A DNA stretch of 64,000 bases from Flavobacteriales bacterium (GTDB lineage: Bacteria > Bacteroidota > Bacteroidia > UBA10329). A program made the translations under genes and the position numbers. Below, in pieces: positions 1-64,000 of the stretch. The stretch lies in NCBI GenBank assembly GCA_021739695.1, contig JAIPBM010000025.1, positions 1 to 64,000 of the forward strand. Direction: 5' to 3'. The stretch's first letter is position 1. Each line of letters opens with the position of its first letter. Below the pieces are notes generated by a model. The model worked only from the letters and a program-made list of their open reading frames with translations. It did no database searches and was not told the origin of the DNA.

Positions 1-199
1 GAAGTAAATAGCGTCATTGCGAAGGAGGAACGACTGAAGCAATCTCATCATCAGGCAACCGCCCTTCGCAAGAGATTGCTTCGTTCCTCGCAATGACGTA
101 AGTGTCACTTCGAGTGATCTGAGGAACGAAGATCGTATCGAGAAGTCATTTCAACCGTTCTCGATACGTTCCTATCGGAACACTCGAACTGACCCACCG
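1..199. repeat. Palindromic intergenic repeat block
   Basis: There is no gene here. Positions 13-46 and 72-97 are near-complementary arms (GTCATTGCG... and ...CGCAATGAC), a long imperfect hairpin. The same pair occurs in opposite order at 53268-53295 and 53308-53341. Positions 103-190 hold a second inverted structure built on CACTTCGAGTG and CTCGATACG. A relative of that second motif occurs inside the hsdM coding sequence near 63028-63065. These look like dispersed palindromic elements. The block may also shape the 3' end of the proC transcript, which runs into it, but no clear U-tract is present. Confidence 0.75.
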
Positions 200-991
200 C
201 TATTTCTCAATCTTCTTATAACTGGCCACAATTCCCTTTATCAGCGCAGAACTGAAACCAGCGTGTTCCATTTCGTTCAGTCCGGTGATGGTGCAGCCTT
301 TAGGCGTAGTTACCTTATCAATTTCACTTTCAGGATGTGTTCCATTCTGAATGATGAGTTCTGATGCCCCTTTCATGGTCTGACTGACAATGGCCGTGGC
401 GGTCTTGGCATCAAAACCTACTTCTATTCCACCTTGTATCATGGCGCGCATAAAACGCAGCACGTAGGCAATGCCACAAGCACCCAAAATGGTGGCAGCT
501 TCCATCAGACTTTCATCGATATAAAGCGTAGAACCGATCTTATCGAACAAAGAGGTGATGTAATTCCGCTGCTCGGCAGAAGCACCGTTATCGCAGATCA
601 TGGTCATGCTTTCATTCACATCGGCAGCCGTGTTTGGCATGGCCCGAAAGGTCGGTAACGATTTTCCACTCCACTCTGCCAGTTCGCTAAGTGTGATTCC
701 TGTGGCCAGACAGACCACAATATGTTTTTCATTCAGCGAAGCACCGATTTCCTTCAAGATCGGTTTGACATTGTAAGGCTTCACGCCAAGCACGATCACC
801 TCCGCTTGGGTAACAGCTGCCACATTATCGGCAGTGATCACCACTCCTTTGCCTCCAAGCTCACTCAACGATCTGATATTTCTGCGCGTAGCGATCAGAT
901 TTTCGGCTTCAAAACCATCATCCAATAATCCATGTGCAATGGTCAATCCAAGGTTTCCGCAACCGATAATGGCAATTTTCTTCTCTTCCAT
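200..991 (-). CDS. proC: Pyrroline-5-carboxylate reductase
   Basis: This enzyme would carry out the last step of proline synthesis, NAD(P)H-dependent reduction of 1-pyrroline-5-carboxylate to L-proline in the cytosol. The N-terminus has the Rossmann fingerprint IIGCGNLG. The C-terminal half carries the family signature around TPKGCTITGLNEME, where P5CR dimerisation and substrate residues lie. Length of about 263 residues is normal for the family. I chose the ATG at 991; an in-frame TTG two codons earlier is less likely. The gene is monocistronic and divergent from the T9SS protein at 1119. Confidence 0.95.
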   Translation of the reverse strand: MEEKKIAIIGCGNLGLTIAHGLLDDGFEAENLIATRRNIRSLSELGGKGVVITADNVAAVTQAEVIVLGVKPYNVKPILKEIGASLNEKHIVVCLATGITLSELAEWSGKSLPTFRAMPNTAADVNESMTMICDNGASAEQRNYITSLFDKIGSTLYIDESLMEAATILGACGIAYVLRFMRAMIQGGIEVGFDAKTATAIVSQTMKGASELIIQNGTHPESEIDKVTTPKGCTITGLNEMEHAGFSSALIKGIVASYKKIEK

Positions 992-1118
992 GATCAATAT
1001 TTCCTGCTGGCGAATTTACGCACAACAATGCTGAATGGAGGACTAAAGGCCAAAGGTGACGCTTATCACATTTAAAGATGCTTGAGCGATCTACATTCAC
1101 GCCCTCAACCTTTGTACA

Positions 1119-2732
1119 ATGAAACATCTACTTACCGTTTTCCTTCTTGCTGCAACGCTATCTGTATTCGGACAGACGCATTTCAACCTTTCTATTGAAG
1201 AAGTATCGCTTACAGATGCTCCGGGTCTACAATCCTTCGTAGTTGGCCAATATCAAGGCAAATGGCTGCTGATTGGCGGTAGAACGGATGGTTTGCATCA
1301 ACGCCAGCCCTTCGCTTCTTTTTTGGCTTCAGGCAATAACCTGATGGCTTACGTGGTTGACCCTGTCAATCTTCAGCATTGGTCTGTTTCGCTTTCCAGT
1401 CTTCCAACAGCCATGTATGAGCAGTTGCAAAGCACGAACATGTCCTTCATTCAGCGCGATACGGTGCTATACATCGTTGGTGGTTATGGCTACAGCGCAA
1501 CCGCTGGCGACCACATCACCTACGGACAACTTACCGCAGTGAACGTACCTACGTTGATGTTTCGGATCATGAACGATGGCGACATCACAGGGCAATTCCG
1601 TTCACTCAGTAACTCAAACATGGCCGTAACGGGCGGTTACATGGGTTTGATGGATGACACCTTTTATCTTGTTTGCGGACAGTATTTCGAAGGCCGCTAC
1701 AACCCGATGGGACCGAACAATGGACCAGGATTCATTCAGGAATACACAGAAGCCATTCGCAAATTTAACATCACGGATAGTGGTTCTGTGCTTGGCATTA
1801 CCAATTACACCGAGACCGTAGACAGCGAAAACCTTCACCGAAGAGATTACAACATGGTTTCTCAGATTTTTCCGAATGGCGATGAAGGTTTTACCGTCTT
1901 CTCGGGTGTGTTTCAACCAACGGTGGATCTTCCTTGGCACAACACGGTTGATGTGACGGCTACTGGCTACACGGTCAACAACAATTTCGATCAATTATTG
2001 AATCAATATCATTCGGCCAACTTGCCAATTTATGATGCAGTGAACAATGAAATGCACACGCTTTTCTTCGGAGGAATCAGTCGCTACCACTATGATGTGA
2101 CCACTGGCAATCTGATAGACGACCAGAATGTTCCCTTCGTGAAATCAATCAGTTTGGTTACCCGTCATAGCGATGGCAGCATGGACGAAACACAATTGGA
2201 ATTGCAGATGCCAGGCTTTTTGGGTTCAGGTGCTGAGTTTATCCCTGTAGAAAATGTGTCGTTCATCAATACCGAAATTCTTGAACTGAATACGTTGCAG
2301 CCAGAGCAGCCAACATTGGTCGGCTATATCTATGGCGGTATTGAAAGCACGGCTGAGAACATCTTTTTCATCAACACAGGAACTCAAAGCCAAGCAAGCG
2401 GGCGCTTATTCAAAGTGTTCATCACTGCTACAGAGACCACGGGCGTTGGCGCTACAGAGGTAACTGCCAATGATGTTTTTCAACTGGAAGCCTTTCCGAA
2501 TCCTGCCACCCAAATACTCAACGTAAAAGTGTCTTCTGCTTACCGCACAGTCGGAACCGTTGAATTACTCGACACAGCGGGGAAACTGGTAAACAGCAAC
2601 CAACTGAACCTTCAGAAAGACCACAGCGGAACTGTTCAATTCGACTGTTCGAAGCTGAAGAAAGGGAATTACAGCGTACGATTCAGCAATGGGGCTTTTT
2701 CAACAGCAAAGCAGGTGATCATTGCGCGATAA
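1119..2732 (+). CDS. Secreted kelch-like protein with T9SS type A sorting domain
   Basis: A 537-residue secreted protein of unknown function. Residues 1-18 are a signal peptide ending near VFGQ. The middle contains blades reminiscent of kelch/beta-propeller repeats (WLLIGGRTDG, LYIVGGYGY, FYLVCGQYF, HTLFFGGIS). The last 80 or so residues form a type IX secretion C-terminal sorting domain, starting at EAFPNPATQ and ending in a basic strand (KQVIIAR). By family knowledge it should cross the outer membrane by T9SS and be anchored or released at the surface. A box resembling TAnnTTTG (AACCTTTG, 1107-1114) lies only 4 nt before the ATG. Confidence 0.85.
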   Translation: MKHLLTVFLLAATLSVFGQTHFNLSIEEVSLTDAPGLQSFVVGQYQGKWLLIGGRTDGLHQRQPFASFLASGNNLMAYVVDPVNLQHWSVSLSSLPTAMYEQLQSTNMSFIQRDTVLYIVGGYGYSATAGDHITYGQLTAVNVPTLMFRIMNDGDITGQFRSLSNSNMAVTGGYMGLMDDTFYLVCGQYFEGRYNPMGPNNGPGFIQEYTEAIRKFNITDSGSVLGITNYTETVDSENLHRRDYNMVSQIFPNGDEGFTVFSGVFQPTVDLPWHNTVDVTATGYTVNNNFDQLLNQYHSANLPIYDAVNNEMHTLFFGGISRYHYDVTTGNLIDDQNVPFVKSISLVTRHSDGSMDETQLELQMPGFLGSGAEFIPVENVSFINTEILELNTLQPEQPTLVGYIYGGIESTAENIFFINTGTQSQASGRLFKVFITATETTGVGATEVTANDVFQLEAFPNPATQILNVKVSSAYRTVGTVELLDTAGKLVNSNQLNLQKDHSGTVQFDCSKLKKGNYSVRFSNGAFSTAKQVIIAR

Positions 2733-2741
2733 CGCTACTTT

Positions 2742-2765
2742 TAGTTGGTCAAAAACGACCAGCTA
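2742..2765. other. Small inverted repeat after the T9SS gene
   Basis: TAGTTGGTC (2742-2750) pairs with GACCAGCTA (2757-2765) with one mismatch around a short loop. It lies just after the stop of the T9SS gene and before the lipoprotein at 2786. No U-tract follows on either strand, so it is at best a weak or factor-dependent terminator or an mRNA-stabilising hairpin. Confidence 0.3.
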
Positions 2766-2785
2766 TTAGTTAGACAATCGTATTC

Positions 2786-3259
2786 ATGAAGGCTGTTTTC
2801 GTGTTCCTTAAGGTTATTCCAATGGCACTTTGCTTGATTGGAATGACGGGTTGCACAAAGGACACGACCGAAACATGCTCCGAACAAACCACCACTGCGA
2901 ATTTTAGCGTCAACGGTTCCGATTTTAATTCCTTGCAGGATAAGACATGGCTGCATTCTGGCGACTTGAATTCACTCTTATTCATGCAAGCTGAAGCAAA
3001 TGGCGATCAGTACGTGGTCAACGTCATATTTGTAGGAGATACCATCGGAACCTACCGGCTACTGGGCATCAACGCTACCAACCGCGCTTCCTATTTTGCG
3101 CCAGGCATTAACGGAACCACTTTTCCAGATACGGTGATTCCAGGAACGCTCGTTATCACCAACTTTGATTCGGAACCAGCTTGCCTTTCAGGACATTATT
3201 CATTCGCTGTTGATACGCTCATAGTTTCGGGCGAATTCCAGAGTCTACGGCCGGATTAG
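2786..3259 (+). CDS. Small hypothetical lipoprotein
   Basis: 157 residues, function not recognised. The N-terminus is a lipoprotein signal with lipobox LIGMTGC (Cys about residue 23), so the protein is expected to be lipid-anchored in the cell envelope. The remainder reads as a small beta-rich domain (TANFSVNGSDF, GTLVITNFD) with a short Cys-containing loop (EPACLSGHY), similar in feel to Bacteroidota lipoproteins of the DUF6252 type, though I do not claim that family. Its last 15 bases overlap the convergent 3' end of the esterase gene. Confidence 0.75.
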   Translation: MKAVFVFLKVIPMALCLIGMTGCTKDTTETCSEQTTTANFSVNGSDFNSLQDKTWLHSGDLNSLLFMQAEANGDQYVVNVIFVGDTIGTYRLLGINATNRASYFAPGINGTTFPDTVIPGTLVITNFDSEPACLSGHYSFAVDTLIVSGEFQSLRPD

Positions 3260-4204
3260 ACCAAACTCCTTCGCAATCCAATAGGTGGAGTGAAAACCGA
3301 TATCTACTGAGAACAACCCATCGCTGCCGCCTTGGTCTTCGCCAGCACCTACATTCACAGCCAAGGCGTGGCCCATTCCTTTGAATTCGTATTGAACAAT
3401 CCATTCAGTTCCTGATGTATCAGCCCAAGAACTGCGCTTCACCTTCTGATTGTCCTGAAAATTCTCCTCTACTTTTTCCGCTTCGCGATCAATCTCCTGC
3501 AAGCCTGTCCATTGCTCCACAATCTCATTGGCATTCTTTGGATTACACACAATATCATCCGTTCCCTGAAGTACAATCATCTTTGGATATTGTCCACGAT
3601 AGCCACCATTGGCCAAGCGCACCCTCCTCGCCCATTCCCATGGCTTTCTGTCTACCCAACCGAACATGCTTCCAACACCTGAAATGATATTTCCAGAACC
3701 GAAAGGTCCGCCAGCGTAAGAGGCCACGCCCGAATAATCTCCCGGATATAAAGCTGCTGCCGTTACCGCCATCACAGCACCTGCAGAAACACCCGTTATG
3801 CAAACGCGGCTTTCATCTACCGAATAGTTCGATTTCATGTATTCCACCGCCTGATGGATGGAAGCCACTTCGCCTTGGTCCAATTCCGTGTCTTTCCCAT
3901 AAAACCAATTGAAGCAGCGATTGGCGTTGTTTGTCCCTTTCTGTTCGGGATAAGCAACAATAAACCCTTGTTCATCTGCCAGTTTATTCCAACCGCTTAG
4001 GCGCATCATGCCATGCGCATCTTGCGCGCAACCATGCAGAACCACCACCATCGGCACATTTCCTTCGGGAAGATTTTCGGGGATGTGCACAAACAGCCGC
4101 AACTTACCCTGGTTCTTTCCGAAGTTTTCAATTTCGGGCATGTCTTGCGCGTTTGCGCAGAACGAAAAAAGAAAAAGGGATATTGCGAAAAGGAAGCGAG
4201 GCAT
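3245..4204 (-). CDS. PHB-depolymerase-family esterase, exported
   Basis: Alpha/beta hydrolase of the poly(3-hydroxybutyrate) depolymerase / feruloyl esterase-like family, which cleaves short polyester or ester bonds outside the cytoplasm. From the ATG at 4204 the protein has 319 residues: a signal peptide ending CANAQ (residues 1-20), the oxyanion-hole motif VVVLHGCAQD (about 54-63), and nucleophile elbow GVSAG with Ser140. A likely acid (LQGTDDIVC) and base (GMGHA) follow. The reading frame is open for 27 codons upstream, but the signal peptide argues for 4204. It starts 40 bp from the divergent L,D-transpeptidase gene, so the two share a very small control region. Confidence 0.85.
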   Translation of the reverse strand: MPRFLFAISLFLFSFCANAQDMPEIENFGKNQGKLRLFVHIPENLPEGNVPMVVVLHGCAQDAHGMMRLSGWNKLADEQGFIVAYPEQKGTNNANRCFNWFYGKDTELDQGEVASIHQAVEYMKSNYSVDESRVCITGVSAGAVMAVTAAALYPGDYSGVASYAGGPFGSGNIISGVGSMFGWVDRKPWEWARRVRLANGGYRGQYPKMIVLQGTDDIVCNPKNANEIVEQWTGLQEIDREAEKVEENFQDNQKVKRSSWADTSGTEWIVQYEFKGMGHALAVNVGAGEDQGGSDGLFSVDIGFHSTYWIAKEFGLIRP

Positions 4205-4244
4205 CGGTTGTATCTTCAACGCCAAAGCTGCTGAAAAGTATTCA

Positions 4245-5231
4245 ATGCGTTTTACTCCACTGTCATTTTCCATCCTTCCACACACACTGATAATACTGGT
4301 GTTGTCTCTTGGAGCATGCCGTGATCATTCCACTACGCCATCAACTGATGGTGTCAATGAAGAAATGGTTGATTCTAGCGAATCGCTAGAAACAGTGTCG
4401 GTCATTCCGATACGCGGAATCTACACGGAGCCATTTCCAGATTCGGTAACCATCAAGGATTATTTCTGCACCATGGATAGCCTTGTGCTGCGCTACGATT
4501 CGCTGGAAACCTACCCGATAACCGAACACATCATTGTGCAGGCCAATCCGTGGATCATTGATTCTTTGGCTGCCACCGATTATTACGTTCTGAAAGCGCG
4601 AGGCATTTTCAATAACGACCAAAGATCGTTGGCAATCTTCAGGAAAGGTGACCGCTTGTTGATTCCAGATTCTGCCTATGCCTCAGAATTGAAACAGCGA
4701 CTTGATTCCGTGCTGATTGACGTGAATGTGCACGAATACCGACTGCGTATTTTCTTAGGCAAAGACACACTTTACTCCTTCCCCGTTCGTGTTGGTCAGA
4801 ATAAGACAAAATTCCTTCAGATGGCTGGATACGTGATGAGTTTACAGACCAACCTTGGCTCGGGTACAATCGTACGGATTGAGCGCGACCCAGCGTATAT
4901 CAATCCCGTAAACGGCCACCGTTATTACACCACCCTCCGCGATGATGGACGAAGGACCAACTTACCGCAGATTCCATTTTTGGAGACGGAGTTGGACGGC
5001 ATTCGTACGGGCGATATGATCCATCCGACCACCAACCCATCAACCTTAGGAAAAGCATGGTCTAACGGCTGTATCGGTACCCGAGAAGGCGATGCTTGGC
5101 GCATCTATTACCATGCTCCGTTGGGAACGCGGGTCACGGTGCGCTACGACTTGGATGTGGTTCAACCCAATGGCGATACGCTCCATCTGCCCAATATCTA
5201 CGATCTGGTAAAGAAAAAGGCCTTAAATTGA
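4245..5231 (+). CDS. L,D-transpeptidase (YkuD) lipoprotein
   Basis: Predicted periplasmic enzyme that would use an active-site Cys to crosslink peptidoglycan stems or attach proteins to them. From the ATG at 4245 it is 328 residues with lipobox LSLGAC (Cys25). The C-terminal half matches the YkuD catalytic domain: a His at about 260 (IHPTTNP) and the SNGCIGT active site with Cys276. The usual SHGC is SNGC here, a tolerated variant in the family. An in-frame extension back to 4008 overlaps the esterase gene and encodes no signal, so I rejected it. It is followed at short distance by the DUF1508 gene. Confidence 0.85.
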   Translation: MRFTPLSFSILPHTLIILVLSLGACRDHSTTPSTDGVNEEMVDSSESLETVSVIPIRGIYTEPFPDSVTIKDYFCTMDSLVLRYDSLETYPITEHIIVQANPWIIDSLAATDYYVLKARGIFNNDQRSLAIFRKGDRLLIPDSAYASELKQRLDSVLIDVNVHEYRLRIFLGKDTLYSFPVRVGQNKTKFLQMAGYVMSLQTNLGSGTIVRIERDPAYINPVNGHRYYTTLRDDGRRTNLPQIPFLETELDGIRTGDMIHPTTNPSTLGKAWSNGCIGTREGDAWRIYYHAPLGTRVTVRYDLDVVQPNGDTLHLPNIYDLVKKKALN

Positions 5232-5259
5232 GTTTTCATTAACATCAAATATTCAATAC

Positions 5260-5442
5260 ATGAGCAATCCAAAATTTCAAGTATTCAAAGGAGAAGACGA
5301 CCAATTCTATTTCAGACTGAAAGCAGCCAATGGCGAAATCATCTGTGCCAGCCAAGGATACAGTACGAAGCAAAGTTGCCTGAACGGCATTGCAGCAATC
5401 AAATCGGTGGCCGCTGCCGCACCGATCGAAGAGCTTGATTAA
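5260..5442 (+). CDS. DUF1508 (YegP-like) small protein
   Basis: 60 residues forming a single DUF1508 unit: FQVFKGEDDQFYFRLKAANGEIICASQGYSTKQSCLNGI in outline, with the conserved FYFRLKA..NGE and the Y-x-x-K-x-x-C turn. YegP proteins usually carry two such units; this is a one-unit version. The biochemical role of the family is not established. It lies 28 bp after the L,D-transpeptidase gene and 17 bp before the GH31 gene, so it may be co-transcribed with both. Confidence 0.85.
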   Translation: MSNPKFQVFKGEDDQFYFRLKAANGEIICASQGYSTKQSCLNGIAAIKSVAAAAPIEELD

Positions 5443-5459
5443 ATAGAGATCAAACAGTC

Positions 5460-7373
5460 ATGTTTTCTGCTCTGTTGAAATTGCTATTCCTGCTTTTGCT
5501 AGGATTTAGTTGTTTATCAGCCTCTGCCCAAATGAGGGCTTCTGACATCAAGAAGATCGAATTTTATAGTGGAACCTTCACGTTTGAAGGAAAGCTTGGT
5601 TCATATAAAGTCAAAGAGCACAAACTTAAACCGCTGAATATTGACCCAACGGTTATTGTTACCGACAGCTCTCTTTTTGTTGGTTCAGAGTCGGCAGGAG
5701 TAACAGAAGTGACCGTCAAGGTACAAGAGGGTCTGCGCTATTTCGGTGGTGGCGAACAGTTCTCGAACATTGAATTGACTGGCAAGAAAGTGCCCTTCTT
5801 AGTGGAAGAAAATGGCATTGGCCGTGGCGATCGACCCGTTACACGAACCGCCAACCTTGCTGGTGTAGGCGGCCACGAATGGAGCGCCTACTGCCCTATT
5901 CCGCTGGTTATATCAACCGAAAACGCAGCATATCTGATTGAGAATGACTGCTACTCAGAGATAGACCTGTCCGTTGATGGAGAACTCACTTTCATCCTAC
6001 ACGATAACGAGTTGAGACTGCGAACGTTTGAAGCTGATTCCCCGAAGGAACTGTTAGGAAAAATCACTGCAGTCACTGGCCGAATGCCTGAGCTACCTGA
6101 ATGGACCTACGGCACCATTCTCGGAATCCAAGGCGGAGCAGAACGAGTGACTCAATTGGTGAAGGATGCCAAGGATTACGGCAATCCGGTTTCTGCTATC
6201 TGGATACAGGATTGGGTTGGAAAGAAGCAGACAAATGTTGGTTCTCGCTTGCGCTGGGAATGGAAACCTGACGAAAACACCTACCCCAACTTCAAGCAAT
6301 TCTGTGCGGATATGAACGCGCAGGACGTGAAAGTATTGGGCTACATTAATCCGTTCCTCTTAGAAGGCACCGAAATGACCAATGAAGCCTTGGAGAAAGG
6401 CTATGTCGTTCACAGAATGGATGGAAGCCCGTACCTCACTCCATTTGGTGGTTTCAAGGGATATATCATCGACCTTAGCAATCCAGCTACCAGAGAATGG
6501 ATCAAGGACATCATCAAAACCAATATGATCGGTAACGGATTGAGCGGTTGGATGGCGGATTTTGCGGAGTACCTGCCATTCGACTGTAAGCTTCATTCTG
6601 GGCAAGACCCAAAAGATTACCACAACCGATTTGCTGCTGATTGGGCCAAGGTGAATCGCGAAGCTGTGGAAGAAGCAGGAAAATTAGGAGAAGTGGTCTT
6701 CTTCTCCCGTTCGGGATTTACTGGTTCTTCAGGTATTTCCACGCTGTTTTGGGCGGGCGACCAGATGGTTGAATTCGGAGAGAATGACGGACTTGGTTCG
6801 GCCGTTACTGCCATGCTTTCATCTGGGTTTAGCGGACTGGCCATAAATCACTCAGACATAGGTGGTTATACGGCTTACAAGTTTCCTTTTGTCAAGAACT
6901 ATCTGAGAGATAAGGAAGTACTCTTCCGTTGGATAGAATTCGAGGCTTTCACTCCGCTTTTCCGCACACATGAAAGTGTTTTGCCAGAGGATGTCGTTCA
7001 AACCTACACCGACAGTTCCACTCAGGAATTCTTCGCCCGTTTTGGTAAGATTCACAAGGAACTGGAACCCTATTTCAAACAGTTGATCAAAGAAGCTTCC
7101 GAAACAGGCGTCCCCGTGATTCGGCATCCTTGGTTGGTGTATCCTAATGACACTAATTGTCTTGAAACCAATTACCAATTCTTTGTTGGTGATGATCTTC
7201 TTGTAATTCCTGTTACGGATCGAGGACAAACCTCTGTTCGTGGTTACTTTCCCAATGGGAAATGGGAACACTTCTTTACCAAGCAAGTGCTGGAAGGCGG
7301 TACTTGGCACGAGGTGGACGCACCGATTGGAACGCCTGCTGTGTTCATTAGAATAGGTTCAGATTTATTTTAG
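5460..7373 (+). CDS. GH31 glycosidase with sulfoquinovosidase signature
   Basis: Family 31 alpha-glycoside hydrolase, 637 residues, signal peptide to about residue 23 (SASAQ). The catalytic nucleophile is Asp367 in WMADFAE and the probable acid/base is Asp434 in WAGDQ. Residues that bind the sulfonate of sulfoquinovose in E. coli YihQ (Gln262, Gln288, Arg301, Trp304, Tyr508, as I recall them) have counterparts at identical relative spacing: Gln224, Gln250, Arg263, Trp266 and Tyr470 (HSDIGGY). This supports release of sulfoquinovose from sulfoquinovosyl glycerides, probably in the periplasm. No sulfoglycolysis gene is nearby, so downstream use of the sugar is not shown in this window. Confidence 0.85.
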   Translation: MFSALLKLLFLLLLGFSCLSASAQMRASDIKKIEFYSGTFTFEGKLGSYKVKEHKLKPLNIDPTVIVTDSSLFVGSESAGVTEVTVKVQEGLRYFGGGEQFSNIELTGKKVPFLVEENGIGRGDRPVTRTANLAGVGGHEWSAYCPIPLVISTENAAYLIENDCYSEIDLSVDGELTFILHDNELRLRTFEADSPKELLGKITAVTGRMPELPEWTYGTILGIQGGAERVTQLVKDAKDYGNPVSAIWIQDWVGKKQTNVGSRLRWEWKPDENTYPNFKQFCADMNAQDVKVLGYINPFLLEGTEMTNEALEKGYVVHRMDGSPYLTPFGGFKGYIIDLSNPATREWIKDIIKTNMIGNGLSGWMADFAEYLPFDCKLHSGQDPKDYHNRFAADWAKVNREAVEEAGKLGEVVFFSRSGFTGSSGISTLFWAGDQMVEFGENDGLGSAVTAMLSSGFSGLAINHSDIGGYTAYKFPFVKNYLRDKEVLFRWIEFEAFTPLFRTHESVLPEDVVQTYTDSSTQEFFARFGKIHKELEPYFKQLIKEASETGVPVIRHPWLVYPNDTNCLETNYQFFVGDDLLVIPVTDRGQTSVRGYFPNGKWEHFFTKQVLEGGTWHEVDAPIGTPAVFIRIGSDLF

Positions 7374-7440
7374 AATACTTGAACCTATGTAGCGTATTTG
7401 TGCGTTACAGATTTATATCTATACCTCAACCCCTATTAGA

Positions 7441-8868
7441 ATGAATGAGAACGGAAAGAAGGTGCATGCCTTCAGAAATGATGCCCTTGGAGAACTGGAT
7501 GCCGTGGGTATTGCCCAGCGAATCAAACAGAAAGAAATAAGTGCCAAAGAAGCAGTTGTCGCTTCCATGGAAAGGGCTCAGGCCATAAATCCGAACATCA
7601 ATGCCATTGTGACGGAATTGTATGACCACGCGTTGAGTGAATCGGAAAAACCACATGATGGTCCGTTTGCAGGTGTGCCCATGTTCTTTAAAGATATGCT
7701 GATGATAAAGGGCGTTCCTGCCCATCATGGTACCACGGCCAACAGGAACATGAAGGCTTCTACGACCACTGATCCTATTGTAAAACAGATATACGCGCAG
7801 GGATTCATCAATATGGGTATGAGCACCATGCCCGAATTCGGGTTTACGGCCTCCACCGAATTCCATAATGCAGAAGCCACACGTAACCCATGGAATACCG
7901 ACCACTCGGCAGGTGGTTCTTCGGGCGGTTCGGCTGCCTTGGTAGCTGCAGGCGTTGTTCCTTTTGCCCATGCGGCAGATGGTGGTGGTTCCATCCGCAT
8001 ACCTGCCGGTGCCTGCGGATTGGTCGGACTCAAAGCAAGTCGAGGACGCTTGTTGCAAGCCAGTAAGTTTAAGCGCCAACCAGTGGAAATTGCCATTGAT
8101 GGTGTGGTGAGCCGAAGCGTGAGAGACACGGCAAACTTCTATGCCGAAGCAGAGAAATTCTACAAGAACAAGCGCTTACCAGACATTGGACTGATAAGTG
8201 GGCCATCCAGCCGCAAATACAAGATCGGATTCACGGGCAATTCGGTAAAGGATATGAAAGCCGATGCTGCAACGATGCACGGACTAGAGCAGACAGCCAA
8301 ACTGCTGCAAGCAATGGGGCACGAAGTGGTGCCCTTCGACCTTCCTGTAAAAGACCGTTTTGTAGAGGATTTTGCCAACCTGTGGAGTGTAGGCGGATTC
8401 TACTTTGAACGTTATGGGAAAAAGGTATTTGGCGATCATTACGAACCTGCCGAACTTTCTGGACTGACCAAAGGTCTGTCGGAACATTTTCAACAGAACA
8501 AGGCCAAGACAGTGGGCTCCATTGTACGATTGCGCAACTCTTTCCGCCAATACCGAAGGATGTTCAATCAATCGGGGTTGGACCTGATTCTCACTCCTAC
8601 TACGGCACATGTTCCGCCAGCCATCGGCTATCTGAGCATGACTCTGCCCTATGAAGAACTGTTTCAGCGTATTCAGCAATGGGCAAGTTTTACTCCTTAC
8701 CACAATGCCACAGGTGGCCCTTCTATTTCGGTGCCTGTTCAGCATTATCAAGAAGAAGACCTGCCTATGGGCATGATGCTTTCTGCCAACCTCGGACAAG
8801 AGGCTTTGCTACTTGATATCGCTTACCAACTGGAGGCTGCCAATCCGTGGAGGAAGATCACAGATTGA
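7441..8868 (+). CDS. Amidase-signature family hydrolase
   Basis: 475 residues with the amidase-signature core. The Ser-cisSer-Lys triad is visible: Lys84 in FFKDM, cis-Ser160 in AGGSSGGS, and nucleophile Ser184 in GGGSIRIPAG, the 24-residue Ser-Ser spacing typical of the family. Members hydrolyse amide bonds in substrates ranging from fatty amides to glutamyl-tRNA. There is no signal peptide, so it is probably cytosolic. It stands alone with no gatB/gatC next to it, which makes a GatA role unlikely but not excluded. The substrate cannot be inferred from context. Confidence 0.85.
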   Translation: MNENGKKVHAFRNDALGELDAVGIAQRIKQKEISAKEAVVASMERAQAINPNINAIVTELYDHALSESEKPHDGPFAGVPMFFKDMLMIKGVPAHHGTTANRNMKASTTTDPIVKQIYAQGFINMGMSTMPEFGFTASTEFHNAEATRNPWNTDHSAGGSSGGSAALVAAGVVPFAHAADGGGSIRIPAGACGLVGLKASRGRLLQASKFKRQPVEIAIDGVVSRSVRDTANFYAEAEKFYKNKRLPDIGLISGPSSRKYKIGFTGNSVKDMKADAATMHGLEQTAKLLQAMGHEVVPFDLPVKDRFVEDFANLWSVGGFYFERYGKKVFGDHYEPAELSGLTKGLSEHFQQNKAKTVGSIVRLRNSFRQYRRMFNQSGLDLILTPTTAHVPPAIGYLSMTLPYEELFQRIQQWASFTPYHNATGGPSISVPVQHYQEEDLPMGMMLSANLGQEALLLDIAYQLEAANPWRKITD

Positions 8869-8927
8869 CCATTGTTTGAAGCAAAGCTTGCACGAAGTCT
8901 TTTGCTTTTATGTGACATAACTCATGA

Positions 8928-8955
8928 TTGCTGCGATTTCGGGAGTCTAACTTTG
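8928..8955 (+). promoter_or_regulatory. Candidate Bacteroidota promoter
   Basis: TTG at 8928-8930, a 17-bp spacer, then TAACTTTG at 8948-8955. This matches the Bacteroidota -33/-7 pattern (TTG ... TAnnTTTG). It lies 27 bp upstream of the T9SS gene at 8983, allowing a normal leader. Confidence 0.5.
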
Positions 8956-8982
8956 TGAGTGACTTTTTGAAGGAGAGAGAAA

Positions 8983-10158
8983 ATGAAAACGTACTATCTG
9001 GGATTGCTACTGACCATTACCTGTTTTGTAGCCAATGCACAGCAGCCCATCAGCATTGTCCGTACCGACATGCCAAACATCAACGATACGTTCCGTTACA
9101 GTATTGTCGATAATCTGTTGGGCCTTATCGACCTCAATGACACGGGGGCTGACATGGTTTGGAACTATTCCACCTTGGGTTCTTTCACGCAACGTGTCGA
9201 TACGATGGTTGACCCCGTTTTCGGAACACCGTTGGTTTACAACATCACGTTCAGTAACTTTTTCGACATGAACCACTTTGCCACCATTGCCGGGCGCAAT
9301 GTGCTGGGGCAGTTCAATCAGAATTTCATTTCCATCGAGAACGTGTATGATTTCTTCCGCGAGACGAACGGATTCTACGCCAACGTAGGATTGGGACTTA
9401 CCATCAATGGCTTTCCACTCACCTCGGTAATGGAACCAAGGGACCTGGTCTACGAGTTCCCTTTGGAATATGGCGATGCCGATAATTCCTTCGGGCAATA
9501 CGGAGTGGATGTGCCGCAGTTCGGCTACTTCGGACAAAAGATAAGCCGACAGAACACGGTGGATGGCTGGGGCGAGTTGACCACGCGTTTTGGCACCTTC
9601 GATGCATTGAGGGTCTTCACGCTACTCAACATCACCGATACCTTCAGCATACAAGGTTTTGGATTTGAACAACCACGGCCGACACAGTTCGAAATCAAAT
9701 GGTTAGCAAAGAATATTGGCGCACCTGTGCTTTCTGTAAGAGGACAGATCCTATTCAATCAGCGGGTGGTGAACACGGTAGAATACCTCGATTCGCTGAG
9801 AGATTTTACTGCCAGCACATTTCCTCCTGAGCCAGTAGACACGACCAGCAATCCAGCAGACACCACCTCATCTGGTATTTTTGATATCCTGACGCCAGAA
9901 AACATAGCGGTGCATCCTAACCCATTCACAGAATCCTTCCAGATTCGACTGAACCTACCTGAAGCGGCTATCCTGCACGTTCAGGTATTGGATATAACGG
10001 GTAAGATGGTGGCAGACCTGGGCATAAGAAGATTGTCTGCAGGCAGTCAACTTTGGAATTGTGACCTGAGTAGTTACGCTATCTCTTCAGGCCTGTATCA
10101 TCTCGTCATTTCTGATAGCAACGGTGGCCGATTGGTGAAGAAAATGGTGCGGCAGTAG
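8983..10158 (+). CDS. Hypothetical secreted protein with T9SS type A sorting domain
   Basis: 391 residues. The signal peptide ends near CFVANAQ (about residue 20). The central 270 residues are beta-rich and unrecognised (TFRYSIVDN, MVWNYSTLG, VDGWGELTT). A linker rich in Pro, Thr and Ser (about 280-300) precedes a C-terminal T9SS sorting domain beginning HPNPFTESF and ending LVKKMVRQ. The protein is expected to be exported by Sec and then by T9SS. It is monocistronic, with a convergent acyltransferase gene 54 bp downstream. Confidence 0.85.
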   Translation: MKTYYLGLLLTITCFVANAQQPISIVRTDMPNINDTFRYSIVDNLLGLIDLNDTGADMVWNYSTLGSFTQRVDTMVDPVFGTPLVYNITFSNFFDMNHFATIAGRNVLGQFNQNFISIENVYDFFRETNGFYANVGLGLTINGFPLTSVMEPRDLVYEFPLEYGDADNSFGQYGVDVPQFGYFGQKISRQNTVDGWGELTTRFGTFDALRVFTLLNITDTFSIQGFGFEQPRPTQFEIKWLAKNIGAPVLSVRGQILFNQRVVNTVEYLDSLRDFTASTFPPEPVDTTSNPADTTSSGIFDILTPENIAVHPNPFTESFQIRLNLPEAAILHVQVLDITGKMVADLGIRRLSAGSQLWNCDLSSYAISSGLYHLVISDSNGGRLVKKMVRQ

Positions 10159-10212
10159 TTCCATATCGTAAGCTATCAGCTAGCTCAACCTTCAGTCAAC
10201 GCTGCGAAACGC

Positions 10213-10899
10213 CTATTGTGGTTTGTACTTGGCCAAGCGGGCTTCCATATCTCGCGTCACCGCTTTCTTGTACGGTACGTCAGGCATGTTTTTCATTGCC
10301 TTCACATATTCCTTTATGTTCACCTTCTCGCTGCGCATGCGAATGCGTTTGAAAAACTTGGGTAGCATTTGTCCGGGCGCTTGCACGTGGTGCAATCCAC
10401 CACTATAAACGAACACCAGTTCGCCATCGGGCATCATCTCCAGAATATCGGCCACTCCTCCCCTTACCGACATTGGCTTCCCATTCTTATCCAATCCATC
10501 AGCCCGCATCATTCTGCCTTCTGGAAGAATGATCACCACAGATTCGGGTAGAATCGCTTTCAAGAAGTTATCCCAGGTCTCATCCCGCTCGCGCGATATG
10601 GGAACCATCCTCGGTGCAATGAAGCTCAATATCCAACCAGCGAGCGGTCGATTCATCGTCACATCGGCCCCTGGAGCGATGATACGCCCAGCAATACGCC
10701 AGAGCATGCGCCATGGTGCAGCACCAAGAAACAAAGGTTCGAACAAACTGGTGTGATTGAGCAAGGCCAGCACTTTCATTCCAGCCCAAGGATCGCTTTC
10801 ATGCGCATGCACCCACTCGTTCTCTACACGGTAGAAAAGTCGCGACCAAAGCTTAACACCAGCCAATACCATGAAATTGGCTACCCGTTGAATATGCAT
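10213..10899 (-). CDS. PlsC-like lysophospholipid acyltransferase
   Basis: 228 residues resembling 1-acylglycerol-3-phosphate acyltransferases, which transfer an acyl chain in phospholipid or ornithine-lipid synthesis at the inner membrane. Block I is LLNHTSLFEP, where the usual HX4D is HX4E; the acceptor Asp is replaced by Glu. Block III is ILPEGRMMR, close to the canonical PEGTR. A hydrophobic patch around residues 60-80 could be the membrane association site. The HX4E change is conservative, but activity and substrate are less certain than for a canonical PlsC. The gene is monocistronic. Confidence 0.7.
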   Translation of the reverse strand: MHIQRVANFMVLAGVKLWSRLFYRVENEWVHAHESDPWAGMKVLALLNHTSLFEPLFLGAAPWRMLWRIAGRIIAPGADVTMNRPLAGWILSFIAPRMVPISRERDETWDNFLKAILPESVVIILPEGRMMRADGLDKNGKPMSVRGGVADILEMMPDGELVFVYSGGLHHVQAPGQMLPKFFKRIRMRSEKVNIKEYVKAMKNMPDVPYKKAVTRDMEARLAKYKPQ

Positions 10900-11060
10900 T
10901 CGCGAATATATACCACGTAGATCAATGGAATGTGACCAATATCAACGTTGTAAAAATGGCATTCAACCATCTAAAACTAAACGCAAGCATTGGTTTTTGT
11001 ATACGGTTTAACGATTAAGGCTATTTTTCACTTCTGAATCATGGAATATAGGATTACTGA

Positions 11061-11558
11061 ATGACCGAAGACCAGAAAATACTTTGGGCCAAGATCAAAG
11101 AATTTGAAATCGATGACATTGATTCTGAATTCACATTTACAGATAGGCTGTCGCGTGAGAATGCTTGGACCATGGAGTTCACCTTGCGAGCGGTTTATGA
11201 ATACAAGAAGTTTCTTTTTCTTATCTGCACAGCCGACCATCCCCTCACGCCATCTGACCAAGTAGACCAAGTATGGCACCTGCACCTTATTTACACCCGA
11301 TCGTACTGGCACGACCTATGCCGAGACACGATAAAACGTGACATACACCACGGCCCTACCAAAGGCGGCCAGCAGGAAAAGGATAAGTTCAAAGACTGGT
11401 ATGCTGAGACCAAGCGGTTCTATGAACGGCAATTTGAAGCAATTCCACCTACCGATATCTGGCCACCAAGCAAGATCAGGTTTGGCGAAGTGATATTTAC
11501 AAGGGTCAACCGCCATCGGAACTGGGTTCTCCCTAAGCTAAACATGAACAAGTACTAA
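11061..11558 (+). CDS. GRDP-like (DUF1399-type) protein
   Basis: 165 residues. The core PSDQVDQVWHLHLIYTRSYW (about 64-83) matches the VDxVWHxHxxxTxxY pattern of plant glycine-rich-domain proteins and their bacterial relatives. Conserved His73 and His75, with H84, H96 and H97, suggest a metal or substrate pocket, but no activity is established. There is no signal peptide. Its TAA stop overlaps the ATG of the next gene by one base (TAATG), so the two are translationally coupled and probably act together. Confidence 0.7.
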   Translation: MTEDQKILWAKIKEFEIDDIDSEFTFTDRLSRENAWTMEFTLRAVYEYKKFLFLICTADHPLTPSDQVDQVWHLHLIYTRSYWHDLCRDTIKRDIHHGPTKGGQQEKDKFKDWYAETKRFYERQFEAIPPTDIWPPSKIRFGEVIFTRVNRHRNWVLPKLNMNKY

Positions 11559-12358
11559 TGGAGATATTATCAAAGCTTACTCCTGCCGAAACGCATTTAG
11601 TTATGGCAACTACCGATGCGGAACTTAAGAATATGATGAAGTACACCTTCATGGATCTGCTACTGAAGCAGGTCATCCAAACAAAGAGGATCACAAAGCA
11701 AGCTCACCGAAACGACAGGGCACGTGTCTATACCTATGTGGTGGCAGGAAAGAATTTTCTGAGTTATAAACCTTTACGTCATGAAGAGATCTTCCTGAGC
11801 CCGTTTTACACATCTCAGAGCTTAGAGTTGTTATTCCGGCACTTGGTAACGATGGGGTTTCAGAACGCAGACGGAACCAACAACTATGTTCACAAGCGTT
11901 TGATAAAATCGCCTAATCTCAAAGGAATATTTGAAATAGGCTTTTTCATACAACTCTTCGGTACTATCAAACTCACTCCGCAGGGTAATGCATTGCAAAG
12001 GGAGATCAAACGAGCTTTAGACCGCTTAGAAACTGAACTTCCACAGGTCATTCATTCAGATAAGGCCAAAGCTTTGGAAATTCTGCTCGCTATTGGCGGC
12101 AACATTTTCCTTCTCAAGAATCTAGATTTCGCATTGCTCAATCAGATTGACAGCGAATTGATGAAAGAATTCAAAAAACAGCGTGGAGAAAATGACAGTA
12201 GCGGTTGCTACGGTTGCGGTGACTGGCATCAGTATGATCATTACGGAGACAGCTTTGATTCTGACTACGATGCGGCCGATGCTAGTTTTGGAGATAGTGG
12301 TTGTAGCAGTTGTAGTGGATGTAGCGGTTGCAGTGGATGTGGAGGCTGCGGAGACTAG
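11558..12358 (+). CDS. TIGR04222-like protein with Cys-every-third-residue tail
   Basis: 266 residues. The N-terminal 200 residues are helical and begin LTPAETHLVMATTDAEL, reminiscent of TIGR04222-type proteins that often sit beside GRDP-like genes, although no strong membrane segment is visible here. After a Cys217-x2-Cys220 pair and an Asp/His/Tyr-rich stretch, the last 20 residues have Cys at 249, 252, 255, 258, 261 and 264, exactly every third position, separated by Ser and Gly. The tail could bind metal, be crosslinked or be post-translationally modified; none of these is shown. Translation is coupled to the upstream gene. Confidence 0.65.
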   Translation: MEILSKLTPAETHLVMATTDAELKNMMKYTFMDLLLKQVIQTKRITKQAHRNDRARVYTYVVAGKNFLSYKPLRHEEIFLSPFYTSQSLELLFRHLVTMGFQNADGTNNYVHKRLIKSPNLKGIFEIGFFIQLFGTIKLTPQGNALQREIKRALDRLETELPQVIHSDKAKALEILLAIGGNIFLLKNLDFALLNQIDSELMKEFKKQRGENDSSGCYGCGDWHQYDHYGDSFDSDYDAADASFGDSGCSSCSGCSGCSGCGGCGD

Positions 12359-12374
12359 AAACTCGCGCGCTGTT

Positions 12375-13550
12375 CTACCCTCCAATAATCGGACAGCGTT
12401 CGAAAGGTTTCTGCCGATCAAAAAGATAACGATACGTGGCGTGTGTCTTGATGATCTCGCCACCCAATTGTTCGCACACGCGCATCATCTTCGGATTGAA
12501 ATCGCCACACCAGTTCATTTCGATGGTGTCGTATGGCAAACCCTTGCCCCAAGCCAGTTTACTGAAAGCTACCACGATGGCTGCCTCTACTCCTTTCCCG
12601 TGCCATTCTGGAACAACTCCGAATACCAATCCCAGCGCTTTATTGCACGACCCTGTTAGTTTGTGGTACATGAATTTGATCTTCCCAATCAGATTCATAT
12701 TTCCATTCACGTGCTTAAAAAGCTGGTTCAATTCAGGAATAGAGATGAAAAATGCAATGGGTTGTTCCTTGTAAAATCCGAAATAAAGCAGACGTGGGTC
12801 GGCAATCGGCTTCAGCTTCTTGAACATCTTTTCGCATTGCTCCAAGGTCATTGGTTTTACACCAGAATGGCCGCCCCAAGCTTTACTATACACTTCTTGG
12901 AAGTAAGCAGCCGCTTTGTGCATATCTGCTTTGGTCAAATGCTTGAATGTAAGATCAGGATTCTCTAAGGCCATTTGTGCCCGTTCGTAAAAACGAGGTT
13001 CAAAATCCTTTGTTTTTCGAATATCCCGAGCATAGGTATACTGCTTGAAGTAAAGCTGAAAGCCATAGTACTCGAACAGTTTCTGGTAGTAAGGCGCATT
13101 GTAAAACATGCCGTAGTTCTGTTGCGCAAAACCATCTATAAGCACACCCCAGAACTTGTCGCGTTCGCCAAAATTGACAGGACCGTCCATAGCTTCCATA
13201 CCACGCAACTGCAACCAGCCTTTAGCTGCGTCAAAAAGGGTGTTTGCCGCTACTTGATCATTGATGCAATCGAAAAAACCACAGCCACCAGTGGGTTGAG
13301 TTTCCTTGTCTACAGTCTTACCGTTAATGAAAGCTGCAATGCGTCCAATGGTCTTTCCGTCTCGCTTTAATAGCCAGCGAATGACATCACTTTTAGGTTC
13401 AGTAAAAACGCGATTCACCTTTGGGTCGAATACGTCTTTGATCTCTTGATCAATATTCCGAATGTAAAGTGGGTCGTTGGCATAAAGAACGGATGGAAAA
13501 ACTATCCATTCATTCTCTTGCTCTGCTGTGGATACTTGCACCAATTGCAT
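12375..13550 (-). CDS. GNAT-fold N-acetyltransferase-like protein
   Basis: 391 residues of a conserved Bacteroidota protein type with a C-terminal GNAT-like fold. The region LGLVFGVVPEWHGKGVEAAIVVAF resembles the acetyl-CoA loop (R/Q-x-x-G-x-G/A), here with WHGKGV. An N-terminal segment (YANDPLYIRNIDQEIKDVF) is typical of this subgroup. The acceptor substrate is unknown. A TAATCTTG box at 13555-13562 lies only 4 nt before the ATG. It converges with the Cys-tail gene 16 bp away and is downstream of the monooxygenase with a 63-bp gap. Confidence 0.65.
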   Translation of the reverse strand: MQLVQVSTAEQENEWIVFPSVLYANDPLYIRNIDQEIKDVFDPKVNRVFTEPKSDVIRWLLKRDGKTIGRIAAFINGKTVDKETQPTGGCGFFDCINDQVAANTLFDAAKGWLQLRGMEAMDGPVNFGERDKFWGVLIDGFAQQNYGMFYNAPYYQKLFEYYGFQLYFKQYTYARDIRKTKDFEPRFYERAQMALENPDLTFKHLTKADMHKAAAYFQEVYSKAWGGHSGVKPMTLEQCEKMFKKLKPIADPRLLYFGFYKEQPIAFFISIPELNQLFKHVNGNMNLIGKIKFMYHKLTGSCNKALGLVFGVVPEWHGKGVEAAIVVAFSKLAWGKGLPYDTIEMNWCGDFNPKMMRVCEQLGGEIIKTHATYRYLFDRQKPFERCPIIGG

Positions 13551-13613
13551 GGCACAAGATTATAGACATTTTTTCGCTCTTGCCTACGATTTGGTCAAGT
13601 CCGAGCGGAATGA

Positions 13614-15083
13614 CTATCGATATTCCAAGTACTTGTCTTTGACCGTTCCAAGCTTGAGCGACACCAGATCACGCACATAGTTCTGATAGACTTTCCATGG
13701 ATGTTTCGACCCTTGCTTCGGCAATACATCGCCTGCTCTTAAAATGTAACCAGCATCAAAATCCAGCAGTGGTTCGGTGTCGAACGCATTGCTATCAAAC
13801 CGAGGCGTGCAAACGTTCTTGTCTTGCTGCTCCATGTAATTCAACACTCGAGTTACAAACTGACAACTCAATTCGCACTTCAATGTCCATGAAGCATTGG
13901 TGTAGCCAACGGCTATGGCAAAATTGGGCACGTCACTGAACATCACTCCTCGGTAGCAATGCAACTTCGAAGTATTCACCGCTTTTCCATTTATGGACGC
14001 GGTCATTCCTCCTAACATTTGCACTTGCAGTCCGGTAGCAGTTACGATCAGGTCGGCCTCCAATTCCTTTCCCGACTTGAGTAAAATCCCTTTGGGCGTA
14101 AATCGCTCAATGGAATCGGTAACCACTTCTGCCTTTCCTTTTCGAATTGCCCTGAACAGATCGGAATCTGGGACAACACATAGACGTTGATCCCAGGGTT
14201 TGTAGTTCGGACTGAAATGCGAAATGTCGTAATCCGCACCAAGCTGCTGCCTTACACCTTTTAGAATGAGGCGCTTCACGCCATCAGGCCATTTTCGTGA
14301 AGCTGAATACATGGCAATAGACAGAAGAACGTTTTTCCAACGAGCAATACCGTAAGCCATTTTCGATGGCAGTACTTTCCGTGCCAAATTGGCCAACTTA
14401 TCTTCGCTTGGCAGCGAAACAACGTAGGTTGGCGAGCGCTGCAACATGGTGACTTTTGCTGCCTTCTTTGCCATTTCGGGCACCAGTGTCACCGCTGTGG
14501 CTCCACTTCCAATGATAACCACCTTCTTATTATCGTAATCTGTTTCGATGTCCCATTTTTGAGGATGCGTTATGATTCCTTCAAACGTTTCGCGGCCCGG
14601 AAACTCGGGTGTATAACCATTCTCGTAACTGTAATACCCGCTGCACATAAAGAGAAACTTGCACTTCAGAAGCGTGTTTGGAACGTTGGGATGTGCTGCT
14701 ATGCTCAGCGTCCAGCACTTATCCGCATCGCTCCACGATGCATCTGTGACCTTATGATCGAATTGTATCTTCTTATCAATCCCGAATTTGGAAGCCGTGT
14801 CTTTGATGTATTGCAAAATGGAAGGACCATCTGCAATGGCTTTGGGGTTTACCCATGGATTGAAGGCAAAACCCAGCGTGTACATATCAGAATCTGAACG
14901 GATACCGGGATACTTGAAAAGGTCCCACGTTCCTCCCATGGATGAACGACCTTCCAAAACAGTGTAGGTTCTTGATGGACAATCGTGCTGAATATGATAC
15001 GCAGCCCCAATTCCTGAAAGACCAGCTCCTACAACAACAACATCCAACATTGGGATTTCTCCACCTTGTCTGTTCACTTCCAT
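13614..15083 (-). CDS. Flavin-containing (Baeyer-Villiger-type) monooxygenase
   Basis: 489 residues. The FAD-binding fingerprint VVVGAGLSGIG is near residues 15-25, and the second nucleotide-binding motif VVIGSGATAVTL is in the middle. Between them, FEGIITHPQKWD fits the Baeyer-Villiger/FMO fingerprint FxGxxxHxxxW(P/D). Such enzymes use NADPH and O2 to oxidise ketones to esters or heteroatoms to oxides. The substrate is unknown. The annotated start is 15083; an ATG at 15050 (MLDVVVVGAG) is preceded by GGTGGAG and gives an equally good N-terminus. There is no operon partner. Confidence 0.85.
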   Translation of the reverse strand: MEVNRQGGEIPMLDVVVVGAGLSGIGAAYHIQHDCPSRTYTVLEGRSSMGGTWDLFKYPGIRSDSDMYTLGFAFNPWVNPKAIADGPSILQYIKDTASKFGIDKKIQFDHKVTDASWSDADKCWTLSIAAHPNVPNTLLKCKFLFMCSGYYSYENGYTPEFPGRETFEGIITHPQKWDIETDYDNKKVVIIGSGATAVTLVPEMAKKAAKVTMLQRSPTYVVSLPSEDKLANLARKVLPSKMAYGIARWKNVLLSIAMYSASRKWPDGVKRLILKGVRQQLGADYDISHFSPNYKPWDQRLCVVPDSDLFRAIRKGKAEVVTDSIERFTPKGILLKSGKELEADLIVTATGLQVQMLGGMTASINGKAVNTSKLHCYRGVMFSDVPNFAIAVGYTNASWTLKCELSCQFVTRVLNYMEQQDKNVCTPRFDSNAFDTEPLLDFDAGYILRAGDVLPKQGSKHPWKVYQNYVRDLVSLKLGTVKDKYLEYR

Positions 15084-15204
15084 TTTATCCGTTTTGCTGG
15101 TATTTATTGTGCGGTTTTGATTGAATGAACATCAACGACAACCGTGATTCGAAGCTATCAATTAGAATCGGGATTTGGCCCAACGACCAGATTGTCCTTT
15201 TATA

Positions 15205-16620
15205 TCATGGCAATAGACCTGGCAAGACCCCAAGCGCGTATCCTGTAGCCAATTCGGCCTTCTGATTTTTTGCCAGAAGTGCAATGTATTTAAGCTGTGT
15301 TTCGATGTAGCCCACTTCGCGAGCATTTACCATGAAAAGCGAACTTTCGCCAGAACTGAACTTCTGTCGTTCGCCTTCTAAAAGGCCAGCGTAATCCGAA
15401 ACCGTGCGTTGATAAAGCATCGCTTGATCGCGTGTTGTATACCAATCGTTGATAGACGAATTGATCTTGTAATTGATGTTTGCCTCCTGATCAGCTATCT
15501 GCAGGTCCGCTTCCTGGATCTTTACATTGGCCAAGCGCAAAGCTCCACGCTCTTTCCGTAAGGGAATTGGCATATTGAATTGCAATCCCCATGTATAATT
15601 GTTGGGCGAAAGATTGGCGAATGGATTGCTGCCAACTACTTGGTTGATCGCATTGTATTTGAGATCGAGCTGTGGTTTCAATTGCTCGATCTTCATGCGC
15701 CTGTCAATCTTAAGCTGTGCAATTTTGAAACGATATTGCTGCAGGTAAGGATGATCGGCAATTAAACTGTCGAGCTTACCCAACGGAGCGTCATCAGCAG
15801 ACCTTGGAACAACCAATTCCATCCTTTCCGGAACTGTTCCTTCCGATACCTCCAACGGAATCTGACCCCGTTGCCAAAGATATATTCCGAGCAAAGCAGT
15901 AGCATTCTTGAAATCGAGCTGTGCCTGCTGTAGACCCAACTGCCGATTCTGAAGCTGAATACCGGCTTCCAAAGTATCAATGGTCGGTTTATCTCCAGCA
16001 GCCGCCTGCTGTTTTACCGCACCGAATCGGAATTCTGCCAATTGAATTGCCTGTTCGTATACCTTCAAAACCTGATAGGTCTCAAACCAATACCAATACG
16101 CTTTTCCTGCTTCGTACAACAACTCATTCAGCATTAGACGCTGCTCCACAACCGTGCTTTTTTGAAATATCTGAGCTTTCCTTAATTCTGCTCTGCGCTC
16201 GTCAATGAAAAGCCCACGACCAACCGGCAGCAAAAGACCTGCATAAATCAAACCTCCGCCAGAAGTACTATTCTCTGGATTGAGAAATTTACCTGCGTTC
16301 TGTTCATAGCCCGCATTCACCTCTATTCCGAACCAGGTCGGCACTTTCAGACCAGCATCCACAAGACTATAGTACTGATCTCCTTTAAAGTACTTCTGAC
16401 CTATGTCGGTACCGATCTTCGGATCAAAACCGCCACGTGCCATTTGTACCGCAGCATCTCCACGCACAAGCTGCAGATCGGCCTGGACAGCCATTGGATG
16501 ATGCTGACGCACGATGGCATTGAAATCATTGAATGTGAGCGTTTGGCCTTGTACAAAAACCGATGACAAACAGAAGAACAGCGCCCCGAAATAGAAACTA
16601 CGATACGATCTCATCCTCAT
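15205..16620 (-). CDS. TolC-family outer membrane efflux protein
   Basis: 471 residues with a signal peptide (FCLSSVFVQGQ) and two long alpha-helical halves typical of TolC/OEP channels (RGDAAVQMARGGFDPKIG; QEADLQIADQEANINYKINSSI). It would form the outer-membrane exit duct of the tripartite exporter encoded with the HlyD and ABC genes just upstream. Its ATG overlaps the HlyD stop by 4 bases (ATGA). The length is normal. It is the last gene of the operon. Confidence 0.85.
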   Translation of the reverse strand: MRMRSYRSFYFGALFFCLSSVFVQGQTLTFNDFNAIVRQHHPMAVQADLQLVRGDAAVQMARGGFDPKIGTDIGQKYFKGDQYYSLVDAGLKVPTWFGIEVNAGYEQNAGKFLNPENSTSGGGLIYAGLLLPVGRGLFIDERRAELRKAQIFQKSTVVEQRLMLNELLYEAGKAYWYWFETYQVLKVYEQAIQLAEFRFGAVKQQAAAGDKPTIDTLEAGIQLQNRQLGLQQAQLDFKNATALLGIYLWQRGQIPLEVSEGTVPERMELVVPRSADDAPLGKLDSLIADHPYLQQYRFKIAQLKIDRRMKIEQLKPQLDLKYNAINQVVGSNPFANLSPNNYTWGLQFNMPIPLRKERGALRLANVKIQEADLQIADQEANINYKINSSINDWYTTRDQAMLYQRTVSDYAGLLEGERQKFSSGESSLFMVNAREVGYIETQLKYIALLAKNQKAELATGYALGVLPGLLP

Positions 16621-17969
16621 TTTCCTTTAGCCGTTTCTGGCTTCGAAATCGGTTTGTAATAATCGGGCGGAAATCCATTTACCTGTCGCCATAGCTCGTA
16701 CCAGATCGGTACATCTTTCAACAGCATCATATTCAGCGTTCCTGCGCCAACACGCAATGCTTCGGGCCAAGGATGATCGGTTGGATCGGGCGCCACAAGC
16801 ACACGATACATACCGTTATCGCTAATAAAATTGTCGATGGCAAACACATTTCCGCCATAGGTTCCGTAGCTGGTATTTGGCCAACCAGAAAAGACAATGG
16901 CCGGCCATCCATCGAACTGAATACGGACAGGTGCTCCTTTTTCCAAAAGCGGAAGATCGATAGGTTTTACGTACATGGCAACGGCCAGATCGTATTGTGC
17001 CGGCATTACACTCACAATGGGTGTTCCTTCTTTCACGGTTTCGCCAATTCCAGATTGAATGGCTTTGGTGATATAACCATCCTGAGGAGCAGTGATGTAA
17101 TACATTCCTGTACGAACCGAATAGTTCATGTATTGATTCTGGAGTTTGGTGACCACTGCCTCCGCATCGTACATGCTGCTCATGGCTGTGAATTTTTCCG
17201 ATTCTGCCTTGGCGATATCATCTCTGTATTGCGCCTGTATGGAAATCAATTCCACTTCGGCATTGATCAGTTCGTTTTTGCTGGTAAGTAGTTTATTCTC
17301 GCCCGAGATCATTTCGGCCTGTGCCTTTTGCATCGAGTTCTTCTTATTCTCAAGTTCTGTAAGCGATTTCAAACCATTATCATACAGTCCTTTGAAACGC
17401 TCGAATTGCGTTTTGGCAATATCGAAATTGACCTTATATGCTTGATAATCCATGCTATCGGCCACAACCTTCAGTTCTGCCTGTTTGTACTTATTCTTGG
17501 CCTGTTCCAATTTAAGTGCAGCTGTTTGAACTAAGGCATCAACCTGATTGTCCAAGGCGCGCACTTTATCCATGTACGCATCAACAGACATTTCCTTTGC
17601 CTTTAGCTGATCTTGCGTCCGGTTCAATAACTGAGGATCGAAATACTCGTCTTTAACCTCTGAAATAAAAAGAATGGTGTCTCCTTCTGCCACAAAATCG
17701 CCTTCTTGAACAAACCATTTTTCAATTCTTCCGCCTATTACGGAGTGAATGGACTGAGGCCGCTGATTAGGCTTTAGCGTGGTCACGTTTCCGCCTGCCC
17801 TAATATTCTGTGTCCATGGAACGAACATGAATAATAGGGCAATGGCGAAAAAGGTTCCAACAGTGTTTCGCAATACGTTATCCGAAACCCTGCTTTCGGC
17901 TTTATGCAAAGCCGAAAAGCGCTTTCGGTCGATGTATTTATTGATAGATACGTTTGAAATATTGAGCAT
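16617..17969 (-). CDS. HlyD-family membrane fusion protein
   Basis: 450 residues. There is one N-terminal membrane helix (about residues 36-52, TVGTFFAIALLFMFVPW), a lipoyl/barrel-sandwich half-motif (IHSVIGGRIEKWFVQEGDFV), a long coiled-coil hairpin rich in Lys, Glu and Gln (about 120-270), and the returning lipoyl half (YITAPQDGYITKAI). It would span the periplasm between the ABC protein and TolC. It is flanked by the ABC gene (10 bp) and tolC (4-bp overlap). Confidence 0.88.
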   Translation of the reverse strand: MLNISNVSINKYIDRKRFSALHKAESRVSDNVLRNTVGTFFAIALLFMFVPWTQNIRAGGNVTTLKPNQRPQSIHSVIGGRIEKWFVQEGDFVAEGDTILFISEVKDEYFDPQLLNRTQDQLKAKEMSVDAYMDKVRALDNQVDALVQTAALKLEQAKNKYKQAELKVVADSMDYQAYKVNFDIAKTQFERFKGLYDNGLKSLTELENKKNSMQKAQAEMISGENKLLTSKNELINAEVELISIQAQYRDDIAKAESEKFTAMSSMYDAEAVVTKLQNQYMNYSVRTGMYYITAPQDGYITKAIQSGIGETVKEGTPIVSVMPAQYDLAVAMYVKPIDLPLLEKGAPVRIQFDGWPAIVFSGWPNTSYGTYGGNVFAIDNFISDNGMYRVLVAPDPTDHPWPEALRVGAGTLNMMLLKDVPIWYELWRQVNGFPPDYYKPISKPETAKGK

Positions 17970-17979
17970 AACTATCCTC

Positions 17980-19653
17980 TTATTTATTGTTAAGGATCAA
18001 TTCCCCGTTCTCCATGAATGCCAATCTATCGACCTTGGTTTTGAAATAGGGATTAGCTGAAATTGCCACAATGCTCCAATCATTATTCTTATCAACCAGA
18101 AAGTCGACAATGGCGTTATTCTCAGATTCATCCAAGTGCTCCAAGGCATCTTCTAACAGCAGAAGTTTGGGTTTGTCGGCAATACTTCTTGCTAGAAGCA
18201 ATTTCTGCATGATACTTTTCGGGAGCTTTCGTCCCTGCGGTTCTATCAGTGTATCAAATCCTTGAGGCAATTCGCTGATGAATTTGTCGAGTTTCAGATT
18301 TTCAACTGCCCATTGTACGTTTTCGAAAGTGGCATTCTTGCGCCCCATCGAGATGTTTTCCATAACGGTTCCATCAAACAACTGTTCGTGCGTCAGGCAA
18401 TCTCCAATTGATGTGCGCAACGAATCCAAATTCAAACTTCCTTTGGCCAAACCATTGTATATCACCGATCCGCTGGACACATCATAAAGTCCGGCCACTA
18501 TTTGAAGCAGCGTACTTTTTCCTGATCCATTTACGCCTGAGACGATGATTGATTCGCCACTTTTCAAGTGCAGCGAAACGTTTTTCAATATCTGCTTATC
18601 TCCATCAGGATAGGTAAAATCGACATTGTTCAACTTGACCTCCATTCCGCAATCCTTCGTTTTGCAAACAGTATCAATGCCTTCCGTCCTTTCAATTTCG
18701 AGATCAGTAACCTGCCCAATTTTTTCTAAGGCAGTAAGCACATCATAAATGCTTTCCATGCTCATCACCAACTTTTCTACCGAGGCCATTACCAACAGAA
18801 TGATGATCTCTGCAGCCACAAACTGACCGATGTTCATCAATTGCTGCATCACAAGAATTCCGCCCATGGCCAATAGTCCTGCAGCAACCACTGCTTTAAA
18901 AATGACCATAAGTGAATACTGCTGAACGAGCACTTTGAAATGGCTTTCGCGGGCTTGCAGATAGTTCTCAACTTCCGAATTCATTCTAGTCAGCGGCAAT
19001 TCCGTTTTGCCTGCCAATTTGAACGTGGTTCCGGTGCGTGCCAATTCCTCTAGCCAGTGCGCTACCTTGTATTTGTATTTCGATTCTTTGAGACTTGTTT
19101 CTAAGCCGCGAGCACCAGTAAAACGGAATATGGCATAGACCAGAATGATCAAAATCAAACTGAAAAGGATGAAGAATGGATGATAAAAAGATAAAAGAAT
19201 GAGTCCGAATACGACCTGCAACACAGCGGTTGAAAAATCGATCAGGATCTTTGGAAGCCCTTTTTGAACCGTCAACGTATCGAAAAATCGATTCATCAAT
19301 TCAGGCGCATAATGCTTATAGATGGCCTCCATTTTCACTTTAGGAATCCGAAAAGCGAATTCGAAGGCAGAACGGGCAAAGATCTTCTGTTGTAGATTTT
19401 CAGTTATTCGAAGTTGTGCTATCTGCAATATTCCTGTTGCTGCCACACCAGCTACAACCACCGACACAAGAACCACCCATGCAGTGCTTACCTCTCCACC
19501 CTGTATGAGGTTGATAATTGCTTGAATTCCAAGTGGCAACGAAAGATTGATCAATCCATTAAAAATGGCATAAACGTATAGGTTTTTGATCTCCTTTCGA
19601 TCAGGAGAGAGCAGTCTCCAAAAACGTTGAATCGGGCTAAGACTGGTTGTCAT
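17980..19653 (-). CDS. ABC exporter with degenerate ATPase motifs
   Basis: 557 residues: an N-terminal transmembrane half with about 5-6 helices (residues 20-300), then a nucleotide-binding domain. Walker A is intact (GVNGSGKST), but the signature loop reads LPKSIMQK instead of LSGGQ, Walker B reads LLLLEDAL with the Asp and Glu positions swapped, and the switch His is Asn (AISANPYF). From memory, similar variant motifs recur in Bacteroidota ABC proteins paired with HlyD genes, so this may be a family feature and not decay. It would energise or gate transport with HlyD and TolC. Confidence 0.82.
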   Translation of the reverse strand: MTTSLSPIQRFWRLLSPDRKEIKNLYVYAIFNGLINLSLPLGIQAIINLIQGGEVSTAWVVLVSVVVAGVAATGILQIAQLRITENLQQKIFARSAFEFAFRIPKVKMEAIYKHYAPELMNRFFDTLTVQKGLPKILIDFSTAVLQVVFGLILLSFYHPFFILFSLILIILVYAIFRFTGARGLETSLKESKYKYKVAHWLEELARTGTTFKLAGKTELPLTRMNSEVENYLQARESHFKVLVQQYSLMVIFKAVVAAGLLAMGGILVMQQLMNIGQFVAAEIIILLVMASVEKLVMSMESIYDVLTALEKIGQVTDLEIERTEGIDTVCKTKDCGMEVKLNNVDFTYPDGDKQILKNVSLHLKSGESIIVSGVNGSGKSTLLQIVAGLYDVSSGSVIYNGLAKGSLNLDSLRTSIGDCLTHEQLFDGTVMENISMGRKNATFENVQWAVENLKLDKFISELPQGFDTLIEPQGRKLPKSIMQKLLLARSIADKPKLLLLEDALEHLDESENNAIVDFLVDKNNDWSIVAISANPYFKTKVDRLAFMENGELILNNK

Positions 19654-19655
19654 CG

Positions 19656-20225
19656 TTATGCTTCAATTGCTTTGAAAACCAATTTCAGGAAGAACTCCGA
19701 TATCGAATCTTCACCGTCAATCACATCCGTCAATCGTGGCAGGTGTTCGGCAAAATAGCGCTGCAAATGCGCACCTTCGATAACGCTTGACACAAGCATA
19801 TGCGGATATTGGTAATCTGGGTTGATTTCGATAATGATCTGACATACGCGTGCAACCAATTGCTTGTAATCGAGAAAAAAACCATCCTTGTTCTCATCGT
19901 CTACATGCTTATTAAGATAGGCCTTTGAAGATTCGGAAATGATGATCCTATTGAGTTTGACCTCATTTATGTGAGAAAAATCGCTGTCCTGCTCCACCTG
20001 CTTCACCAACAGAGACACAGACCTTTGAAGCCGTTCCTTAGGCGAATCGATATTGGCGGTTACCAACATCAGTCTATAATCCATCCATCTCCAATACCAA
20101 CAGGAAAGATAAATGAGCAAGCGGTGTTTGCTCTCGAAATACCTATAGATGGAAGCTTCTGTAGTGCCGATCTGCTGCGCCAATTTTCGAAAAGTGAAAG
20201 CTTCGAATCCGATCTCATCGATCAT
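19656..20225 (-). CDS. TetR/AcrR regulator, N-terminally truncated
   Basis: As translated from the first ATG, 189 residues. The helix-turn-helix is intact (FTFRKLAQQIGTTEASIYRYFESK, about residues 10-33), followed by a helical ligand domain. The start is odd: the protein begins inside what is helix 1 in relatives, and the upstream frame encodes the missing part but is cut by a TAA (see 20226-20324). GGAGGG precedes this ATG at a good distance, so internal initiation is possible. It would control the tetR-ABC-hlyD-tolC operon and perhaps the divergent DUF218 gene. The ABC gene starts 2 bp after its stop. Confidence 0.75.
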   Translation of the reverse strand: MIDEIGFEAFTFRKLAQQIGTTEASIYRYFESKHRLLIYLSCWYWRWMDYRLMLVTANIDSPKERLQRSVSLLVKQVEQDSDFSHINEVKLNRIIISESSKAYLNKHVDDENKDGFFLDYKQLVARVCQIIIEINPDYQYPHMLVSSVIEGAHLQRYFAEHLPRLTDVIDGEDSISEFFLKLVFKAIEA

Positions 20226-20324
20226 ATCAATCCCTCCTGAAATTATACTCTTACCCAGATCGCTCGATTCTGGGTCTTACAGATAAATGCGGTCATTGAC
20301 TTTTATACCTATATGTGTAACCAT
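20226..20324 (-). pseudogene. 5' part of tetR separated by an in-frame TAA
   Basis: Reading from an ATG at 20324 gives MVTHIGIKVNDRIYL, then TAA (20277-20279), then DPESSDLGKSIISGGID directly in frame with the TetR protein. In Bacteroidota homologues, as I recall them, this region reads like (I)KVN..(I/L)YLKDPxxSxLGKxII, so the TAA sits where a Lys is expected. A single AAA-to-TAA change explains it. A TATTTTTG -7 box at 20348-20355 on the minus strand supports 20324 as the original start. Confidence 0.7.
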
Positions 20325-20347
20325 TTCACTTTCGTTTTATTTGGATG

Positions 20348-20394
20348 CAAAAATAATAGTATTACTTTTGATAAACATAATAGTATTACTTTTG
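20348..20394. promoter_or_regulatory. Divergent promoter with two palindromic operator-like repeats
   Basis: An 18-bp direct repeat, ATAATAGTATTACTTTTG, occurs at 20353-20370 and 20377-20394 (period 24 bp). Each copy contains the palindrome AGTA-T-TACT (20358-20366 and 20382-20390). Each ends in TACTTTTG, an exact TAnnTTTG -7 box for the plus strand, and TATTTTTG (20348-20355) is a -7 box on the minus strand. The arrangement suits repression of tetR and the DUF218 gene together by a dimeric regulator, most simply the TetR protein. Confidence 0.6.
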
Positions 20395-20441
20395 TTTATG
20401 CGATTATAACTAATTCACTGTTCGAGATAATTAATCACGTC

Positions 20442-21122
20442 ATGAAACTCATTTTTAAGTTCCTGTTCCTCTTTACCGTATGCGCATCTTTAAGCCATTC
20501 CAGTTCGGCAAAAAGAAATTCAGACGTGCTTTACGATGCCATAATTGTGCCTGGCTATCCGTTTTACCCTAGCGGAAAAATGAATCCGATTTACAAAGCC
20601 AGACTGTATTGGGCTTATCATTTATACAAGACCGGAAGGACTAAGCACATCATTGTTTCCGGAAATGCTGTAAGTTCTCCTTACGTGGAAGCAAAGGTTT
20701 ATGCGCTTTATCTCGTAGAATTAGGCATAGACCCGGAACATATCATCATTGAAGACAGAGCTGAACACAGCCTTGAGAATGTATTTTATTCGATGGAAAT
20801 AGCTAAAGCACATGGATTTGAAAAAGTGGCTGTTGTTTCTGATAAGGCTCATTCCATCATGATCAAATACTTGAACCGCAAATTCGATCACGAAATAACG
20901 GCCGACTTTATTCCTGCTCGATGGCGATTCGTTATCCTAAACTATTGGAACAAATTTGATCTCGACATAGATCACTCGAAAGCATTTGTAGATGATTTCG
21001 TGCACATCTCAGAAAGAAAGACAGAAGAGGAACGCAAACGGGGCACCAGCGGTCACCTTTGGAAGCCCTCAAGCGAAGTTTGCTGGAGTTACGCTTCCGA
21101 CCTCGTATCAAGCTCTCAATAG
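20442..21122 (+). CDS. DUF218 (YdcF/SanA-like) protein
   Basis: 226 residues from the ATG at 20442, chosen because it begins a signal peptide (MKLIFKFLFLFTVCASLSHSSSA). The DUF218 core is visible: YDAIIVPGYPF, HIIVSGNAVSSPYVEA, EDRAEHSLENVFYS and VAVVSDKAHSIM. This is the YdcF/SanA fold; SanA relatives affect envelope permeability, but the reaction is not established. A paralogue with clearly related sequence lies at 25148-25825. It ends with a 7-bp convergent overlap with the LysR gene. Confidence 0.8.
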   Translation: MKLIFKFLFLFTVCASLSHSSSAKRNSDVLYDAIIVPGYPFYPSGKMNPIYKARLYWAYHLYKTGRTKHIIVSGNAVSSPYVEAKVYALYLVELGIDPEHIIIEDRAEHSLENVFYSMEIAKAHGFEKVAVVSDKAHSIMIKYLNRKFDHEITADFIPARWRFVILNYWNKFDLDIDHSKAFVDDFVHISERKTEEERKRGTSGHLWKPSSEVCWSYASDLVSSSQ

Positions 21123-22036
21123 TCTTCGTACCAACTGAAGCGTTCTGATACAATTCGATCTTTTTGATCAATCAGATAACTGGAAAAAGCCTCGGCAACT
21201 GGAGACAGTTTTTTGGCACTCAACCAAATAAGATTCCATTGAGTTATGAGTGGAAGTCCAGGATGATCAACAATTACCAGATCTCCGTTCTTAAGCTCAT
21301 TCTTGATTCCAATAAGTGGCATTATCGTGTAACCAAGACCAGCAATTACTGCCTGCTTTACCGCTTCATTAGAAGTTAATTCAACTTTCTTTACAATTGG
21401 AATTGCGTTTTCCTTAATGAATTCCTCCATAGAATATCTTGTTGAGGAGCCCAACTCTCGGAACAGAAGTGGAAATTCTGAGAAGATGCTATTCACATCC
21501 GTGCCTCTTGCATGAACCTTTGGACTTCCAACAAGAAATAACTTGTTCTGCAGCAATTCAATCCTGTTCAAATTCATTTGTTCAGGAATCATGGATACTA
21601 GGGCGAAATCGACCTCGTTGTTTTCGAGACTTTTTATCACCTGCGATTTATTGGTCACATCCATTAACAGATCAACACCTTTATGCGAGTGCATGAAGTC
21701 TGAAAGAAAATAAGGCATCACATATTTTCCGGTAGACGCGATAGAGATTTTCAATCTGCCACCGAGTTGGTTCTTGTACTGAATGGTCTTGTAGTTGATC
21801 GCCTCTACTTGATTCAAAATATTTTCAGCTGCAACTGCTATTTCCTTCCCAAAATCGGTGACATACAATTTCCTACCAACCACCTCAGTCAAAGGAATGG
21901 TGAATTGATCTTGCAACTTTTTGAGTTGAATGGAAACGGCCGGCTGAGTAAGAAAAAGGTCTTCAGAAGCTCTAGTGATGCTTTCGTGCTCTACCACTTT
22001 CAAGAACACTTTCAATTGATGCAAAGTGTAATTCAT
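21116..22036 (-). CDS. LysR-family transcriptional regulator
   Basis: 306 residues. The N-terminal winged HTH is canonical (LHQLKVFLKVVEHESITRASEDLFLTQPAVSIQLKKLQ in outline, residues 5-43), followed by a periplasmic-binding-protein-like effector domain (LKISIASTGKYVMPYFLSDF). It is divergent from the small membrane protein/sbtA operon with 93 bp between. By analogy with CmpR/CcmR/CbbR it is a good candidate to control inorganic-carbon uptake, but the effector is unknown. Two palindromes in the intergenic region are candidate sites. Confidence 0.88.
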   Translation of the reverse strand: MNYTLHQLKVFLKVVEHESITRASEDLFLTQPAVSIQLKKLQDQFTIPLTEVVGRKLYVTDFGKEIAVAAENILNQVEAINYKTIQYKNQLGGRLKISIASTGKYVMPYFLSDFMHSHKGVDLLMDVTNKSQVIKSLENNEVDFALVSMIPEQMNLNRIELLQNKLFLVGSPKVHARGTDVNSIFSEFPLLFRELGSSTRYSMEEFIKENAIPIVKKVELTSNEAVKQAVIAGLGYTIMPLIGIKNELKNGDLVIVDHPGLPLITQWNLIWLSAKKLSPVAEAFSSYLIDQKDRIVSERFSWYEDY

Positions 22037-22056
22037 AACTAAATCTAATGTTTTTC

Positions 22057-22087
22057 ATTGCAATATTAAATAATAATTAATGCATTA
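22057..22087. promoter_or_regulatory. Palindromes in the LysR-sbtA intergenic region
   Basis: ATTGCAAT (22057-22064) and TAATGCATTA (22078-22087) are perfect palindromes 21 bp apart between divergent start codons. LysR proteins bind AT-rich inverted repeats of T-N11-A type, so these are candidate operators. The assignment rests on position and symmetry only. Confidence 0.35.
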
Positions 22088-22129
22088 CTCAGCTCAACTT
22101 TGCGTGGAAATGAAAAAAGCAATGGAGCT

Positions 22130-22369
22130 ATGACGAACTCAACTGTTAAAACTTACTCACAAGACATGGATGCTACAAAAACTGTTGCTACATCAACTAG
22201 AAGATCAGTGTTGCTTTTGATATTCTTCCTCATAGCCGCTTTGGTTGTGGTAATTGACTCCAACCGAAGCGTGTACGCTCAACATCTGGCTTCAGCATTT
22301 GCAGTTATAAGTCTGCTCATCGTGCAGAAAGCAGAACAGAATCGTAACAAACAGGACTCTAAATATTAA
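22130..22369 (+). CDS. Small two-helix membrane protein
   Basis: 79 residues from the ATG at 22130, which is preceded by GGAG. Residues of about 25-43 (SVLLLIFFLIAALVVVIDS) and 50-65 (HLASAFAVISLLIVQ) are hydrophobic helices, and the tail is charged (KAEQNRNKQDSKY). It is not recognised. It is the first gene of the operon with the 100-residue protein and sbtA, so a role as a small accessory or regulator of the bicarbonate transporter is possible. Confidence 0.6.
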   Translation: MTNSTVKTYSQDMDATKTVATSTRRSVLLLIFFLIAALVVVIDSNRSVYAQHLASAFAVISLLIVQKAEQNRNKQDSKY

Positions 22370-22380
22370 ATAGGAATAAG

Positions 22381-22683
22381 ATGAAAAATCAAACTCACAC
22401 ATTCAAACTCATTGACAGCACCTACTCGGCCTTTGATGCACGAGAGATCATCTCAACCTTGCTTACTGACAAGATTCGGTTTTTGAACGTTCAGATCTTA
22501 AGCATACGGGAACGATACGGACATGACACATTTGATTTGGAAAATCGCGTTAAAGAACTTGAAGCTGACAGAGCAAGAATGGTAGACGTATTGACAGCCG
22601 CCATTAAGGATGGCTCAATAGTGGACATCTTGAGCGAGGTGCACGTAAGCACTCGAGAATCTGTTCATATAGATTCTTTATGA
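22381..22683 (+). CDS. Hypothetical 100-residue helical protein
   Basis: 100 residues, soluble, not recognised. It contains an N-terminal region (HTFKLIDSTYSAFDAREIISTLLTDKI) and a heptad-like segment (DTFDLENRVKELEADRARMVDVL), suggesting a coiled coil or helical hairpin. It starts 11 bp after the membrane protein and its stop overlaps the sbtA start by 4 bases (ATGA), so expression is coupled to the transporter. It has no similarity that I can see to the PII-like SbtB of cyanobacteria. Confidence 0.6.
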   Translation: MKNQTHTFKLIDSTYSAFDAREIISTLLTDKIRFLNVQILSIRERYGHDTFDLENRVKELEADRARMVDVLTAAIKDGSIVDILSEVHVSTRESVHIDSL

Positions 22684-23639
22684 ACACGGATCTATTACTT
22701 GACAATCTCACTAATCCTGCACTTCTTTTCTTCTTTTTAGGAGCGATTGCAGTTCAACTAAAAAGCGACCTAGAAATCCCAGGAACTTCTTCCAAGTTTA
22801 TTTCGCTTTATCTTTTGATTTCCATTGGATTCAAAGGAGGACAAGAATTAGCACACACTCATCTCGGATTAGAGATCTTTTGGGCTGTGATGTTCGGGAT
22901 AACGCTCGCTTTGGTAGTTCCGATCTACTCTTTCTTCATTTTACGTTCAAAGCTTGGAATAGCAAATGCTGGAGCAATTGCAGCCGCATATGGTTCTGTG
23001 AGTGCTGTGACATTCGTAACCAGCATTGCATTTCTAGACACTCAAGAGATCACCTTCAGTGGACACATGGTTGCCGTAATGGCTTTAATGGAAGCCCCAT
23101 CCATTGCCGTGGGAATTCTATTGATAGCCCTTTTTTCGACAAAAAGGGATGCTGCTGTGTCAGTTCCCTCAGTGATCAAGCATTCGCTAACCAACGGAAG
23201 TGTTCTTCTCATTCTTGGAAGTCTTTTGATCGGCTTTCTGACCAACGACCATCAGGCCGAAGGAATAAGGCCATTCACCACAGACATCTTCAAAGGATTT
23301 CTTGCTGTTTTTCTATTAGATATGGGAATAACAAGCGGAAAAAAGCTCTCTGCATTTTGGAGCAACGGTTGGTTTCCATTCGCGTTTGCTGTGATCGTTC
23401 CTTTATTCAATGGGTGTTTTGTATCTGTAATTAGTCAATTCATCACCCCAAACCCTGGAGACCGCTTTCTGTTTGCAATTCTAGCTGCGAGTGCATCTTA
23501 TATTGCTGTACCTGCAGCTATGAAGATAGCAGCGCCAAAAGCCAATCTTGGGCTATATCTTCCGATGGCTTTAGCAATCACCTTTCCGCTTAACATCACC
23601 ATTGGAATGCCATTGTATATGTCTCTGATCAGAATGTGA
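22680..23639 (+). CDS. sbtA: SbtA-type sodium-dependent bicarbonate transporter
   Basis: 319 residues, about ten membrane helices, of the SbtA (DUF897) family. Two related halves can be seen: NLTNPALLFFFLGAIAVQLKSDLEIP and ISIGFKGGQELA in the first, and FKGFLAVFLLDMGITSGKK with LAASASYIAVPAAMKIAAPKANLGLYLPMALAITFPLNI in the second. In cyanobacteria SbtA imports bicarbonate with Na+. In a presumably heterotrophic Bacteroidota it could supply carboxylases. The neighbouring LysR gene fits control by inorganic carbon. Confidence 0.88.
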   Translation: MNTDLLLDNLTNPALLFFFLGAIAVQLKSDLEIPGTSSKFISLYLLISIGFKGGQELAHTHLGLEIFWAVMFGITLALVVPIYSFFILRSKLGIANAGAIAAAYGSVSAVTFVTSIAFLDTQEITFSGHMVAVMALMEAPSIAVGILLIALFSTKRDAAVSVPSVIKHSLTNGSVLLILGSLLIGFLTNDHQAEGIRPFTTDIFKGFLAVFLLDMGITSGKKLSAFWSNGWFPFAFAVIVPLFNGCFVSVISQFITPNPGDRFLFAILAASASYIAVPAAMKIAAPKANLGLYLPMALAITFPLNITIGMPLYMSLIRM

Positions 23640-23788
23640 TCAAGATATTCCCATCTGCAAGCTCAGTCTAGATTTACCGTAGCTAGTTGAAAACACGCAG
23701 GATGTGTTGCATTCTCTTTAACAAAAGTTAACATGAACAATTTTTGATTTTGGAGCGGGTTTAAGCATCAAACCAACACACCAAGATC

Positions 23789-24445
23789 ATGCTGAAAAAA
23801 ACCTTTTTATTGCTGATGCTGTCAGTTTCAATATTGGCCTCAGCTCAAGAAAAATCAGTTCGACCTGCAAAACAGGAAACGCTGAAACTCAAGAATCATC
23901 ACGGTGGTCTCTTTTCGCTTGGAATGCGAACCACCATCAGCACTTTCAACCACGGAAATTGGCAAGATGTGGGAACGGGAGTTGGCGGCCAATTCAGGGT
24001 GCAGGTCCACGACCGGATCAACATGGAATTCTTTGCTGATTATCTCACGTCCAAAATTGGGAATTCAGGTCATCGGAACGATGCGCATATCGGCTGGTCG
24101 GTGATGTATTATCCACTAAAGGACAAAACCTTCACCCGTTTCATGAAACCATACTTGATCATGGGGCATTGCTTCGACTACAGCAAAGTGGCCGAGAATG
24201 CCGATCCCGACAATTCAATGGAAAGATGGAGTGCTGCTATTCAGTTGGGAGCAGGAAATCACTTCAACATCACGGAGCGATTCGACCTCACGTTTGTTGC
24301 GCAATACATGTTCCATTTAGGACATCACGTAGAAGCACATGAGACGGAAGGTGTATTCGAAATCCACGACCATGGTGGCGCCAGTCTCGAAGGTCATTTA
24401 CTATTCACACTTGGTATTAACTATAAAATCGCTGACCTATGGTAA
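23789..24445 (+). CDS. Outer membrane beta-barrel protein
   Basis: 218 residues with a signal peptide (MLSVSILASAQ, about residues 1-20). The rest is a series of alternating amphipathic strands with aromatic girdles (FSLGMRTTISTF, FRVQVHDRINMEFFADYL, FDLTFVAQYMFHLG, GHLLFTLGINYKI), typical of an 8-strand OmpW/OmpA-like barrel. It is His-rich (HHGG, HHVEAHE, HDHGG), which may reflect metal contact. An inverted repeat TTAAC/GTTAA lies upstream (23718-23731). The next barrel gene starts 7 bp before its end. Confidence 0.72.
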   Translation: MLKKTFLLLMLSVSILASAQEKSVRPAKQETLKLKNHHGGLFSLGMRTTISTFNHGNWQDVGTGVGGQFRVQVHDRINMEFFADYLTSKIGNSGHRNDAHIGWSVMYYPLKDKTFTRFMKPYLIMGHCFDYSKVAENADPDNSMERWSAAIQLGAGNHFNITERFDLTFVAQYMFHLGHHVEAHETEGVFEIHDHGGASLEGHLLFTLGINYKIADLW

Positions 24446-25053
24446 CCAGAGCCTCCCTCCTATTATTGCTTGTGAGTACACTTGCATTTGGACAGAAAAA
24501 GAACCGTCCGGAACTTACAGGACCAGACATCATCCGAAAAGGACTGGTTCGTGCACAGATGACCATTTCCCCCGGTTGGACCATTGCTGATGGCAACACC
24601 AACATCTACCTACAAGGAGATATGGAATATCATCTTCAAGATCGGATTTCGCTCAAAGGTGATGTCTCTTACTTCATCGACTCGCAGGAAAATGGATACC
24701 TGAAACACAATCACAGTTTGTTTTTCGGGGCTCAATATCACTTTCCTGTAAAACGCTTCGATCCGTATATCGGCTTCCATCCAGGCATCAGCCTAATTCA
24801 GGTTAAAAATCCTGATCAAGGAACGCCCGAGATTCCCGTTGCCTACTCCGTGTCAAACTTCAAAGCTTCACCCGCAATTTCGGTAGCAACGGGATTCAAC
24901 TTCTATGTATGGAGATACATCCATTTCATGGCCAATCTGAAGTACGTCCACGCTTCACATCCAACAGAATGGGGCACCAATTATGCCTTAGATGAATTCA
25001 GAATCTCATTCGGATTGGGTTGGAATGTGAACATGATAAGGCGTAAATCTTAA
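24439..25053 (+). CDS. Outer membrane beta-barrel protein
   Basis: 204 residues, signal peptide (LLLVSTLAFGQ). Strand-like segments run throughout (MEYHLQDRISLKGDVSYFID, HSLFFGAQYHFPVKRFDPYIGFHPGIS, SFGLGWNVNMIRRKS), consistent with a small outer membrane barrel. It overlaps the preceding barrel gene by 7 bp, so the two are co-expressed and may have arisen by duplication, although the sequences have diverged. Confidence 0.72.
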   Translation: MVTRASLLLLLVSTLAFGQKKNRPELTGPDIIRKGLVRAQMTISPGWTIADGNTNIYLQGDMEYHLQDRISLKGDVSYFIDSQENGYLKHNHSLFFGAQYHFPVKRFDPYIGFHPGISLIQVKNPDQGTPEIPVAYSVSNFKASPAISVATGFNFYVWRYIHFMANLKYVHASHPTEWGTNYALDEFRISFGLGWNVNMIRRKS

Positions 25054-25147
25054 TGCGGCAAGCAGGACGTTCGGGGTTTGTCAAGCACAGACCCCGGACA
25101 CTCTTTTTACATCGCAACATTTCCATTAATTTTCGGTTTCTATCCTC

Positions 25148-25825
25148 ATGAAATCCATGATCAAGTTCATTTATTATAATGTGATCATCGCCCTTGTGGT
25201 TGCGGTGGCTTCGTGTGGCAGCACTAGAACTGCTTTTGAAAAAGTTAGACCTCAGATGCCGTTTGATGCGGTCATAGTTCCGGGTGTTCCCTTCGATACT
25301 GCTTGGAGCGACATCATGCGCCTGAGAGTGCTTTGGAGCTATCATTTGTACAACCAAGGACTGACAAAAAACATCATATTCTCTGGCAGTGCAGTTTATA
25401 CGCCTTATGTGGAATCGCGAATCATGGCAGAATACGCGATGAAATTGGGCGTTCCGGCCGAACACATTTTCACTGAAGAACGTGCCGAGCACAGCACCGA
25501 GAACATTTTTTATTCGTACTACATGGCCAAGGATCTAGGCTTCGAGAAAATTGCAGTTGCCACCGATCCATTTCAATCGAAGATGGTAAAGTCCTTCGCG
25601 AAGCGCAAAAAGCTAGATGTAGCGTACGTGCCGACCATTTTCGATACGATTCATGCCTATTACCCAGACATCCAAATTACCATTGATCCAACCAAAGCTG
25701 AAGTTGACAATTTCACTGCATTGCCAGAACGCGAAGGATTTTGGAAGCGATTTGCTGGAACGATGGGAAAGAATCTTAAATATCGACCAGAAGAAATCAC
25801 TGATGCTTCTATGAAGCTGCACTGA
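25148..25825 (+). CDS. DUF218 (YdcF/SanA-like) lipoprotein
   Basis: 225 residues. The N-terminus is a lipoprotein signal with lipobox VAVASCGS (Cys about residue 23). The DUF218 core parallels the protein at 20442: FDAVIVPGVPFD, NIIFSGSAVYTPYVESR, TEERAEHSTENIFYS and IAVATDPFQSKM. The two paralogues differ in anchoring, one a lipoprotein and one with a plain signal peptide. The reaction is not known for this family. Confidence 0.82.
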   Translation: MKSMIKFIYYNVIIALVVAVASCGSTRTAFEKVRPQMPFDAVIVPGVPFDTAWSDIMRLRVLWSYHLYNQGLTKNIIFSGSAVYTPYVESRIMAEYAMKLGVPAEHIFTEERAEHSTENIFYSYYMAKDLGFEKIAVATDPFQSKMVKSFAKRKKLDVAYVPTIFDTIHAYYPDIQITIDPTKAEVDNFTALPEREGFWKRFAGTMGKNLKYRPEEITDASMKLH

Positions 25826-25894
25826 TTTTATCTAGTTGGAATATTAAATATCCATCTTTCTGCGGCAAGCTAAACTGAGGAGCTTGTCTTCTAA

Positions 25895-25911
25895 ATTACG
25901 TTTTTCACGTA
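25895..25911. promoter_or_regulatory. Shared palindromic motif ATTACGTTTTTCACGTA
   Basis: 17-bp motif with arms TACGT and ACGTA around a 5-bp centre, located 36 bp before the STAS-like gene. The same 17-mer with one change (ATTACGTATTTCACGTA) occurs at 26409-26425, and a related 15-mer (TACGAAAATCACGTA) at 34701-34715. All three are intergenic and upstream of plus-strand genes, as expected for an operator of a dimeric regulator. Confidence 0.45.
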
Positions 25912-25947
25912 GTGCTAGTGGTAGCTTCATGGCATATCTCGAAAGGT

Positions 25948-26361
25948 ATGTTGAAGCGAACAGTCAGGTCCGATTTTGGAGAAGTCTCCATCCGTCAGGA
26001 AGGCGTTACCTTGGCTAAGGTCGCACATAACGTAGAGATAGACCTGAATCGAGCTAAGACGTACCATTCTCTATTAGAATATCTTTCGAAAGGCGTTGAA
26101 CATTGCAGCGTCATTGACCTTTCTGGTATTTCATCCATTACAGAAGAAGCGAGAAAATATCTTCAAGATGTAAGTTCAGCTTGGGGAAAGACAATAGCCG
26201 TAGCTATTGTGACTGACTCTTTCACAGCAAGAACCATCGCAGGATTCTTCCTTTCGACCAATAAACCTTCCTATCCTGTCAAGGTTTTTACCAATACACT
26301 GGATGCACAGAATTGGGCACGTAACGAATATTTGAAGTTCGTTACTAAGGTGGCCTCTTAA
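25948..26361 (+). CDS. STAS-like (DUF7793-type) protein
   Basis: 137 residues from the ATG at 25948 (RBS-like GAAAGG just upstream). The layout resembles Bacteroidota STAS/SpoIIAA-like proteins: beta strand, helix (NRAKTYHSLLEYLSK), strand HCSVIDLSGIS, helix EEARKYLQDVSS, strand IAVAIVT, then an NKPSYPVKVFTN strand and DAQNWARNEY helix. These proteins may act as regulatory or scaffold modules; the partner is unknown. A GTG at 25912 in the same frame would add 12 residues and is less likely. Confidence 0.55.
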   Translation: MLKRTVRSDFGEVSIRQEGVTLAKVAHNVEIDLNRAKTYHSLLEYLSKGVEHCSVIDLSGISSITEEARKYLQDVSSAWGKTIAVAIVTDSFTARTIAGFFLSTNKPSYPVKVFTNTLDAQNWARNEYLKFVTKVAS

Positions 26362-26541
26362 TCAACAATTTCCTACAGTTGAACAGATTACGTGTCGTTT
26401 GTCGACACATTACGTATTTCACGTATTTTGATCAGTATTTGAATTTGTTTTCAAATGTAAAATAGGACACATTATCTACGCATTTCTCGTAACCAAGAAG
26501 CCAAACAACCGTTATTGTCTTCAACCTAAGAACCATAAAGG
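26362..26541. promoter_or_regulatory. Regulatory-looking intergenic region
   Basis: Within 180 bp there are three separate symmetric elements. GTGTCG/CGACAC arms lie at 26392-26397 and 26403-26408. The shared TACGT-N5-ACGTA motif is at 26409-26425. ATTTGAA/TTCAAAT arms are at 26437-26443 and 26450-26456. The first hairpin follows the STAS-like gene closely but has no U-tract. The others sit upstream of the TTG-started gene at 26542 and may control it. Confidence 0.45.
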
Positions 26542-27060
26542 TTGAGAACCTCCAAACACATCCAAAAGATATTTACCTACCTGAGCCTACTGGCTCTGGC
26601 GGTATCTGCTTTGTGCGGTGACAGCGTTCTTGCTCAGGAATTGACCATTTCTGCCAAATTGAGTTCTGCGGTCAGCGATGTAGACACAAAAATCATTCTT
26701 ATGAAGGATTCGATAGTTGTACAATCATACAATACATCCAAGAAACGAATCAAACTATCCGTTGAGTTCAATCATGATTACACGATCCTATTCGAGAAGA
26801 AAGGCTGTTCAGAAAAGAGTATTCATGTATCAACGAAAGAGGTTCCAAAACACATGCAATATGAGCTTCTAGACTTTGGGTTCGAAGTTCAATTGGAACC
26901 AAATCCAGAACCGGCAAAAATTCAAACTGACTCGTTGGTTGCCACTTGGCGTTATCATTCAGATTTTGGAGAATTCGTTTTTGATAAGCTCAACGATGAC
27001 AAACTACTTCAGCAAAACGAAGTAAGCGTGGAAATCCTTGATCTGCTCGAAATCAATTGA
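26542..27060 (+). CDS. Hypothetical exported protein with TTG start
   Basis: 172 residues. The start codon appears to be TTG: an in-frame TAA lies two codons upstream, and the first ATG would remove the signal peptide (KIFTYLSLLALAVSALCGDSVLAQ). The mature part begins with a beta-sandwich-like module (ELTISAKLSSAVSDVDTKIILMKDS, IKLSVEFNHDYTILFEKKGC) similar to small CarboxypepD_reg/surface modules, then a short acidic tail. The function is not recognised. It stands alone. Confidence 0.55.
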   Translation: MRTSKHIQKIFTYLSLLALAVSALCGDSVLAQELTISAKLSSAVSDVDTKIILMKDSIVVQSYNTSKKRIKLSVEFNHDYTILFEKKGCSEKSIHVSTKEVPKHMQYELLDFGFEVQLEPNPEPAKIQTDSLVATWRYHSDFGEFVFDKLNDDKLLQQNEVSVEILDLLEIN

Positions 27061-27162
27061 TAATCTGACTGTCAGAAATTAATTGCTGCGTTTATTTAAA
27101 ATTCTAAAACGGTTGTTGGATCAGCTCGAGTGACTCAAAAAATTGGAGCATTTCATAGTGCC

Positions 27163-27645
27163 CTATTTCCCAAGCGTAGCAGCCAAATAGACATCCATCT
27201 GGTTGAAATCCATACCAGATATCAACTTACCATCAGGAGTTATTAGAAACTTAGCTGGAATATTAGCGACACCATATTCGCGCGCAATCGTTGAACCGAG
27301 AACGAATGGAGTCTCCTCTACGATCTGATACTTCCAGTCAAAACCAGCCTTTTCTGCAACGGTCCTCCATCTTCTGTCATTCTTCTCTAATGCAACAGTC
27401 ACAATCGTTACCTGCGTTCCATATTTATGATGTACGGCCATAAGTTTAGGAAAGTCTCCAATGCATGGACCGCACCACGAGGCCCAAAAATCGAGAATAA
27501 CGTATTGCCCTTTGAGACCTGACAATTTGAATGCTGAACCATCGATCAATGTGGCTTCAAAATCTGGTGCTGTGTCATCCGTTGGTGTGGCATTGCAACT
27601 GGCCAAAAGAATAGCAACTGAAAGGGAAACGAAGTATTTTTTCAT
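27163..27645 (-). CDS. TlpA-like thioredoxin-fold lipoprotein
   Basis: 160 residues. Lipobox ILLASC (Cys about residue 17) anchors it in the envelope. The thioredoxin fold carries the redox active site ASWCGPC (about residues 57-63) and a cis-Pro loop NIPAKF, as in TlpA/ResA proteins that reduce disulfides in apocytochromes or other exported proteins. It is monocistronic. An exact TAnnTTTG box (TAGGTTTG, 27651-27658) stands only 5 nt from the ATG, suggesting a very short or absent leader. Confidence 0.88.
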   Translation of the reverse strand: MKKYFVSLSVAILLASCNATPTDDTAPDFEATLIDGSAFKLSGLKGQYVILDFWASWCGPCIGDFPKLMAVHHKYGTQVTIVTVALEKNDRRWRTVAEKAGFDWKYQIVEETPFVLGSTIAREYGVANIPAKFLITPDGKLISGMDFNQMDVYLAATLGK

Positions 27646-27650
27646 CTTGA

Positions 27651-27658
27651 CAAACCTA
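27651..27658 (-). promoter_or_regulatory. TAGGTTTG -7 box close to the TlpA start codon
   Basis: Exact match to TAnnTTTG on the minus strand, followed by TCAAG and the ATG. If it is a real -7 element, transcription would begin at or near the start codon. Confidence 0.4.
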
Positions 27659-27784
27659 CTGAGGAATCAACATCAGTATGACTAAGAAGTTCTAATACTG
27701 AACTGGCCAAATTCCATTTCGACAAACGGCATGAGCGAAACAACCTTATGCACCTATCTTTAGGAAAGGAAAAGGAATTGCATC

Positions 27785-28051
27785 ATGGAATTTTTAGCAC
27801 TACAGGAATTCAAGTTCAGAGCTTGGAGCCAGCAACAGGCAGAAAGGTTTGTTGCCCACATACCCGACCTATTGGTATTAGATGCCGATTATCATAGATG
27901 GTCAGATTCAAGTTTGGACGTAATTGTTACGCTGCAAGTGAACGCGAGCATCGAACAATTGGAAACAATCCTGAACGGAATGAAGGACGTGGAAATCATC
28001 AAAAAGACAATTGGTTTAAGCAAAGGCTTTAAACCATTCAAAGAGAACTAA
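27785..28051 (+). CDS. Hypothetical 88-residue protein
   Basis: 88 residues, soluble, not recognised. It reads as an alpha/beta fold (FLALQEFKFRAWSQQQAERFVAH, SLDVIVTLQVNASIEQLETILNGM, VEIIKKTIG) and resembles small ferredoxin-like single domains. An A/G-rich stretch (GAAAGGAAAAGGAA) upstream can serve as a ribosome binding site. Its 3' end overlaps the convergent hydroxylase gene by 4 bp. Confidence 0.55.
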   Translation: MEFLALQEFKFRAWSQQQAERFVAHIPDLLVLDADYHRWSDSSLDVIVTLQVNASIEQLETILNGMKDVEIIKKTIGLSKGFKPFKEN

Positions 28052-28704
28052 CTCCCCAAGTCCACTTTTTTAAGCACTTCCGGTGGATGCATGGTTCCGA
28101 ACACACGGTCCCAAAAGATCGTGCTGAGTCCAAATCCACTGTTCGGTTCGCGATAATGGTGAAGCAAATGGCTTCGTTTTATCTGCTGAAACCAACGATT
28201 CTTGAAATTGAAGAAGTGCGATGCAAAATGCATCAGGTCGTAAACCATGTAGCCAAACACAAAGCCTGCAAAGAAACCTGCAGTTAATCCTTTGTCTTGG
28301 ATGAGCCCGTAAAAACTCCAGTAAAACAGAAATGCAAGCGAAAGATTAATCGCAGGCGGCATCACCAATCTTAAGGAATCGTTCGGGAAATCGTGATGGA
28401 TTCCATGAGCGATGTAGTGGATCTTCTTCCCTATTTCGGTCGTAAACTCCTTATGAAAAAAAAAGCGATGAATGCAGTATTCCATCAAGGTCCAAAAAAA
28501 GTATCCAGCAAAGAACAGGCCTGCAACTGTAAGTAAATCTACCTCGAACATAAATGCCGATCGGTAGACGAAATAGACCGTAATAGGCACAAAAAGAATT
28601 GGAACCGAAGAGAAATGGATACGGGAAAAGAAATCGAGAATCGGATTCTCGAACATCTTAGGAGACTCATTCCGGTTAGATACGAATAGTCGTTTGTTTG
28701 ACAT
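28048..28704 (-). CDS. Fatty acid hydroxylase / sterol desaturase family protein
   Basis: 218 residues from the ATG at 28704. It has about four membrane helices and the diiron histidine clusters of the family: HRFFFH, HGIHHD and HLLHHY. Such enzymes hydroxylate or desaturate fatty acids, sphingolipids or carotenoids using O2. In Bacteroidota they often act on lipid acyl chains; the substrate here is not indicated by context. An extension to 28785 would run through the upstream terminator and is rejected. Confidence 0.85.
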   Translation of the reverse strand: MSNKRLFVSNRNESPKMFENPILDFFSRIHFSSVPILFVPITVYFVYRSAFMFEVDLLTVAGLFFAGYFFWTLMEYCIHRFFFHKEFTTEIGKKIHYIAHGIHHDFPNDSLRLVMPPAINLSLAFLFYWSFYGLIQDKGLTAGFFAGFVFGYMVYDLMHFASHFFNFKNRWFQQIKRSHLLHHYREPNSGFGLSTIFWDRVFGTMHPPEVLKKVDLGS

Positions 28705-28748
28705 GCGGCAAAGGTATGAACTCGATTGAGAGAGCACAAAGAAAAAGC

Positions 28749-28773
28749 CCTGTTCAGAACGAATCTGAACAGG
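28749..28773 (-). terminator. Rho-independent terminator
   Basis: Perfect 10-bp stem, CCTGTTCAGA (28749-28758) with TCTGAACAGG (28764-28773) and a 5-nt loop. On the minus strand it is followed by a T-rich tract (GCTTTTTCTTT). It ends the transcript of the lipoprotein gene at 28798-29340. Confidence 0.85.
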
Positions 28774-28797
28774 ACTTCTCAACATATATGGACAACC

Positions 28798-29340
28798 TTA
28801 GAATTGGTTGTTGAGGTACTTCGGTCCCTTGTCTGAAGGACGGATATCGGTCGTGGTCTTAGTAAGCTCAATTCGAATGCGCTCATTGCCGAATAGCTGC
28901 TCAATCACAACGGTCTCTCCCATGGCTGCATCCATCTTGTAGTTTCCGCGTTCTTCATAAAAACCATTCGGATTACAAATGAGCATGAGGTAGGTATCTG
29001 CTCCTGCCAAGCCTACTTCTCCGTTGGATCCACCTGGTCCTCCAGCATTTCTGAAAATGCGGTAAGTACCATACCAGTATTCATAAGGATTGATGAAATA
29101 TTCGAATTCGAACGCTCCAGCATTCGTGGGATAAAATGAGCCCAAAATCGGATTGGTAGGAATGCTCGGGTTATTATCCCAATAACTGTATGGCATGGCA
29201 TAGTCGTAATCGACACCGAAATAAGCGGCACCAGCCGGACCATTTGGACCTGGCATAGGATCGACCACAAATACACAGCTCGAAAGTGTAAGAGATAATC
29301 CACTTAGGATCAACAGGAGGGAATTAAGTCGGCTCTTCAT
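28798..29340 (-). CDS. Hypothetical lipoprotein
   Basis: 180 residues, lipobox LTLSSC (Cys about residue 22), followed by a Pro/Gly-rich stretch (PMPGPNGPAGAAYFG) and a Tyr/Phe-rich domain (YDYAMPYSYW, FEFEYFINPYEYWYGTYRIF). The function is not recognised. Its ATG is immediately preceded by a hairpin (29345-29376), and it is followed by a strong terminator, so it is a self-contained single-gene unit. Confidence 0.75.
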   Translation of the reverse strand: MKSRLNSLLLILSGLSLTLSSCVFVVDPMPGPNGPAGAAYFGVDYDYAMPYSYWDNNPSIPTNPILGSFYPTNAGAFEFEYFINPYEYWYGTYRIFRNAGGPGGSNGEVGLAGADTYLMLICNPNGFYEERGNYKMDAAMGETVVIEQLFGNERIRIELTKTTTDIRPSDKGPKYLNNQF

Positions 29341-29344
29341 GACA

Positions 29345-29376
29345 TTTGGTTTTTGGTGTTATCCAACAAAACCAAA
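29345..29376 (-). promoter_or_regulatory. Leader hairpin before a lipoprotein gene
   Basis: Perfect 9-bp inverted repeat TTTGGTTTT (29345-29353) / AAAACCAAA (29368-29376) with a 14-nt loop, ending 4 nt from the start codon. It could be an mRNA hairpin that limits ribosome access or protects the 5' end, or a DNA operator. Confidence 0.4.
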
Positions 29377-29435
29377 CGTTGTGCCACTTTAATCAGACCG
29401 CCATTAATAAACTGATTATCAAATACTTAAAGTTT

Positions 29436-31349
29436 TTATTCGCAATATCGTTTAATGATATTGTAGGAATCGGTCAACCCCAATTCACCTGCCAGACTAA
29501 GGTCTTCGCAACCTTTCGAGATCTTACCAAGCATGATCCGAATGAGTCCACGATTGTAATTGGCTTCAATGAAATTTCCACCAGATGATGCTGCCAACCC
29601 GAACTGGCTTTCTGCTTCTTCATAACGTTCAGCAGTAGCCAGAAGATATCCTAAATTGAAGTAGGCAAAGCGCATTTCCTTATCGAGTTCAATCACTTTC
29701 CGATAATCTGATTCTGCCTTGGAAAGCAGCAATTCCGTCTTTGCCTGATAGGCAGAATCGATCACATCGAGCATCCCGACCATCTCATCAAATTGCTCTT
29801 GATGCTGCTCCAATTCCATCTGCAACAAACACGCACGTGCAAAATAGCAGGCCACTTGCTGTCCGTCAGACTTCAAGCAATCATCCAACTTGCGGTAAGC
29901 AGATTCAAAATCGCCTGCTAATGCATACAATGGTGCCAACTTTATCATTTGATCCGCATTGATGCTTGGTAGTTCGGAAAGCCGCTTCAATGCTTCTTTG
30001 GCCTCTTTCGTCTTCTGTTCCCTAACGGTGATGAATGCAATGACCCCAGTGTTGTAAAACGGACGATCGAAACCATCGTAAACTGCAATGTTCCTATCGG
30101 TTTCCGGAAAAGCGGAAATGCGATAAAACGGCAACAGTCTGATATCGACTTTCTGATGCTGAACCTTGCCAACCTCTTGCTTTATCGGTTCAAAATCACC
30201 CTTCAATTCAGTTAGTTTCTTCAATTTGATGTTCTGCTCATATTTCACTTCATCATCTGAAATGGCCAGCATTTGCTTGATCTTGTTCAAATCATCTACA
30301 GCTGCATCAAACTTTGCTCGGTCTTTTAAGATCCTATACACTTCTATTTGATTCTCATGCGCCTCAATAAATTCTGGAAAGAGTTCAATCGCCTTGTTGA
30401 AATCGACCAAAGCAGATGAATATTCTTTCCTGTTGAATTTGAGATTTCCACGATTATAGTAACCAAGAATATTATTCGGATTCAGCTGAACGACACGGTC
30501 ATAATCTGCCATAGCATCTCCAAAACGCTTCATATCAGATAAAACCATCGCTCTATTGAAATACACCACTGCATTGTCAGGATGTTGTTTAAGCACCGAA
30601 TTGAAATCCTTCAATGCTTGGTCGTATCTACCCATTTCCGAATGCGCTACTCCGCGATGAAAAACCGGAAGCGCATTTTCAGGTTCTAGTTTCATGGCCT
30701 TTTCAAAATCTTTGATGGCCGTGTCGAACTCCTGCAGTTTAGACCGCGCAATTCCTCGATGCAAATAAGGTCGCATACTGGTTGAATCCATTTTAATGGC
30801 GCGTTCAAAATCTTCGATGGCAACCATATACATTTCCAATCCAGCCTTTGCTTCTCCTCTGATCAAATAGGTGAAATTATCATCCTTTTTCAGGTCGATC
30901 ACTTTATTGCAATCGCTGATCACATCCACATATCTATCCAATTGAAGACTGGCCAAGGCTCTATTTGAATAAACGCGCCAATCCTCATCATTCAGCTTTA
31001 TCGACTGGTTGTAATCTGCAAAAGCGTCCTTGTAATTCAGTTGTTGGCTTCTGCAAACACCACGGTATAAAAAGGCTTCGTGATTCTTTGGATTCAATTC
31101 TATGGCCTTACCGAAATCCTTTTCGCCACCTATAAAATCTTCTAACTCGTACTTGGCAATTCCTCGCAGAAAATAAGCTTCTGAGTTAAAGCTGCTTTGC
31201 TGAATGGAAAGATTGAGCAGCTCGATGGCCGCGGCATAACGTCCTTTGCTGATCTCGTATCTGCCTTGACTTGTGTAATTGCCACGCACTTGGGCAAATG
31301 CCAACTGACAGGTAATTAAAAGCACAAGTCCAATTATAAATCCTCTCAT
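29436..31349 (-). CDS. Tetratricopeptide repeat protein
   Basis: 637 residues from the ATG at 31349 (a TTG two codons earlier is possible). A signal peptide (MRGFIIGLVLLITCQLAFAQ) is followed by about ten consecutive TPR units with the usual pattern (FLRGIAKYELEDFIGGEKDFGKAIELNP, AFLYRGVCRSQQLNYKDAFADYNQSIKLN and so on), a less regular middle (about 370-450), and further TPRs at the C-terminus. It is probably a periplasmic or outer-membrane-associated scaffold. The gene is monocistronic. Confidence 0.85.
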   Translation of the reverse strand: MRGFIIGLVLLITCQLAFAQVRGNYTSQGRYEISKGRYAAAIELLNLSIQQSSFNSEAYFLRGIAKYELEDFIGGEKDFGKAIELNPKNHEAFLYRGVCRSQQLNYKDAFADYNQSIKLNDEDWRVYSNRALASLQLDRYVDVISDCNKVIDLKKDDNFTYLIRGEAKAGLEMYMVAIEDFERAIKMDSTSMRPYLHRGIARSKLQEFDTAIKDFEKAMKLEPENALPVFHRGVAHSEMGRYDQALKDFNSVLKQHPDNAVVYFNRAMVLSDMKRFGDAMADYDRVVQLNPNNILGYYNRGNLKFNRKEYSSALVDFNKAIELFPEFIEAHENQIEVYRILKDRAKFDAAVDDLNKIKQMLAISDDEVKYEQNIKLKKLTELKGDFEPIKQEVGKVQHQKVDIRLLPFYRISAFPETDRNIAVYDGFDRPFYNTGVIAFITVREQKTKEAKEALKRLSELPSINADQMIKLAPLYALAGDFESAYRKLDDCLKSDGQQVACYFARACLLQMELEQHQEQFDEMVGMLDVIDSAYQAKTELLLSKAESDYRKVIELDKEMRFAYFNLGYLLATAERYEEAESQFGLAASSGGNFIEANYNRGLIRIMLGKISKGCEDLSLAGELGLTDSYNIIKRYCE

Positions 31350-31431
31350 CAGCAACTACAACCGTTTTCCGACCTCAAAAAACGCGAACGGTTTAATGTA
31401 CAATAGATTATATTGAAAATTGTTTCTAACA

Positions 31432-31458
31432 AAAAAGGCCGCTAATAGCGGCCTTTTT
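31432..31458. terminator. Bidirectional rho-independent terminator
   Basis: GGCCGCT (31437-31443) pairs with AGCGGCC (31447-31453), flanked by AAAAA on the left and TTTTT on the right, so it can work in both directions. It lies just past the stop of the M36 peptidase gene (minus strand) and upstream of the TPR gene. Confidence 0.88.
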
Positions 31459-31474
31459 GTAAAATCTTGGATCA

Positions 31475-34435
31475 TTATCTGATCACTTCCAATCTTCTTA
31501 CCAGTTGACCATTTTCGGTCAATATCCGCATTTGGTAAATTCCATTAGAAACAGTGCCAAGATCGAGGTTGATGGTCTGTTTTCCAGTTGCCATCTGACC
31601 ATAGTTCTTGCTGAACACCATCGATCCAACCAAATTGAAAACTTCCATTCTGATCTCTGTCGATGATGCTAATTCCAAATCAACCCGAACGTTTCCAGCG
31701 CTAGGATTCGGATACATGGCCAATTGAGCAACTTCAGTTTCATCAATTCCGCTTTGAGCGCCACCTACTATCTCCCAAACTTCCAAGTCGTCCAGCGCAC
31801 CTTCCACGAGGCTTCCACCGTCAAGATCTTGTCCTAAACGTGTACTGTCTGAAGCAATGAACTTCACTCTCACGTTCTCTGTCAGATCAACATAATCCTG
31901 AACACGGAATGCGACTCTTCTGAAGCTTGGATCAGAAACCTTTGTATTCTCAACAAAAACCCAATCTGTTCCATTGTCGGTTACAAGTACTTGCCACCAA
32001 TCAGCTCCTGGATTTGCTCCTGAAGGAGGACTGTTTGTGTAATACCTCCAATAAGAAATGGCCGGATTGGTGTAAACCGAAAGATCGAATTCTGGCGTCA
32101 TCAATGTAGTATGACCTCCATCTACATCGTTATCTCCAAGAGCTGCAGAAGTATTGGAGGCATTTCCGGTTACAGCGCAGGCAAAGTTTCCTGTTCCAGG
32201 CGTGTGATCCGTATCTGTTTGAACCATGACACCATCATCAGAGAACGATCCCATTGGTGCATCAATTGTCCAGGTTCCAGTGGTATTGTTATCTGAAGAA
32301 AGACCTTCTTGCCAATCGTTATCTTGGAAATTGTCAAAATCTTCAATTCGGTTCTGATCAAAACCGACCATGATGTAGTAAGGAACATTAGGCTGATCAA
32401 GATTTGCCGCAAATGGATTGATATTGGCTAATGTTCCATTCAAGTTCTGCAAAGCGACATAATACGCAACCACTGTTCCATTGGCTTGAGCTGGAATATC
32501 AGCAGAAAAAGCATTACCACCTTGATTGGTCATGTTTACTGTATTCCAAGTTGCTTCAGCGTTTATACGGTATGCGACAATGGCATCACTAAGCGCCCAT
32601 GGATAATCGTTGATCACGGTCATGTCAACGTTTATCGCTGCATCATCATGCTGATCAATTGGCGTGTGGTTAAGTGTGGCATTGGAAAGCAATGTGATTC
32701 CGTGAGCATCAAACGCATTGATGATGTCAAGGTCGTTAGGTGTTCCGTTCGTAATATCATTGTCACCTCCGTTTGCAGGAGAATCATCTACCTGTAATGC
32801 TTCCACAAGTATATCAACGTAAACTTCTCCTTCATTGCCATCCAAACCAGTAATAACAGCATCGAAAGTTGCCGAATACAGATCCATCATCTGCTGTAGA
32901 TTGCCAAAATTCTGAGCCAGATCCCACCAAGCTCCGGCAATGATCTCTCCGTCTGAGTGCACTTCGCCAACAAGATCTTGAGGATAAACCTTTGGGTCAA
33001 TGTCATATCTGCGGATGTGATCGTTAGGCAAACTTTGGCTGTTGCCAACTCCCAGAACAGGATTATCAGTTATTCCCAAGGCCCATAGGTCAGCATAACC
33101 TTCGCCCATTGCTCCGTTCAGAAAAAATCCACCTTGAGATTGATAATACTTATCATTTATACCATGTCCATACTCATGATAAACTACATCAGCCACCAAC
33201 GCGAACGAGTTGCAGCCAGCGCCAGACTGATAGAAATTGATGGATGAACCATCGTAAAATGCATTGCAAGTTCCAGCCACATCAATATTGGTTGGAAGCG
33301 CATTATCCATCGCTGTGAAACTTGGGAATTTGGTCTTCATGTAATCGTGAACAATATTCACGTGGTAGTAGGCAGATGATTCGCGCGAATTGGCATTCGT
33401 ACCCCAATCAATGTTATTAGCTCCGGTGGTCAATACCGTAGTGAAACTTGGGGTAGTTCCGTTGGTAAAAACCTGAGACCATAATCCTTTCAATCTGAAC
33501 GTGGCACTGGCCTCATTCAATCCCACAAATGTTCCATTCTGATCGGTGTAAACGGTGCTACCTCCTTGCGTGATCTCTAGGTTTGGCAACAGCGAATTGG
33601 TCTCCGTATCGTAGGGCTGCGTAAGGCTGATATCATCTGTAACCGAAACGGAGGCTGCCGCTGGTGGTTCGCTAGCACAATGCGAAACCAGATTCTTGCG
33701 CATCCAAATCTTTCCATCCACCGCATCCACGTAAGTAAGATATCGGGCAGGAACTTTATCCTCATCAATAGTTTGAACGGTTACCTGATACACTGGTCTG
33801 AAAACGGTTCGTTTTCGGGTGTATTCTGGCACAGGCAAAATCTTCACATCGGAGTTCGCTTCAACGGTTACTATTTCTTCAGCTATTCCAGCAATGGCTA
33901 CAGCTGAGGCTTGAGAAGGATCTAAACTCACATTATCAAAAGCAATATGATCAAACACATCTGATTGAAATCCAAGCACTTTTCCATCTAACGAAATCCG
34001 AACGGATATCCGTGCGTTCAGCACTTCCTTTCCAGCATGTACCTGACGAAAGAAAACGTGTTCTGCATGGGCGTTTGATGTGCTACTTACAAACTCCAGC
34101 TCATTTGTTGGAACTCCAAATCCGGACAGATGATGTTCAATAAAATATGTAGCTCTATCTATTGCATTCATACCAGGAACAACTATCGGTTTTCCGAATG
34201 CTTTGTGTGGTTTGTCATTTGCTTCGTTGAAATGCACGTACCATGCGCCATTATTAATCAAGAAATTCTGCCAATTAGGCTGATTTCTAAGCAAAAACTG
34301 ATATTGATCATTAAAAACCCGCTTGGATTCTTTCACAAGTCTAACTTCATTCGGATCTTTCTTACCGTGGACATCATTGGATGCCTGAGAAGTAAATGCA
34401 AAAAATGCTAATGCAACGAGGAGGGATGATTTCAT
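31475..34435 (-). CDS. Secreted M36 (fungalysin) metallopeptidase with T9SS domain
   Basis: 986 residues: a signal peptide (1-18), an FTP-type propeptide (about 40-260), then an M36 zinc peptidase domain with HEYGH around residue 420 and the third zinc ligand in GEGYADLWAL. A linker/Ig-like region and an immune-reactive-type adhesion domain (about 680-880, YWRYYTNSPPSGANPGADWWQVLV) follow. It ends with a C-terminal T9SS type A sorting domain starting YPNPSAGN. It is predicted to be an extracellular protein-degrading enzyme exported by T9SS. The length is large but usual for Bacteroidota versions. Confidence 0.9.
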   Translation of the reverse strand: MKSSLLVALAFFAFTSQASNDVHGKKDPNEVRLVKESKRVFNDQYQFLLRNQPNWQNFLINNGAWYVHFNEANDKPHKAFGKPIVVPGMNAIDRATYFIEHHLSGFGVPTNELEFVSSTSNAHAEHVFFRQVHAGKEVLNARISVRISLDGKVLGFQSDVFDHIAFDNVSLDPSQASAVAIAGIAEEIVTVEANSDVKILPVPEYTRKRTVFRPVYQVTVQTIDEDKVPARYLTYVDAVDGKIWMRKNLVSHCASEPPAAASVSVTDDISLTQPYDTETNSLLPNLEITQGGSTVYTDQNGTFVGLNEASATFRLKGLWSQVFTNGTTPSFTTVLTTGANNIDWGTNANSRESSAYYHVNIVHDYMKTKFPSFTAMDNALPTNIDVAGTCNAFYDGSSINFYQSGAGCNSFALVADVVYHEYGHGINDKYYQSQGGFFLNGAMGEGYADLWALGITDNPVLGVGNSQSLPNDHIRRYDIDPKVYPQDLVGEVHSDGEIIAGAWWDLAQNFGNLQQMMDLYSATFDAVITGLDGNEGEVYVDILVEALQVDDSPANGGDNDITNGTPNDLDIINAFDAHGITLLSNATLNHTPIDQHDDAAINVDMTVINDYPWALSDAIVAYRINAEATWNTVNMTNQGGNAFSADIPAQANGTVVAYYVALQNLNGTLANINPFAANLDQPNVPYYIMVGFDQNRIEDFDNFQDNDWQEGLSSDNNTTGTWTIDAPMGSFSDDGVMVQTDTDHTPGTGNFACAVTGNASNTSAALGDNDVDGGHTTLMTPEFDLSVYTNPAISYWRYYTNSPPSGANPGADWWQVLVTDNGTDWVFVENTKVSDPSFRRVAFRVQDYVDLTENVRVKFIASDSTRLGQDLDGGSLVEGALDDLEVWEIVGGAQSGIDETEVAQLAMYPNPSAGNVRVDLELASSTEIRMEVFNLVGSMVFSKNYGQMATGKQTINLDLGTVSNGIYQMRILTENGQLVRRLEVIR

Positions 34436-34792
34436 AGATTTGGATTAATGGATTACAATAATATGGATATTCAGTCTGTAAAATGTCGTAGGATATTCAC
34501 ACCGCGTGACAGCAGAAGACCAATAAATTCTTTTGGAGCTATTCAAACATCAATTTAGTTGTGGCACCAAATGATCATCATTAAGAAAACCGCCAATTTG
34601 ATGTCATCGAAAACCATTTAGTAAAGTATTATCAGCCCCATCTGACCAAAATTATGTATTGGCATTTTATGCCTAAAATGCGGTTTTAATCCTTTTTTAA
34701 TACGAAAATCACGTAGCTGTTATCGGTATTACTATTTTTGACTCGCGTCTCTCTAAACTATTACAGATGTCTCACGTTCAGCATAAACCAAT
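34436..34792. promoter_or_regulatory. Intergenic region with divergent promoters
   Basis: No gene in 357 bp. On the plus strand TACGAAAATCACGTA (34701-34715), related to the palindromic motif at 25895 and 26409, is followed after 17 bp by TATTTTTG (34733-34740), an exact TAnnTTTG -7 box, about 52 bp before the S74-domain gene. The motif therefore occupies the -33 position. On the minus strand a weaker box (34456-34463, TATTATTG) may serve the M36 peptidase. The rest is AT-rich without visible repeats. Confidence 0.45.
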
Positions 34793-37036
34793 ATGAAAAG
34801 ACTTTTTATCGTTATCTCGGCTTTCGCAGTATCATCTTTTATGGCAAAAGCACAACAAGGAATGGGCGTTGGAAACAACAATCCTTTAGAAATGCTGGAT
34901 GTGACTGGTGCTATCAAGATTGGCACGAACATCAATACAAATGATGGAACTATACGTTGGACTGGAAGCGACTTTGAAGGACGTAAGTCTGGATCTTGGG
35001 TTTCCCTTACTTCTGCAGGTAATTCTGGTACGGTTACAAGTGTAGGTGTTACCACAGTCAATGGGGTTTCAGGCACCGTTTCAAATCCAACAACTACACC
35101 TTCTATTTCTTTAACATTAGGTGCCATTACACCTACAAGCATTGCAGCTTCAGGAACCGTTACAGGGTCAAATTTATCTGGTTCAAGTAGTGGAACTAAT
35201 ACCGGAGACCAAACCATTTCGCTTACAGGTCCAGTTACTGGAAGTGGCACTGGCAGTTTTGCAACTACTATTACCAATAGTGCTGTTACCTATTCAAAAA
35301 TTCAGAACGTTGCGGCATCGCGGCTTCTAGGAAACCCTAGTGGATCCGCGGCTGCACCTTCCGAAATTTCTTTAGGCAGTGGCTTGTCTTTTAGCGGAAC
35401 ATCTCTTACGGTCACTGGTTTTGTCACATCTGTAACTGCTGACAACGGTCTAACGCAGGGTGGGACAGCAGCAGCTCCGACAATCAAACTGGGTGGAGCG
35501 CTCACTCAAACAAACACAACCATCACACAGGACGGGGCTGAAACTCTGATTATCGCCAATAACAGTACTGCAAGTACTGTTATCGACCTTCAAAACACAG
35601 GTGATTTTGAAGTTAAAGATAACGGTGGTGTTTTATCTGCTCTGATTGTTAAAGACGATGGGAATGTTGGTGTTGGAACGAACGTGCCAACTCAAAAATT
35701 ACAGGTTGATGTCAATAACAACGGATTCAATATCCCACTGTTTGTTAAAAACAGAAATGGTTCTGTTGGGTCTGCAAATGGCGTTGGAATAGGATTCAAC
35801 AGTGAAAGTAGTGCGAACGGGGATTGGATTAAAGCAGCCATTTACCACGAGCGCACCACCAATTTTGGCGTTGGAAAATTGCACTTTCTTCTTAATAGCA
35901 CTGGGGACGGAAGTAGTGTTTCAGGTGCAAATATTGGTACAGAGGCAAAACTTACCATTCAACCAGACGGAAATGTAGGTATTGGAACGACTGGGCCAAC
36001 GGCAAAACTGGTTGTGAATGGTTCTGGAGCCATGTGGAATCATAATGAACTGAAATTCTATGATGACGCAGGAACAACTGTCCGAGGCACAATTGGGCAA
36101 TATGCTTCAAACTCTGATATGGTGATGGCTTCTAATGTGAATAATGCATGGTTGAGAATAGGTGCCAACAACAGCAATATTGCTTTTATGCCTGATAATA
36201 CATATGCTGGCGGAAGTAGCCCGGCTGTGGTCATTAGTGCAAATAAGCGAATGGGTATTGGAACCACGGTTCCGATTGCCCCTTTACACGTAGAATCGCA
36301 GACAACAGCTGGAAATGAGGCCTCCTACGGTAATTTCTGGTACTATGCTGGCGGTGGTTATGCTGGTGGCGCATGTTGCGGAGGCAACGTTGCCGGGGTA
36401 TCCATTCACGCTAGCGGCAGGGTAATGGCCAGTGAATTTGACGCTTTTTCAGATGCCCGTATTAAAAACATCATTGGGGTTTCAAATAACCAAGAAGACC
36501 TGCAAACATTGCTAAATATTGAAATCACCGACTACAAAATGAAGGATGCGCTTAAGGGAGACAAAACCTTTAAGAAAGTGATCGCTCAACAAGTGAAAAC
36601 CGTTTACCCTCAGGCCACTAGTACCATTACTGAAGTGGTTCCGGACGTTTACCAAATGGCTACGATCAACAACGGAATGATCAACCTTTCAACTGATATG
36701 AAAGTAGGAGATAAAGTGAAATTGATTTTTGAGGAAGGAAATGAAATGGTTGAAGTTGTTTCAACATCAGAAGGAAGTTTCACGGTTAATTCAGAAAGAT
36801 CTGGAGACGTGTTCGTTTACGGAAGAGAAGTGAACGATTTCCACGTAGTTGATTATGAAGCCATTGCGATGCTAAATGTTTCTGCCACGCAAGAATTGTT
36901 CAAACTGATTCAACAACTTCAAAAGGAGAACACAGAGATCAAAACAGAGCTGAAAGGATACGCTTCGTTGCAATCAGATATTGAAAGATTGAAGGAAGCT
37001 TTGGGAATTGATGCGCAATCAAGTATCAACAAATAA
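34793..37036 (+). CDS. Surface protein with S74 autochaperone (tail-fibre-like) domain
   Basis: 747 residues. A signal peptide (VSSFMAKAQ) is followed by a long low-complexity Gly/Thr/Ser beta region (about 60-230), repeated GNVGIGTxxPTAKL motifs (about 280-500), and a C-terminal S74 intramolecular chaperone region beginning EFDAFSDARIKNIIG (about 553) and ending in a coiled coil (ELFKLIQQLQKENTEIK). By family knowledge S74 domains trimerise fibres and may cleave themselves off. It probably forms a trimeric surface fibre. It is the first gene of the cluster 34.8-39.8 kb. Confidence 0.82.
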   Translation: MKRLFIVISAFAVSSFMAKAQQGMGVGNNNPLEMLDVTGAIKIGTNINTNDGTIRWTGSDFEGRKSGSWVSLTSAGNSGTVTSVGVTTVNGVSGTVSNPTTTPSISLTLGAITPTSIAASGTVTGSNLSGSSSGTNTGDQTISLTGPVTGSGTGSFATTITNSAVTYSKIQNVAASRLLGNPSGSAAAPSEISLGSGLSFSGTSLTVTGFVTSVTADNGLTQGGTAAAPTIKLGGALTQTNTTITQDGAETLIIANNSTASTVIDLQNTGDFEVKDNGGVLSALIVKDDGNVGVGTNVPTQKLQVDVNNNGFNIPLFVKNRNGSVGSANGVGIGFNSESSANGDWIKAAIYHERTTNFGVGKLHFLLNSTGDGSSVSGANIGTEAKLTIQPDGNVGIGTTGPTAKLVVNGSGAMWNHNELKFYDDAGTTVRGTIGQYASNSDMVMASNVNNAWLRIGANNSNIAFMPDNTYAGGSSPAVVISANKRMGIGTTVPIAPLHVESQTTAGNEASYGNFWYYAGGGYAGGACCGGNVAGVSIHASGRVMASEFDAFSDARIKNIIGVSNNQEDLQTLLNIEITDYKMKDALKGDKTFKKVIAQQVKTVYPQATSTITEVVPDVYQMATINNGMINLSTDMKVGDKVKLIFEEGNEMVEVVSTSEGSFTVNSERSGDVFVYGREVNDFHVVDYEAIAMLNVSATQELFKLIQQLQKENTEIKTELKGYASLQSDIERLKEALGIDAQSSINK

Positions 37037-37082
37037 GGCTATTATTTTAACTTAAGATAATTCCTTGACACTTGATTGACTC

Positions 37083-37090
37083 TAGTTTTG
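37083..37090 (+). promoter_or_regulatory. TAGTTTTG -7 box
   Basis: Exact TAnnTTTG match with TTG at 37065-37067 (15-bp spacer, shorter than usual), 65 bp upstream of the chosen start of the T9SS gene at 37155. Confidence 0.35.
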
Positions 37091-37154
37091 AAATCCATGA
37101 CACTGCCCTATGAAACATACTGATTCTCCAATTTTCGGAAGCATACTACATGGC

Positions 37155-38726
37155 ATGAAACTGACACTTTCCTTCGGAATATTGTTCGCTTCTACAGCCA
37201 CAGCTCAGGTCACAAACGAAGTATCCGTTTATGTAAAATCAGGAACGGATGTGTACGTAACGGGCACAATGACAAACACATCTACTGGAATTTTCACTGT
37301 TGAATCTGATGGCCTGCTTACAGTTGGAAGTACATTGGTCAATAACGGAAGCATGACCTTCAACAATAGTGCTTCTTTAATGAGAGGTTCTGCTGGAAGT
37401 GACGGAACTGGAAGTGGAACATATTACGTTAAACGACAAGGCAGTAACAGTGGTTCGGTTTACAATTATTGGAGTTCGCCAATGACCAGTTTCTCAGGTG
37501 TTCCTGGAAACAATCCTTATCTCTATGATTCTGACGAAAGCACGCAAACATATACAGATGACCAACCCGCAGATCCAGGTTGGTTCTCGTACAACGGCCT
37601 GATGACGCCCGGAAAAGGATACATTGGACGTGGTGCCGGTTTAACCACATTCAGTGGCAATGTCAACAATGGCAATGTCAATTTTCCAATGATATATCAT
37701 GCCTATTCTCCAGGCAATACCGCAGCCGGAACTCCATTTAATCTTTGTGGCAATCCTTATCCTTCAGCTATCAGTTGTGCATCATTGGTTGCGGCCAACA
37801 CGGATGTGAATGGCTCTATCTATTTCTGGGATGACGACCTTAGTGGCGGAAGTGGTTACAGTTCTACAGACTATGCGATCTGGAATGGTACTGGTTCTCT
37901 TGGAACAGGTTCAGGTTCGGCTGGTGCACCTAACGGATATATTTCTTCGGGGCAGGCCTTCATGATTCGGGCACTGAATGGTTCAGCCGTTTTGAACTTC
38001 ACCAACGCCATGCGAGTTGGGCATTTCAACACTCAATTCTTTAAAACTGAATCTGCTGACGCAAAACTCTGGTTCAGTATAGAGGGGTTGGATTATTTCA
38101 ATCAGATTTTGATCGGAGTTTTGGAAGATGCTACAGATGGAGAAGATCGATTATATGATGCGGTTAAGATCCGTGGTAATTCCAATATTTCTCTTGCGGC
38201 AATTGACAATGGAACTGACTATGCCATCTTAGCTTTTCCCCCACCAACTGAAGGTAAAATAATTCCTCTAAGTGTGCTGATCACAGAAAGCGGCACCTAT
38301 AGGTTCAAAGCCAATACAATGGAAAACTTTGCTGGCATGGATGTATATTTCGTGGACACCCAGACCGGAGAGCAAGTGCTTCTTCAGGAAGGAACAGAAA
38401 TTTCTCTTCAGATTGATCCTGCATTATACGAAGACAGATTCTATTTGAATTTTGGCCAATCAGGAATGGTGACTGGAATTTCTGAAGAATCCGCAGGACT
38501 TAATATCTACTCCTTTGGTGAAAATCTTTACATCTCTTCGTTAGCAGACGGCAACGCTGAATTTGAATTGTTTGACGTAGGAGGAAGGGCAATTATGCAA
38601 ATGGCCAACATCGGACTTAATCGAACAGTTCATACCATTTCTTTGAATGGAATAAGTACTGGAATATATTTGGCACATGTAAAATTCAATGGCCATTTCT
38701 ACGTGCAGAAAATTGTAAGACCATGA
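37155..38726 (+). CDS. Secreted protein with T9SS type A sorting domain
   Basis: 523 residues from ATG 37155, chosen because it begins the signal peptide (MKLTLSFGILFASTATAQ); an upstream ATG at 37110 would add 15 residues. The early part consists of beta-helix-like strands (GTDVYVTGTMTNTSTGIFTVESDG); the middle is a Gly/Asn/Tyr-rich adhesin-like region; the end is a T9SS sorting domain (IYSFGENLYISS to FYVQKIVRP). Its stop overlaps the start of the next small gene by 4 bases (ATGA). Confidence 0.82.
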   Translation: MKLTLSFGILFASTATAQVTNEVSVYVKSGTDVYVTGTMTNTSTGIFTVESDGLLTVGSTLVNNGSMTFNNSASLMRGSAGSDGTGSGTYYVKRQGSNSGSVYNYWSSPMTSFSGVPGNNPYLYDSDESTQTYTDDQPADPGWFSYNGLMTPGKGYIGRGAGLTTFSGNVNNGNVNFPMIYHAYSPGNTAAGTPFNLCGNPYPSAISCASLVAANTDVNGSIYFWDDDLSGGSGYSSTDYAIWNGTGSLGTGSGSAGAPNGYISSGQAFMIRALNGSAVLNFTNAMRVGHFNTQFFKTESADAKLWFSIEGLDYFNQILIGVLEDATDGEDRLYDAVKIRGNSNISLAAIDNGTDYAILAFPPPTEGKIIPLSVLITESGTYRFKANTMENFAGMDVYFVDTQTGEQVLLQEGTEISLQIDPALYEDRFYLNFGQSGMVTGISEESAGLNIYSFGENLYISSLADGNAEFELFDVGGRAIMQMANIGLNRTVHTISLNGISTGIYLAHVKFNGHFYVQKIVRP

Positions 38727-38920
38727 AAAGTATGAATAAGAGACTCGTTTTTATGATTCTTGCTTGTGTATTTGTGGTCATGTCCGTACACGTTTCTGCA
38801 CAAACTCCTCCACCTAGTGGACCTGTTAACAGTTCTGCTCCTTTAGATGCCTTAGCAGGTGTGCTGCTCATCATCGGAGCTGCTACAGGTGGATGGAACT
38901 TAAGGAAGAAGGCAAAATAG
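38723..38920 (+). CDS. Small PID-CTERM-like protein
   Basis: 65 residues: a signal peptide (residues 1-26, ending VSAQ), a short Pro-rich spacer (TPPPSGPVNSS), then APLDALAGVLLIIGAATGGWNLRKKAK, i.e. a Pro-Leu-Asp motif, a single hydrophobic helix and a basic end. This layout matches the Bacteroidota PID-CTERM sorting signal, with Leu for Ile. After signal removal only the sorting segment remains, so it is nearly all signal. It is coupled by ATGA overlap to the T9SS gene. Confidence 0.6.
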   Translation: MKSMNKRLVFMILACVFVVMSVHVSAQTPPPSGPVNSSAPLDALAGVLLIIGAATGGWNLRKKAK

Positions 38921-38929
38921 GTTTAATTC

Positions 38930-39805
38930 ATGCTTCAAAACTTTCCAAGATTCTACACTGGAGTTGAGGATCGAGAAGCGCACCTACTGAAGTTGTTGTA
39001 CTCAGCAACTTATTTCGCATTCACCTTTATTCTAGTATCCTACGTAAGTCATGCTTTTAGCACCGCTAACGCTTGGGATGTTGGTTACCGACCGAATTTC
39101 AGCTATGATGGAATGGACGACCTTCGAGGCACCACAGGTTGGACCCCGTTCAGGATCGGCTGGGTTTACTTAGCTCCGCCAATTTGGGGATTAGCAATCA
39201 GCATTTTCGCGCTAATCTGTTTCCGATTTATTGACGGACGACAGGCGCACCTTAGAACAATCCTTTTTTGGCTTGCCGTAAACGGGTACTTATTATACTT
39301 CTCATACATTATAAGTGGCCTGCTTTCTGGAATGGATTATGGATCACCACTGTTTTCAGGATTTGTTGGTTTTTACAGCTGGTTAGATTGGGAAAAGCCT
39401 AAGGTCATTGGAGTTGTTATCATTCAGCTTATCATTTCTATTCCGTTCGCTCTTCTCTTTTCAAAAGGGGTTCTTCAACTCAATTATTCTCGACTTTTGG
39501 CTGCCAAAAACAATGGAAAACCAGTCATTTTTCTTCATGTTTTCATCATACCAATTGCCATTGGCGCTGTCCTCATAGCACTAAGCACATTTCCAATGGA
39601 TCTTGGTCTTCAGGTAATACGGTTGCTAAGTTTTCTACCAGTGGTCATTGTAGTTTTCCTCGGATTGGGATTACATAAAGCGAAGCACATCAGTATTGTT
39701 AAAGGCGGTTTACGCAACGTTTCAATAGCCGGTGCTATTGTTTTGGTCAGTCTATTGTTGTTATCTCGTTTCGGACTTCAAGTTTCCGTTCAACCTTTCT
39801 GGTGA
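38930..39805 (+). CDS. Multi-spanning membrane protein, unknown
   Basis: 291 residues with about seven hydrophobic helices (for example FAFTFILVSYVSH, VYLAPPIWGLAISIFALICF, VIGVVIIQLIISIPFALLF and a C-terminal IAGAIVLVSLLLLSRF). It is not recognised; I saw no exosortase Cys/Arg/His signature. It begins 9 bp after the PID-CTERM-like gene, so it belongs to the same transcription unit as the surface proteins upstream. Confidence 0.6.
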   Translation: MLQNFPRFYTGVEDREAHLLKLLYSATYFAFTFILVSYVSHAFSTANAWDVGYRPNFSYDGMDDLRGTTGWTPFRIGWVYLAPPIWGLAISIFALICFRFIDGRQAHLRTILFWLAVNGYLLYFSYIISGLLSGMDYGSPLFSGFVGFYSWLDWEKPKVIGVVIIQLIISIPFALLFSKGVLQLNYSRLLAAKNNGKPVIFLHVFIIPIAIGAVLIALSTFPMDLGLQVIRLLSFLPVVIVVFLGLGLHKAKHISIVKGGLRNVSIAGAIVLVSLLLLSRFGLQVSVQPFW

Positions 39806-39868
39806 TCCAGAGAAAAGAACGTACAGCCTTCTGCGAGTCTGTCTTTCAGACATTATCTTAGCCCACCA

Positions 39869-41890
39869 ATGGAATCTCTTAAAAAGTACCTCAATCATCG
39901 CGCTTTTGTAGTGCTGTATTTGTTTTTATTGACCATTCTGTTCTACAAAACGTACGACAGGGTATTCGACAAAAAGGTTCACCTCGGTGGAGACAATGCT
40001 GGATATTACATTCTAGGCAAAGCTTTGGCGCATGGCGATGGATATCGATCCATTCACACGAAAGACCAAGTACCGGCCAATCACTTCCCACCCGGATATC
40101 CAGTAATGATTGCTGCTGTGATGAAAACCTTTTCAGGAAAGATCACTACAATCAAAACGGCCAATGGATTTTACATGTGGGCTGCATTGATGGTGCTATT
40201 TTTCCTATTCCGTGCGCTTACTCGAAACATTCATCTTTCGTTCATAGCCTGCCTTTTGGCAGCCTATAACTTCCACTTACTGGAATACAGCACCATCATG
40301 ATGAGTGAGATTCCTTTCGTACTCTTCTCTGCCATAAGTCTGTTGCTTTTCGTACTTACAGATTTCGAGAAAACGTTCTTCAAGAACTGGAAATTCATTC
40401 TTTTCATCCTTGTCCTTGTATTTGCGTTCTACATACGCACACTGGGCATTTCGCTGTTCCTATCGTTCATGCTCATACTGCTCATTCAGAAACGATGGAA
40501 GTATGCTGGTTTCTTGGCTTTTGGGTTCATTCTGCTCGTATCGCCATGGCAGATTCGAAGTCATAATCTTGGAGGAAACTCCTATGTGAATCAGCTTACC
40601 CGAAAAAACCCATATCGGCCTGAGTTGGGTCCAATGGAATTGGCAGATTGGCCAGAGCGAGTAACGATGAATGCCAAACGGTATTTTACGCTAGAGATCA
40701 CCAATGGAGTGCTTCCCTTTGAGACCATCGACTACAAGCAATGCGTGACACAATTAAAGCGAGAAGCTGGAACACTAGAAATTGACTCTACCGCCACCCA
40801 AGCACAGACGCCTCCTAAGGAATTGACCTTGGCAGAGAAACAAGAAGATGCCGCTAAAAGAGGTATGCCTGGTGCAAAAGTGGAAATTACCACCAACGAT
40901 TACCTTCTTGCCATTTTACTTCTAGTGCTTATGGCCATTGGATTGGCCAGAATGAAGGATCACCGAATACTCATTGGGCTTTATCTGGCTGGAACATTTG
41001 CCATTGTTTTCTTATGGCCTGAGGCTTGGTTTGGAATACGGTTCATGTTACCGTTGGTTCCTATTCTTATCATGCTCGCTCTATTCGGGTTAACACAGAT
41101 TCCTGATCTGATTGCTGAACGAACCAAAAAAGACCAACCATGGCTTTTGTCAATCCTCATTCCTTTGGTCGTTTTCTTCGCCATGCAAAGCAAATTGGAC
41201 AATCGTGTGGATGAACTTGAAAAACGGGCGAAGGGTATTTACATCAACAAGTTCAAGAACTACTTTGACATTGCCACTTGGTCTAATAATAACTTGCCTC
41301 GCGAAGCAGTTGTAGCCTGCCGAAAAGGGCAATTGTTTTATTTGTATGCCAGCCGCTGGGTTACGGGCTACAAAAACACGCTCGACAAAGAAGAATTGAT
41401 TGAGAATTTACACGAAAAAGGAGTAACGCATGTGGTATTGGACCAACTTGGCTATGCTTCAACTTCGCGCTACCTCTACCCTGCCATCAAAAAGTATCCT
41501 GGAAAATTCAAGGTCATTTACCAATTGAAAGAACCAGACACCTATTTAATGCAGTTCAATTATGACCTTGACTACACTGGCGAGTGGAAAGATGATAAAA
41601 AGGATGGTCATGGAGTTTTCCGATGGGAAAATGGAATGAGTTATGAAGGCGAATGGAAGGAGAACAAACGTACAGGACACGGAACCTTCTCTTGGCCAAA
41701 TAAGCAGGTGTTTGAAGGTGAATGGACGGAGGACAGACGCAACGGCCCAGGAATTCTGACGATGCCTGATGGATCTCGGTTCGAAGGAAATTGGACGAAT
41801 GATGTCCTTAATGGTTCAGTAAAACTTTACGATAAAGACGGCAAGTTGACTGAAACAGCCACATTCAGGAACAACCAGAAAGTGAGTTGA
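39869..41890 (+). CDS. GT-C glycosyltransferase fused to MORN repeats
   Basis: 673 residues. The N-terminal 430 residues look like a PMT/ArnT-type (GT39/GT83) lipid-linked sugar transferase, with an early acidic loop LGGDNAGYYILGKALAHGDGY and about ten membrane helices. Such enzymes move sugars from a polyprenyl carrier to protein or lipid A at the periplasmic face. From about residue 567 there are four MORN repeats (YTGEWKDDKKDGHGVF, YEGEWKENKRTGHGTF, FEGEWTEDRRNGPGIL, FEGNWTNDVLNGSV). The combination is unusual. The single ATG at 39869 covers both parts with no frame break. Confidence 0.78.
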   Translation: MESLKKYLNHRAFVVLYLFLLTILFYKTYDRVFDKKVHLGGDNAGYYILGKALAHGDGYRSIHTKDQVPANHFPPGYPVMIAAVMKTFSGKITTIKTANGFYMWAALMVLFFLFRALTRNIHLSFIACLLAAYNFHLLEYSTIMMSEIPFVLFSAISLLLFVLTDFEKTFFKNWKFILFILVLVFAFYIRTLGISLFLSFMLILLIQKRWKYAGFLAFGFILLVSPWQIRSHNLGGNSYVNQLTRKNPYRPELGPMELADWPERVTMNAKRYFTLEITNGVLPFETIDYKQCVTQLKREAGTLEIDSTATQAQTPPKELTLAEKQEDAAKRGMPGAKVEITTNDYLLAILLLVLMAIGLARMKDHRILIGLYLAGTFAIVFLWPEAWFGIRFMLPLVPILIMLALFGLTQIPDLIAERTKKDQPWLLSILIPLVVFFAMQSKLDNRVDELEKRAKGIYINKFKNYFDIATWSNNNLPREAVVACRKGQLFYLYASRWVTGYKNTLDKEELIENLHEKGVTHVVLDQLGYASTSRYLYPAIKKYPGKFKVIYQLKEPDTYLMQFNYDLDYTGEWKDDKKDGHGVFRWENGMSYEGEWKENKRTGHGTFSWPNKQVFEGEWTEDRRNGPGILTMPDGSRFEGNWTNDVLNGSVKLYDKDGKLTETATFRNNQKVS

Positions 41891-41894
41891 AAAA

Positions 41895-41915
41895 GCTGAA
41901 GAAAGCTCTTTCAGC
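41895..41915. terminator. Possible hairpin between convergent genes
   Basis: GCTGAA (41895-41900) and TTCAGC (41910-41915) with additional GAAAG/CTTTC pairing form an imperfect stem between the convergent GT-MORN and SCO1 genes. There is no strong U-tract, so confidence is low. Confidence 0.3.
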
Positions 41916-41947
41916 CGACAATCATTTTCAAGACAATTTTCCGATCA

Positions 41948-42610
41948 TCATTCTTCGTACTCGTAACGAAGAATGGTGATGTCGTTTTTCAGGCGTTCCA
42001 TGTCTTTGGACGAAGTGCCGTCATAAAAACCACGGATCTTCCTTTCCTTATCCACCAAAATGAAGTTTTCGGTATGAATGAAGTCGCTTGCACCTCCATC
42101 GCCTTCTGTTGTTACAGCAAAATAACTTCTGCGGGCGAGTTCGTAAATGTGCTTCTTATCGCCAGTAACCAACTTCCATTTTTCAGGATTTACCTCATAC
42201 TTCACTGCATAGGCAGCCAAAACGGGCACACTATCTTTTTCTGGAGTGACTGAATGAGAAAGGAACATGATGTCTTCATCGGCAGCATAGAACTTAGATA
42301 GGTCGCTCAGACTGGCCGTCATCTTGGGACAGATACTTGGACAGGTTGTAAAAAAGAAATCTGCCACGTAGATCTTGTTCTCAAAATCCTTGTTGGTAAC
42401 CGTATGCCCCGTTTGATCGGTAAGACTGAAATCTGCAATTCGGTGTGCTTTGGCCGTACGCTGCATATCCGTATCTACCAATTGCGGGTTTACATCTGAT
42501 GGTTGAAAAACCTGCAACCGTTGACTTTTCTTCAACATCGGATAGGCGAACATCATACCTATCACCCAAATGGCAATAAATGCCAAAATGATCCACTTAT
42601 ACTTCGTCAT
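41948..42610 (-). CDS. SCO1/SenC family protein
   Basis: 220 residues. One N-terminal membrane helix (WIILAFIAIWVIGMMFAYPML) anchors a thioredoxin-like domain. The copper-binding CxxxC is present (FFFTTCPSICPKMT) together with the conserved His (DFIHTENFILVD), as in SCO1 proteins that load CuA of cytochrome oxidase. No oxidase genes are adjacent. A CACTTTTG box (42616-42623), one base from TAnnTTTG, lies 5 nt before the ATG. Confidence 0.88.
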   Translation of the reverse strand: MTKYKWIILAFIAIWVIGMMFAYPMLKKSQRLQVFQPSDVNPQLVDTDMQRTAKAHRIADFSLTDQTGHTVTNKDFENKIYVADFFFTTCPSICPKMTASLSDLSKFYAADEDIMFLSHSVTPEKDSVPVLAAYAVKYEVNPEKWKLVTGDKKHIYELARRSYFAVTTEGDGGASDFIHTENFILVDKERKIRGFYDGTSSKDMERLKNDITILRYEYEE

Positions 42611-42745
42611 AAATGCAAAAGTGAAACAAATTGCGATCTTCCATCCAAGTTGTGGATAAAATGAACTTCGATTGTCGACTGAAAAACAAATGCGACTCCG
42701 TGTTTTGAACTTAGCAACATATATTGCAATCGATTAGACTAAGGA

Positions 42746-43297
42746 ATGCTTCAGAAGTGGAAATCGAAACAGGAACCTTTGGGAAGGAATTCTCAAACTC
42801 GATTGCCAACCGATCTTAGATACGGATTGAATGAATTCGGTTTAGGACTACTTGCATCGTTGTTCCTTGCCTGTTGCATTGCTATTTTCTGCCTTCTTCA
42901 GATTACGGTCATACCAATACTTACAGCAAGTAGAATTTTCATCTCCTTTGGCCTTATTGGTTTTGCCACTGCTTTTTTATTTCGGAAAAAGCTCAATTGG
43001 GGAATTCTTGATGGGCTGTATTACAACGTTTTTGCAGTTGCTCCCATCTGCATGCTCGTTTTTTTAACCCTCAACATGCTTTGCTCAGATACCTATACAG
43101 AACAGTACGAAGTGGTATCGTATGATCTGCACGGGAATCAGTATTCCTTTGAATTGGAAAACGATGCTTACGCTGATTACTGGAGAATCCGAACCGTTGA
43201 CATCGAATCCAGACCAGCTCGAACCTCGCACATCGAATTCACCTTTTGCGATGGGCTATTCGGCTACAAAGTGCTGAAGAATACGCGGCTTTTCTGA
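42746..43297 (+). CDS. Hypothetical membrane protein
   Basis: 183 residues with three hydrophobic helices (LGLLASLFLACCIAIFCLLQI, IFISFGLIGFATAFLF, NVFAVAPICMLVFLTLNML) followed by a soluble beta-rich C-terminal domain (EQYEVVSYDLHGNQYSFELEN). It is not recognised. It lies alone between SCO1 (divergent) and prfC (convergent, 3-bp gap). Confidence 0.6.
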   Translation: MLQKWKSKQEPLGRNSQTRLPTDLRYGLNEFGLGLLASLFLACCIAIFCLLQITVIPILTASRIFISFGLIGFATAFLFRKKLNWGILDGLYYNVFAVAPICMLVFLTLNMLCSDTYTEQYEVVSYDLHGNQYSFELENDAYADYWRIRTVDIESRPARTSHIEFTFCDGLFGYKVLKNTRLF

Positions 43298-43300
43298 CTA

Positions 43301-44881
43301 TCAGAACTCGCTCTTGAAATGGAACTGGATCTTTGGATATTGTTCCTGCGCCATTTGTAGCGCCCAAGCGCTATCTGCCAAAAACACAAGTTTCCCGTCT
43401 TTGTCTTCGGCCAAATAGTTCAATTTCATATCCACAAACTTGTCCATTTCCTTTTCATCTTCGGAACTGATCCAGCAAGCTTTGTAAAGACTTACGGCTT
43501 CGTAGCGACACTTGGCTCCATACTCATGTTCCAATCGATGCTGGATAACCTCAAACTGAAGTGCACCAACGCAACCAACTATTTGCCGACCGTTGGTTTT
43601 TCGGGTAAAAAGCTGCGCTACGCCTTCATCCATCAGCATATCAATTCCTTGACGCAACTGCTTGGTTTTCATCGGGTCTGCATTCTCAATGTAACGGAAC
43701 ATCTCTGGTGCAAAACTCGGAATGCCTTTAAAATGCAGTTGTTCTCCATCCGAAAGCGCATCTCCGATCTTGAAGTTCCCTGGATCTGGAAGACCAACAA
43801 TATCGCCTGGATAGGCATCATCGATCACTTCCTTCTTTTGCGCCATGAACGAAGTAGGGCTGCTGAAGCGCAAGGTCTTGCCCAACCTCACATGATGATA
43901 TCCCTTATTCCGCTCGAAAGTACCTGAAGTAACTCGGAGGAAAGCAATTCTGTTTCTGTGATTCGGGTCGATGTTGGCGTGTATCTTGAACACAAATCCT
44001 GTGAACTTATCGTCCATTGGGTCGATGGAACGTTCTTCGGTCTGCATGCCGCGTGGATATGGCGCAATGGCAATAAAGCAATCGAGCATTTCGCGTACAC
44101 CGAACATGTTCAATGCACTACCGAAGAAAACCGGAGCTACTTTGGCATCCAAATAATCTTGAATGTTCAGCGGATTGTAAACTCCTTCAACCAATTCAAT
44201 CTCGTCTCGAAGGGTTTGAGCTGCAGCCTGACCAACAAGCCTATCAACCTCAGGATCATTCACATCCGAAATGTCAATGGTATCTTCCTTCCGTTGTTTG
44301 TCTGAGCCAGAAAACAGACTCAAATTGTTCTCATATAGATTGTAAACGCCTTTGAAACGGCTTCCCATTCCAATAGGCCAACTCATTGGTCGCACTTTTA
44401 TCTTCAGCTTCTCCTCTACTTCATCCAGTAACTCAAACGCGTCTTTTCCTTCGCGGTCAAGTTTATTGATGAACACGATAACAGGCGTATTCCGCATCCT
44501 GCAGACCTCAGCCAATTTCTCGGTCTGCGTCTCCACTCCTTTCGCCACGTCAATCACCACAATAACGCTATCTACCGCAGTGAGCGTTCGGTAGGTGTCC
44601 TCCGCAAAATCCTGGTGACCGGGCGTATCGAGAATATTGACCTTCTTGCCCAAGTATTCGAAACCCATAACGGACGTGGCCACGGAAATACCTCGCTGTT
44701 TCTCAATCTCCAAAAAGTCGGACGTAGCCGTTTTCTTGATCTTATTGCTCTTTACCGCACCCGCAATTTGAATGGCACCACCAAAGAGCAGCAATTTCTC
44801 TGTGAGGGTGGTTTTTCCAGCATCTGGGTGACTGATAATGGCAAAGGTTCGCCTTCTTTCTACTTCCTGTTTGTGCGTCAT
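43301..44881 (-). CDS. prfC: Peptide chain release factor 3
   Basis: 526 residues, a translational GTPase that recycles RF1/RF2 from the ribosome. G motifs are intact: SHPDAGKTT (P-loop, about 17-25), QRGISV (switch I), DTPGHQDF (G3), NKLD (G4). The domain order GTPase, EF-Tu-like beta barrel, RF3 C-terminal domain and the length are those of RF3 and not EF-G. The start codon is unambiguous. Confidence 0.95.
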
Positions 44882-44948
44882 GGCTTTTTACGAGGGCGCG
44901 AAGATAGGAGAATCAAAAAGTTGGATGCCGATTGAGGTACGAATAGCT

Positions 44949-45659
44949 TCAAGCTTGCTTTTTGGCACCAAAAACCTTGCGTAGCAATTCTGAAACACGT
45001 GCAATGGGATGTTCTCGGATCTTACGTTCTTCATCAGCAATAAGCGTGAAGAGCCCGTCAACCGTTTTGTGGGTAACGTACGACTCGAGATCTGGATTGA
45101 CCTTTTGCACAAAAGGAACCGAATTGTAGGCATCAGCCAAGGGTTTCCAATGCTTGGTCACTTCTTCTCTGCCAATGCTTTGCTTGACGATCGGAGCGAA
45201 AGCGGTTAAAAGATCAGGCTCTGTTTTCAGCCTCAAATAATCTGTTGCTGCCGTTTTTCCTCCGAAAAGTATATCCCACACATCTTGGAATCTTATTTGG
45301 CGAATGGCGCTGACCAAAATAGGTTTTGCCTGTTTGGCAGCATCTTCCGCAGCACGATTCAAACTCAGTTCAAAGCGATCTACCAGCGGTTTCATTCCAA
45401 CTTTTAAGGCTGCTGTGCGCACCTTTACAAGTTCTGGCGGAAACAGGATCTTAATAGCTGCATTCTTGAAAAAACCATCTTCGGCTGCAGCTTTTTGAGC
45501 GGAATTATCGGCTCCTACAAGCAATGCTTCCACCAATGCTTCGGTGGTTTCCTTTACCGTAAGACCGCCTGAATTTCCAGTTGTGCCTCCATCCCGCAAA
45601 ACGGAACAAGCACTTACTGTAATCGCAACGAACAATAAGATGACCGAGGCCTTTTTCAT
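44949..45659 (-). CDS. DUF4197 lipoprotein
   Basis: 236 residues with lipobox ITVSAC (Cys about residue 18). The body matches DUF4197: KETTEALVEALLVGADNSA, IKILFPPELVKVRTAALKVGMKPLVDRFELSLNRAAEDAAKQAKPI, and a C-terminal YVTHKTVDGLFTLIADEERKIREHP. It is an all-helical envelope protein of unknown function. Its start overlaps the stop of the MBL hydrolase gene by 4 bases, so the two form an operon. Confidence 0.85.
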   Translation of the reverse strand: MKKASVILLFVAITVSACSVLRDGGTTGNSGGLTVKETTEALVEALLVGADNSAQKAAAEDGFFKNAAIKILFPPELVKVRTAALKVGMKPLVDRFELSLNRAAEDAAKQAKPILVSAIRQIRFQDVWDILFGGKTAATDYLRLKTEPDLLTAFAPIVKQSIGREEVTKHWKPLADAYNSVPFVQKVNPDLESYVTHKTVDGLFTLIADEERKIREHPIARVSELLRKVFGAKKQA

Positions 45660-46429
45660 GCCTCGATGATCAATCCATCATAGGCCAACCTGATGTTTGA
45701 CGGGAGTTCCTTCTCAACTTCTTCGTGTTTTCCCAACAGATGACTGATGTGTGTGAAATAACCACGCTCAGGCTGTAGTTTCTCCATTATTTCCAAAGCC
45801 TGTTCCAGGTTGAGGTGAGAATGATGGTCCTTCCTCCGCAGCGCATTCAGCACAACGACTTTCGAACCTTCGATCTTCTTCAATTCGCTATCTGCAATGA
45901 ATTTGGCATCGGTGATGTAGGTCAGATCGCCAAATCGAAAACCCAACACGGGCATGCCTCCATGCTTTACGTTAATGGGAATGACCTTGGTTCCAAGCAC
46001 ATCAAAGGGCTCATCGCCAATAAGATTGAATTTGATGATGGGCGCACCCGGATACGGATTCTCCGCAAAGGCATAGTGATAGATACGATGTAAAGACTCC
46101 TCCACTCCAACCGAACCGAACAAGGGCATGTTCTTATGTTGCAGGAAATTAATGGCGCGAATATCATCCAGGCCAGAAATATGATCCATGTGTTCGTGAG
46201 TATACAGCACAGCATCCGCATCCACGTTACCGGAACGGAGCATCTGTTGTCTGAAATCGGGCCCCGTATCGATGACAATTTTCAGGTCATTTATCGAAAC
46301 GATGACGGACGAGCGTAACCTCGCATCGCGTGGGTCGTCTGAAGTACAGACGGGACAATTGCATCCCAGCACTGGAACTCCTTGGGAAGTTCCCGTACCT
46401 AAAAACTCAAGACGCAGCGATTGATTCAT
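45656..46429 (-). CDS. MBL-fold metallo-hydrolase (PhnP-like)
   Basis: 257 residues. The N-terminal GTGTSQGVPVLGCNCPVC is typical of PhnP/RNase Z-like phosphodiesterases. The metal-binding motif THEHMDH (about residues 79-85), a following Asp/His set (DAKF, HSHLNL, HISHLLGKH) and the CxCxxC zinc knuckle are visible. PhnP-type enzymes cleave cyclic phosphodiesters; the substrate here is not defined. It is the first gene of an operon with the DUF4197 gene. Confidence 0.85.
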   Translation of the reverse strand: MNQSLRLEFLGTGTSQGVPVLGCNCPVCTSDDPRDARLRSSVIVSINDLKIVIDTGPDFRQQMLRSGNVDADAVLYTHEHMDHISGLDDIRAINFLQHKNMPLFGSVGVEESLHRIYHYAFAENPYPGAPIIKFNLIGDEPFDVLGTKVIPINVKHGGMPVLGFRFGDLTYITDAKFIADSELKKIEGSKVVVLNALRRKDHHSHLNLEQALEIMEKLQPERGYFTHISHLLGKHEEVEKELPSNIRLAYDGLIIEA

Positions 46430-46437
46430 GTAGTGTT

Positions 46438-46502
46438 CAAATATAGGTGGAAGCTCAATAGTTACGGTTGCAATGTTGAATTCGATTCAATGTCTATTTT
46501 TG
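46438..46502. promoter_or_regulatory. Closely spaced divergent promoter boxes
   Basis: TATATTTG (46438-46445, minus) lies 8 nt before the MBL hydrolase ATG. TATTTTTG (46495-46502, plus) lies 5 nt before the adenylate cyclase ATG at 46508 and is preceded by TTG at 46476-46478 (16-bp spacer). Both are exact TAnnTTTG matches. If active, both transcripts would have almost no leader. Confidence 0.45.
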
Positions 46503-46507
46503 AAGCA

Positions 46508-49500
46508 ATGCGATTGCTCCGTCTTTCATACCTGAGTCTAGTGATGTTGATGTCCGCTTTTTGCTACGGGCAAGAAGGACATCCGTTCATGACAGATATT
46601 GAACTTGGGCGCCAATACAGCGATCTACGCATTGGAAGTATTGCCCAAGAAAGCGAAGAATCGATGTTCTTTTCCACTTCGCGTGGATTGCTGAAGTACG
46701 ATGGTTCTACTTGGATAAGGATCAACACGCCATCTCCCGTCATTAAGGTTTACAACCACAGCGTTTCGGATAGGATCTTTGTGGCGCTGAAACACGGAGC
46801 CATGGAGGTGGTACTTTCAGACTCTGGGGTATATATGGTGACCCCTATTGCGGGCATCAGTACCGATCAACCGATAAGTCACATTCTTGGTACCGATAAC
46901 GAGGTCTTTTTCATTGGCGAAAGCGAAATCCATCGCTACAATCCACTTACAAATGAAGCTGCCGAACGCTTTCCATTCGCTGAAAAGCTGATAAGTGGCG
47001 CGTTTTTGAATGAGCAGCAACTGTTCGTTCTGTTCTATCAGGAAGGCCTTTTCCAGTGGGATGAAAAAGCCTTGAAAGCCATCGGAAATCATGTTCAATT
47101 GGCCGAGAATCAGCTGTTGTTCTCGTTTGAAACGGCCAACGGAACCTTCCTTGGTTTTGACAGCGACCGTGTGTATCGTTTTGCTGACGGGAAATTCCAT
47201 GTATCGAGCGAAGAACTGAAGAAGTTCCTTTCTGATAATATCCTATCAGACGGAACGAACATCAACGATTCGCTGATGGCCTTCTCTACCCTTGCAGGAG
47301 GTGCGGTAGTGGTCAATATCAAGACCCAGCAGATCAAGTACCGCTTCGATTATTCAACGGGCTGTAAAGACAACGAAATATTCTGCCTTGGAAAAGACCG
47401 CGATGATGGGCTTTGGCTGGCGTACGAAGCAGGGCTTAGTCGCGTGGATATTTCTCAGCCTGTGAAAAATTTTAGCGGATATCCGGGGCTTGAAGGGAAC
47501 CTGATATCGAGCATTGTAGCCAATGGCGTGCTGCATATCGGAACTGGAAATGGCGTGTACGTGCTGAAAAAGGCCAGCAACAAGGCCGAGATGGAACGTG
47601 TGATGGATGACATGCTCCGCAAGAAGCAAGAAGCCAAAGAGGTTCAGAATTCAAACTTCATCCCACCAGAATCGAAGCCAAGCAGTACTGAAACACGCGA
47701 ATCTGCCGACCTCATTCAACGCTTCAAGGAAAACCCTGCCGAAGTGAAGGAAGAACTGAGCAGAAAGGAAATCCGAGACCTGAAAAAGGAGCTTCGAAGG
47801 CAGCGGAAAAATGGTCAGCAGAATAACGTTTCTGATGATCTTCCCGAAGATCCGCCTGTTGAAGAGGAACCTAAAGGAACCACGCAGGAAACAAGCGGTC
47901 CGGACCCTATGAAAGGGCTTATACCTAACCCTAGCTCTGGACCAGCAGGCAGCGGCATGACAGCGCCCCCAGGAAGTGGTAATCAGCAGCAGAATCGGCC
48001 AGCTGTACTCAACCAAAGCTCCGCTGCAAAACCAGCCACCGACCAAAAGGCGGGCAAAATGCTCGATTCTTACCTCTATAGGAAAGTGAAAGGAATTGAC
48101 ATTAAATGTCGCCAGCTCATTAGCCTTGGCAATCAGGTTTTTGCCGCTACCAACAATGGGCTTTACGCCATCACGGGCGAGAATTCCAAGAACCTTACGC
48201 CTGGAATGTACATCAACTATGCAACTGTTTCTTCTGATGGGAAAAAGTTGCTGTTGGCATCGCTTACCGGGGTGTTTGAACTGGCGCAGGACCGCGCTGG
48301 CAATTGGGTATCCAAGGCTTTGAATGATTCTGTTCAGTTTGCGGCTTACAACCTAAGCCAAGATGCCGAAGGCGATGTGTGGGCAGGAACAGACAATGGT
48401 GCCTACCGTTATTCGAAGGATCAGACACGGTTCTATCCGCTTCCCGAAATAGTGAACGAGCGGGTGCTTGTGGCCAATGTTTATGGCAAGATCCATTTCC
48501 TGCTGCCCTCTTCCCTCTTTCTGTATATCCCGTCTTCAGATAAGATCATCCCTGCTACGTTGCCGGAAGTGCCAACCAGCGACAGGTTGGAGTTCATTCT
48601 TGGAAATGATGGCCTGATCTGGATACAATCTACCAACGGATGGCACGTACTGAACGGGGAACAGTACGAACCGATGTTGCCCTATTTGGAACTTTTTGAA
48701 GATATCCGTCATCTAAGTACGGACGACAAAGGGAATATCTACCTGATAGAGAAAGGGACTGCCGTTTATTCGGTGATGAAATCGCTTACATCGGAGAAAC
48801 GGAAATTCAACATCTACTTCAGGCAGGTGGTAGATGCCAATGGCCAATCGTTCTCGCTGCAAGAGATGAAGATCAAGACAGATGGAGACGCCCTCATCTT
48901 CAATGTTTCTGCGCCATTTTACCTCAAAAGCCAAGGAACGGAATATCAGTATCGCATAGAAGGTGTGAGAGATAATTGGAGCAGGTGGTCCTCCAAAACA
49001 GAGATTGAACCCGGAATCATTCCATCGGGCGATTATGTCTTGCAGGTACGTGCACGCAATATTCTGGGAGAAGTGAGCGATATTAAGACCCTCGAGTTCA
49101 GCGTGCCGCAGCGTTTATTTCTACGATGGTACTTCTTACTCCTTTACGTGATTCTCCTTTCGTTGATCATTCTCGGCATCATCAAAGTGCGCGAACGAAG
49201 CCTGAAGGAAACGCAGCGAATTTTGGAAGAGAAGGTTGCTCTGCGTACCGCTGAACTTGAAAGTGAGAAAGTGAAGACAGAGGAACTGTTGCTGAACATT
49301 CTTCCGAAAGACACGGCCAACGAACTGCAACTGAACGGCAAGGCAACAGCACGGCATTACAATCAGGTTTCGGTACTTTTTACCGACTTCAAAGGCTTTA
49401 CGCAGTTTGCCGAAAACACGAAACCGGAAGACCTCGTCAATGAGCTACATCGCTACTTTGTGCGTTTTGACGAGATCATTGGCAAATATTATCTGGAAAA

Positions 49501-49972
49501 GATAAAGACCATTGGCGATGCTTATATGTGTGCTGGAGGTGTGCCTATCAGAAACAACAGCAACCCGATATCCATCACCTTGGCAGCACTGGAGATCCGC
49601 GATTTCATGCTGCAGGTGGCAGAAGAGAAACGGAAAAGCAATGAAGCCATTCTTGAAATCAGAATAGGCATGCACACAGGACCATTGACCGCTGGTGTGG
49701 TAGGTCTGAAGAAGTTCGCCTACGATATTTGGGGAGATACCGTGAACACTGCCAGCCGCATGGAATCCGCTTCAGAACCGGGACGCATCAACGTTTCGGG
49801 AACTACCTACGAGATGATCAAGAAGTACTTTGAATGCGAATTCAGAGGAAAACAGGAAGTGAAAGGAAAAGGACTGGTGGAAATGTACTTCGTCAATAGC
49901 ATCAAAGCAGAGTTTTCGGAGAATGGCGATGGCCGCACGCCTAACAGCCGTTTGTGGGAATTGATCAGCTGA
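46508..49972 (+). CDS. Receptor-like class III adenylate cyclase with propeller sensor
   Basis: 1154 residues from ATG 46508, which begins the signal peptide (MRLLRLSYLSLVMLMSAFCYGQ). The extracytoplasmic part is a two-component-regulator-type beta propeller (IAQESEESMFFSTSRGLLKYDG, GDVWAGTDNGAYRY), interrupted by about 150 charged/Pro/Gln/Gly-rich low-complexity residues (about 360-510), and then a Y_Y_Y-like domain. One membrane helix (FLLLYVILLSLIILGII) leads to a coiled coil and a class III cyclase. Metal Asp residues (LFTDFKGF, GDAYMCAGG), the adenine-specifying Lys (KIKTIGDAY) and Asp (YDIWGDTVNTASRM) indicate cAMP production. It senses an unknown periplasmic signal. Confidence 0.88.
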   Translation: MRLLRLSYLSLVMLMSAFCYGQEGHPFMTDIELGRQYSDLRIGSIAQESEESMFFSTSRGLLKYDGSTWIRINTPSPVIKVYNHSVSDRIFVALKHGAMEVVLSDSGVYMVTPIAGISTDQPISHILGTDNEVFFIGESEIHRYNPLTNEAAERFPFAEKLISGAFLNEQQLFVLFYQEGLFQWDEKALKAIGNHVQLAENQLLFSFETANGTFLGFDSDRVYRFADGKFHVSSEELKKFLSDNILSDGTNINDSLMAFSTLAGGAVVVNIKTQQIKYRFDYSTGCKDNEIFCLGKDRDDGLWLAYEAGLSRVDISQPVKNFSGYPGLEGNLISSIVANGVLHIGTGNGVYVLKKASNKAEMERVMDDMLRKKQEAKEVQNSNFIPPESKPSSTETRESADLIQRFKENPAEVKEELSRKEIRDLKKELRRQRKNGQQNNVSDDLPEDPPVEEEPKGTTQETSGPDPMKGLIPNPSSGPAGSGMTAPPGSGNQQQNRPAVLNQSSAAKPATDQKAGKMLDSYLYRKVKGIDIKCRQLISLGNQVFAATNNGLYAITGENSKNLTPGMYINYATVSSDGKKLLLASLTGVFELAQDRAGNWVSKALNDSVQFAAYNLSQDAEGDVWAGTDNGAYRYSKDQTRFYPLPEIVNERVLVANVYGKIHFLLPSSLFLYIPSSDKIIPATLPEVPTSDRLEFILGNDGLIWIQSTNGWHVLNGEQYEPMLPYLELFEDIRHLSTDDKGNIYLIEKGTAVYSVMKSLTSEKRKFNIYFRQVVDANGQSFSLQEMKIKTDGDALIFNVSAPFYLKSQGTEYQYRIEGVRDNWSRWSSKTEIEPGIIPSGDYVLQVRARNILGEVSDIKTLEFSVPQRLFLRWYFLLLYVILLSLIILGIIKVRERSLKETQRILEEKVALRTAELESEKVKTEELLLNILPKDTANELQLNGKATARHYNQVSVLFTDFKGFTQFAENTKPEDLVNELHRYFVRFDEIIGKYYLEKIKTIGDAYMCAGGVPIRNNSNPISITLAALEIRDFMLQVAEEKRKSNEAILEIRIGMHTGPLTAGVVGLKKFAYDIWGDTVNTASRMESASEPGRINVSGTTYEMIKKYFECEFRGKQEVKGKGLVEMYFVNSIKAEFSENGDGRTPNSRLWELIS

Positions 49973-50071
49973 TCAAGCTGCGCGGATCACATCCGACATG
50001 CCTGTCCTGAGCCTGTCGAAGGGCTCAGTGCAAGGCCTGCGGAAGATCTGTACTAACCCAACAAGGAAATT
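49973..50071. repeat. Intergenic dispersed repeat (CCTGAGCCTGTCGAAGG family)
   Basis: ACATGCCTGTCCTGAGCC continuing into TGTCGAAGGGCTCAG at about 49995-50030 forms an inverted CTGAGCC/GGCTCAG structure. Close copies lie at 53158-53235 and 54540-54612, and the core is also inside hsdS (61458-61479). It separates the adenylate cyclase gene and the Cys-rich lipoprotein gene. Confidence 0.7.
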
Positions 50072-51139
50072 CTATTGAAAATGAACCGCTGTACATTGAC
50101 CAGCATAAATTGTCACCGTACGTGAGACACTATAGGGCGAAGGGGTAATTCCATCCAGACCTGTTAGAAAATAAATGATGCCGTTGATCTGGTATGTGCC
50201 GGGATATAATTCTCCAGTGAAACAATAGGTAGAATTGCATGCTGGTTCAGATGTGTAATGACCTCCATATATAGTGCCTGTCAGACCCATTACCGACATA
50301 TTCATAGCATTGTAGCCATTAGGAAATCCGTATTCTGACACACTTGTCCACGCCACAAACTTTCCTTTAACAGCTGCGTTACAGTTGCTTTCGCAAGCCG
50401 ATAAGGTGGAATAACTTGCCCCAGAACTAACATAAACGCAACTGCCACCCGAGCAGGTATAACCAGCACTGCCTCCGCCTGAACATGCGCTTTGACACTG
50501 CGATAAGCTGGAATAGGTGGCCCCACTGCTTACATATGTACAATTTCCGCCCGAACATACATAGCCTGATCCGCCTTGGCCATTGGACCCTAGCACTACC
50601 GTGGCAGACGAACATGCCGCATCAGCCGCTTCGCAAGTGGAGTAACACAGGCCAGTCTCTGAACAGTGATACGGATAATCTACAGGACAACAGGCCGTGG
50701 TTGAAACAGGGACATACCCTTGCTGGCTACAAGTTCCTCCACCCGACCATACATCATACGAACAAGAGCTTGCACAGCTGTTGTAGCAATCGGAATAGCT
50801 AAGGTAATCTGCATTGGACGATACGGAAACGCAGGAGCCCGATACACATGTATAGCCAGATCCTCCGCAGCTATTGTAGCAATCGGAATAGGTAAGGTAA
50901 TCTGCATTGGACGATACGGAAACGCATGAGCCCGATACACAGGAATAGCCCGGTCCTGCGGCTGTTTCGTATTGACAGGCATCGCCATAGTATCCGTCAA
51001 AACATTCGCATTCGCCATTACGACAAGTTCCATTACCGCAGTCCATATCAAGACAACGGAAACATGATGACATCAGAAACATGGAAAGAAACACAAGGAC
51101 GTGCGAAGTAGCTCTTCGAAAGGAGGTGGTTGGTAGCAT
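50072..51139 (-). CDS. Cys-rich repeat lipoprotein with EGF-like motif
   Basis: 355 residues; lipobox FLMSSC. An EGF-like stretch (CGNGTCRNGECECFDGYYGDAC) is followed by four Cys-containing repeats with the pattern GYxCxxGxCxxVSSxAxYxxxxxCxxxC, interrupted by another Cys-rich segment (about 120-185). The first two repeats are nearly identical at the DNA level (93-bp period). The C-terminal 90 residues form a beta-sandwich-like domain. It is probably a disulfide-rich surface protein; its function is unknown. Confidence 0.72.
   Translation of the reverse strand: MLPTTSFRRATSHVLVFLSMFLMSSCFRCLDMDCGNGTCRNGECECFDGYYGDACQYETAAGPGYSCVSGSCVSVSSNADYLTYSDCYNSCGGSGYTCVSGSCVSVSSNADYLSYSDCYNSCASSCSYDVWSGGGTCSQQGYVPVSTTACCPVDYPYHCSETGLCYSTCEAADAACSSATVVLGSNGQGGSGYVCSGGNCTYVSSGATYSSLSQCQSACSGGGSAGYTCSGGSCVYVSSGASYSTLSACESNCNAAVKGKFVAWTSVSEYGFPNGYNAMNMSVMGLTGTIYGGHYTSEPACNSTYCFTGELYPGTYQINGIIYFLTGLDGITPSPYSVSRTVTIYAGQCTAVHFQ
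50781..50946. repeat. 93-bp in-gene tandem duplication
   Basis: TTGTAGCAATCGGAATAG starts at 50781 and again at 50874 (93 bp, 31 codons). The 70 or so bases after each are almost identical. The in-frame duplication adds one Cys-rich repeat to the lipoprotein at 50072-51139 and appears recent. Confidence 0.8.
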
Positions 51140-51296
51140 GGGGGTGGCGATGGGAACAACTTGGATGCAGAACGTTCAGCATGCAGTTGAGTGCAGGAAA
51201 AGTATGCAAATTCCGTACAATTTTCAGATAATATTCACTGAACCCTAAGAGGAAACTGCAGCGCCATGTTTTGGAAAATATACGATGGTCGTGAGC

Positions 51297-51581
51297 TTAA
51301 TTATACCCACTATCAAAAGCTTCTTCTTTGATGCTCCAACCTTTGGCCTTGGCATTGGCCATGGCTTTCTTTAGCTGTGCCTCTGTTTCTTGGAGGGTAC
51401 CATACATAGGAAGCAGATCGATAAAGTCGGTTACATAGCCTACGGCACTGTAGCGCACATTGCTTTCCAGTAGTTTTAGAAAGAACTGCTCATCATCGCT
51501 ATCATCGCGCCAGAACCAAAGCACCTTAAAGCCTTGGTTGGCCAAGCGGAACACATAGATCTTGCCGGGTATCACTTCCAT
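51297..51581 (-). CDS. Hypothetical 94-residue protein
   Basis: 94 residues, soluble, not recognised. It contains an N-terminal beta strand run (VIPGKIYVFRLANQGFKVLWFWRDD) and a C-terminal helix (TLQETEAQLKKAMANAKAKGWSI). A terminator-containing repeat module (51601-51690) lies directly upstream. Confidence 0.5.
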   Translation of the reverse strand: MEVIPGKIYVFRLANQGFKVLWFWRDDSDDEQFFLKLLESNVRYSAVGYVTDFIDLLPMYGTLQETEAQLKKAMANAKAKGWSIKEEAFDSGYN

Positions 51582-51600
51582 ACTTCAAATGTAGAAGATA

Positions 51601-51690
51601 GGAGTTAGGAGTTAGGCCTTCGGTTTTAGCTGTTTGCTGTACAAAAAGAAACCCCCACTCGTTTGCTATGCTAACGAGTGGGGGCAACTT
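51601..51690 (-). terminator. Repeat module 1 with terminator hairpin
   Basis: CCCCCACTCGTT (51652-51663) pairs perfectly with AACGAGTGGGGG (51673-51684). On the minus strand it is followed by TTTCTTTTT, a rho-independent terminator for the gene at 51729-52127. The flank GCTGTTTGCTGTACAAAAAG (plus sense) and a GGAGTTA heptad run next to it recur at 52245-52351 and 55680-55774. Confidence 0.8.
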
Positions 51691-51728
51691 AAATGTAGCG
51701 CTCAGTTATTGACTGCAGGTACTTGGTT

Positions 51729-52127
51729 TCAGAGTTTTTTAATCTGACCTTCTGATACCCACTTGGACTTGAAGAGGGTATTGTCGTACTTAATATGATA
51801 CTTATTCTCTCCTACTTCAATTACGGTTGCTGGTTCAGGCACCATTCCGTATTCCACTTCTACGCGGTCGCCAATCTGGTATTTACCTGTAGCAGCAGGT
51901 GAGGCAGGCTGCTCCAGCAATTTAATACGGTCTTTCTCCACCCATTCGTCCCAACCTTCGCCATAGTCGGCATAGCTTACAAAGTACTTGCCTCCCTCTA
52001 TTTTCTTGATGGAACCTGCATACCACGTACCACTGCTTTCAATTTCAATTTTCTCCCCTACCCGTTGGGCAGAAACAGAAATAGCAGTAATTATTAAAAG
52101 AAGAAGTGTCAATTGAAGTGTTCTCAT
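51729..52127 (-). CDS. Exported protein with two Tudor/Agenet-like domains
   Basis: 132 residues: signal peptide (LLLIITAISVSAQ), then two SH3-like barrels of the Tudor-knot/Agenet type. The first reads VGEKIEIESSGTWYAGSIKKIEGGKYFVSYADYGEGWDEWV; the second reads IGDRVEVEYGMVPEPATVIEVGENKYHIKYDNTLFKSKWV. In bacteria such modules are of unknown ligand, often on the cell surface. It is flanked by repeat modules on both sides. Confidence 0.68.
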   Translation of the reverse strand: MRTLQLTLLLLIITAISVSAQRVGEKIEIESSGTWYAGSIKKIEGGKYFVSYADYGEGWDEWVEKDRIKLLEQPASPAATGKYQIGDRVEVEYGMVPEPATVIEVGENKYHIKYDNTLFKSKWVSEGQIKKL

Positions 52128-52516
52128 TGCTTTTAGATAGATGGTTTAACAAAAATTAGTGCTACCCAAATATCAATATTGATGCCAGATGAAAGCACAC
52201 TTGAAAAGAAATTTAACATAGCAATCGGAAATAAATGAGCTGCTAGGTGCTAGGAGTTAGGAGTTAGGAGTTAGGAGTTAGGCATTAGCTTTTAGCTGTT
52301 TGCTGTACAAAAAGAAAACCCCTGCTCGCTAATTGTGATCACGAACAGGGGCAACTTCTAACTTGTCTTATCTCTTCTATAACGCTGGTGCTTTGCGTTT
52401 ATTGTAAGAGCACCACCTTCCCTTCCCTACGACAAGCTCATGTTCAATTACACATGATGGGTCATGGAATGTGTCTTTGATTACAGATAGAACGGGGGCT
52501 CATGTGCCAGTCTTGC
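52128..52516. repeat. Gene-free stretch with repeat module 2 and terminator
   Basis: The segment 52245-52351 contains tandem GGAGTTA heptads (52255-52285), the conserved GCTGTTTGCTGTACAAAAAG flank, and a hairpin CCCCTG/CAGGGG (52319-52324 and 52346-52351). On the minus strand the hairpin is followed by TTTTCTTTTT, a terminator for the gene at 52517-53017. The remaining bases show no gene. Confidence 0.75.
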
Positions 52517-53017
52517 TTACTTTATCCAACCGCGTTTACGGGCCATCACCAATCGTTTTTTGGCATCGTCCACGTTGGTCAAATGTCTGTTGGCTATGCG
52601 CAGCATATCATTAACCGTGCTAAGCAAGTAGCTCACAGCGTAGGGGTAATCTGCCACACGTTGGATGTGCCAAGTGGTCATGTTAGGCTCCATGCCTACG
52701 GGAGCCCGTAGCACCTTGAGCGAAGCCTTACAATAGCGTTCTTCATGGGCACGAAAACGCTTTAGTTTCTTGTCTATGAGGATGAGTTTATTTTTGGCAA
52801 GCCGTGTAGGTTTTAATATACCGTACCCATACCATTTTTGGCTGTCCTCGTCCAAGGTGGACAGGTACTTCTCTGTCCGCTTCACTTTATTCTTTGCCGA
52901 AGCATAACTCTTTTTGAAGGCAGCAAAGTTGATGCTGGCTTGTTCATGTCGTTGTAGCGCGGCTTCTAGGGCAGGAATCAGTTGGGGCCAAACGCGTGGG
53001 TAACCTGTAGTATCCAT
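52517..53017 (-). CDS. Hypothetical helical protein
   Basis: 166 residues from the ATG at 53017 (the longer frame begins with a TTG and lacks merit). It is very Lys/Arg/Ala-rich and helical (LIPALEAALQRHEQASINFAAFKKSYASAKNKVKRTEKYL, KNKLILIDKKLKRFRAHEE). It is not recognised. Within it LRAPVGMEPN is encoded by a small palindrome (CTACGGG/CCCGTAG, about 52697-52712), which may be another inserted repeat. Confidence 0.5.
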   Translation of the reverse strand: MDTTGYPRVWPQLIPALEAALQRHEQASINFAAFKKSYASAKNKVKRTEKYLSTLDEDSQKWYGYGILKPTRLAKNKLILIDKKLKRFRAHEERYCKASLKVLRAPVGMEPNMTTWHIQRVADYPYAVSYLLSTVNDMLRIANRHLTNVDDAKKRLVMARKRGWIK

Positions 53018-53059
53018 GGGGTTGGGGTTTGTATAGCTAAGATAAAAGGTTTTCAACAA

Positions 53060-53544
53060 ATTACCAACTCTACTTGAGGATGCAAGAACAGCGGTCTCTC
53101 TGCCGCAGGCGGAAACTTAGCGAAGCGGTCTCACCAGAGGTGAACTGATCGTGTTTCATTCCACAAGAGTCATCACATTCGACATGCCTGTCCTGAGCCT
53201 GTAGAAGGGCTCCGTGCATCATCACCAGCGGAAGACTTGGGCGCAATGTCATTAAGTTAAGCCGTTTGAGAGATTGCTTCGTTCCTCGCAATGACGCTCG
53301 GAGCATCGTCATTGCGAGGGAGGAACGACCGAAGCAATCTCTATTCAACATGGCTGATCTCTTAACTTAATGACATTGGATTCGCGCGGGCGTGGGGAGC
53401 TCCCTAAATCCCCCAAAGGGGGACCGAGGTGCGTTGAGGAAGGGATAAGGGGATAAGTGATAAGGGATAAGAGATAAGGGATAAGAGATAAGGGATAAGG
53501 GATAAGGGATAAGAGATAAGAGACGGGAGAAAATGGACGGGGGT
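53060..53544. repeat. Composite repeat island
   Basis: No gene in nearly 500 bp. In order: one and a half units of the 34-bp repeat found at 55972 (53083-53150); the CCTGAGCCTGTCGAAGG-type element with one change (53158-53235); a nested inverted repeat whose outer arms CAATGTCATTAAGTTAAG (53244-53261) and its complement (53361-53378) enclose inner arms 53268-53295 and 53308-53341; a CCCCCAAAGGGGG element (53390-53440, second copy 54425-54478); and a 9-bp tandem array GGGATAAGA (about 53443-53525). Confidence 0.8.
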
Positions 53545-54330
53545 TCAGTTTTTTGGAAAGAAATTCAGCGAGGTCCAAGCGCCTGCGTGGAGCCATGATT
53601 TAAGCTCACCCTGATATTGCCTGACTTCGTTCTTGGATTCGGGTGACACGATGAAATGATAAGGAAAGCGCCAAATACGACTTACTTCATAGAGCGTACT
53701 TACGTGAAGCTCGTTGAGCAGTGATCTAACTCGAATGGAAATCGGCACAGGAACACTATCGATAAGAATGGCAGAACTGATCAGTTCCAACTGTTGCTCT
53801 GAGCAGATGATCGGTTCTTCCAGCACGTTGCCCGCATTACGGGCATTCAGGATATGTTCCTGCACGTATTGCAGCTGGCTGCGTTTGTAAGGTGCAAGGT
53901 CGGATTGCCTGTTCAAGATGCGGTTTTCGTAGGTCACATGTGAAATGAACAGGACGTCTTGGAGGGATGCTACGCGTTCCACGGTGAAAAGATGGCGCAA
54001 CGATTCGGGCACTGATAAGCTATTTGGATCAATCAACTTGAAGCATGCACTTACAGGTCTGTTCGGTTCGTAAATGATGTCTCGTATATCGATGAGTCCC
54101 TTTTCGGCAGCGATCTTCACATAGACGTCAATATCCTGTATCAGACTTTTTTGAAGTTCGTGGAATTCGGTCAGGGTCTTAGCTCCTACATTCCTTTGGT
54201 ACATAATGTACATTGAAGGATGATTGATGAGGTCGTTGACCGTTTTGTGCCCCAGTCGACCAATGCTATTCAAAAAACGCGTGGATACGAATTCATTGAT
54301 GACCGATAATGGTATGTCGTAGGGGCTCAT
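53545..54330 (-). CDS. Hypothetical protein with RpoA-CTD-like helical modules
   Basis: 261 residues from the ATG at 54330. The N-terminal PLSVINEFVSTRFLNSIGRLGHKTVNDLINHPSMYIMYQRNVGAKTLTEF, in outline, resembles the RNA polymerase alpha C-terminal (HhH-like) domain: helix, STR, IxRLGxxTVxDL, RNVGxKTLxE. A weaker version may recur at the C-terminus (VRSLLNELHVSTLYEV). Such domains contact UP-element DNA or activators. The function is unknown, and it sits alone between repeat islands. Confidence 0.55.
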   Translation of the reverse strand: MSPYDIPLSVINEFVSTRFLNSIGRLGHKTVNDLINHPSMYIMYQRNVGAKTLTEFHELQKSLIQDIDVYVKIAAEKGLIDIRDIIYEPNRPVSACFKLIDPNSLSVPESLRHLFTVERVASLQDVLFISHVTYENRILNRQSDLAPYKRSQLQYVQEHILNARNAGNVLEEPIICSEQQLELISSAILIDSVPVPISIRVRSLLNELHVSTLYEVSRIWRFPYHFIVSPESKNEVRQYQGELKSWLHAGAWTSLNFFPKN

Positions 54331-54345
54331 GGTACGGCAACTCAA

Positions 54346-54638
54346 AACTAGAATGAAGGTAATAAAAGCTCAGATCATTAGCGAGGGAATCAGGTTTTCA
54401 GCTCCCCATGGGCATTTACCTTCTGCGCGTGGGGAGCCCCCTAGATCCCCCAAAGGGGGACCAAGCTGCGTTGAGTAGGCGATGGCAGAGACCTCGGAGG
54501 TCTATCTGTCTATCGGGACGGGATGATCGTGTCTAGCTCCACAAGAGTCATCACATTCGACATACCTGTCCTGAGCCTGTCGAAGGGCTCAGTGCATCAC
54601 CTGCGGAAGACTCGCTAGTGATGGATTGAATCACTCAA
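54346..54638. repeat. Repeat island
   Basis: About 290 bp without a gene. It carries a CCCCCAAAGGGGG-type element (54425-54478) and the CACATTCGACAT...CCTGAGCCTGTCGAAGG...GGAAGACTCG composite (54540-54612) also found at 49983 and 53158. The order of elements is the reverse of that in the 53-kb island. Confidence 0.72.
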
Positions 54639-55109
54639 CTATTTTCTCCTCTTTTTCTTATTCCAGTACCCTTGCCACGGGTCGAATGGTGGCTTCATCT
54701 CCTTATCACTGAGCAATGGTAAGTCATTTGTATTAAGGACTTCCTCCACCTCCTTTTTCGTCATACCAAATGATTTAGCGAGGTCTTTGACTGGCACACC
54801 TTTTAGATAGGCGTCTATGATTTTATCCTGAATGCTTTTCAATGGCATTTTGCTTCGAGACTTGCTTACATCACCAACTGCGTTTTTTACATTTTCGATT
54901 CCGAGAAAGACTGCCGCATCTAAAAGCACTGGCAACAGTTGCTCCACTAATGACGCATTCAGCACCAATTTGCTTTGCTTAGGGGCATTCGGAAAATTAT
55001 CAATGCTTTGCAATAATCGTACATAGAGACGTCCGTCTCTACTCATTACATCCGAAACAATGGTGGATTTGCCCGATTCAATCAAGGCGCTATGAAGTAT
55101 CTGGTCCAT
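54639..55109 (-). CDS. Hypothetical protein with a helix-turn-helix-like segment
   Basis: 156 residues, not recognised. The middle contains PLKSIQDKIIDAYLKGVPVKDLAKSFGMTKKEVEEVL (about 92-128), in outline a resolvase/sigma-like HTH. The N-terminus is helical (MDQILHSALIESGKSTIVSDVMS) and the C-terminus is basic and aromatic (FDPWQGYWNKKKRRK). It could be a DNA-binding regulator. It has no partner genes and is flanked by repeats. Confidence 0.5.
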   Translation of the reverse strand: MDQILHSALIESGKSTIVSDVMSRDGRLYVRLLQSIDNFPNAPKQSKLVLNASLVEQLLPVLLDAAVFLGIENVKNAVGDVSKSRSKMPLKSIQDKIIDAYLKGVPVKDLAKSFGMTKKEVEEVLNTNDLPLLSDKEMKPPFDPWQGYWNKKKRRK

Positions 55110-55276
55110 GAGCTCAAGGATTTGATACTCACTAAACTAATCAAAATCCTTAAAACTAACACCTAGTACCTAGAACCTAAGACCTAGTACCTCCTCAAAA
55201 AACTTTAGCTCCATTTAGTTTAGCTCTTAGCGGCACCGGTTAGGCGAAAGGCTAAAGCCACACAGGCTTAGCTGGT

Positions 55277-55669
55277 TTAGTGGTTTTCCTTCAGGCAACC
55301 TGTTTTAGCGTGGGTGTGTTCGTATACCCAACTAAAGGGGTCGTAATCAATGGAGCGCCATTGGCCTCTACGATATTCAAAACCATAGCGATGCACGCCT
55401 TTAGTGCCTTTAAAGTTGAGCAGTAGCCTGTCTTTGGTTTTTGGTTGCAGGTCTACATCAAAGGTTTCGGGTTTATTGAGAAGCTGGGTGAGCACGCTTA
55501 GATTGAGCTTCTCTTGCGCTGGGTCTATGGGTGGCGGGCCAGCCATGGTGCCTATGATGAATTCCGCTTTACCTAGCACATGCGGGTGGAACTCCCAGGT
55601 ATCGCCTAGGGCTTTCTGCTCTTTATGCGAACAGCTACAGAGTTTAAGTGTGGCGGAGGGTTGGCACAT
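55277..55669 (-). CDS. Hypothetical 130-residue protein
   Basis: 130 residues, no signal peptide, not recognised. An early Cys/His-rich stretch (LKLCSCSHKEQKALGDTWEFHPH) could bind metal. The rest is basic with a beta-like end (GVHRYGFEYRRGQWRSIDYDPFSWVYEH). A terminator-type repeat module is 10 bp upstream of its start (55680 onward). The 150 bp downstream hold short imperfect CCTAGTACCT repeats. Confidence 0.5.
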   Translation of the reverse strand: MCQPSATLKLCSCSHKEQKALGDTWEFHPHVLGKAEFIIGTMAGPPPIDPAQEKLNLSVLTQLLNKPETFDVDLQPKTKDRLLLNFKGTKGVHRYGFEYRRGQWRSIDYDPFSWVYEHTHAKTGCLKENH

Positions 55670-56195
55670 GAAAATTAGGTGTTAGCTATTAGGAGTTAGG
55701 AGTTAGGCATTAGCTTTTAGCTGTTTGCTGTACAAAAAGAAAACCCCTGCTGCTAAATGAATAACAGACAGGGGCACTCTTCTAACCGAAGGGTAGGACA
55801 GGCTAATCAAAGATAAAAAAATGTTTTTGAAAATTGCAAATGCGCCTGTGTGGCATGCTGTTCTACCTCGTTGTTCGGAGGCGCAGAGATGTCTAGACCT
55901 ATTCGATTTTGGAAACCTCGTACATCCCTTTCAAGGGCATTTTTTGGTTTTATCTAAAGATCAGTTCGGAACTTAGCGAAGCGGTCTCTCTGCCGCAGGC
56001 GGAAACTTAGCGAAGCGGTCTCTCTGCCGAAGGCGGAAACTTAGCGAAGCGATATCTCTGCCGCAGGCGGAAACTTAGCGAAGCGATATCTTTGCCGCAG
56101 GCGGAAACTTAGCGAAGCGGTCTCACCAGAGGTGAACTGATCGTATTTTAACCAAACAAGTGACCCTTCGGAACACTTGCTCGGGCGGGGATTCA
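55670..56195. repeat. Gene-free stretch with repeat module 3 and 34-bp tandem array
   Basis: Module 3 (55680-55774) has GGAGTTA heptads, the GCTGTTTGCTGTACAAAAAG flank and a hairpin CCCCTG/CAGGGG (55744-55749 and 55769-55774). On the minus strand the hairpin is followed by TTTTCTTTTT and can terminate the hsdR operon transcript. From 55972 a 34-bp unit starting CTTAGCGAAGCG repeats at 55972, 56006, 56040, 56074 and 56108. A solitary partial copy is at 53093-53150. Confidence 0.8.
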
Positions 56196-59153
56196 TCATG
56201 CAGTCATTCCCTTCACGAACACCTCCACAAACTCCTTCATCCTTTCGATGATGCGCTCACCGATGGAACGCGCCTGTAAGATGCTTGGCCGTTGTTCCAA
56301 GCAAGCGAACACCTGTTCTTTCAGGGGTTCCTGACCGCTGAAGATGTAGGTCTCGATGAGGTTGCTGAACTGCTGTCTGTCCAGGTTCTCCTCTTGGCAG
56401 ATGTCATTGAGGGCAAGCACCTTCTGGTCTTCCCAATACTTTTTGAACTCATCTTCAATGCTGTCCAAGTCTGAGATGTGGGGCAGCATCTCGTCAATGA
56501 ACTTTTCGATGAGGTCGCGCTTGCTACGCAGCTCCACCTCGCCTTTCAGCATGTCGAGTATCTGCTTCTTCTGCCGCTCCTTTTCCGTTTTATCATCCGT
56601 CTTCTTCTGCTGTGCCAGCAGTTTGAGGATGTAGGCCACATTCACCTCATCGCGGTGCAGGAGTTCCACCTCAAAATCCACATCATTCAAGATGGAGACC
56701 TTCTCTTTGCTGTGTTTCACACTTTCGCGGATGTCCTGATACTTGCTTGAATAGTCCGCGAAGGCCTGTTCGCTCATCGGCAGGTCGTCCCATGTGAATT
56801 CGGTATAGGTCTTCAACACATTGCGCAGGCGTATGAGCTCGCGGAATGCCTGTACGAACTGTAGTATCTCCTCCTCGCTTTCGAGGTTGTTCACGCTCTT
56901 CACCGTTGGGGCTATCTTCAACAGCTCGGCAAATGCCTTGCTGAAGCCTTCCACCATCTTCTCATATTCGGGCAGGAAGATGACCTCCTTGGCTTCCTTG
57001 TTCGAAAAGAGGGCGATGGCCTCGTCCGTAGCCGATTTCAGGTTGCGGTAGCACAGGATATTCCCCTGCGACTTCTGCTCGTTCAGTATGCGGTTGGTGC
57101 GCGAATAGGCCTGTATCAACCCATGATGTTTCAGGTTCTTGTCCACATACAGGGTATTGAGTTTCTTGGCATCAAAGCCTGTGAGGAACATGTTCACCAC
57201 CAGCAGAATGTCCAAGCGGTCGCTGTCGGGGAAGTTGGCCTTCTCGCGGTTCTTCATCCGCTGGCTCAGGTCTTGGAAATAGCGCTCGTAGCCCGTGTCG
57301 CTCTTCATGTCCAGTTTGACCCCGAACATCGCGTTGTAATCATCCACAAAGGCGAAGAGCTTGTCGCGGCTGTGGGTGGACACATATTCCCCGGCCGCTT
57401 CACGGGCCATGGTCACATCATCAGGCAGCGCGCCCCTGTCCACATCATCCTCCTCGTTGGCGCCATAGCTGAAGATGGTGGCCACGCGCAGGTCGTGTTG
57501 GCCCGCTTCCTTCTTGGCCTTGAAGATGTCGTAGTAGCGGATAAGGTTCGGGATGCTGCTCACCGCGAACATGGCCGAATAGGCGCGGTTGTGGGTCTTC
57601 TGGTCGTGGTACTGGATGATGTGATCCACCACCTTCTCCATCCGCTCGTCCGATTCGAGCACCTCCTTGGTGTCGATGTCCTCCACCTTGGTGTCCTCGG
57701 TGATCTCGCCTTTGCGTTTCACGGTGCGGTAATACTCCACATGGAACCGCAGCACGTTCTGGTCGCGGATGGCATCGGTGATCACATACTTGTGCAGGCA
57801 GGTCTGGAACAGGTCTTTGGTGGTGCGCTTGCCCAGCTCGTTGCTCATGGCATTGTCGGCAAAGATGGGCGTGCCCGTGAAGCCGAAAAGCTGATGGTTC
57901 TTGAAGTATTGGGCAATGCGCCTGTGCGTGTCCCCAAACTGGCTGCGGTGGCACTCATCGAATATGAACACCACCCGCTCGTTCTGCAAGTGGCTGATGC
58001 TCTTCTCGTAATGCCCTTTGCTGATGGCGTTGTTCAGCTTCTGAATGGTGGTGACAATGAGCTTGGTCTCGTCCTTGAACTGATTGACCAGCCCCGTGGT
58101 GTTGGCCGTGATGTCCACACTTCCCTTCTTGAAGTTGTTGAACTCCTCCATGGTCTGGAAGTCGAGGTCCTTGCGGTCCACTACGAACACCACCTTCTTT
58201 ATCTCCGGCAGCTTGGTCAGTATCTGGCTGGCCTTGAAACTGGTGAGCGTCTTGCCGCTGCCCGTGGTGTGCCAGATGTAGCCGTTGTTTTCTACCGAAC
58301 CCTGAGGTTCTCGAAGGGTGGAGTTGGAAAGGTCAGCGCTGGCCTGCCCCGTGTCTTCGAGAGCCTCAGACACCCCTTCCCACGCCTTAACCCGTTTGAC
58401 AATCGCCTCCACGGCATACACCTGATAGGGTCGTAGCACCATCAGCATCTTGTGCGTCTCGTTGAGCACGATGTACTGCGAGAGCATGGTGCTGAGGAAT
58501 GTTGGTTTCAAGAAACTGTTGGCAAAGGGCTCCAGATCGGTGATGTTGCGGTTGCTGACATCCGCCCAGAAGAAGGTCTGCTTGAAGGTGAGCGCCTTGA
58601 TGGTGTTGTTGGCGTAGTACTTTGTGTTGACGCCATTGCTAATGACGAACAACTGCACGAACTGGAACAGCCCTCTGTCCGTCCAAAAGCTACTCTGCTT
58701 GTAGCGGTCTATCTGGTTGAAGGCCTCCTTCAGCTCAATGCCTCTGCGCTTGAGCTCTATCTGCACCAAGGGTAGGCCATTGACCAATAGCGTCACATCA
58801 TAGCGGTTCTTGTGTACGCCCTCAACGGTGATCTGATTGGTGACCTGAAACAGGTTCTTCTCCGGCTCTGCGGGGTTGAAGAAGCGGATGTAGCGCACTT
58901 CCTCATCATCGGTGTGCAGCTCGAAGCGGTCGCGAAGCAGCTTGGCGCGTTCAAACACATTGCCTTTGCCCAAGTGGTTGAGGATGCTCTCAAACTCCCG
59001 CTCCGAAAACTTCAATCCATTGAAAGCCTCCAACTGGCATTGGAGGTTGACCAACATGGCTGCCTCGTCATTGATGCGCACAGGCGCATAGCCCAAGCCC
59101 ACCAGTTGCTGGATAAGGTTGTTTTCGAGTATGGCTTCGGATTGGGTGGTCAA
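56196..59153 (-). CDS. hsdR: Type I restriction enzyme R subunit
   Basis: 985 residues. An N-terminal PD-(D/E)XK nuclease (Asp119, then QIELK with Glu133 and Lys135) is followed by a superfamily 2 translocase: Walker A HTTGSGKT (295-302), DECH box (399-402), and FTGTP. The start appears to be TTG, 4 bp after the preceding stop. Between the nuclease and Walker A, residues of about 258-289 (with STLREPQGSVEN) are encoded by two palindromic repeats and look inserted. The complex with HsdM and HsdS would cut unmethylated DNA after translocation. The middle third is visibly more GC-rich than most of the window. Confidence 0.92.
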   Translation of the reverse strand: MTTQSEAILENNLIQQLVGLGYAPVRINDEAAMLVNLQCQLEAFNGLKFSEREFESILNHLGKGNVFERAKLLRDRFELHTDDEEVRYIRFFNPAEPEKNLFQVTNQITVEGVHKNRYDVTLLVNGLPLVQIELKRRGIELKEAFNQIDRYKQSSFWTDRGLFQFVQLFVISNGVNTKYYANNTIKALTFKQTFFWADVSNRNITDLEPFANSFLKPTFLSTMLSQYIVLNETHKMLMVLRPYQVYAVEAIVKRVKAWEGVSEALEDTGQASADLSNSTLREPQGSVENNGYIWHTTGSGKTLTSFKASQILTKLPEIKKVVFVVDRKDLDFQTMEEFNNFKKGSVDITANTTGLVNQFKDETKLIVTTIQKLNNAISKGHYEKSISHLQNERVVFIFDECHRSQFGDTHRRIAQYFKNHQLFGFTGTPIFADNAMSNELGKRTTKDLFQTCLHKYVITDAIRDQNVLRFHVEYYRTVKRKGEITEDTKVEDIDTKEVLESDERMEKVVDHIIQYHDQKTHNRAYSAMFAVSSIPNLIRYYDIFKAKKEAGQHDLRVATIFSYGANEEDDVDRGALPDDVTMAREAAGEYVSTHSRDKLFAFVDDYNAMFGVKLDMKSDTGYERYFQDLSQRMKNREKANFPDSDRLDILLVVNMFLTGFDAKKLNTLYVDKNLKHHGLIQAYSRTNRILNEQKSQGNILCYRNLKSATDEAIALFSNKEAKEVIFLPEYEKMVEGFSKAFAELLKIAPTVKSVNNLESEEEILQFVQAFRELIRLRNVLKTYTEFTWDDLPMSEQAFADYSSKYQDIRESVKHSKEKVSILNDVDFEVELLHRDEVNVAYILKLLAQQKKTDDKTEKERQKKQILDMLKGEVELRSKRDLIEKFIDEMLPHISDLDSIEDEFKKYWEDQKVLALNDICQEENLDRQQFSNLIETYIFSGQEPLKEQVFACLEQRPSILQARSIGERIIERMKEFVEVFVKGMTA

Positions 59154-59157
59154 ATGC

Positions 59158-60153
59158 TCAGATATTTAATATTGACTTGTATCTGGATGAGATGTACTCC
59201 CAGTAATCGTGCATTTTCGGGTCGCTGAGAATTATCTTCTTGTCAAAGAAGTCTTCGGTATAGACGGGAATAAACTTATCAGGGTCGGTTTGAAGGTTCT
59301 TCCAAACATGGGTGGCAGAATCTCCCAAATGACTCAATTCTTTGCTTGTGATTCTTTGAAAGTCGGTGTTCGCCTGAGGCGATAGGTGCATCAGATACAC
59401 TTTATCCGCTCCAAATTCTTTTGCCAACTCCATTTCATGGGCCAGAAACTGCTGACGGGTAAACTGATAGAATGGCTCAAAGAACAGACTGTCAAATGAA
59501 GGCACTTTGGCTTTGTCAATTGGGCAAGGCTCCTTCTCCCACAAGTGGGAATAGATGGTGGTTCTATCCGTACCGTTTTTTGAGATCTTATAGGAAGTGC
59601 TACCATACGACTCGCAGTATTTCCATTCAATAAGGACAATGATCCTTTTCCCCGAAGCGGTCTCGAACATCACCGCTCCATCAACACTCGTAAAATTGGC
59701 GCCTCTGGTTCGTTCGGCCTTGCCTTTGGTCTTTTCTCCCAAATAGTTCTCAAGTCCGATCCATTCCAATGCAATGATGGAGTCGGCATCCATGGGAACC
59801 GTGTTTCGGATGTCAGGGAAATAGCGCTGAAACAATTTGACCAGCACCGACTCCGAGATGTTCAATGACATCAGAAGATTCACACAACAGACCTGCGAAT
59901 CGCACAGGTGAGAGCTTGGCTTATCTTCAATATGGTCGTGCCATTTTATCTTGTGCGCTTTGAAGTAATCAATGGCACTGTCCCGAATGGGGGCAAACAG
60001 GTTCTGGTCGGAATTCTCGAGCGGCAAACAAAAAGGATACGGTCTTTCTGGAGCATAATAGCCCTGACCTTTTGCCTGTTCCGTCAAATGCCCTGTCAGA
60101 AGCTTCCAATTGGCCTGCTCTTTTTTCTGTTGCTCCAAAAACTTTCCCATCAT
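59158..60153 (-). CDS. PGN_0703-like putative restriction endonuclease
   Basis: 331 residues resembling the PGN_0703 family of putative restriction nucleases. A PD-(D/E)XK core can be read: FTSVDGAVMF (metal Asp) followed by RIIVLIEWKY (Glu and Lys). Other family-like segments are LCDSQVCCVNLL, IALEWIG and a C-terminal VYLMHLSP. It starts with a 4-base overlap with the preceding nuclease gene and ends 4 bp before hsdR, so it belongs to the hsd operon as an extra nuclease. Confidence 0.72.
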   Translation of the reverse strand: MMGKFLEQQKKEQANWKLLTGHLTEQAKGQGYYAPERPYPFCLPLENSDQNLFAPIRDSAIDYFKAHKIKWHDHIEDKPSSHLCDSQVCCVNLLMSLNISESVLVKLFQRYFPDIRNTVPMDADSIIALEWIGLENYLGEKTKGKAERTRGANFTSVDGAVMFETASGKRIIVLIEWKYCESYGSTSYKISKNGTDRTTIYSHLWEKEPCPIDKAKVPSFDSLFFEPFYQFTRQQFLAHEMELAKEFGADKVYLMHLSPQANTDFQRITSKELSHLGDSATHVWKNLQTDPDKFIPVYTEDFFDKKIILSDPKMHDYWEYISSRYKSILNI

Positions 60154-60845
60154 ATCATCTGCTTAAATTGAATACTGCCCTGTTCATCATAGTCTATCAC
60201 TCGTAGCCCGTTCTCCACCTTTTCCAGATAACAGACCTCTCTCCACTCCTTTCTGATCTTTCTGACCTGCTTGAAGGAGGCATTCCATACGACCATTCCT
60301 GTAGCTTGGCCTGTCCATTTCCTGTCTGTCAGCGCTGAAACAAGCTCCATGAAGAACTTCTGATTGTTCTCGATCACGTTCAGGAAGTTGTCCACCTGGC
60401 GCTCAATTCGCTTCAGGTCTCTGGAAGACTTCAATTCCACGACAACCAGATTCCCTTCTTCGTCCAAGGCCAAAAGGTCATTCACTACCCGCTTCCCATT
60501 CTCAGTAATCGCCAATTCCGAGGTCAGCAGGTGCAGTTTCCTATCGAAGAACAATCGGTGACCATTTGACAGTGCATCATAGATCAACCACGCCTGCAAT
60601 TCTTTTTCCCGTGTTTCGCGTCCCTTGGTGAATTTGTGTTTGCCATTCACCACGTCTTTCATTTTTTGAATGGCAGCTCGCTCTGTTCTGATTCCACTTA
60701 TGCCTATCTCTGGCGTTTTCGCGTCCAATGAGATCAAGGATAGGGAATGGCGGTTGCCTCTGAAATGGATCTTGTGCTTCATCAACGTGGCATGATGCTC
60801 AGTATTGAGATCATGCGCCAGTTTTATGTACTTCAATTCTTTCAT
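60150..60845 (-). CDS. PD-(D/E)XK (NucS-like) nuclease
   Basis: 231 residues from the ATG at 60845, 1 nt after the hsdS stop. A PD-(D/E)XK signature is clear: VVNDLLALDEEGNLVVVELK with Asp, then Glu and Lys, as in NucS/RecB-type endonucleases, followed by a conserved Gln-containing helix (RIERQVDNFL). The N-terminal 100 residues are helical and basic. The gene lies between hsdS and the PGN_0703-like gene, so it is probably expressed with the restriction system. Confidence 0.72.
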   Translation of the reverse strand: MKELKYIKLAHDLNTEHHATLMKHKIHFRGNRHSLSLISLDAKTPEIGISGIRTERAAIQKMKDVVNGKHKFTKGRETREKELQAWLIYDALSNGHRLFFDRKLHLLTSELAITENGKRVVNDLLALDEEGNLVVVELKSSRDLKRIERQVDNFLNVIENNQKFFMELVSALTDRKWTGQATGMVVWNASFKQVRKIRKEWREVCYLEKVENGLRVIDYDEQGSIQFKQMI

Positions 60846-60846
60846 C

Positions 60847-62118
60847 TCAAACAAACATCTCTTGCAGCAGCCCTTTCTTAAACTGCTGGGTCAATTCTAT
60901 CTGTGCGCTTACCGCATCTATCTTCTCATCCAAACTGCTCAGGAAGCTGGCTATCTTTTGTTGCTCTTCGAGACAAGGTAGTTTCATCTTGAAGGTTTTG
61001 TATTCCTCCGCATTTATCCCAGGTTGACCAGAACGCATTGACATTACTCTAACCCATTTATCATATTTATACGAGAGCGTTTGATAGTAGATGAATGACG
61101 CGTTCGCCTTTTTGACCCTAAATCGGATTAGGAAACCAGCAAAATATACTATGCCATCGTTAGGGTGATACAAGTAGCTTTTTCCTACGCTTGCACCTGT
61201 CCTTGCAAATAGTAAATCACCTTCTTTTAGAAGATAGTTTTCGGAAAGTTCTCCTTCAGGCGATGTGACGCTTGACTTATCGAACTTTCTGGAATTCTCG
61301 TCAATATCAGTTATTCTCAGATATTGATTTTTTCCATCAAATTCCTTTGATGCTGCATTTAGGCCATACCCGATATTTCCACAAACATCCCCCAACCTCT
61401 TCTCCTCCCAATCCTCATAATCACTCCCATCTTCTCTTTTGAACCGCAGTTCTGGAGCCTGTCCTGAGCCTGTCGAAGGAAACAACTTTTGCATCACCCC
61501 TTTCTTGTACTGCTGTAGCAGTTCCTTTTTGCGGTTGAGGTGCTGTAGCTTCTCATCTACCGCACTCAGAAACCCCGCAATCTTTTGTTGCTCGGGAAGG
61601 GTGGGTATGAAAACCGTGACCGCTTCTAAGCTTTCTTGCCCAATGTTGTATCGGGTACTACCGCCACTTCGAGTAGTGATTTCCTTCCTAGCCTGATCGG
61701 TTTTCAACATCCCGTTCATAAACGAGGGGTCATATTCCTTCTTACCTCTTCCTCGAATTACAAATCCTCCAAATACGGCCGTTTTATCCCGATCCAAATA
61801 AACATTGGATTGACCGACTTCCTCCCTTGTTTCAGAACTCCTCTGGAAAAGGATGTCTCCATATCGAACTTCATTCTTCTCGACTTCCTTATCCGAAAGT
61901 TCCACTTCCCCTAAAATCACATCATGCGTAATGAAGTCATTCTGAATAATATCCAGAACATTAATGAATTTGTACCCACTGCCGTATTGTTCCTTAGCTG
62001 CATTTACTCCGTTCTTGAAGGTTAGCAAATCACCCAACAGCTGTTGAGACCACCCATCCTCAAACCCCCGAAACCTCAGCTTCGGCACTTTCAACTTCTT
62101 CTGTTCCGCTACTTCCAT
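60847..62118 (-). CDS. hsdS: Type I restriction enzyme S (specificity) subunit
   Basis: 423 residues with two target-recognition domains, each followed by a conserved helical region (TLPEQQKIAGFLSAVDEKL and CLEEQQKIASFLSSLDEKI), which sets the two-part recognition site. At the junction (about residue 213) the motif PSTGSGQAPELR is encoded by a CCTGAGCCTGTCGAAGG repeat (61458-61479), identical in core to intergenic copies. It sits exactly between the first helical spacer and the second TRD, where length changes alter the spacing of the recognised sequence. Confidence 0.92.
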   Translation of the reverse strand: MEVAEQKKLKVPKLRFRGFEDGWSQQLLGDLLTFKNGVNAAKEQYGSGYKFINVLDIIQNDFITHDVILGEVELSDKEVEKNEVRYGDILFQRSSETREEVGQSNVYLDRDKTAVFGGFVIRGRGKKEYDPSFMNGMLKTDQARKEITTRSGGSTRYNIGQESLEAVTVFIPTLPEQQKIAGFLSAVDEKLQHLNRKKELLQQYKKGVMQKLFPSTGSGQAPELRFKREDGSDYEDWEEKRLGDVCGNIGYGLNAASKEFDGKNQYLRITDIDENSRKFDKSSVTSPEGELSENYLLKEGDLLFARTGASVGKSYLYHPNDGIVYFAGFLIRFRVKKANASFIYYQTLSYKYDKWVRVMSMRSGQPGINAEEYKTFKMKLPCLEEQQKIASFLSSLDEKIDAVSAQIELTQQFKKGLLQEMFV

Positions 62119-62190
62119 TGTCTTGAACTATGATAGGTGTGATGGGCTATGAAGGACTATGATAAACGGTAAAGGAGAGCTCATGATTGA

Positions 62191-62586
62191 TCAGGATGTT
62201 TTCGGTGCTGGTTTCATAACGCGTTTAAATTGCAGGCGGGTATTGCCGAAGTTGATCAGCAACCCTATCTGCATATCGTATGCTTCGAGGTAGTTGATGG
62301 CCTGTGCCAGGTGTACATCCTCCAATTCTTTAATGGCCTTTATCTCAAGCATGATGGTGTCATCCACAAAGAAATCGACCCTGCGGGTACCGATGTCGTG
62401 ACCTTTGTAGCTCAATGGCATTTCCATTTCGCGTTGGTGGGGCAATCCTTGCATGTTCATTTCGATGGACAGTGCGCGCTGATACACCACTTCCTGAAAA
62501 CCATTGCCCAACTGCTTGTGCACTTCCATGGCGCAACCAATGATCCTGCCCGTCAACTCGCTATGTTCATACTTCTCATTTATCAT
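62191..62586 (-). CDS. GxxExxY protein
   Basis: 131 residues of the small GxxExxY family: GCAMEVHKQLGNGFQEVVY with G-F-Q-E-V-V-Y giving the name motif, then VDFFVDDTIMLEIKAIKEL, which resembles a PD-(D/E)XK core (Asp...Glu-x-Lys), and LLINFGNTRLQFKR. The function of the family is not established; a nuclease-like fold is inferred. The gene lies between hsdM and hsdS in the same direction. Confidence 0.85.
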   Translation of the reverse strand: MINEKYEHSELTGRIIGCAMEVHKQLGNGFQEVVYQRALSIEMNMQGLPHQREMEMPLSYKGHDIGTRRVDFFVDDTIMLEIKAIKELEDVHLAQAINYLEAYDMQIGLLINFGNTRLQFKRVMKPAPKTS

Positions 62587-62654
62587 CTCCTAAAAATCAT
62601 ATTCCACCATTCATCATAGTCCATCATAGTATCTCATTTCATCATAGTTCAAGA

Positions 62655-64000
62655 CTATACTGGCGCCTCAATCCCCAACTCCTCACAATACCTCGCAATA
62701 GTGGCATCGGTGCTTTTCAGGGCTTCGGCCACTTGCCTCAGTTCGGTGCTTATGGCCTGTAGGTCAATGGCGGCCTCTTCCTCAAAGGTGTCCACATAGC
62801 GCGGTATGTTCAGGTTGTAGTCGTTGTCGCGCACTTCTTCGAGGGTAGCGATGTAGGCGTATTTTTCTTCTAACACTTGAGATTCTTCGCTGCGCTCAGA
62901 ATGACAATAGGAAGCATAGGTATCGGTTATCTTGGCAATGTCCGCTAGCCGCAGCTTGTTCTGGGTCTTCACCTTCTCGTAGTGCTGGCTGGCATCTATA
63001 AAGAGGATGTTGTTGCTTCTATCAGCGCCCTTCGATACGATTCCTTCGGAATCACTCAGGGTGACGCGCTGAGAACGGTTCTTTTTCAGCACGAGGATGC
63101 AGGTGGGTATGCTGGTGCCAAAGAAGATGTTGGCAGGCAGGCCTATCACGGCATCGAGGTAATTGCGGTCGTCTATCAGAAACTGGCGGATGTGGCCTTC
63201 GGCCCCACCACGGAACAGCACACCATGGGGCAGCACGCAGGCCATGGTGCCATCGTCTGCCAACTGGTGCACCATGTGCTGCACAAAGGCAAAATCGGCC
63301 TTGCTGCCGGGGGCCAACCGCCCGTAGGCCGCAAAGCGCGGGCTGTTCATGTGCAAAGGGTTGGCGCTCCACTGTGCCGAAAATGGCGGGTTGGCCACCA
63401 CGGCCTCGAAGCGTTCTTCCACGTGCTGTGGGCGTTCGAGCGTGTCCTCGTTCTTGATGTCGAACTTGCGGTAATGCACGTTGTGCATGATCATGTTCAT
63501 GCGTGCCAAGTTGTAGGTGGTGGGGTTGCTCTCCTGCCCATAGAACTTACCCGCATCCAGCACTTCCTTCGCCACGCGCAAGAGCAGCGAACCACTGCCA
63601 CAGGTGGGGTCGTACACGCTTTTGAGGCGTTTCTTGCCAGTGGTGACCAGCTTGGCCAATACGGTGCTCACCTCCTGCGGGGTGTAGAACTCGCCCGCCT
63701 TTTTGCCCGCTCCGCTGGCAAACTGCCCAATGAGGTATTCGTAGGCATCGCCCAGCACATCGGTCTCGCTGTTGTCTATCTGAAAGTCGATCTGGTTGAG
63801 ATGCACGAGCACTTTCACGATCAGTGCGTTCTTGTCGTCCGTGGTCTTGCCCAGCTTGCTGCTGGTGAGGTCGAGGTCTTCAAAGAGGTTCTGAAAGTCC
63901 TCTTCGCTCTCGGTGCCTACGGTGCTGTTGGTGATGTTGTTGAGCACCGTTTTGAGGTCTTCGAGAATGAAGTTCTCCTCGCCTTCGCCACCGCTCCTGC
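62655..64000 (-). CDS. hsdM: Type I restriction enzyme M (methylase) subunit, 5' partial
   Basis: The reading frame is open to the right edge (GGEGEENFILEDLKTVL), so the N-terminus is outside the window. SAM-binding motif PTCGSGSLLLR and catalytic NPPF (VVANPPFSAQW) identify an N6-adenine methylase that protects host DNA and forms the core with HsdS. Two segments look inserted and repeat-derived: RVTLSDSEGIVSKGADRSN (near 63028-63065) and CHSERSEESQ (near 62878-62906). The gene is markedly GC-rich compared with the window. It is the first gene of the operon visible here. Confidence 0.92.
   Translation of the reverse strand, partial: RSGGEGEENFILEDLKTVLNNITNSTVGTESEEDFQNLFEDLDLTSSKLGKTTDDKNALIVKVLVHLNQIDFQIDNSETDVLGDAYEYLIGQFASGAGKKAGEFYTPQEVSTVLAKLVTTGKKRLKSVYDPTCGSGSLLLRVAKEVLDAGKFYGQESNPTTYNLARMNMIMHNVHYRKFDIKNEDTLERPQHVEERFEAVVANPPFSAQWSANPLHMNSPRFAAYGRLAPGSKADFAFVQHMVHQLADDGTMACVLPHGVLFRGGAEGHIRQFLIDDRNYLDAVIGLPANIFFGTSIPTCILVLKKNRSQRVTLSDSEGIVSKGADRSNNILFIDASQHYEKVKTQNKLRLADIAKITDTYASYCHSERSEESQVLEEKYAYIATLEEVRDNDYNLNIPRYVDTFEEEAAIDLQAISTELRQVAEALKSTDATIARYCEELGIEAPV

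Follow-up and report, generated by a model that had tools for sequence, protein, structure and literature searches.

A split, two-gene version of a widespread GRDP-like domain and Cys/Gly tail module in a Flavobacteriales bacterium

Why would a gene for a small GRDP-like protein overlap a second gene whose product ends in a regular array of cysteines? The arrangement occurs in the 64,000-nucleotide stretch of Flavobacteriales DNA analysed here (the window). It had been proposed, in a prediction made from the sequence alone, that the two genes are coupled and that the tail takes part in modification, metal loading or crosslinking by a pair not yet described. The features discussed below are as follows.

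11061..11558, plus strand: gene 1, GRDP-like all-helical protein of 165 residues (sub-threshold PF07173 match; AlphaFold2 model)
11274..11285, plus strand: WHLH core, residues 72-75 (D69, W72 and H73 invariant, H75 nearly so, in 65 homologues)
11319..11321, plus strand: Cys87 of the GRDP domain, invariant (conservation across homologues)
11346..11351, plus strand: His96-His97 (H97 invariant, H96 nearly so)
11556..11560, plus strand: TAATG stop/start overlap of gene 1 and gene 2 (one base, A, common to both ORFs)
11558..12358, plus strand: gene 2, tail-carrying partner of 266 residues (AlphaFold2 model; no family match)
11558..12172, plus strand: folded core of gene 2, approximately residues 1-205, helices and two strands (AlphaFold2 model)
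12206..12217, plus strand: upstream CxxC, Cys217/Cys220 (sequence)
12227..12292, plus strand: predicted helix, residues 224-245, SFDSDYDAADASF region, directly N-terminal of the tail (model)
12302..12349, plus strand: Cys tail, six Cys at 3-residue spacing (249-264), degenerate 9-bp repeats (sequence)

Both ORFs are present, and they share one base at the TAATG junction as described in the original prediction. They are isolated as a pair, as both flanking genes, an acyltransferase-like gene upstream (10213-10899, minus strand) and a gene on the other side (12375-13550, minus strand), are oppositely oriented. The pair occurs once in the window genome (4.24 Mb, 98.5% complete, 53 contigs), on contig C25. 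An Rfam search of the whole window returned no match, and a consensus search found no sigma-70-like promoter 5' of the pair. Window positions 8983-10158 encode a secreted-looking protein with a C-terminal region that by eye resembles a type IX secretion sorting domain.

The Pfam profile search aligned gene 1 with PF07173 at 20.5 bits (E=8e-4), below the curated cut-off of 22.7 bits. The earlier label "GRDP-like" thus stands as a weak match that falls just short of family membership by score. Twenty-one of 65 gene 1 homologues match the same model at E<0.01, and the remote relative L025 reaches 22.9 bits. The AlphaFold2 model of gene 1, built from an alignment with plasmid-derived rows left out, is all-helical (pLDDT 94, pTM 0.88), with no predicted transmembrane segment and no significant fold match among PDB structures; sequence searches for solved-structure relatives of the two proteins gave none that were credible. 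Residues P64, D69, W72, H73, Y82, C87, H97, P99, Y121 and F125 are invariant in the 65 homologues and E47, Y48, H75 and H96 nearly so, which bears out the WHxH core claimed for this protein (WHLH, residues 72-75). By residue type and conservation, the His, Asp and Glu residues of this set may form a metal site.

The product of gene 2 has no family match in Pfam or NCBIfam, no predicted transmembrane segment, and a confidently modelled core (pLDDT 89, pTM 0.84) without a significant fold match among PDB structures. Its cysteines lie at positions 217, 220, 249, 252, 255, 258, 261 and 264, confirming the predicted upstream CxxC and the six Cys at 3-residue spacing. The FDS motif in the region of the helix between them (residues 224-245) recurs across the split-pair family. 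A six-Cys run at spacing 3 arose in approximately 6.5e-5 of shuffles that kept the composition of the final 27 residues, and the six frames of the window hold one further four-Cys run at this spacing, inside a 47-codon stretch. As had been noted, the tail is encoded by a degenerate 9-bp repeat; a unit-by-unit codon comparison showed that the units differ at 71% of third, 29% of first and 11% of second codon positions. The dominance of third-position differences indicates that the repeat is old and has been kept at the protein level rather than freshly slipped. The spacing was also said to be strict, and in gene 2 it is exact; among 53 gene 2 homologues, however, the longest exact CxxC run ranges from 1 to 7 and some cysteines are spaced by 4-6, so the family as a whole does not keep to an exact 3-residue spacing. 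Expansion of the array, also proposed, is seen as variation between species and found no other support. The variability in Cys number and spacing fits a low-specificity chelator but also a substrate that is modified at multiple sites.

A gene 1 homologue was found in 34 of 395 genomes of the class and in 1 of 9 genomes of its own genus, while the nearest relatives (69-74% identity) belong to other families. This distribution suggests that the gene was acquired by transfer or lost repeatedly. Our scan of named genomes yielded 80 GRDP loci: 56 stand-alone, 22 fused with a tail of their own and 2 cut. A partner ORF lies within reach in 53 of the 56 stand-alone cases (the L118 copy is frameshifted), and in L059 and L098 the first part of the partner is cut off by the contig end. 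Counting the two contig-end cuts and the one frameshift, gene 2 is present at 55 of 56 stand-alone GRDPs; the sole exception, L136, adjoins what looks like a transposase gene. Junctions in relatives are mostly 4-base or 1-base overlaps, the 4-base ATGA type being the commonest, and L018 has the two genes in reverse order. One locus (L079:7984-8757) carries a second gene 2 copy approximately 700 bases downstream of the pair. Comparative genomics of the pair had been set beforehand as a test, and the partner proved to be conserved next to Cys-tailed proteins; taken with the swapped order and the fusions in cis, the coupling of the two genes is stronger than was first claimed. It is possible to argue that the tail is neutral low-complexity sequence and that the proximity of the genes is incidental, since the tails are indeed of low complexity and variable length. 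This explanation is very improbable, being already contradicted by the partner at 55/56 stand-alone GRDPs, the repeated fusions, the order swap and the loss of the tail where the GRDP is lost (see below).

Clustering of neighbouring genes revealed no recurrent partner beyond the pair, save within close relatives, and no metal-resistance or metal-transport genes as recurrent neighbours. An apparent ABC-exporter cluster was rejected because it reflected a mere shared ATPase domain.

The loci fall into three layouts. In the split layout, the GRDP is accompanied by a soluble gene 2 that carries the tail. In the membrane-fused layout, the GRDP is followed by hydrophobic segments, usually two (two are predicted in 16 of 20 GRDP-membrane-tail proteins), and a Gly/Cys tail. 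In the third, seen in cyanobacteria, planctomycetes and some Bacteroidota, the GRDP is followed by a TIGR04222-like region and the tail; the fusions in L032 (84.2 bits) and L108 (92.8 bits) score above the TIGR04222 cut-off of 43 bits. The Gly/Cys tail is in cis with the GRDP at 22 of 80 loci and in trans at the window locus. Mapped onto the gene 1 tree, a quick tree with many weak branches, the layouts require 9 changes compared with 37 when the labels are shuffled.

A gene 2 relative at L107:6489-7448 has a core interrupted by two membrane segments and a weak collinear match to TIGR04222 (E=0.023), and may be a bridge between the families. The cyanobacterial GRDP-TIGR04222 fusions (L114, L124, L128, L134 and L135) lie among proteins with CHAT and periplasmic-binding domains (families tested in L124), and PspA/IM30-like proteins are close to several of them. 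At L114:7641-9476, genes for a metalloprotease-like protein (JAB/MPN, by eye) and an E1-like/rhodanese protein follow a tail ending in GCGGCGG, which may be coincidence. Downstream of the GRDP-TIGR04222 gene of a single locus (L054:283-6248) are genes assigned by eye to a radical SAM protein, a C39-type ABC exporter, an HlyD-like protein and a short leader-like ORF.

A model built from the gene 2 core without the tail matched in 18 of 335 genomes. All 14 gene 2 homologues that adjoin a GRDP have the tail, and none of the 6 orphan homologues, from four genomes without a GRDP match, has it (Fisher p=2.6e-5, relatedness ignored). The six tail-less orphans all belong to genomes of one family and hence represent few independent events. 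Single examples extend the pattern to other carriers: in L031 the gene after a remote GRDP encodes a 357-residue protein with an (SSC)n GGD tail and no detectable relation to gene 2, and in L175 the Cys-rich tail is on the GRDP itself. Conversely, the remote GRDP of L163, in which the WHxH and HH motifs are degenerate, has no tail. Because the tail is present beside the GRDP and missing in the orphans, these comparisons show that, at the level of sequence, the GRDP domain and the Cys tail behave as a unit whose tail carrier is exchangeable across several bacterial phyla. We conclude that the widespread module formed by a GRDP-like helical domain and a Cys/Gly tail is divided between two genes at the window locus.

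A set of remote GRDPs of approximately 170 residues (L152-L162, also L025-L030) mostly end in CWHxCxxxCWHxC. A TauD-family dioxygenase gene adjoins 7 of the 12 such loci searched (PF02668, E=1.5e-20 for the one tested). These loci seem to represent a second GRDP-Cys-tail system, separate from the first and with an oxygenase as neighbour.

Hydropathy suggests that the tail of the split and membrane-fused forms is cytosolic, because the split proteins lack a membrane helix and the fused forms mostly have two. With an even number of membrane segments and a GRDP that has no signal sequence, both ends would lie on one side. Periplasmic tails, by comparison, are predicted for TIGR04222 proteins in general (Antoine et al., PMC12452194). 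The location bears on the idea of the tail as a structural or redox-sensitive element, such as a disulfide or self-assembly tag, with the GRDP as its chaperone or scaffold. The low complexity of the Gly/Ser/Cys tails, their variable Cys number and the existence of membrane-anchored forms are consistent with such a role, which we nevertheless consider improbable: the cytosol is reducing, and the near-invariant His/Asp/Glu cluster suggests more than scaffolding.

Since precursor and maturation genes may sit far apart in a genome (Haft 2009, PMC2674419), whole genomes were searched for known modifiers of such tails. The family search detected no MNIO (PF05114) in the window genome, and its absence is very likely given an assembly of 98.5% completeness in 53 contigs. 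MNIO occurs in 37 of 390 genomes of the class, in 7 of 34 GRDP-bearing and 30 of 356 other genomes (p=0.03, uncorrected for relatedness). It was not found in 13 of 16 split-pair genomes, and in those that have it the gene is on another contig or megabases away. YcaO (PF02624) was detected in none of 23 genomes, including that of the window, although positive controls matched. The window genome has 16 radical SAM genes; none is on contig C25, and no radical SAM peptide maturase lies beside the pair. It is thus unlikely that this tail carries either of the two modifications best known from such tails, and modification by MNIO or YcaO at this locus was rejected on these searches. The data also speak to a scheme in which an MNIO-like enzyme encoded elsewhere modifies the tail and the GRDP serves only for recognition or docking. 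Subsets of the Cys-tailed TIGR04222 proteins have been proposed as MNIO substrates (Antoine et al. 2025, PMC12452194), and GRDP-bearing genomes have MNIO somewhat more often than the others. Considering that most split-pair genomes yielded no MNIO, that none of the 23 genomes yielded YcaO, and that no radical SAM gene shares the window's contig, we regard this scheme too as improbable.

Gene 2 shares features with several known systems. Like the TIGR04222 membrane proteins it ends in a Gly/Ser/Cys tail, but it is soluble; the TIGR04222 model has no match in gene 2 or anywhere in the window genome, and a profile-profile comparison gave no match of the cores, only an alignment of the tails. Membership was therefore rejected. 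The MNIO-modified bufferins and oxazolins (PMC12452194) are likewise Cys-motif proteins with a possible copper role, whereas gene 2 has no signal peptide and no MNIO gene was detected in its genome. Heterocycloanthracin and related TOMM precursors, with Cys-Xaa-Xaa repeats (PMC2674419), have the 3-residue Cys spacing, Gly/Ser filler and unit insertions of the tail; gene 2 differs in having a 200-residue folded core in place of a short leader, and no YcaO was found in this and 22 related genomes. Metallothioneins are Cys-rich and, as may be true of gene 2, bind metal in the cytosol, but here the tail extends from a folded protein that comes with a dedicated partner, and neither protein of the pair matched a metallothionein in Pfam or NCBIfam. 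The closest parallel is in plants. GRDP1 and GRDP2 are described as having DUF1399 at the N terminus, a putative RNP motif and, at the C terminus, a Gly-rich domain, with tail consensus sequences GCGxxCxGxCG and [CG]GGGCGG[GC] (PMC8585784, PMC4299439). By the wording of these papers, in the parts available, the plant proteins share with the window locus a GRDP-like domain linked to a Gly/Cys C-terminal tail, the link being in trans here. They differ in being one long protein with the putative RNP motif between domain and tail; at the window locus a second protein, whose core is different, carries the tail.

As far as sequence comparison reaches, modification and metal loading of the tail remain the two best readings. 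We favour metal loading, tentatively, because the pair is conserved, the tail tracks the GRDP, metal-type residues are conserved, and the topology and the plant tails agree with it. The module would be cytosolic, and its GRDP His/Asp/Glu cluster would exchange metal with the tail: the conserved residues, together with Cys87, would bind a metal ion, perhaps a soft metal or iron, that is passed to or taken from the tail thiols, and the folded core of gene 2 may take the tail to where it acts. Against this stand the lack of a recurrent metal-resistance or transport neighbour and the few independent orphan events. The main rival, to which we give a rather low probability, is that the GRDP is an unrecognised metalloenzyme that covalently modifies the tail Cys (or neighbouring Gly/Ser), with gene 2 or the fused tail as a protein-sized substrate. 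It would account for the obligate GRDP-tail coupling and for L163, where the His motif and the tail are both lost; the tail repeats of Gly/Ser and Cys are reminiscent of RiPP cores, a YxzE-like bacteriocin model gives weak matches to three homologues, no MNIO or YcaO was detected as an alternative modifier, and a TauD-type dioxygenase adjoins the CWHxC-tailed GRDPs. Yet a membrane protein that combined an enzyme with its own substrate would be unusual, no recurrent exporter, protease or leader processing gene lies nearby, and in the TauD group the chemistry would fall to another oxygenase. The more far-reaching idea that bacteria and plants share a new class of metal-dependent enzymes, founded by GRDP, that modify Cys tails on protein-sized substrates in cis or in trans, appears unlikely.

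The claim that the pair is not yet described holds in part. In the literature on bacterial GRDP-like, DUF1399, PF07173 and TIGR04222 proteins, largely that outside subscription journals, we found neither a split pair nor a bacterial link between GRDP and tail; Cys tails are known from TIGR04222 proteins and, in the available parts of the papers cited, a GRDP domain with a Gly/Cys tail from plant GRDP1/2. In plants GRDP1 and GRDP2 affect development and stress tolerance, and those parts report no assigned biochemical role for DUF1399 or the tail and describe the function of the protein as unknown (PMC8585784, PMC4299439). In the bacterial pair the domain and the tail are on two small soluble proteins from overlapping genes, so that the halves can be separated for deletion, swapping and purification. 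The match between tail presence and GRDP presence yields a testable claim, that the domain acts on or with the tail. Approximately one third of genomes with Cys-tailed TIGR04222 proteins lack the proposed MNIO modifier (PMC12452194), and the GRDP-tail link therefore bears on these proteins as well; for those linked to a GRDP, it points to a tail in the cytosol and not in the periplasm. An unexplained family reported in plants is now open to testing in bacteria.

Follow-up and report, generated by a model that had tools for sequence, protein, structure and literature searches.

Probable in-frame insertion of CGTC-type REPs and their kin into loops of a type I restriction-modification operon

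The final 8 kb of the window, that is, of the whole 64-kb stretch of DNA analysed here, encode a type I restriction-modification operon. Its genes lie on the minus strand in the order hsdR, two further genes, hsdS, a PDDEXK_3 gene and hsdM. The Pfam domains EcoR124_C, N6_Mtase and Methylase_S are present, and HsdR, HsdM and HsdS have intact motifs, the catalytic ones included, which identifies the operon as a type I system. Its genes, repeat-bearing segments and related intergenic copies are:

50000..50022, minus strand: intergenic copy, identical to the hsdS 23-mer
53186..53208, minus strand: intergenic copy, 96% to the hsdS 23-mer
54564..54586, minus strand: intergenic copy, 96% to the hsdS 23-mer
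56196..59153, minus strand: hsdR, 985 aa, motifs TTGSGKT, DECHRS and GFTGTP intact
58293..58376, minus strand: extra segment of HsdR, about 29 residues above the common form
58299-58319, minus strand: palindrome ACCCTGAGGTTCTCGAAGGGT in hsdR
58351-58373, minus strand: palindrome GTGTCTTCGAGAGCCTCAGACAC (GTGTC..GACAC) in hsdR, in opposite orientation to the palindrome at 58299
59158-60153: extra gene within the operon, REase-ARP/PDDEXK_13 protein
60150-60854: extra gene within the operon, 234-aa protein with no Pfam match
60847..62118, minus strand: hsdS, 423 aa
61457-61479, minus strand: GCCTGTCCTGAGCCTGTCGAAGG, read as PSTGSGQ from hsdS residue 214 on, just before the second recognition domain
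62191-62586: PDDEXK_3 protein, between hsdS and hsdM
62655..64000, minus strand: hsdM, running beyond the window to contig position 64289, 544 aa
62878..62906, minus strand: slot 2 of HsdM, CGTC-type REP read as CHSERSEES, from residue 365 on
63027..63062, minus strand: slot 1 of HsdM, TLSDSEGIVSKG element, VTLS from residue 312

Upstream of hsdM, at contig positions 64935-65348 (L002), lies a tandem-repeat ORF of HKLSDGQ units that is open on both strands.

The initial annotation of this DNA had described palindromes in frame within hsdR, hsdS and hsdM, and both the sequence and the reading frames, all of which are open through the four repeat-bearing segments, confirm them. Its count of four events in one operon agrees with the four inserted segments, while a recount gives five elements, which have a common core of TGAG, a loop and then CGAA, between complementary arms. 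A position mostly at domain borders had also been claimed. This applies to hsdS, where the segment comes after the stretch that separates the two recognition domains, but not to hsdM, whose two segments both lie inside the N6_Mtase match (residues 78-408), nor to hsdR, whose segment sits between helix 242-257 and strand 291-295, ahead of the Walker A motif at 296. The related intergenic copies stand at the three positions given above, while the repeats at 13-190 belong to a related GTCATTGCGAGGNACGAAGCAATCT-type family, present at 21 places in the genome, which contains no hsd element. Dispersed and tandem repeats abound at 50000-56130; among them are a 34-base unit at 55980-56148, GGGATAAG-type units at 53436-53547 and a 76-base repeat family at 51585, 52251 and 55676.

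The two hsdR palindromes encode about residues 260-287. A comparable segment is present in none of 63 HsdR homologues, in which the loop length varies by up to approximately 8 residues. In the AlphaFold model (mean pLDDT 73.0, 35 sequences) pLDDT falls below 50 at 260-287, between ordered elements, and the segment models as a low-confidence loop. A 19-base core of the first palindrome, CCCTGAGGTTCTCGAAGGG, occurs at 5 places in the genome, and the second (58351) is matched by itself and by 3 places with 3 mismatches, against 3 in the control, so nothing exceeds chance.

Both hsdM segments are missing from the two solved relatives compared, 3lkd and the EcoR124 M protein. The AlphaFold model of HsdM (a 447-residue fragment, 40 sequences; mean pLDDT 76.9) has pLDDT below 50 at 312-325, between ordered elements, and in slot 2 at 369-371 only. 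Modelling to see whether the inserts are loops, a check proposed in the initial annotation, thus gives low-confidence loops for slot 1 and for HsdR, and partly so for slot 2. The slot-1 element is single copy in the genome in its 34-base form, and is one of 25 genome matches to CCCTGAG-N4..22-TCGAAGGG (control 0). The CHSERSEES core is exact in hsdM only, with one other genome place at 3 mismatches (control 0), and the idea of a genome full of the slot-2 repeat is accordingly rejected. Alignment with homologues, a check named in the initial annotation, shows that most have no such segments; those of hsdM and hsdR are thus extra relative to most homologues, made of repeat DNA and kept in frame.

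Across the draft genome of 4.24 Mb, the 17-base core of the hsdS element occurs at 6 places (control 0). Of 99 HsdS proteins, 71 fitted the search expression, and in 67 of these the second recognition domain is preceded by a linker of 3 residues; the window's protein, one of the 71, has 10. Linkers of 9 residues occur in L048 and L139, and one of 24 in L094. The hsdS segment is repeat-derived DNA, but its net gain in length is uncertain because the 9-residue linkers of L048 and L139 lack obvious repeat DNA. For the same reason, and because some long HsdM slot-2 segments also lack repeat DNA, part of the linker or slot length may predate the repeat or may be decayed repeat.

The main new result concerns the two HsdM slots across homologues. 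The set was gathered by similarity to the window's HsdM (136 loci of at least 400 bits, minus 2 exact duplicates, plus the window, giving 135 distinct proteins), and its rate is not valid for all HsdM. Slot 1 has a common short length in 120 and slot 2 in 115 of the 135, while repeat-derived segments, drawn from at least 6 different repeats, occupy one or both slots in 13; every carrier falls in the window's larger HsdM clade. Fillers of slot 1 are HSELVSES (L042), VTLSAVEG with HSELVSES (L195), CHAERSRS (L117), SHAERSRS (L199) and AST[PT]LSDR (L200, L202). Those of slot 2 are CHSERSEES (the window and L117), CHPEPVEGS (L041, identical to L198), CHPEL[VD]SGS (L206, L207), CHAERSRSESEAS (L196), CHTEHSRS (L195) and SPLExGxRGV (L118, L119, L200). 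The DNA under these peptides is recognisable repeat DNA and not unrelated sequence, an outcome in line with the initial annotation; AST[PT]LSDR and SPLExGxRGV are taken by us to be repeat-derived on the basis of their DNA and matching repeats. In 7 further HsdM (L046, L048, L116, L121, L122, L197, L202) slot 2 is long and not callable as repeat-derived.

Close relatives can differ completely at these positions. Outside the slots, L117 and L200 share 93.2% identity across 485 residues, with both slots entirely different, and L195 and L204 are 91.4% identical, L195 having its slots filled and L204 both empty. On one FastTree tree built without the slot columns, the presence of CGTC-like kinds requires at least 5 changes at slot 1 and at least 6 at slot 2. 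Other insertions of 6 residues or more within HsdM are few (L076, L094 and a variable N-terminal linker). A distant HsdM from the window's genus (L035) has VIASEAKQS in the loop after slot 2, and relatives 64-70% identical have none. Taken together, the sequences indicate that fixed loops of HsdM are filled by different repeats with fast turnover.

HsdS likewise receives repeats recurrently just before its recognition domains. Preceding the second domain, repeat segments are present in the window, L042 (VIASTQDEAIS) and L040 (VEKSRVVERSRN), and probably in L046, judging by its sequence. The more distant HsdS of L026 bears one also, which we take to be an insert from its position and the usual family sequence, the homologue alignment being uninformative; the distant HsdS of L021 is the weakest case and only weakly suggests a repeat segment there. 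Near the N-terminus, before the first recognition domain, are HCERSEAIS (L042) and ACPERSRR (L041). It is thus established that the hsdM slots and the hsdS junction before the recognition domain hold other repeats in other bacteria.

In-frame insertion is a general process which includes housekeeping genes, and its confinement to hsd genes is rejected, elements being in frame in other genes too. One motif was counted in 15 genomes with a control of 0 throughout, occurring at 8 places in the window's own genome, 24 in G561 and 35 in G781. In ten genomes 87 motif places were found, 7 of them in hsdM; 77 of the 80 others were examined, with the 34 others of G781 left out, and 12 of the 77 lie inside long ORFs of genes other than hsdM. 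Hosts are leucyl-tRNA synthetase (two genomes, different sites), a GluRS-type synthetase, MnmE, a methylmalonyl-CoA mutase fusion, an efflux pump, an aminotransferase and others; the products of L234 and L283 are presumably DUF1343-like and MetRS, respectively, and that of L242 has no Pfam match. By our reading, elements lie in the same loop of TrpF in two genomes (L246, L287). One leucyl-tRNA synthetase (L277:430-3600) holds a DUF559 domain (residues 228-324) besides its repeat element. In a separate sample of 30 loci with the slot-2 element, four were judged in-gene. One is the window's hsdM, and two encode proteins that bear a type IX sorting domain, one of which is truncated at a contig end. 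In the fourth, the terminase large subunit of L173, the element is located exactly between the Terminase_6N and Terminase_6C domains.

Relative to other genes, hsdM is nevertheless strongly over-represented. The motif is found in 7 of 135 hsdM (6 of 134 without the window) versus 12 in an assumed 29,700 genes, an odds ratio of 135 with P 1.6e-12 when 9 x 3,300 genes are assumed and the window is included. In G356, 2 of 3 motif places are in hsdM. The scan of the window's own genome gave 51 rows, some elements appearing under two patterns and contig C52 and two other places being left out; 4 of the 6 in-gene elements judged real belong to the hsd operon, for which P is 1.5e-7 after a factor of 500, on an assumed coding fraction and operon number. 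The same genome has a pair of repeats read in frame in a protein that looks transporter-like (L314), and a repeat near the N-terminus of a protein read as secreted (L299). Candidates at L297, L307 and L308 were discounted, as the element precedes a likely signal peptide, and those at L004 and L298 as unsupported ORFs. A sequence model, R1, returned supported gene matches in hsd only (7), but this is circular, 6 of its 9 rows being the same hsd elements; the sole new match, L042:11470, is in hsdS before the first recognition domain. A loose arm-and-core scan is noisy, with 110 matches versus 43 in the control, 29 of them in other ORFs of 200 or more; five were followed and three kept (L035, L021, L026).

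As we read it, the element is open in three of six frames. All 8 motif elements in hsdM give HSxxxSxS on the sense strand, whereas the 12 in other genes comprise 3 that read HSxxxSxS, 8 that use the reverse frame E[IM]LxxVQxD and 1 otherwise. The hydrophobic VILNLFQN frame is used by 0 of the 20. Such frame use fits a filter for exposed loops, with a counter-example in the L173 terminase, where a related element reads VILSEAKNL.

The operon itself looks horizontally acquired, from its base composition and the distribution of its relatives. Three of its four 2-kb bins have a G+C of 0.50-0.54 and the bin at 60-62 kb has 0.446, against 0.40-0.49 elsewhere. No close HsdM was detected in 8 genomes of the same genus (best E 1.4e-45), several of them 70-83% complete, and relatives up to 76% identical are found in other groups. 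Because of these features, and because the slot-2 element is single in the genome, the operon would have been transferred between hosts, with insertions occurring both before and after.

The reading we consider probable is that CGTC-type REPs and their kin were inserted in frame into loops of this operon. Repeats would land in many places, and hits inside genes would mostly be purged, leaving survivors that are in frame, have a hydrophilic reading and sit in a permissive loop. HsdM would offer two permissive slots, and so be refilled repeatedly. With the operon moving between hosts, its repeats would be partly those of own-genome families (hsdS, the first hsdR palindrome), while the slot-2 repeat of hsdM would seem to come from elsewhere than the present genome. 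The enzyme probably still works, with the added peptides serving as near-neutral linkers. The initial annotation had proposed, by analogy with Rickettsia, that genomic palindromes were inserted in frame, and this proves right in kind on the evidence of homologues, solved relatives, genome counts and models; the retuning of HsdS spacing or HsdR geometry that it raised is not supported. Absent from it were the different repeats held by the same slots in other bacteria, the extension of the process beyond hsd genes and the apparent horizontal acquisition. More tentatively, the HsdM and HsdS linker slots might carry repeats as exchangeable protein-coding cassettes, drawn from each host's repeat pool on the operon's travels and recording past hosts.

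It is possible, if rather unlikely, that the HsdM slots received a repeat on one or a few occasions each and that the resident repeats were then swapped as units by recombination. Such swapping would suit the single orientation and phase of all 8 hsdM motif elements, against 3 of 12 in other genes, and the difference of sister HsdM in both slots, yet the 8, all from a single clade, are not independent of one another, unrelated repeats of the SPLExGxRGV kind are present too, and empty slots occur within the same clades (L204, L208). The uniform orientation favours some swapping, while the empty slots within clades favour insertion. Selection of the inserts for altering HsdS spacing, HsdR geometry or target choice is improbable: strong over-representation in hsdM and recurrence at the same places would agree with it, but like insertions are present in housekeeping genes, the models show low-confidence loops, and slot content turns over and can be absent. 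That ordinary coding sequence merely happens to look palindromic is very hard to credit, given exact genome copies of two elements, reversed-pattern controls of 0 and the lack of the segments in most homologues; chance palindromes are rejected with the exception of the second hsdR palindrome, which has no other copy, and the noise of the loose scan, with 43 control matches beside its 110, is the other point in their favour. Assembly joins at repeats are just as hard to credit, since, despite a draft of 53 contigs with some repeat copies near contig ends (C12:220, C44:192), the frames are open through all four segments and the same pattern occurs in other genomes, including the one-contig assemblies G781, G561 and G516, and in Lacinutrix venerupis DSM 28755.

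If insertion is the process, paired empty and filled slots in proteins otherwise more than 90% identical would capture a new peptide entering a probably working enzyme, making the origin of a linker datable and testable. The slot loops may trace past hosts of travelling restriction systems. In Flavobacteriaceae-like genomes, repeats that generally bear the label extragenic supply coding insertions that stay in frame, also in aminoacyl-tRNA synthetases, and the slot loops provide a natural record of how proteins gain segments.

In terms of known systems, slot 2 of the window's hsdM and the elements of several homologues best match the class of CGTC-tagged REPs. According to the main text on that class, its members are known in frame inside genes, many of them DNA repair genes, Rickettsia RPE-4 and RPE-6 are CGTC REPs, and in two Xanthomonas roughly one and the same recB site is occupied by different REPs (Di Nocera et al., 2013; PMC3733652). 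The tag beside the stem, CGTC, TGTC or CCTC, is common to both, being present in the two window hsdM elements (TGTC, CGTC) and in those of homologues. Members of the class have a stem of 8-9 bp that begins with AT. The HSELVSES-type element of L042 folds with 8 bp and a 5-base loop; in the window, slot 2 has the initial AT, but its pairing requires G.A mismatches, and slot 1 begins with AC, its loop being 20 bases long. When nine elements were aligned, RNAalifold detected no consensus pair. The hsdR elements have the common core without a CGTC tag, and the 58299 palindrome is therefore not classed as a CGTC REP. In-frame genic units are shared as well. The class is without a dedicated transposase; the one family sought here, PF01797, has no match in the window's genome. 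What differs from the CGTC REPs of that text is that two slots of one enzyme family take many repeats, with four segments per operon. No report of such repeats in hsd genes or of slot turnover in type I subunits was found in the literature searched, where the peptide string HSERSEES has no match, and the words "restriction" and "hsd" are both absent from the main text of PMC3733652.

Rickettsia palindromic elements are similar in being palindromes in frame in many unrelated genes (here 12 of 77, several families), but belong to another phylum and have other sequences, while here several repeat kinds occur per gene slot. GTAG REPs with their RAYT are likewise short palindromes that are sometimes in genes, yet the hsd elements have no GTAG tag, and PF01797 (Y1 transposase) is absent from 5 of 8 genomes searched, the window's own included; mobilisation by an own-genome RAYT is rejected on this ground. 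EcoR124-like systems share the three Pfam domains of the operon, and the HsdM model superposes on 3lkd (Z 36.9 over 360 residues, rmsd 3.7) and on EcoR124I 7bto (Z 29.5 over 379 residues, rmsd 5.9), the difference being the repeat-derived loops and the additional genes that separate the hsd genes. That such elements exist and occur in frame within genes is known; what is added here is two slots of one enzyme family with quick turnover among repeats.
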